Assembly (NCBI GenBank): GCA_009921765.1
Contig: RFXC01000133.1
Location: 1-11,880 of the forward strand
Direction: 5' to 3'
Length of the DNA stretch: 11,880 nt
From: Betaproteobacteria bacterium
Lineage (GTDB): Bacteria; Pseudomonadota; Gammaproteobacteria; Burkholderiales; Burkholderiaceae
Shown here: positions 1 to 11,880 of the stretch, piece by piece
Layout of the letters: each line of letters opens with the position of its first letter
Position numbering within the stretch: the stretch's first letter is position 1
The notes under the pieces: generated by a model
Database searches by the model: none
What the model was told of the DNA's origin: nothing
The model's input: the letters and a program-made list of their open reading frames with translations, nothing else
Made by a program: the position numbers and the translations under genes

Positions 1-23
1 GCCTGACCGTCGAGAGCCCACCG

Positions 24-611
24 ATGCGAACCGCCGAAGTCACCCGCAACACCGCCGAAACCCAGATCCGGGTGCGCGTCAATCTCGATGGCGCAGGCCG
101 TCAGGTGCTCGCCACCGGCGTGCCCTTCCTCGATCACATGCTCGATCAGATCGCCCGCCATGGCCTGATCGATCTCGAGGTCGAGGCGAAGGGTGACCTG
201 CACATCGATGCGCATCACACCGTTGAAGACATCGGCATCACGCTTGGCCAGGCGTTTGCCCGCGCCGTGGGCGACAAGCGCGGGATCCGCCGCTACGGCC
301 ACGCCTATGTGCCGCTTGATGAGGCGCTGTCGCGCGTGGTGATCGACCTGTCGGGCCGGCCCGGGCTCGTCTGGCAGGTGGAGTTTCGGCGCGCCATGAT
401 CGGCACCTTCGATGTCGATCTGGCGCATGAATTCTTCCAGGGCTTCGTGAACCACGCGCTCGTCACCCTGCATGTCGACAACCTGCGCGGCGACAACGCC
501 CATCATCAGTGTGAAACCGTCTTCAAGGCATTTGCGCGCGCCCTCCGGATGGCGATCGAGGCCGACCCCCGTCTCGAAGGCCGTATCCCCTCCACCAAGG
601 AGGCGCTCTGA
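24..611 (+). CDS. hisB: Imidazoleglycerol-phosphate dehydratase (HisB, monofunctional)
   Basis: HisB removes water from imidazole glycerol phosphate to give imidazole acetol phosphate, in the cytoplasm. The 195-residue protein has both metal-binding repeats of the family: DAHHTVED near residues 62-69 (H64, H65, E68) and DNAHHQCE at 157-164 (H160, H161, E164), plus FLDHM with H38. The length fits the single-domain enzyme. There is no N-terminal histidinol-phosphatase domain as in enterobacterial HisB, so that step must be encoded elsewhere. The ATG at 24 puts the conserved N-terminal strand at the usual place. A TGA at 4-6 may end the preceding gene, but too little of it is present to identify. 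The stop at 609-611 abuts the hisH start, indicating a shared transcript. Confidence 0.97.
597..603 (+). promoter_or_regulatory. Strong ribosome binding site for hisH
   Basis: AAGGAGG lies inside the last codons of hisB, 8 nt before the GTG at 612. It is the best Shine-Dalgarno match in the his block and fixes the non-ATG start of hisH. Confidence 0.8.
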
Positions 612-1250
612 GTGACGACCATTGCCGTCGTCGACTATGGCATGGGCAACCTTCGCTCGGTGGCGAAGGCGCTCGAGCATGTCGCCCCGAAAGCGCGAGT
701 CACCATCACCGGTGAAGCGGCTGCCATCGATGCGGCTGACCGCGTGGTGTTCCCCGGACAGGGCGCGATGCCCGACTGCATGCGCCATCTTGCTGAATCG
801 GGTCTGCGCGAAGCGCTTCTGCGGGCCGCTGCAACCCGGCCGCTCTTTGGTGTGTGCGTGGGCGAACAGATGCTGTTTGACTGGAGTGCGGAGGGCAACA
901 CGTCCGGGCTTGGCCTTCTCGCCGGCAAGGTGTTGCGCTTTCCCGACGATGTGATGCGCACCGCCCAGGGTGCCCGCCTCAAGGTGCCGCACATGGGCTG
1001 GAATCGCGTCGAGCCCACTGGCGAACACCCGCTTTGGGGGGGCATCACGCCTGGCTCGTTCTTTTATTTTGTGCACAGTTTTTTTGCTGTGCCGGACGAT
1101 CCGCGGGTCGTTGCCGCCACGTCCGAATATGGCCTTCGCTTTACCTGCGCCGTTGCGCGGGATAACATTTTCGCCACTCAGTTCCACCCCGAGAAAAGCG
1201 CGGCCAACGGCCTCAGGCTCTACGAAAACTTCGTCAGCTGGAATCCTTGA
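612..1250 (+). CDS. hisH: Imidazole glycerol phosphate synthase, glutamine amidotransferase subunit (HisH)
   Basis: HisH hydrolyses glutamine and passes ammonia to HisF, with which it forms the IGP synthase. It is a 212-residue class I glutamine amidotransferase. The nucleophile is C82 in GVCVGEQ, and the rest of the triad is H192 and E194 in [14 protein letters not shown] at 48-53 matches the oxyanion-strand PGxGA motif. The family usually has GICLGMQ around the cysteine, so GVCVGEQ is a mild variation. The start is GTG at 612, directly after the hisB stop and 8 nt after a strong AAGGAGG. In its last third (about 1036-1092) the gene has a run of seven G and a run of seven T, unusual in this GC-rich DNA, but the frame stays intact. 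Confidence 0.97.
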
Positions 1251-1303
1251 GGGCGTCGTGTCCCGATTCCCCAACTTCCGCGCCACCTAACCTTCTTCTT
1301 CCA

Positions 1304-2044
1304 ATGCTGCTGATCCCCGCAATCGACCTCAAGGACGGCCGCTGCGTGCGGCTTCGACAAGGTGACATGGACGATGCCACCGTGTTTGCTGATGACCCCG
1401 TCGAGGTGGCGCGCACCTGGCTGGAGCGCGGCGCCCGCAGGCTCCACCTGGTGGACCTCAATGGTGCCGTGAGCGGCCGACCGCGCAACGAGGGCGTGAT
1501 CCGCGAGATCCTCGACGAAATCTCGGGTCGCATCCCGGTGCAGCTGGGTGGCGGCATCCGCGACCTGGACACCATCGAGCGCTATCTCGATGGCGGCCTG
1601 TCCTATGTGATCATCGGTACGGCTGCGGTCAAGAATCCCGGGTTTCTGCACGATGCCTGTGGCGCGTTCCCTGGTCAGATCATCGTCGGGCTCGACGCAA
1701 AGGACGGCCGCGTAGCCACCGACGGCTGGAGCAAACTCACCAAGCATGATGTGGTGGACCTCGCGCGCAAATTCGAAGACTACGGCGTGGAAGGCGTGAT
1801 CTATACCGACATCGGTCGCGACGGCATGCTCACCGGCGTCAATATCGAGGCCACGGTGCGGCTCGCGCAGGCCCTCAAGGTGCCTGTGATCGCCTCTGGC
1901 GGTATTGCCGGCATCGAGGACATCGATCGCCTTTGCGAGGTCGAGGACGAAGGTGTCGAGGGCGCCATCCTTGGGCGCGCGCTCTACGAAGGAAAGCTTG
2001 ACTTCGCCGCGGCGCAGCAGCGCGCCGATGAGCTGAACGGCTGA
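1304..2044 (+). CDS. hisA: ProFAR isomerase, 1-(5-phosphoribosyl)-5-[(5-phosphoribosylamino)methylideneamino]imidazole-4-carboxamide isomerase (HisA)
   Basis: HisA opens the ribose ring of ProFAR by an Amadori rearrangement to give PRFAR, the substrate of HisF/HisH. The 246-residue (beta/alpha)8 barrel starts MLLIPAIDL, which puts the catalytic acid at D8. The second catalytic Asp is D131 in GLDAKDGR. The C-terminal phosphate-binding parts are visible as TDIGRDG (169-174) and ASGG (197-200). The frame is open back to a TTG at 1247 overlapping the hisH stop, but that adds 19 residues with no family match, so ATG 1304 is preferred. No Shine-Dalgarno is seen before it. The 53-bp gap to hisH is the widest in the his block. 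Confidence 0.96.
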
Positions 2045-2051
2045 GCCCCGC

Positions 2052-2810
2052 GTGCTCACCAAGCGCATCATTCCCTGCCTGGATGTCACCGCAGGCAGGG
2101 TCGTGAAGGGCGTGCGCTTTGTCGAACTGCGTGATGCTGGCGACCCGGTGGAAATCGCCCGGCGCTACGACGAGCAGGGCGCAGACGAACTCACCTTTCT
2201 CGACATCACCGCCTCAAGCGACGACCGCGACATCATCCTGCATGTCATCGAATCGGTAGCCGATCAGGTGTTTATCCCGCTTACCGTGGGCGGCGGTGTT
2301 CGCGCGGTTGAAGACGTACGCCGCCTCCTGAACGCGGGCGCCGACAAGATCTCGATCAACACCGCAGCCATCCAGAGCCCGAGACTGGTGGCCGATGCCG
2401 CCGGTCGGTTTGGCTCGCAATGCATCGTGGTGGCGATCGATGCCAAGGCCGATGGCCCGGGGCGCTGGCAGGTTTATACCCATGGCGGCCGCCGCGGCAC
2501 GGGGCTTGATGCAGTCGCCTGGGCGCGCGAGGTCGAACGCCTTGGTGCCGGAGAAATCCTCCTCACCAGCATGGATCGAGACGGAACCCGTCAAGGATTC
2601 GATCTGGGCCTCACCCGTGCGGTGGCCGATGCGGTCGGCATTCCGGTGATTGCTTCTGGGGGCGTTGGCAGCCTCGAGCATCTGGCTGAGGGCGTGACCG
2701 AGGGGCGGGCTGATGCTGTGCTCGCAGCAAGCATTTTTCACTTCGGTGAATTCACCGTCGCTCAGGCCAAGCGTCTGATGGCCGATCGCGGCATTCCGGT
2801 GCGGCAATGA
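2052..2810 (+). CDS. hisF: Imidazole glycerol phosphate synthase, cyclase subunit (HisF)
   Basis: HisF uses ammonia from HisH to cleave and cyclise PRFAR, giving IGP for histidine and AICAR, which returns to purine synthesis. The 252-residue barrel is homologous to the HisA just upstream. It opens [12 protein letters not shown] with the conserved C9 and catalytic D11. The second catalytic acid is D130 in VVAIDAK. TVGGGVR (78-84) and ASGGVGS near residue 202 are the phosphate-binding loops. The start is GTG at 2052, 7 bp after hisA. The stop overlaps the hisI start by 4 bp (ATGA), which suggests translational coupling. Confidence 0.97.
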
Positions 2811-3220
2811 GTGAGTCCGTACAGGCGGCGAGCGCGCCCGGGGGCTGGCTCGATGATGTACGCTGGGACGCTGCGGGTCTGGTGCCCGCCATTGCCCAGG
2901 ACGCGACAAGCGGACGGGTCCTGATGGTCGCCTGGATGAATCGCGAGGCCCTGGCGGAAACCGAGGCCACGGGGCGTGCGGTCTACTGGTCGCGCTCGCG
3001 CGGCCGGCTCTGGCGCAAGGGCGAAGAATCGGGGCACAGCCAGCGGGTCCATGAGATCCGGCTCGACTGTGACGGCGACGTGGTGCTGCTTGCGATCGAG
3101 CAGACGGGCGGCATCGCCTGCCATACTGGTCGGCAGTCATGTTTTTTCAGTCGGCTCGAGGCTGGCCGCTGGGTGGCGGTTGACCCCGTGCTGAAAGACC
3201 CGGAGCTGATCTACCGATGA
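2807..3220 (+). CDS. hisI: Phosphoribosyl-AMP cyclohydrolase (HisI)
   Basis: HisI opens the adenine ring of phosphoribosyl-AMP to give ProFAR. The 137-residue, single-domain protein has VAWMNREAL (41-49), [18 protein letters not shown] (60-77) and the metal-binding set: D87, C88, D89 and D91 in LDCDGD, then C105 and C112 in ACHTGRQSC. These three cysteines are the zinc ligands of the family. It overlaps hisF by ATGA at its start and hisE by ATGA at its end. It is separate from HisE, unlike the fused HisIE of enterobacteria. Confidence 0.97.
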
Positions 3221-3627
3221 ACACCCGCCGGCCTGACGCGGTCCTGCCCGCCCATCCTGCCGCCTCCCAGGCGGCCGAGCCTGCCGCCGAGGCGGTGCTT
3301 GCGCGTCTGGCCGCGGTGATCGAGTCGCGCAAGGGTACCGATCCGGGCAGTTCCTATGTCGCTCGATTGCTGGCTCGCGCGCCCGATTCGGTGCTCAAGA
3401 AAATCGGCGAGGAAGCCACTGAAACCGTAATGGCGGCGAAGGATGGCGAGCGCGAGCGCATCATCGCTGAAACCGCAGACCTTTGGTTTCACTGCCTGGT
3501 GATGCTCGCCCACTACGGGCTGGGACCTGGCGATGTGCTGGCCGAGCTTGCGCGCCGGGAGGGGCTGTCGGGTCTGGAAGAGAAAGCACTCAGGAAGGCG
3601 ATCGCCCGTGAAGGAGAACAGGCTTGA
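3217..3627 (+). CDS. hisE: Phosphoribosyl-ATP pyrophosphohydrolase (HisE)
   Basis: HisE removes pyrophosphate from phosphoribosyl-ATP, the second step of histidine synthesis. It belongs to the all-alpha NTP pyrophosphohydrolase (MazG-like) fold. Of 136 residues, the core runs from about 25: [17 protein letters not shown] (61-77) gives the E65/E66/E69 metal cluster and [13 protein letters not shown] (85-97) supplies E85 and D88. The first 25 residues are an Ala/Pro-rich extension not needed for the fold. The ATG at 3217 overlaps the hisI stop, with GGAG 11 nt upstream. A start further in would break this ATGA coupling, so the longer form is kept. The stop overlaps the TTG start of the next gene. 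Confidence 0.95.
3612..3616 (+). promoter_or_regulatory. Ribosome binding site deciding the TTG start of the HIT gene
   Basis: AGGAG lies 7 nt before TTG 3624. The HIT frame has an in-frame TGA at 3609-3611, so TTG 3624 is the only start upstream of the first conserved cysteine motif, and this site supports it. Confidence 0.8.
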
Positions 3628-3977
3628 AGCATGACTGCATCTTTTGCCGCATCGTCCGCGGTGAAATACCGTCGAAGAAGGTCTACGAAGACGATGACAT
3701 CCTCGCGTTTTATGACATCAATCCTAGTGCGCCGGTGCATTTCCTCATGATTCCGAAGCTGCACCTGGAAAACCTGTATGACGCCGATTTGTCACATCAA
3801 CCGCTTATCGGCAAGCTATTTGGAATGGCTGGCACGCTGGCCCGCGAACAGGGGCTGCATGATGGCTTCAGGGTCATTGTCAACAACGGCAGGGTCGGCA
3901 GGCAGGAGGTGTATCATCTCCACGTCCACGTGCTGGGCGGACCCGAACCGCTGGGTTCGGGCAATTTGCGCCGCTGA
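3624..3977 (+). CDS. Histidine triad (HIT) family purine nucleotide hydrolase, HinT-like
   Basis: HIT proteins of the HinT branch are small dimeric nucleotide-binding enzymes that hydrolyse phosphoramidates and acyl-adenylates of AMP or GMP. The 117-residue protein has the branch pattern: [20 protein letters not shown] at the start (C5, C8) and HLHVHVLGG near the end, with H98, H100 and H102 as the triad. The start is TTG 3624, overlapping the hisE stop as TTGA. It is forced by an upstream in-frame stop and backed by AGGAG 7 nt before it. It sits between the his and tat genes, a position I recall from other betaproteobacteria. No histidine-pathway role is established; a link through AMP-type leaving groups would be speculation. 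Confidence 0.93.
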
Positions 3978-3989
3978 GCCGGCATCACC

Positions 3990-4000
3990 AGGAGCAAGGA
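3990..4000 (+). promoter_or_regulatory. Ribosome binding site for tatA
   Basis: AGGAG at 3990-3994 and AAGGA at 3996-4000 both precede the ATG at 4005, by 10 and 4 nt. They support ATG 4005 over ATG 4014 and suggest strong translation of tatA. Confidence 0.6.
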
Positions 4001-4004
4001 ACAA

Positions 4005-4271
4005 ATGGGAGCGATGAGCATCTGGCACTGGCTGATCGTGCTCGTGATCATCATGCTGATCTTCGGCACCAAAAAGCTGAAGAACATCGGCTCGGATCTC
4101 GGCGGAGCAGTCAAGGGCTTCAAGGAAGGCATGAAAGACGGTGCCGACAAGGCGGCTGCCGACGCTCAGGCGCCAGCGCAACCGCCGCCGGCTGCTGCGC
4201 CTGCGCAGCAGGTCCCGCCCGCGCAGGTGGCTGCGCGGACCATCGACGTGGAAGCCAAGGAAAAGCACTGA
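4005..4271 (+). CDS. tatA: Sec-independent protein translocase subunit TatA
   Basis: TatA is the pore-forming or membrane-thinning subunit of twin-arginine export, which moves folded proteins across the inner membrane. The 88-residue protein has one N-terminal membrane helix (about 5-20, [14 protein letters not shown]), the invariant F20-G21 hinge, then an amphipathic helix with [20 protein letters not shown] (23-42). The C-terminal half is Ala/Pro/Gln-rich and probably unstructured, as in many TatA proteins. The gene follows the HIT gene by 27 bp and has its own good ribosome binding site. It is followed by a terminator-like hairpin before tatB. Confidence 0.96.
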
Positions 4272-4295
4272 CGGGCTGCGCGCCCGGTCTCTGAC

Positions 4296-4330
4296 AGGCG
4301 AGCGGCTGGCGAAGCCGCTCGCTTCGTTTT
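4296..4330 (+). terminator. Terminator-like hairpin between tatA and tatB
   Basis: GCGAGCGGC (4298-4306) pairs perfectly with GCCGCTCGC (4314-4322) around a 7-nt loop. The stem can extend by a G-T wobble (4297/4323) and one A-T pair (4296/4324). TTCGTTTTG follows at 4323-4331. It has the form of a rho-independent terminator with an interrupted T run, so partial rather than full termination is the likely effect. It lies in the 92-bp gap between tatA and tatB, the widest gap inside the tat genes. Confidence 0.55.
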
Positions 4331-4363
4331 GAGCGCCGTCCTCGCGCCGCCCCCGAGCCCCGC

Positions 4364-4798
4364 ATGTTCGACTTCGGATTCAGCGAGATGGCCGTCACCG
4401 CGCTGGTAGCGCTGGTGGTGCTGGGCCCCGAGCGCCTGCCCCGGGTCGCGCGTCAGGTTGGCCAGTGGTTGGGCAAGCTTCAGCGCTATGTCACCGATGT
4501 GAAAGCCGATATCAATCGGCAGATGGACCTGGAAGACCTGCGCAAGCTCCAGTCCGAGGTCACCACCGCTGCTCGTGAGGTGGAGTCCTCGGTCAAGTCC
4601 GTGGTCGACGGTGCACAGGCGCAGTTCGATTCGCTTGCGTCGTCGTTCGAGGGCGATTCCAAGCCCCCCGAACCGGTCACCGACTGGGACCGCATCTACG
4701 CCGTCCGTCGTTCGCGTGACCGGATCCGCGATCGCCGGATCGAGCGCGACCGCGAACTCAAACGCAAACGCCCGAAGCGGCGTTTCTACCGGAGCTGA
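4364..4798 (+). CDS. tatB: Sec-independent protein translocase subunit TatB
   Basis: TatB forms the substrate-receptor complex with TatC for twin-arginine export. The 144-residue protein has the TatB signature: MFDFGFSE with the conserved E8, one membrane helix (about 5-20), and the LGPERLP hinge (20-26) with G21-P22, followed by a long amphipathic helix and predicted coiled stretch to about residue 95. The last 30 residues are strikingly charged (RRSRDRIRDRRIERDRELKR, then more K/R), giving a strongly basic cytoplasmic tail. ATG 4364 gives the standard N-terminus; no clear Shine-Dalgarno is seen. tatC follows after 11 bp. Confidence 0.95.
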   Translation: MFDFGFSEMAVTALVALVVLGPERLPRVARQVGQWLGKLQRYVTDVKADINRQMDLEDLRKLQSEVTTAAREVESSVKSVVDGAQAQFDSLASSFEGDSKPPEPVTDWDRIYAVRRSRDRIRDRRIERDRELKRKRPKRRFYRS

Positions 4799-4809
4799 GT
4801 GCGTCGCCC

Positions 4810-5751
4810 ATGGCCCAGGAAGAAAGCTTCATCTCGCATCTGGTTGAACTGCGTGACCGGCTGATCAAGTCGCTGATCCTGGTCTTGATCATGTTCGGCG
4901 TGTGCTTCTATTTTTCGCGCGACATCATGCTGTTCCTGTCGCTGCCGCTCTATGAGGCGATGCCCCCGGGCGCCAAGCCGGTATTCCTCGCGGGCGAGGG
5001 TGCGTTCTTCACGCTCACCAAGGTGGCATTTCTCTCGGCATTGCTGTTTTCATTGCCCTGGGTGCTCTACCAGGCCTGGGCGTTCGTGGCGCCAGGGCTC
5101 TACGAACATGAAAAGCGGTTTGCGTTGCCGCTCATCATGTCCAGCGTATTTTTCCTGGTGGTAGGCATCGGGTTTGCCTACATGTTCGTACTGCCCGCCG
5201 CTTACAAGTTCTTCTTCTCGTTTGCCGAGGGTACCGGCGCCGAGATCATGCAGGACCTGCAGAAATACTGGGATTTCACCCTGGCGATCTTCTTTGGCTT
5301 CGGGGTGGCTTTCGAAGTGCCGGTGGTGGAGATGCTGCTGGTCAAGCTCGGTATGGTTACCCAGCAGCAACTGCGCGACGTTCGTCGGTATGTGATTGTG
5401 GGCGCATTCGTGGCCGCTGCCATTCTCACGCCGCCTGACGTGCTGAGCCAGTTCATGCTGGCCATTCCGCTCATCCTGCTCTACGAACTGGGCATTTACC
5501 TGGCTGGCTTTATCAAGGCCTACAGCCGCAACCCCGAGAGCGCGGAGTCCGACGCCGCCAAGGCAGAGGCCGCTGCGTCCGATGGCGCGGCCGCGGGTGC
5601 CTCGGGTGCCGCTAGTGCTGCAGGTGCCCCAGCCGCCTCTGCCGATTCAGGTGCGGGCGTTGCGGTGAGTGCAACGGCTGCCGACGCGATTGCGGCATCC
5701 ACCGGCGCATCCGGCTCCTCCAGCCCTTCGTCAGACAAGCCCCAGGGCTGA
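4810..5751 (+). CDS. tatC: Sec-independent protein translocase subunit TatC, with long C-terminal tail
   Basis: TatC is the six-helix membrane protein that recognises the twin-arginine signal. The 313-residue protein has SFISHLVELRDRL (6-18) at the N-terminus, the cytoplasmic-loop motif around F92 and E101 (AFVAPGLYEHEKR), matching E. coli F94 and E103, and the later conserved acids E169 (GVAFEVP) and D210 (TPPDVLSQ). Six hydrophobic segments end near residue 236. The remaining 75 or so residues are an Ala/Ser/Gly-rich, acidic, low-complexity tail, whereas E. coli TatC is 258 residues in all. The tail should lie in the cytoplasm. The gene ends 122 bp before the stop of the convergent NIF3 gene. 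Confidence 0.96.
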   Translation: MAQEESFISHLVELRDRLIKSLILVLIMFGVCFYFSRDIMLFLSLPLYEAMPPGAKPVFLAGEGAFFTLTKVAFLSALLFSLPWVLYQAWAFVAPGLYEHEKRFALPLIMSSVFFLVVGIGFAYMFVLPAAYKFFFSFAEGTGAEIMQDLQKYWDFTLAIFFGFGVAFEVPVVEMLLVKLGMVTQQQLRDVRRYVIVGAFVAAAILTPPDVLSQFMLAIPLILLYELGIYLAGFIKAYSRNPESAESDAAKAEAAASDGAAAGASGAASAAGAPAASADSGAGVAVSATAADAIAASTGASGSSSPSSDKPQG

Positions 5752-5873
5752 AGCGTGTGCTGGTCGGCATCGTGATCCGCTGAGGTCTGCGTCGGATCGC
5801 AAGGTCTGTGATGGCCCTTGGCGCGCACGCACCACCGGCCAGAGCCCATGTTCAAACAGGCACTGCCAGCAGG

Positions 5874-6674
5874 TCAGACCGGGTTCGGATCGTCGATGAA
5901 CTGCTGCTCGAGCCCCAGCGCCTGGGCGGCCGCCTGTGCGAGGGCCTGTACGCCATAGCGTTCGGTGGCGTGATGGCCAGCCGCGAAATACACCAGGCCG
6001 AGTTCGCGCGCCAGATGTGTGGTGCGCTCTGAAATTTCGCCGCTTACGAAGGCATCGGCGCCCGATTTCGCAGCCTCGACAATCATGTCCTGTGCGGCGC
6101 CGGTGCACCATGCGATGCGCCTGATCGGTCGGTCGAGCGTGCCAACCACGACCGGCGCCTGTCCCAGTCGACGCTTGAGGTGAGCAGCAATCTGACGCGT
6201 ATCGCGGGTGTGGGGCAGCTGGTGCCAGCTGATCAGCTCGTACTCGCCGAGCCGACCATCGGTCTGCCAACCCAGGTGCCGTGCGAGCTGGGCGTTGTTG
6301 CCGAGTTCCGGATGCGCGTCAAGCGGCAGGTGGTAGGCAAACAGATGAATGCCCGCGTCGAGCAGCTCGCGTACCCGTGACAGCTGCGTACCGGTGAGCC
6401 GTGGATCTTCGCCCCGCCAGAACCAGCCGTGATGAACCAGCACGGCGTCGGCGCGCGCCGCCCGCGCCGCTTTCAACAGAGCCAGGCTCGCAGTGACCCC
6501 ACAGACCAGCCGGCGAATCGGGCGCGTTCCTTCCGCCTGCAGACCGTTTGGGCAATAATCCTTGAAGCGGTTGGTCTCGAGCGTGGCGTCCAGCCAGTCG
6601 CAGAGCGTCCGTGCGCTCACGCCTCTCACACCTGATCGGGTGGCCGCACTGCCCGTGTTTGTTTCGGCTTTCAT
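5874..6674 (-). CDS. NIF3/DUF34 family dinuclear metal-binding protein (YbgI-like)
   Basis: This family forms toroidal hexamers with a two-metal site. Its exact activity is unsettled; E. coli YbgI is annotated as a putative GTP cyclohydrolase type I-like or metal-insertion protein. Counting from the ATG at 6674 (266 residues), FKDYCPNGLQ (37-46) and LVHHGWFW (79-86, H81 and H82) give the N-terminal half of the site, D119 in LPLDAHPELGNN a further ligand, and GHHATERYG (233-241) with H234/H235 and E238 the C-terminal half. The start is uncertain. The family usually begins close to residue 20 here, so GTG at 6629 or 6620 are real alternatives. The 6620 codon has GAGAGG just before it, and ATG 6674 would overlap the start of the divergent protease gene. 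Confidence 0.93.
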   Translation of the reverse strand: MKAETNTGSAATRSGVRGVSARTLCDWLDATLETNRFKDYCPNGLQAEGTRPIRRLVCGVTASLALLKAARAARADAVLVHHGWFWRGEDPRLTGTQLSRVRELLDAGIHLFAYHLPLDAHPELGNNAQLARHLGWQTDGRLGEYELISWHQLPHTRDTRQIAAHLKRRLGQAPVVVGTLDRPIRRIAWCTGAAQDMIVEAAKSGADAFVSGEISERTTHLARELGLVYFAAGHHATERYGVQALAQAAAQALGLEQQFIDDPNPV

Positions 6675-7829
6675 GCTCAGAAAACTCTGGTTGCTGTTTG
6701 CGCAGACGGTCGTCGTAGTGCTTGCGATCGTTTTCGTGGTCGCGACGCTGCGTCCCGAGTGGCTGCCGCGGCGGCTGTCGTGGCCGGCCACACTGACCGG
6801 CGCGGCCGGCGGGGCGAGCGGTCCAACCGAGACGCCTCGCGAGGCGGCGATTGTGTCATACGCGCTGGCCGCGCAGCGCGCGATGCCTGCGGTGGTCAAT
6901 ATCCACACCACGCGCGCGGGGCGTCTGCCACCCGGCCACCCCATGACCGACCCCTCGGTCAGGCGGTTTTTCGGCGAGCCCGTGCCGCCCGATCGACAGC
7001 CGTGGAGCAATCTCGGATCAGGGGTGCTGGTGGGCCGCGACGGCCACATCCTAACCAGCCCGGCATCGTGGTGCTGCTTGCCGACGGCGCACGCGAACGC
7101 GCGAGGCTGGTCGGCAGTGATCCGGAAACCGATCTGGCAGTGCTGAAAATCGAGCGGCGTGATACGCCGGGAATCGAATTCGGCGATTCCGAGTCGCTTC
7201 GAATCGGCGATGTGGTGCTTGCAATCGGCAATCCCTTCGGTGTCGGGCAATCGGTCACCATGGGGATCGTTGGCGCGCTGGGCCGCAGCCAGCTCGGTAT
7301 CAACACGTTCGAGAATTTCATCCAGACTGACGCGGCCATCAACCCGGGCAATTCTGGCGGCGCACTGGTCGATGTTCGTGGCCGGCTGATTGGGATCAAC
7401 ACCGCGATCTACTCGCGAAGTGGCGCGCCGGGGTCGCTTGGCATCGGCTTTGCAACCCCGATCTCCACCGCGCGTCTGGTACTCGAACAGATTCTTCGCG
7501 ACGGGTCGGTCACGCGTGGTTACATCGGAGTCGAGCCTCAGGACCTGACCCCGGAACTGGTGGAGGCATTCAGACTCGCGCGACGCAGTGGCGCGCTGAT
7601 CGCTTCGGTCATTCGGAACGGTCCGGCCGAGCGGGCGGGCGTGCGACCCGGCGACATTCTGGTGGCAGTCGAGGGGCAGGCTGTTAACGGTACCACGGCC
7701 ATGCTCAATGCCATCGCCGGACTGGTGCCCGGGGCGCGTGCGCGCTTGAAGCTGGTTCGCGAAGGTCGCGAACTTGAGGTGACCGTGACGGTGGGCAAGC
7801 GTCCGCAGCCAGGCGCCCGCCGCGAGTAG
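6673..7829 (+). pseudogene. Disrupted DegS/HtrA-like membrane-anchored serine protease (frameshift, catalytic His lost)
   Basis: Intact relatives are periplasmic trypsin-like proteases anchored by an N-terminal helix with one PDZ domain, acting in envelope quality control or sigma-E signalling. Frame one starts at ATG 6673 (MLRKLWLLFAQTV) with a membrane anchor at about 5-25, then reads the protease domain to LGSGVLVGRDGHILT, ending its homology at codon 128 (7054-7056). It runs on out of register to TGA 7144-7146. Homology resumes in another frame at IVVLLADG (7065), with the catalytic Asp in ETDLAVLKI (7131-7133), the Ser in NPGNSGGAL (7353-7355) and one PDZ domain (about 7510-7800), stopping at 7829. 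Relatives have about ten residues, including the N-x-HVV catalytic His, between these points; only 8 nt remain. A deletion of some 22-28 bp fits. A sequencing or assembly fault is possible. Confidence 0.85.
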
Positions 7830-7853
7830 GGCCTTCTGCTCGTTCGTTCCGCT

Positions 7854-9737
7854 TCAAGCGGGGCGCAGACGGATACCCGGGTCAGCCTGGGCGGCGGCAA
7901 GCGCGTCGGCCAGACGATCGCCCTGGCTCGCCTGCAACTGAAAGAGGAGCGCGCCGCGTGCCACCGTGTCGCCCCGGCCACATGCGAGATCAACGCCCGC
8001 GTGGGGGTCGGCAGGCGCGCCAGCCAGTCGGGCGATCGCAGAGATTCGGCGCGCATCGATCGCAAGCACCTGACCGGCCTGATCGGCGGTGATCGGATGG
8101 GAATGAAGCCGTGGCGTCGGCGCCTCGGGCTGTGCGCCCTGCGCCTCGATGATCGCCTGCATTGCGCGCCGGGCTGCGCCGCTTTGAAGCAGTTCATACG
8201 CGCGCAGCTCTCCCCTGCGTATATCGCCCACGTCAGGGTCCAGCGCAAGAATGCGCGCGGCAAAGAGCACGGCTTTGGCGCGCAGGTCGGCCGGTGCAAG
8301 CGGGTCGCAGGTGAGCACCTGCAGCACATCGCGGACCTCCAGCGCGGGCCCGATGCCGCGACCGATCGGTGCCGATCCGTCGCTGGGGTAGGCCCGAACG
8401 GTCATGCCGAGCTGGGCGCCCAACCGATCGAACGTGGCGGCCAGGGCGCGTGCGTCCTCGAGCGTGGCCACCTTGCCGTCGGGCATGTATGGGATGTCGA
8501 CCACCACGTGGGTGGCGCCCGCCGACCATTTTTTCGACAGGATCGAGGCCACCGACCAGCGTCGCGTATCGAGCCCGAGCTGACGCTCCAGCCGATGCAT
8601 GGTTTCGTCGAGGACCGAGTGATTGAGCTTGCCGTTCCAGGCGATACAGCCGCCCGCCCGCTCGACGGCCGCACGAAGTTCGGTGGGCGTCAGGTCCACC
8701 CGCGCGAGCACCTCCATGGCATCGGCCGTGCCTGCCGCCGAGGTGATGGCGCGCGATGAGGTTTTCGGGATCAGCAAGCCGTGCGCGGCGACGATTGGCA
8801 CCACCACCATCGTGACCCGGCTGCCGGCCGTGCCGCCCAGCGAATGTTTGTCGACAACTGGCGCGCGGCCCCATTCGACGCGGGGCATGAGCCTGCAGCG
8901 CCAGCGGGCCACGCAGGCGAGTTCATCATCATCGAGATCATTGGCGCAGGCAATGAGCAGCGCGTTGCGGGCTGCCTCGTCGAGCGTACCGTCGATGACT
9001 GCGCAGAGCAGCTCCTGCCAGGCTGCCTGGTCGAGCCGCTGGCCAGCGAGCTTGGCGCTGAGCAAGCGGGCTGCGGATGCGCTTGAACGCGCGGGCGCAT
9101 GCGGGGTTGCGGGCGCTGTGTTGCCCGACCGTCGGTCGCCCAGGTTCGAGACGATTGCATCAAGCAACCGGATGGCGCCCGTGGGCAGATCGCCGTCATT
9201 CATGACCTGCACGACCTTGAGCGCGGCGGGATACGGGGCGCGCGAGCGCGCCAAGCGGCGGCTGATGTCATCGGCCGACTCGCGGCCCCTGGCTGCAAGG
9301 CGCGCTGCGATCAGTTCGGCTGGCGCATCAATCTCGATCACAACCAGCCTCGGCACGCGCAGGGCCAGTACGGCCGCCATGCCTCGCGAGCCGTTGGCAA
9401 TGACGTGGCGGCCGGCCACCAGATCACCACGGAGTGTTGCGGGCAGGCCATAGCGCAGCGCATGCGCCTGCCAGCTCAGTAGAAAATCGCCTCGCGCTTC
9501 GCGCTCGACGAACTGACTTTCGGTGCAGGCTTCGTGGTCTTCGCCACCGCTCTCCGAGGGCCGCGTGATGACGCGCCGCGCGAAAACGAAGCGACGCGCC
9601 GGCAGACGCGCCCGCAGCAGGTCAATCAGGCTGTCCTTGCCGACCCCGCTTGCGCCGACGATGTAGAAGAGCGTGCCGGCCGGGGCATGCGCTGCTGCGT
9701 CCGAGACTGTCGACACAGGCGGGGAAGGCTCTGTCAC
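7854..9737 (-). CDS. PhnN (ribose 1,5-bisphosphate phosphokinase) fused to type 2 thymidine/AMP phosphorylase
   Basis: The 627-residue protein has two domains. Residues 21-200 resemble PhnN, which makes PRPP from ribose 1,5-bisphosphate and ATP: P-loop GASGVGKDS (28-36), LLSWQAHALRYG (86-97), ANGSR (114-118), ARGRESADDISRRL (149-162) and NDGDL (180-184). Residues 201-222 are a Pro/Ala-rich linker. Residues 223-627 form a pyrimidine/AMP phosphorylase: DKHSLGG (296-302), IPKTSSRAITSAAGTAD (323-339), APIGRGIGPALEVRD (456-470) and a C-terminal PYNP-like domain. The KTSSRAITS form marks the type 2 family that includes archaeal AMP phosphorylase, not classical DeoA. That enzyme makes ribose 1,5-bisphosphate, the PhnN substrate, so the halves could form one NMP-to-PRPP route (inference). 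The start is GTG 9737, overlapping the nadC stop as GTGA; no good upstream Shine-Dalgarno is seen. Confidence 0.92.
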   Translation of the reverse strand: MTEPSPPVSTVSDAAAHAPAGTLFYIVGASGVGKDSLIDLLRARLPARRFVFARRVITRPSESGGEDHEACTESQFVEREARGDFLLSWQAHALRYGLPATLRGDLVAGRHVIANGSRGMAAVLALRVPRLVVIEIDAPAELIAARLAARGRESADDISRRLARSRAPYPAALKVVQVMNDGDLPTGAIRLLDAIVSNLGDRRSGNTAPATPHAPARSSASAARLLSAKLAGQRLDQAAWQELLCAVIDGTLDEAARNALLIACANDLDDDELACVARWRCRLMPRVEWGRAPVVDKHSLGGTAGSRVTMVVVPIVAAHGLLIPKTSSRAITSAAGTADAMEVLARVDLTPTELRAAVERAGGCIAWNGKLNHSVLDETMHRLERQLGLDTRRWSVASILSKKWSAGATHVVVDIPYMPDGKVATLEDARALAATFDRLGAQLGMTVRAYPSDGSAPIGRGIGPALEVRDVLQVLTCDPLAPADLRAKAVLFAARILALDPDVGDIRRGELRAYELLQSGAARRAMQAIIEAQGAQPEAPTPRLHSHPITADQAGQVLAIDARRISAIARLAGAPADPHAGVDLACGRGDTVARGALLFQLQASQGDRLADALAAAQADPGIRLRPA

Positions 9738-10564
9738 TCGTCCAGCCCGATATCGACCGCTGGCGCGCTCTGAGTGATCTTGCTGGTCGAAATGTAGTCA
9801 ACGCCGGTCATGGCGATGGCACGGATGGTGTCAATCCGGATGCCTCCGGAAGCTTCGATCTTGGCGCGACCTGCCACGATTCGAACCGCCTCGGGCATCT
9901 GCGCGACCGGCATATTGTCGAGCATGATCACGTCTGCGCCCGCGTCGGCAGCCTCGCGAACCTGCTCCAGTCGATCGCATTCCACCTCGATCTTGGTGAG
10001 GATCGGAAGCTTCTGCCGGGCGCGCTTGACTGCGTTGGTGATACTGCCTGCCACCGCAATGTGGTTGTCCTTCAGCATGACGCCGTTGTCCAGGCCGAGC
10101 CGGTGATTGACACCGCCACCGCAGACCACGGCGTGCTTTTCCAGCATGCGAAGTCCCGGGGTGGTCTTGCGGGTGTCGATCAGACAGGCGCTCGTGCCTT
10201 CTATCTCGGCGCGGTAGCGGGCGGTTTCAGTGGCGATGCCGCACATCCGTTGCAGGATGTTGAGCGTGGGCCGCTCGGCGGTCACGATGCTGCGCGCCGA
10301 CCCCGATACCGTGAGGAGCCGGGTTCCCTTGTCCACCCGCACACCATCTTTCACCAGCGCCGTGACCGACAGGGTGGGGTCGTAGCGCTGGAAGATGCGC
10401 TGCGCGATGCCGATACCCGCGATCACCATCGACTCTCGGGCATTCATATGGAAGGTCGCCTTCGCGTCTTCGTCGATCATGAGCTGTGCAGTGAGGTCGC
10501 AGTAGCCAATGTCTTCGGAAAGCCAGAGATCGATCAGCCGGTCGACCTGGAAGATGTCGTACAT
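9734..10564 (-). CDS. nadC: Nicotinate-nucleotide pyrophosphorylase (quinolinate phosphoribosyltransferase, carboxylating)
   Basis: NadC joins quinolinate to PRPP and releases CO2 and PPi, giving nicotinate mononucleotide for NAD synthesis. The 276-residue length is typical. Visible motifs are ERPTLNILQRMCGIAT (97-112), DTRKTTPGLRMLEKHAVVCG (130-149) followed by GGVNHRLGL, LKDNHI (164-169), the acidic EVE (203-205), MLDN (214-217) and EASGGI (237-242), covering the PRPP and quinolinate site. ATG 10564 is supported by GGAG 5 nt upstream. No nadA or nadB is in the window. It lies 26 bp after the TRAP permease gene and overlaps the next gene by 4 bp, so it looks like the middle gene of an operon. 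Confidence 0.96.
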   Translation of the reverse strand: MYDIFQVDRLIDLWLSEDIGYCDLTAQLMIDEDAKATFHMNARESMVIAGIGIAQRIFQRYDPTLSVTALVKDGVRVDKGTRLLTVSGSARSIVTAERPTLNILQRMCGIATETARYRAEIEGTSACLIDTRKTTPGLRMLEKHAVVCGGGVNHRLGLDNGVMLKDNHIAVAGSITNAVKRARQKLPILTKIEVECDRLEQVREAADAGADVIMLDNMPVAQMPEAVRIVAGRAKIEASGGIRIDTIRAIAMTGVDYISTSKITQSAPAVDIGLDE

Positions 10565-10569
10565 GAGAG

Positions 10570-10573
10570 CTCC
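10570..10573 (-). promoter_or_regulatory. Ribosome binding site for nadC
   Basis: On the - strand GGAG lies 5 nt before the ATG at 10564, in the 26-bp gap after the TRAP permease stop. It supports the chosen nadC start. Confidence 0.6.
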
Positions 10574-10590
10574 GTGAGGAAGTGGATAGA

Positions 10591-11880
10591 TCAGGATAGG
10601 GGGCGCGATGCCGCAGTGCCCCGTCCGCCGCCTTGTTGGCTGCGGTGGTACCGCCAGCCGATCCAGGCGAGCGCTGCAAGGGCAGCCAGCAGATTGAGCG
10701 AGGCCGATGGCATGAACAGGAGAATTGCCAGGGCGCCAAAGGCAAGGCGCGCAATCGTTCCGAGCGTACCGAACGCATAGTCCTCGAAAGCGATCGTCAT
10801 GACGATGGATCCCAGCGCGGTGGCGAGACACACCCCGATCACGTCGAGCAAGGCGCCTTCGAGCAAGAGCTCGGGCCGCGCGACGAAGACCACCGGCACC
10901 ACGAAGGCCACCGCAGCAATCCTGCAGGCCAGAAATCCGATCGGCATCGGGTTGGCCTTGGCAATCGAGGCGGCGGCAAAGGCCGCGACCGCAACCGGCG
11001 GTGTGATGGCCGATACCGCCGCGTAGTAGACGACCAAAAGGTGCGAGGCCATGGTGGACAGCCCCAGCGAAATGAGCGCGGGTGCCGCGAGCACCGCCGA
11101 CAGCGCATACACCGCTGGCACCGGCATCCCCATGCCAAGAACGACGATGACGGCAATGGCGGTGAACACCGTGAGCGCAAAGTTGCCCGAGGCGAGGAGG
11201 AACAGACCGGAACTGATCTTTCCGCTCAGGTCTGTCATCGAAAGGGTGCCGATCACGAGCCCGGCCACTGCGCAGGCCACCCCCACCGTGATCATCCGCT
11301 GCATGCCTTCGATCAGGGCCTGACCCAGCCGCTTTGGCAGATCGGAAAGCGGCCGGCATCGGAGCAGTATCACCGGAACCAGCGCCGCGCACGCGACCGC
11401 CCCTGCGAACGCCGGCCGGTTGAGCGCAAGCACCGCCCACGCGATGGTCACCAGCGGAACGAGATAGATCCAGTCACGCCGCAGCACCGCCCCCACCTTC
11501 GGGATCTCCGCCTGGTCGAGTGGCGCGAGGCCGGCATGATGCGCCTGCAGCGTCACGGCGAGGTAGACACAGAGGTAATAGAGAAGCCCCGGGATGATCG
11601 CCACCAGCGCGATGTCGCCGTAGGGAATGCCGGTGAAATCGGACATCATGAAGGCCGCGGACCCCATCACTGGGGGCAGAATGGCCCCACCAGTTGAAGC
11701 AGCCGCTTCGATTGCGCCGGCTCGCACTCGCATAAAGCCCGTGCGAATCATGAGAGGAATCGTGAACGATCCGGTGGTGACCACATCGGCGGTAGGCGAG
11801 CCCGAGATCGAGCCATAGAGGCCCGACGAGAGCACCGCCACCTTCGCGGGGCCGCCCACCTGGCGACCCACCAGGGCGTT
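10591..11880 (-). CDS. TRAP transporter fused permease subunit, TAXI type (partial, N-terminus beyond window)
   Basis: TRAP transporters import organic acids using an ion gradient and a periplasmic binding protein. Here about 429 C-terminal residues of the permease are visible; the frame is open through the right edge, so the gene is cut, not short. The DctM-like core is clear: GGPAKVAVLSSGLYGSISGS, then TADVVTTGSFTIPLM, EAAASTGGAILPPVMGSAAF and later ITPPVAVAAFAAASIAKANP, the two substrate-site repeats of the family. Many hydrophobic segments continue to the C-terminus, as in fused DctQ-DctM permeases that pair with TAXI binding proteins. The final segment ends in a short Arg/Gly/Ser-rich tail. 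No binding-protein gene is in view; it may lie further right. Substrate unknown. The stop at 10591 is 26 bp before nadC. Confidence 0.9.
   Translation of the reverse strand, partial: NALVGRQVGGPAKVAVLSSGLYGSISGSPTADVVTTGSFTIPLMIRTGFMRVRAGAIEAAASTGGAILPPVMGSAAFMMSDFTGIPYGDIALVAIIPGLLYYLCVYLAVTLQAHHAGLAPLDQAEIPKVGAVLRRDWIYLVPLVTIAWAVLALNRPAFAGAVACAALVPVILLRCRPLSDLPKRLGQALIEGMQRMITVGVACAVAGLVIGTLSMTDLSGKISSGLFLLASGNFALTVFTAIAVIVVLGMGMPVPAVYALSAVLAAPALISLGLSTMASHLLVVYYAAVSAITPPVAVAAFAAASIAKANPMPIGFLACRIAAVAFVVPVVFVARPELLLEGALLDVIGVCLATALGSIVMTIAFEDYAFGTLGTIARLAFGALAILLFMPSASLNLLAALAALAWIGWRYHRSQQGGGRGTAASRPLS

What the first reader, a model, noticed from the sequence alone, without database searches (positions are those of the whole stretch)
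7854..9737. Fusion of PhnN to a type 2 NMP/thymidine phosphorylase: a candidate one-protein route from nucleotides to PRPP
Seen: one open frame encodes a full PhnN-like kinase (P-loop GASGVGKDS) and a full type 2 phosphorylase (DKHSLGG, KTSSRAITS, PIGRGIGPALE). Known: archaeal AMP phosphorylase releases a base from NMP with phosphate and forms ribose 1,5-bisphosphate; E. coli PhnN converts ribose 1,5-bisphosphate to PRPP. Inferred: the fusion channels ribose 1,5-bisphosphate directly to PRPP, salvaging the sugar phosphate of nucleotides at the cost of one ATP, without RuBisCO or phosphonate degradation. No phn genes are nearby. Whether this domain pair has been described I cannot tell from here.
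Basis: partly seen in the sequence, partly recalled or inferred. Interest (0 to 1): 0.8.

Follow-up and report, generated by a model that had tools for sequence, protein, structure and literature searches.

The report
Fused enzyme recycling PRPP beside nadC
A fused bacterial enzyme joins a nucleotide-splitting half to a half that remakes the sugar donor PRPP, and its gene travels with a vitamin-B3 gene (nadC), which suggests an unrecognised cycle that turns quinolinate into nicotinate, in some species next to the genes that digest nicotinate.

Summary
The fusion is real: one 627-aa ORF (7854-9737, minus) holds a PhnN kinase (TIGR02322 cut-off met) and a type 2 (AMP-phosphorylase-like) phosphorylase. 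In 79 of 80 best-matching genome loci both halves share one frame. This NadC is split from the other NadCs of such hosts. In Pandoraea, Trinickia, Herbaspirillum and some Cupriavidus the pair sits beside nicotinate-degradation genes; 38 of 40 fusion-bearing Burkholderiaceae have NicX, against 67 of 309 others. A Bug27-like (quinolinate-binder) gene lies in 27 of 81 loci. Best reading: NadC makes NaMN from quinolinate and PRPP; the phosphorylase splits NaMN into nicotinate and ribose 1,5-bisphosphate; PhnN rebuilds PRPP, so PRPP is a reusable handle for decarboxylating quinolinate. NaMN as substrate is inferred, not shown. In held relatives of the window's genus no nadA, true nadB, pncB or close NicX was found, so there the exit for nicotinate is unknown and PRPP supply for NAD synthesis stays possible. 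Ten literature searches found no description.

The parts
7854..9737 (-). PhnN-NMP phosphorylase fusion, 627 aa, GTG start
9153..9677 (-). PhnN (ribose 1,5-bisphosphate phosphokinase) domain, residues 21-195
   Evidence: TIGR02322 177.2 bits over a cut-off of 156; P-loop G28, S30, G31, G33, K34, D35, S36 invariant in 19 aligned fusions
7857..9095 (-). type 2 phosphorylase domain, residues 215-627, without the N-terminal domain of AMP phosphorylases
   Evidence: PDB 4ga5/4ga4 AMP phosphorylase 254.6/252.7 bits; Foldseek ranks 1 and 2
9734..10564 (-). nadC, quinolinate phosphoribosyltransferase, 276 aa; its stop overlaps the fusion's start by 4 bases
   Evidence: TIGR00078 323.5 bits, cut-off 198.4; tblastn and tree
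10591..11880 (-). TRAP transporter fused permease subunit (cut by the window's end), 26 bases upstream of nadC; in the relative L048 a TAXI-type solute-binding gene precedes it
   Evidence: TIGR02123 405.1 bits, cut-off 320.65; TAXI receptor TIGR02122 143.8 bits, cut-off 84.35, in L048

Best explanation
A PRPP-recycling module for quinolinate. Step 1: NadC (overlapping gene) joins quinolinate to PRPP and releases CO2 and PPi, giving nicotinate mononucleotide (NaMN). Step 2: the C-terminal half of the fusion splits NaMN with phosphate into nicotinate and ribose 1,5-bisphosphate. Step 3: the N-terminal PhnN half phosphorylates ribose 1,5-bisphosphate with ATP back to PRPP. Net: quinolinate + ATP + Pi gives nicotinate + CO2 + ADP + PPi, with the ribose phosphate used as a reusable handle. 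In many Burkholderiaceae the nicotinate could then enter the NicABCXDFE route. Shown here: the fusion, its conserved link with a distinct NadC group, and the link with nic genes and with a homologue of a quinolinate-binding protein. Established for the families (not for this protein): the NadC and PhnN reactions and phosphorolysis of NMPs. Inferred: NaMN as the substrate of this phosphorylase, and the direction and use of the cycle. In the window's own genus the fate of the nicotinate is unknown.
For: nadC upstream on the same strand in 74 of 81 loci (71 of 73 with at least 900 upstream bases). In 16 of 25 fusion genomes a second nadC above cut-off lies elsewhere, in 14 of these 16 within about 1 kb of nadA; the 72 fusion-linked NadC rows and 18 other NadC rows fall on two sides of one branch, support 100/98, with 59-100% (all but L071 at least 67%) against 39-45% identity to the window's NadC. 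A duplicate, dedicated NadC fits catabolism better than NAD supply. Nicotinate pathway next door: NicX 405 bits to 7cn3, NicC 562 to 5eow, NicF 291 to 3ot4, same sequence as 3uao, NicE 373 to 4fq7; two or more nic genes in 6 of 28 extended fusion loci against 0 of 18 loci round the other nadC of such genomes. 38 of 40 genomes with a fusion match in one family sample have NicX against 67 of 309 without (Fisher p 3e-20, not corrected for kinship); NicX lies within 10 kb of the fusion in 11 of those 40. The TctC gene after the fusion in Variovorax is Bug27-like (457 bits to 2qpq, next best 206), and genes at least 50% identical to it occur in 27 of 81 loci; Bug27 binds quinolinate with submicromolar affinity (PMC11452294, passages). 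The fusion-only residues N368, H373 and W394 lie close to positions that contact the base in thymidine phosphorylases (those contacts are recalled).
Against: No assay exists. In held relatives of the window's genus nadA and above-cut-off nadB are missing (0 of 4 genomes), pncB is missing (0 of 5) and only weak NicX/NicC homologues (at most 41% identity) are seen, so nicotinate would have no recognised use there, and splitting NaMN would drain the only NAD route found. 14 of 40 distinct fusion genomes lack a NicX above 400 bits. Two Pseudomonas loci have the fusion without nadC nearby. The nic adjacency comes from a few clades (Pandoraea, Trinickia, Herbaspirillum, some Cupriavidus); 21 of 28 extended fusion loci show no nic gene. 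PncB, present in 7 of 14 genomes searched, would remake NaMN from nicotinate.
Confidence: 0.57

Rival explanations
1. PRPP supply for NAD synthesis: the phosphorylase degrades ordinary NMPs, PhnN makes PRPP, and NadC uses it for quinolinate salvage into NAD.
For: PRPP is NadC's substrate; PMC11452294 (passages) makes the phnN-nadC link for Variovorax and Jezberella in this sense. In several lineages without nadA, the window's genus among them, the fusion-linked nadC is the only one found above cut-off, and HAAO, a possible quinolinate source, is present in 4 of 5 genomes of the genus.
Against: Does not explain a second, separate NadC group in genomes that have nadA-linked nadC, nor the nic genes next door. 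NAD synthesis should need little PRPP (general knowledge). Fusion-specific residues argue for another base than that of AMP phosphorylases.
Confidence: 0.22
2. General nucleotide salvage to PRPP: NMP + Pi to base + ribose 1,5-bisphosphate, then PRPP, independent of nadC.
For: Same fold and shared catalytic residues as archaeal AMP phosphorylase; TIGR02322 met; two Pseudomonas loci lack nadC nearby.
Against: Near-universal link with nadC in the loci fetched; AMP_phos equivalog cut-off not met by any of the 6 fusions scanned; fusion-specific residues.
Confidence: 0.12
3. Nucleoside-level thymidine or pyrimidine phosphorylase joined to an inactive or unrelated kinase half.
For: Database name 'thymidine phosphorylase' (NF003338 met).
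Against: Classical TP/PyNP models score far below cut-off (85-142 bits against 269-571); the PhnN half is conserved, P-loop included, in 19 aligned fusions, and guanylate kinase models fail.
Confidence: 0.04

Closest known systems
Archaeal NMP (AMP) phosphorylase, T. kodakarensis TK0352 (PDB 4GA4-4GA6)
   Same: Fold and shared catalytic positions; best sequence and structure match. Long-form fusions even keep the N-terminal domain of the type 2 family.
   Different: In the window's form the N-terminal domain is gone and PhnN stands in front; AMP_phos cut-off not met; N368, H373, W394 and R280 stand where the 10 non-fused proteins have G, L, Q or L, and M.
E. coli PhnN, ribose 1,5-bisphosphate phosphokinase (C-P lyase pathway)
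   Same: TIGR02322 equivalog cut-off met.
   Different: No C-P lyase gene recognised nearby; fused to a phosphorylase; partner gene nadC.
NadC, quinolinate phosphoribosyltransferase, and Bordetella-type quinolinate salvage with Bug69/Bug27
   Same: TIGR00078 met; Bug27-like gene in 27 of 81 loci; nadC-phnN-bug27 adjacency in Variovorax and Jezberella is in print (PMC11452294, passages read).
   Different: The passages seen treat phnN as a lone gene and link it to NAD synthesis; neither the phosphorylase half nor a decarboxylation cycle is mentioned in them.
nic cluster of Pseudomonas putida / Bordetella (nicotinate degradation)
   Same: NicX, NicC, NicE and NicF homologues (by solved structures) and NicA-, NicB- and NicD-like genes (by domain and position) stand next to the module in several genera.
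   Different: The known nic route starts at nicotinate; the module would add quinolinate as an entry (nic route partly recalled, partly from PMC9304392 and PMC10142695, passages).

Membership tests
PhnN (TIGR02322) | curated equivalog cut-off, 156 bits | tested here: met
   177.2 bits; also met by 5 other fusions (173.1-188.0 bits)
PhnN (TIGR02322) | converts ribose 1,5-bisphosphate + ATP to PRPP | not testable with these tools
   needs an enzyme assay
AMP phosphorylase (TIGR03327) | curated equivalog cut-off, 535 bits | tested here: not met
   344.9 bits for the window; 354-405 for the 5 others
AMP phosphorylase / type 2 phosphorylase | N-terminal domain of about 85-100 residues | tested here: not met
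   absent in the window; present in 7 of 80 loci plus the Variovorax plasmid copy (hhalign probability 99.3)
Type 2 phosphorylase subfamily (NF003338, PRK04350) | curated subfamily cut-off, 434 bits | tested here: met
   497.3 bits
Archaeal putative thymidine phosphorylase (TIGR02645) | cut-off 434.6 bits | tested here: not met
   390.7 bits for the window; of the 5 others, met by the two long forms L084 479.8 and L086 458.6, not by L049, L023 and L018
Classical thymidine phosphorylase (TIGR02643) | cut-off 570.7 bits | tested here: not met
   85.3 bits
NadC (TIGR00078) | equivalog cut-off, 198.4 bits | tested here: met
   323.5 bits; ModD model 119.5, below its cut-off of 178.85
Proposed quinolinate-to-nicotinate module | phosphorolysis of NaMN by the fusion | not testable with these tools
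   inferred from context and residues only
Proposed quinolinate-to-nicotinate module | nicotinate catabolic genes in the same genome as the fusion | tested here: inconclusive
   38 of 40 Burkholderiaceae genomes with a fusion match, but not the window's genus (weak homologues only)

The most novel reading that the evidence does not exclude
The fusion is a bifunctional NaMN phosphorylase / ribose 1,5-bisphosphate kinase. With its own NadC paralogue it forms a closed cycle in which PRPP acts as a regenerated cofactor, so that a phosphoribosyltransferase of NAD synthesis works as a decarboxylase of quinolinate and feeds nicotinate catabolism: a new entry route for quinolinate and a new use of ribose 1,5-bisphosphate.
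Probability: 0.55. Interest if true: 0.85.

Novelty: new variant of a known kind. Interest (0 to 1): 0.72.

Why it matters
If true, PRPP is not only a building block but a recycled handle in catabolism, and an enzyme of NAD synthesis has been recruited to remove a carboxyl group. It would give quinolinate, an end product of the kynurenine route, a defined bacterial fate, correct the database names 'thymidine phosphorylase' and 'phosphonate metabolism protein PhnN' for over a hundred listed proteins, and explain why some bacteria keep two nadC genes. The claim is directly testable with one purified protein.

Tried and rejected
Phosphonate degradation: no C-P lyase gene was recognised by eye in the window or among the neighbour proteins scanned; no phn model search was run on whole loci. 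Guanylate kinase: models fail by far. Sequencing or assembly fusion: rejected by 79 of 80 loci. NadC as ModD: rejected. Simple adjacency artefact of one clade: the nadC link holds in Alpha-, Beta- and Gammaproteobacteria loci, although two Pseudomonas loci lack it. The first clustering script put a shadow frame over the window's nadC and missed nadC in several loci; tblastn replaced it. The first residue comparison counted three truncated or split fusions (L066, L067, L079) as non-fused and therefore printed nothing; one search corrected this. Literature searches on quinolinate degradation, NaMN phosphorylase and PhnN fusions gave no description. Three papers that might mention the fusion were not held (cited as Hove-Jensen 2019 and 2003 and Aono 2012), so silence is not proof.

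Full report
Observation. The 627-aa frame at 7854-9737 (minus strand) is there, with GTG start. NCBIfam finds PhnN (TIGR02322, 177.2 bits, cut-off 156) over residues 21-195 and the type 2 phosphorylase subfamily NF003338 (497.3, cut-off 434). It does not reach the cut-offs of TIGR02645 (390.7 of 434.6) or of AMP phosphorylase TIGR03327 (344.9 of 535). Pfam sees Glycos_transf_3 above cut-off (44.9 of 27) and PYNP_C just below it (24.5 of 27), and no kinase domain at E 0.001. The best solved relatives are T. kodakarensis AMP phosphorylase 4ga5/4ga4, aligned from residues 215 and 223. AlphaFold2 on a 67-row alignment (A2) gives mean pLDDT 89.8 with a low-confidence linker at 202-215; Foldseek ranks 4ga5 and 4ga4 first, and guanylate kinases match the other half.

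Conservation. A protein search found 4856 homologues; of the best 120 listed, 118 are 561-641 aa long and cover at least 92% of the query; 19 fusions, the window included, were aligned. A scan of genome contigs with that alignment kept the best 80 of 238 confirmed loci, so the set is picked for likeness to a fusion. In 79 of 80 both halves share one frame (L048, L066, L067 cut by a contig end); L079 is split in two overlapping frames. By record titles, hosts are mainly Burkholderiales, with Pseudomonas, Bradyrhizobium, Rhodoplanes and Rhodovulum; several MAG names look doubtful. In an order-wide sample the full fusion matched in 2 of 200 genomes. In the family of the nearest held genome (74 genomes) it is in 5 of 5 genomes of the window's genus (one truncated) and, as two pieces in one 750-aa frame, in G222. 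The window's own assembly is not held; statements on its genus rest on these draft relatives.

Two forms. Seven of the 80 loci (L068, L075, L084-L088) and a Variovorax plasmid copy (L089) have 88-100 residues between the halves where the window has about 26. These match the N-terminal domain of non-fused type 2 phosphorylases (hhalign probability 99.3, E 2e-20; 39% identity of L084 to the Azospirillum protein, BLAST E 3e-17). The simplest history, inferred, is PhnN joined to a whole NMP phosphorylase, followed by loss of that domain in the short form seen here.

The neighbour. nadC lies directly upstream of the fusion in the window, overlapping by 4 bases (9734-9737); TIGR00078 gives 323.5 bits (cut-off 198.4). 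tblastn finds it in 74 of 81 loci (80 plus the window). Of the 7 without, 5 have at most 126 bases of upstream sequence, and 2 (Pseudomonas, L065 and L077) lack it in 6 kb; so 71 of 73 loci with at least 900 upstream bases have it. Every listed hit is on the fusion's strand. In 16 Cupriavidus-type loci about 1 kb separates the two, and a gene on the opposite strand was clustered into that gap; one member is of the MarR family.

A separate NadC. In 25 fusion genomes searched, 16 have a second nadC above cut-off; in 14 of these 16 it lies within about 1 kb of nadA (not in G287 and G288). nadA is found in 17 of 27 and nadB above cut-off in 16 of 27. The fusion-linked NadC proteins (72 different rows) and the others (18 rows, from loci centred on those second genes) lie on two sides of one branch with support 100/98. 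Identity to the window's NadC is 59-100% in the first group (L071 59%, the rest at least 67%) and 39-45% in the second. The tree tool warned of long branches (L113 and L071 among them) and of joins that may be false, so single placements are unsure.

Nicotinate genes. Regions of 7-20 kb were fetched round the fusion, besides two plasmid regions of 26-29 kb. In Trinickia mobilis (L094) the neighbours include NicX (405 bits to 7cn3) and NicF (291 to 3ot4, same sequence as 3uao); in Pandoraea capi (L093) NicC (562 to 5eow) and NicE (373 to 4fq7). A 2Fe-2S protein (L044), a molybdenum hydroxylase with cytochrome c domains (L110; cytochrome c domains in L093) and an alpha/beta hydrolase (L093) were seen by Pfam. 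The labels NicA, NicB and NicD rest on domain make-up, likeness and position only. With these proteins as tblastn queries, two or more nic genes occur in 6 of 28 extended fusion loci (L093, L094, L099, L101, L107, L110), one more (L134) has NicB alone, and 21 have none; L093, L094 and L110 supplied the queries. 0 of 18 control loci round the other nadC have any. The fusion loci were picked by hand for named hosts.

Co-occurrence. NicX above 400 bits: 3 of 200 genomes of the order, one of them with the fusion; 26 of 40 distinct fusion genomes that I chose from the loci (one of 41 handles was a duplicate). In one sample of 349 Burkholderiaceae, NicX (E up to 1e-110) is in 105 and a fusion match (E up to 1e-100) in 40; two of the 40 (G591, G616) were reported only from residues 166 and 170 on, so their PhnN half was not verified. 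38 of these 40 have NicX (not G483 and G519) against 67 of 309 without the match (Fisher p 3e-20). The 40 fall in five genera, so this is not a kinship-corrected test. NicX lies within 10 kb of the fusion in 11 of the 40: six of genus g109, four of g94 and one of g130, to which Pandoraea, Cupriavidus and Trinickia belong by matching coordinates.

Uptake. The TctC gene after the Variovorax fusion is closest to Bug27 (2qpq, 457 bits; next 206). Genes at least 50% identical to it lie in 27 of 81 loci, not in the window. Bug27 and Bug69 bind quinolinate with submicromolar affinity, and that paper notes bug27 next to nadC and phnN in Variovorax and Jezberella (PMC11452294, passages read). The window has a TRAP fused permease upstream, and its relative L048 shows a TAXI receptor before it.

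Residues. Between 82 fusion rows and 10 non-fused type 2 phosphorylases, R280, N368, H373 and W394 are invariant in the fusions (81 or 82 rows) and absent from the others; S306, A277, I365, A449 and F492 are nearly so. Positions such as H298, K325, S327, S328, R329, S398 and K402 are shared by all. W394 lies four residues before S398, which by recalled homology corresponds to the base-contacting serine of E. coli thymidine phosphorylase. This suggests, without proving it, a different base.

Mechanism and rivals. Each product is the next enzyme's substrate if the phosphorylase accepts NaMN: quinolinate + PRPP to NaMN (NadC), NaMN + Pi to nicotinate + ribose 1,5-bisphosphate, then PRPP (PhnN). 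The pyridinium-ribose bond is energy-rich (recalled), so phosphorolysis should run forward. Archaeal NMP phosphorylase on AMP, CMP and UMP and E. coli PhnN on ribose 1,5-bisphosphate are described in PMC9700705 (passages). The main rival is PRPP supply for quinolinate-based NAD synthesis. It fits the window's own genus better: there nadA is missing in 4 of 4 genomes, above-cut-off nadB in 4 of 4, pncB in 5 of 5, HAAO is present in 4 of 5, and NicX and NicC occur only as homologues of at most 41% identity or not at all.

Novelty. Ten literature searches found no description of this domain pair, of a NaMN phosphorylase, or of a quinolinate-to-nicotinate cycle (listings and start of abstracts seen); most subscription papers are not held. 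The parts are known kinds; the combination and the proposed cycle are new as far as this search goes.

Noticed in passing
L100:8824-9678, L099:8341-9165, L032:1147-1953; cluster c5 in 20 of 81 loci: An FRG-domain protein (Pfam PF08867, three members checked; PADLOC candidate defence family PDC-S15, two members checked) recurs near nadC and the fusion in Comamonadaceae, Caballeronia, Herbaspirillum and the window's genus, and a Variovorax plasmid copy is annotated so. It may hint that FRG proteins act on pyridine nucleotides.
   Followed up: partly
L092:5617-7985: In a Sphingobium plasmid the non-fused type 2 phosphorylase overlaps a gene annotated phosphoribosylpyrophosphate synthetase by 4 bases: a second, independent link between this phosphorylase family and PRPP.
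   Followed up: no
L108:1345-7605, L105 and L026:4233-8687: In Zwartia, Jezberella (no nadA, no NicX above threshold) and relatives, the fusion is followed by a conserved set (amidohydrolase, TetR, a 507-aa protein without Pfam match; in Zwartia and Jezberella also an AA_synth-family and a periplasmic binding protein) that could be another fate for the product.
   Followed up: partly
L065 and L077: Pseudomonas baltica and Pseudomonas sp. 286 carry the short fusion without nadC within 6 kb upstream; a natural test of what the fusion does alone.
   Followed up: no
L009, L013, L019, L026, L027 and L045: MAGs labelled Bordetella parapertussis and Thermoflexus hugenholtzii hold this betaproteobacterial locus; the labels look doubtful.
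   Followed up: no
window 3-7829: Histidine biosynthesis genes, a HIT protein and tatABC-like genes run toward the fusion's operon, with an HtrA-type protease next to the fusion; ordinary housekeeping (HtrA-type domains by Pfam, the rest recognised from memory).
   Followed up: no
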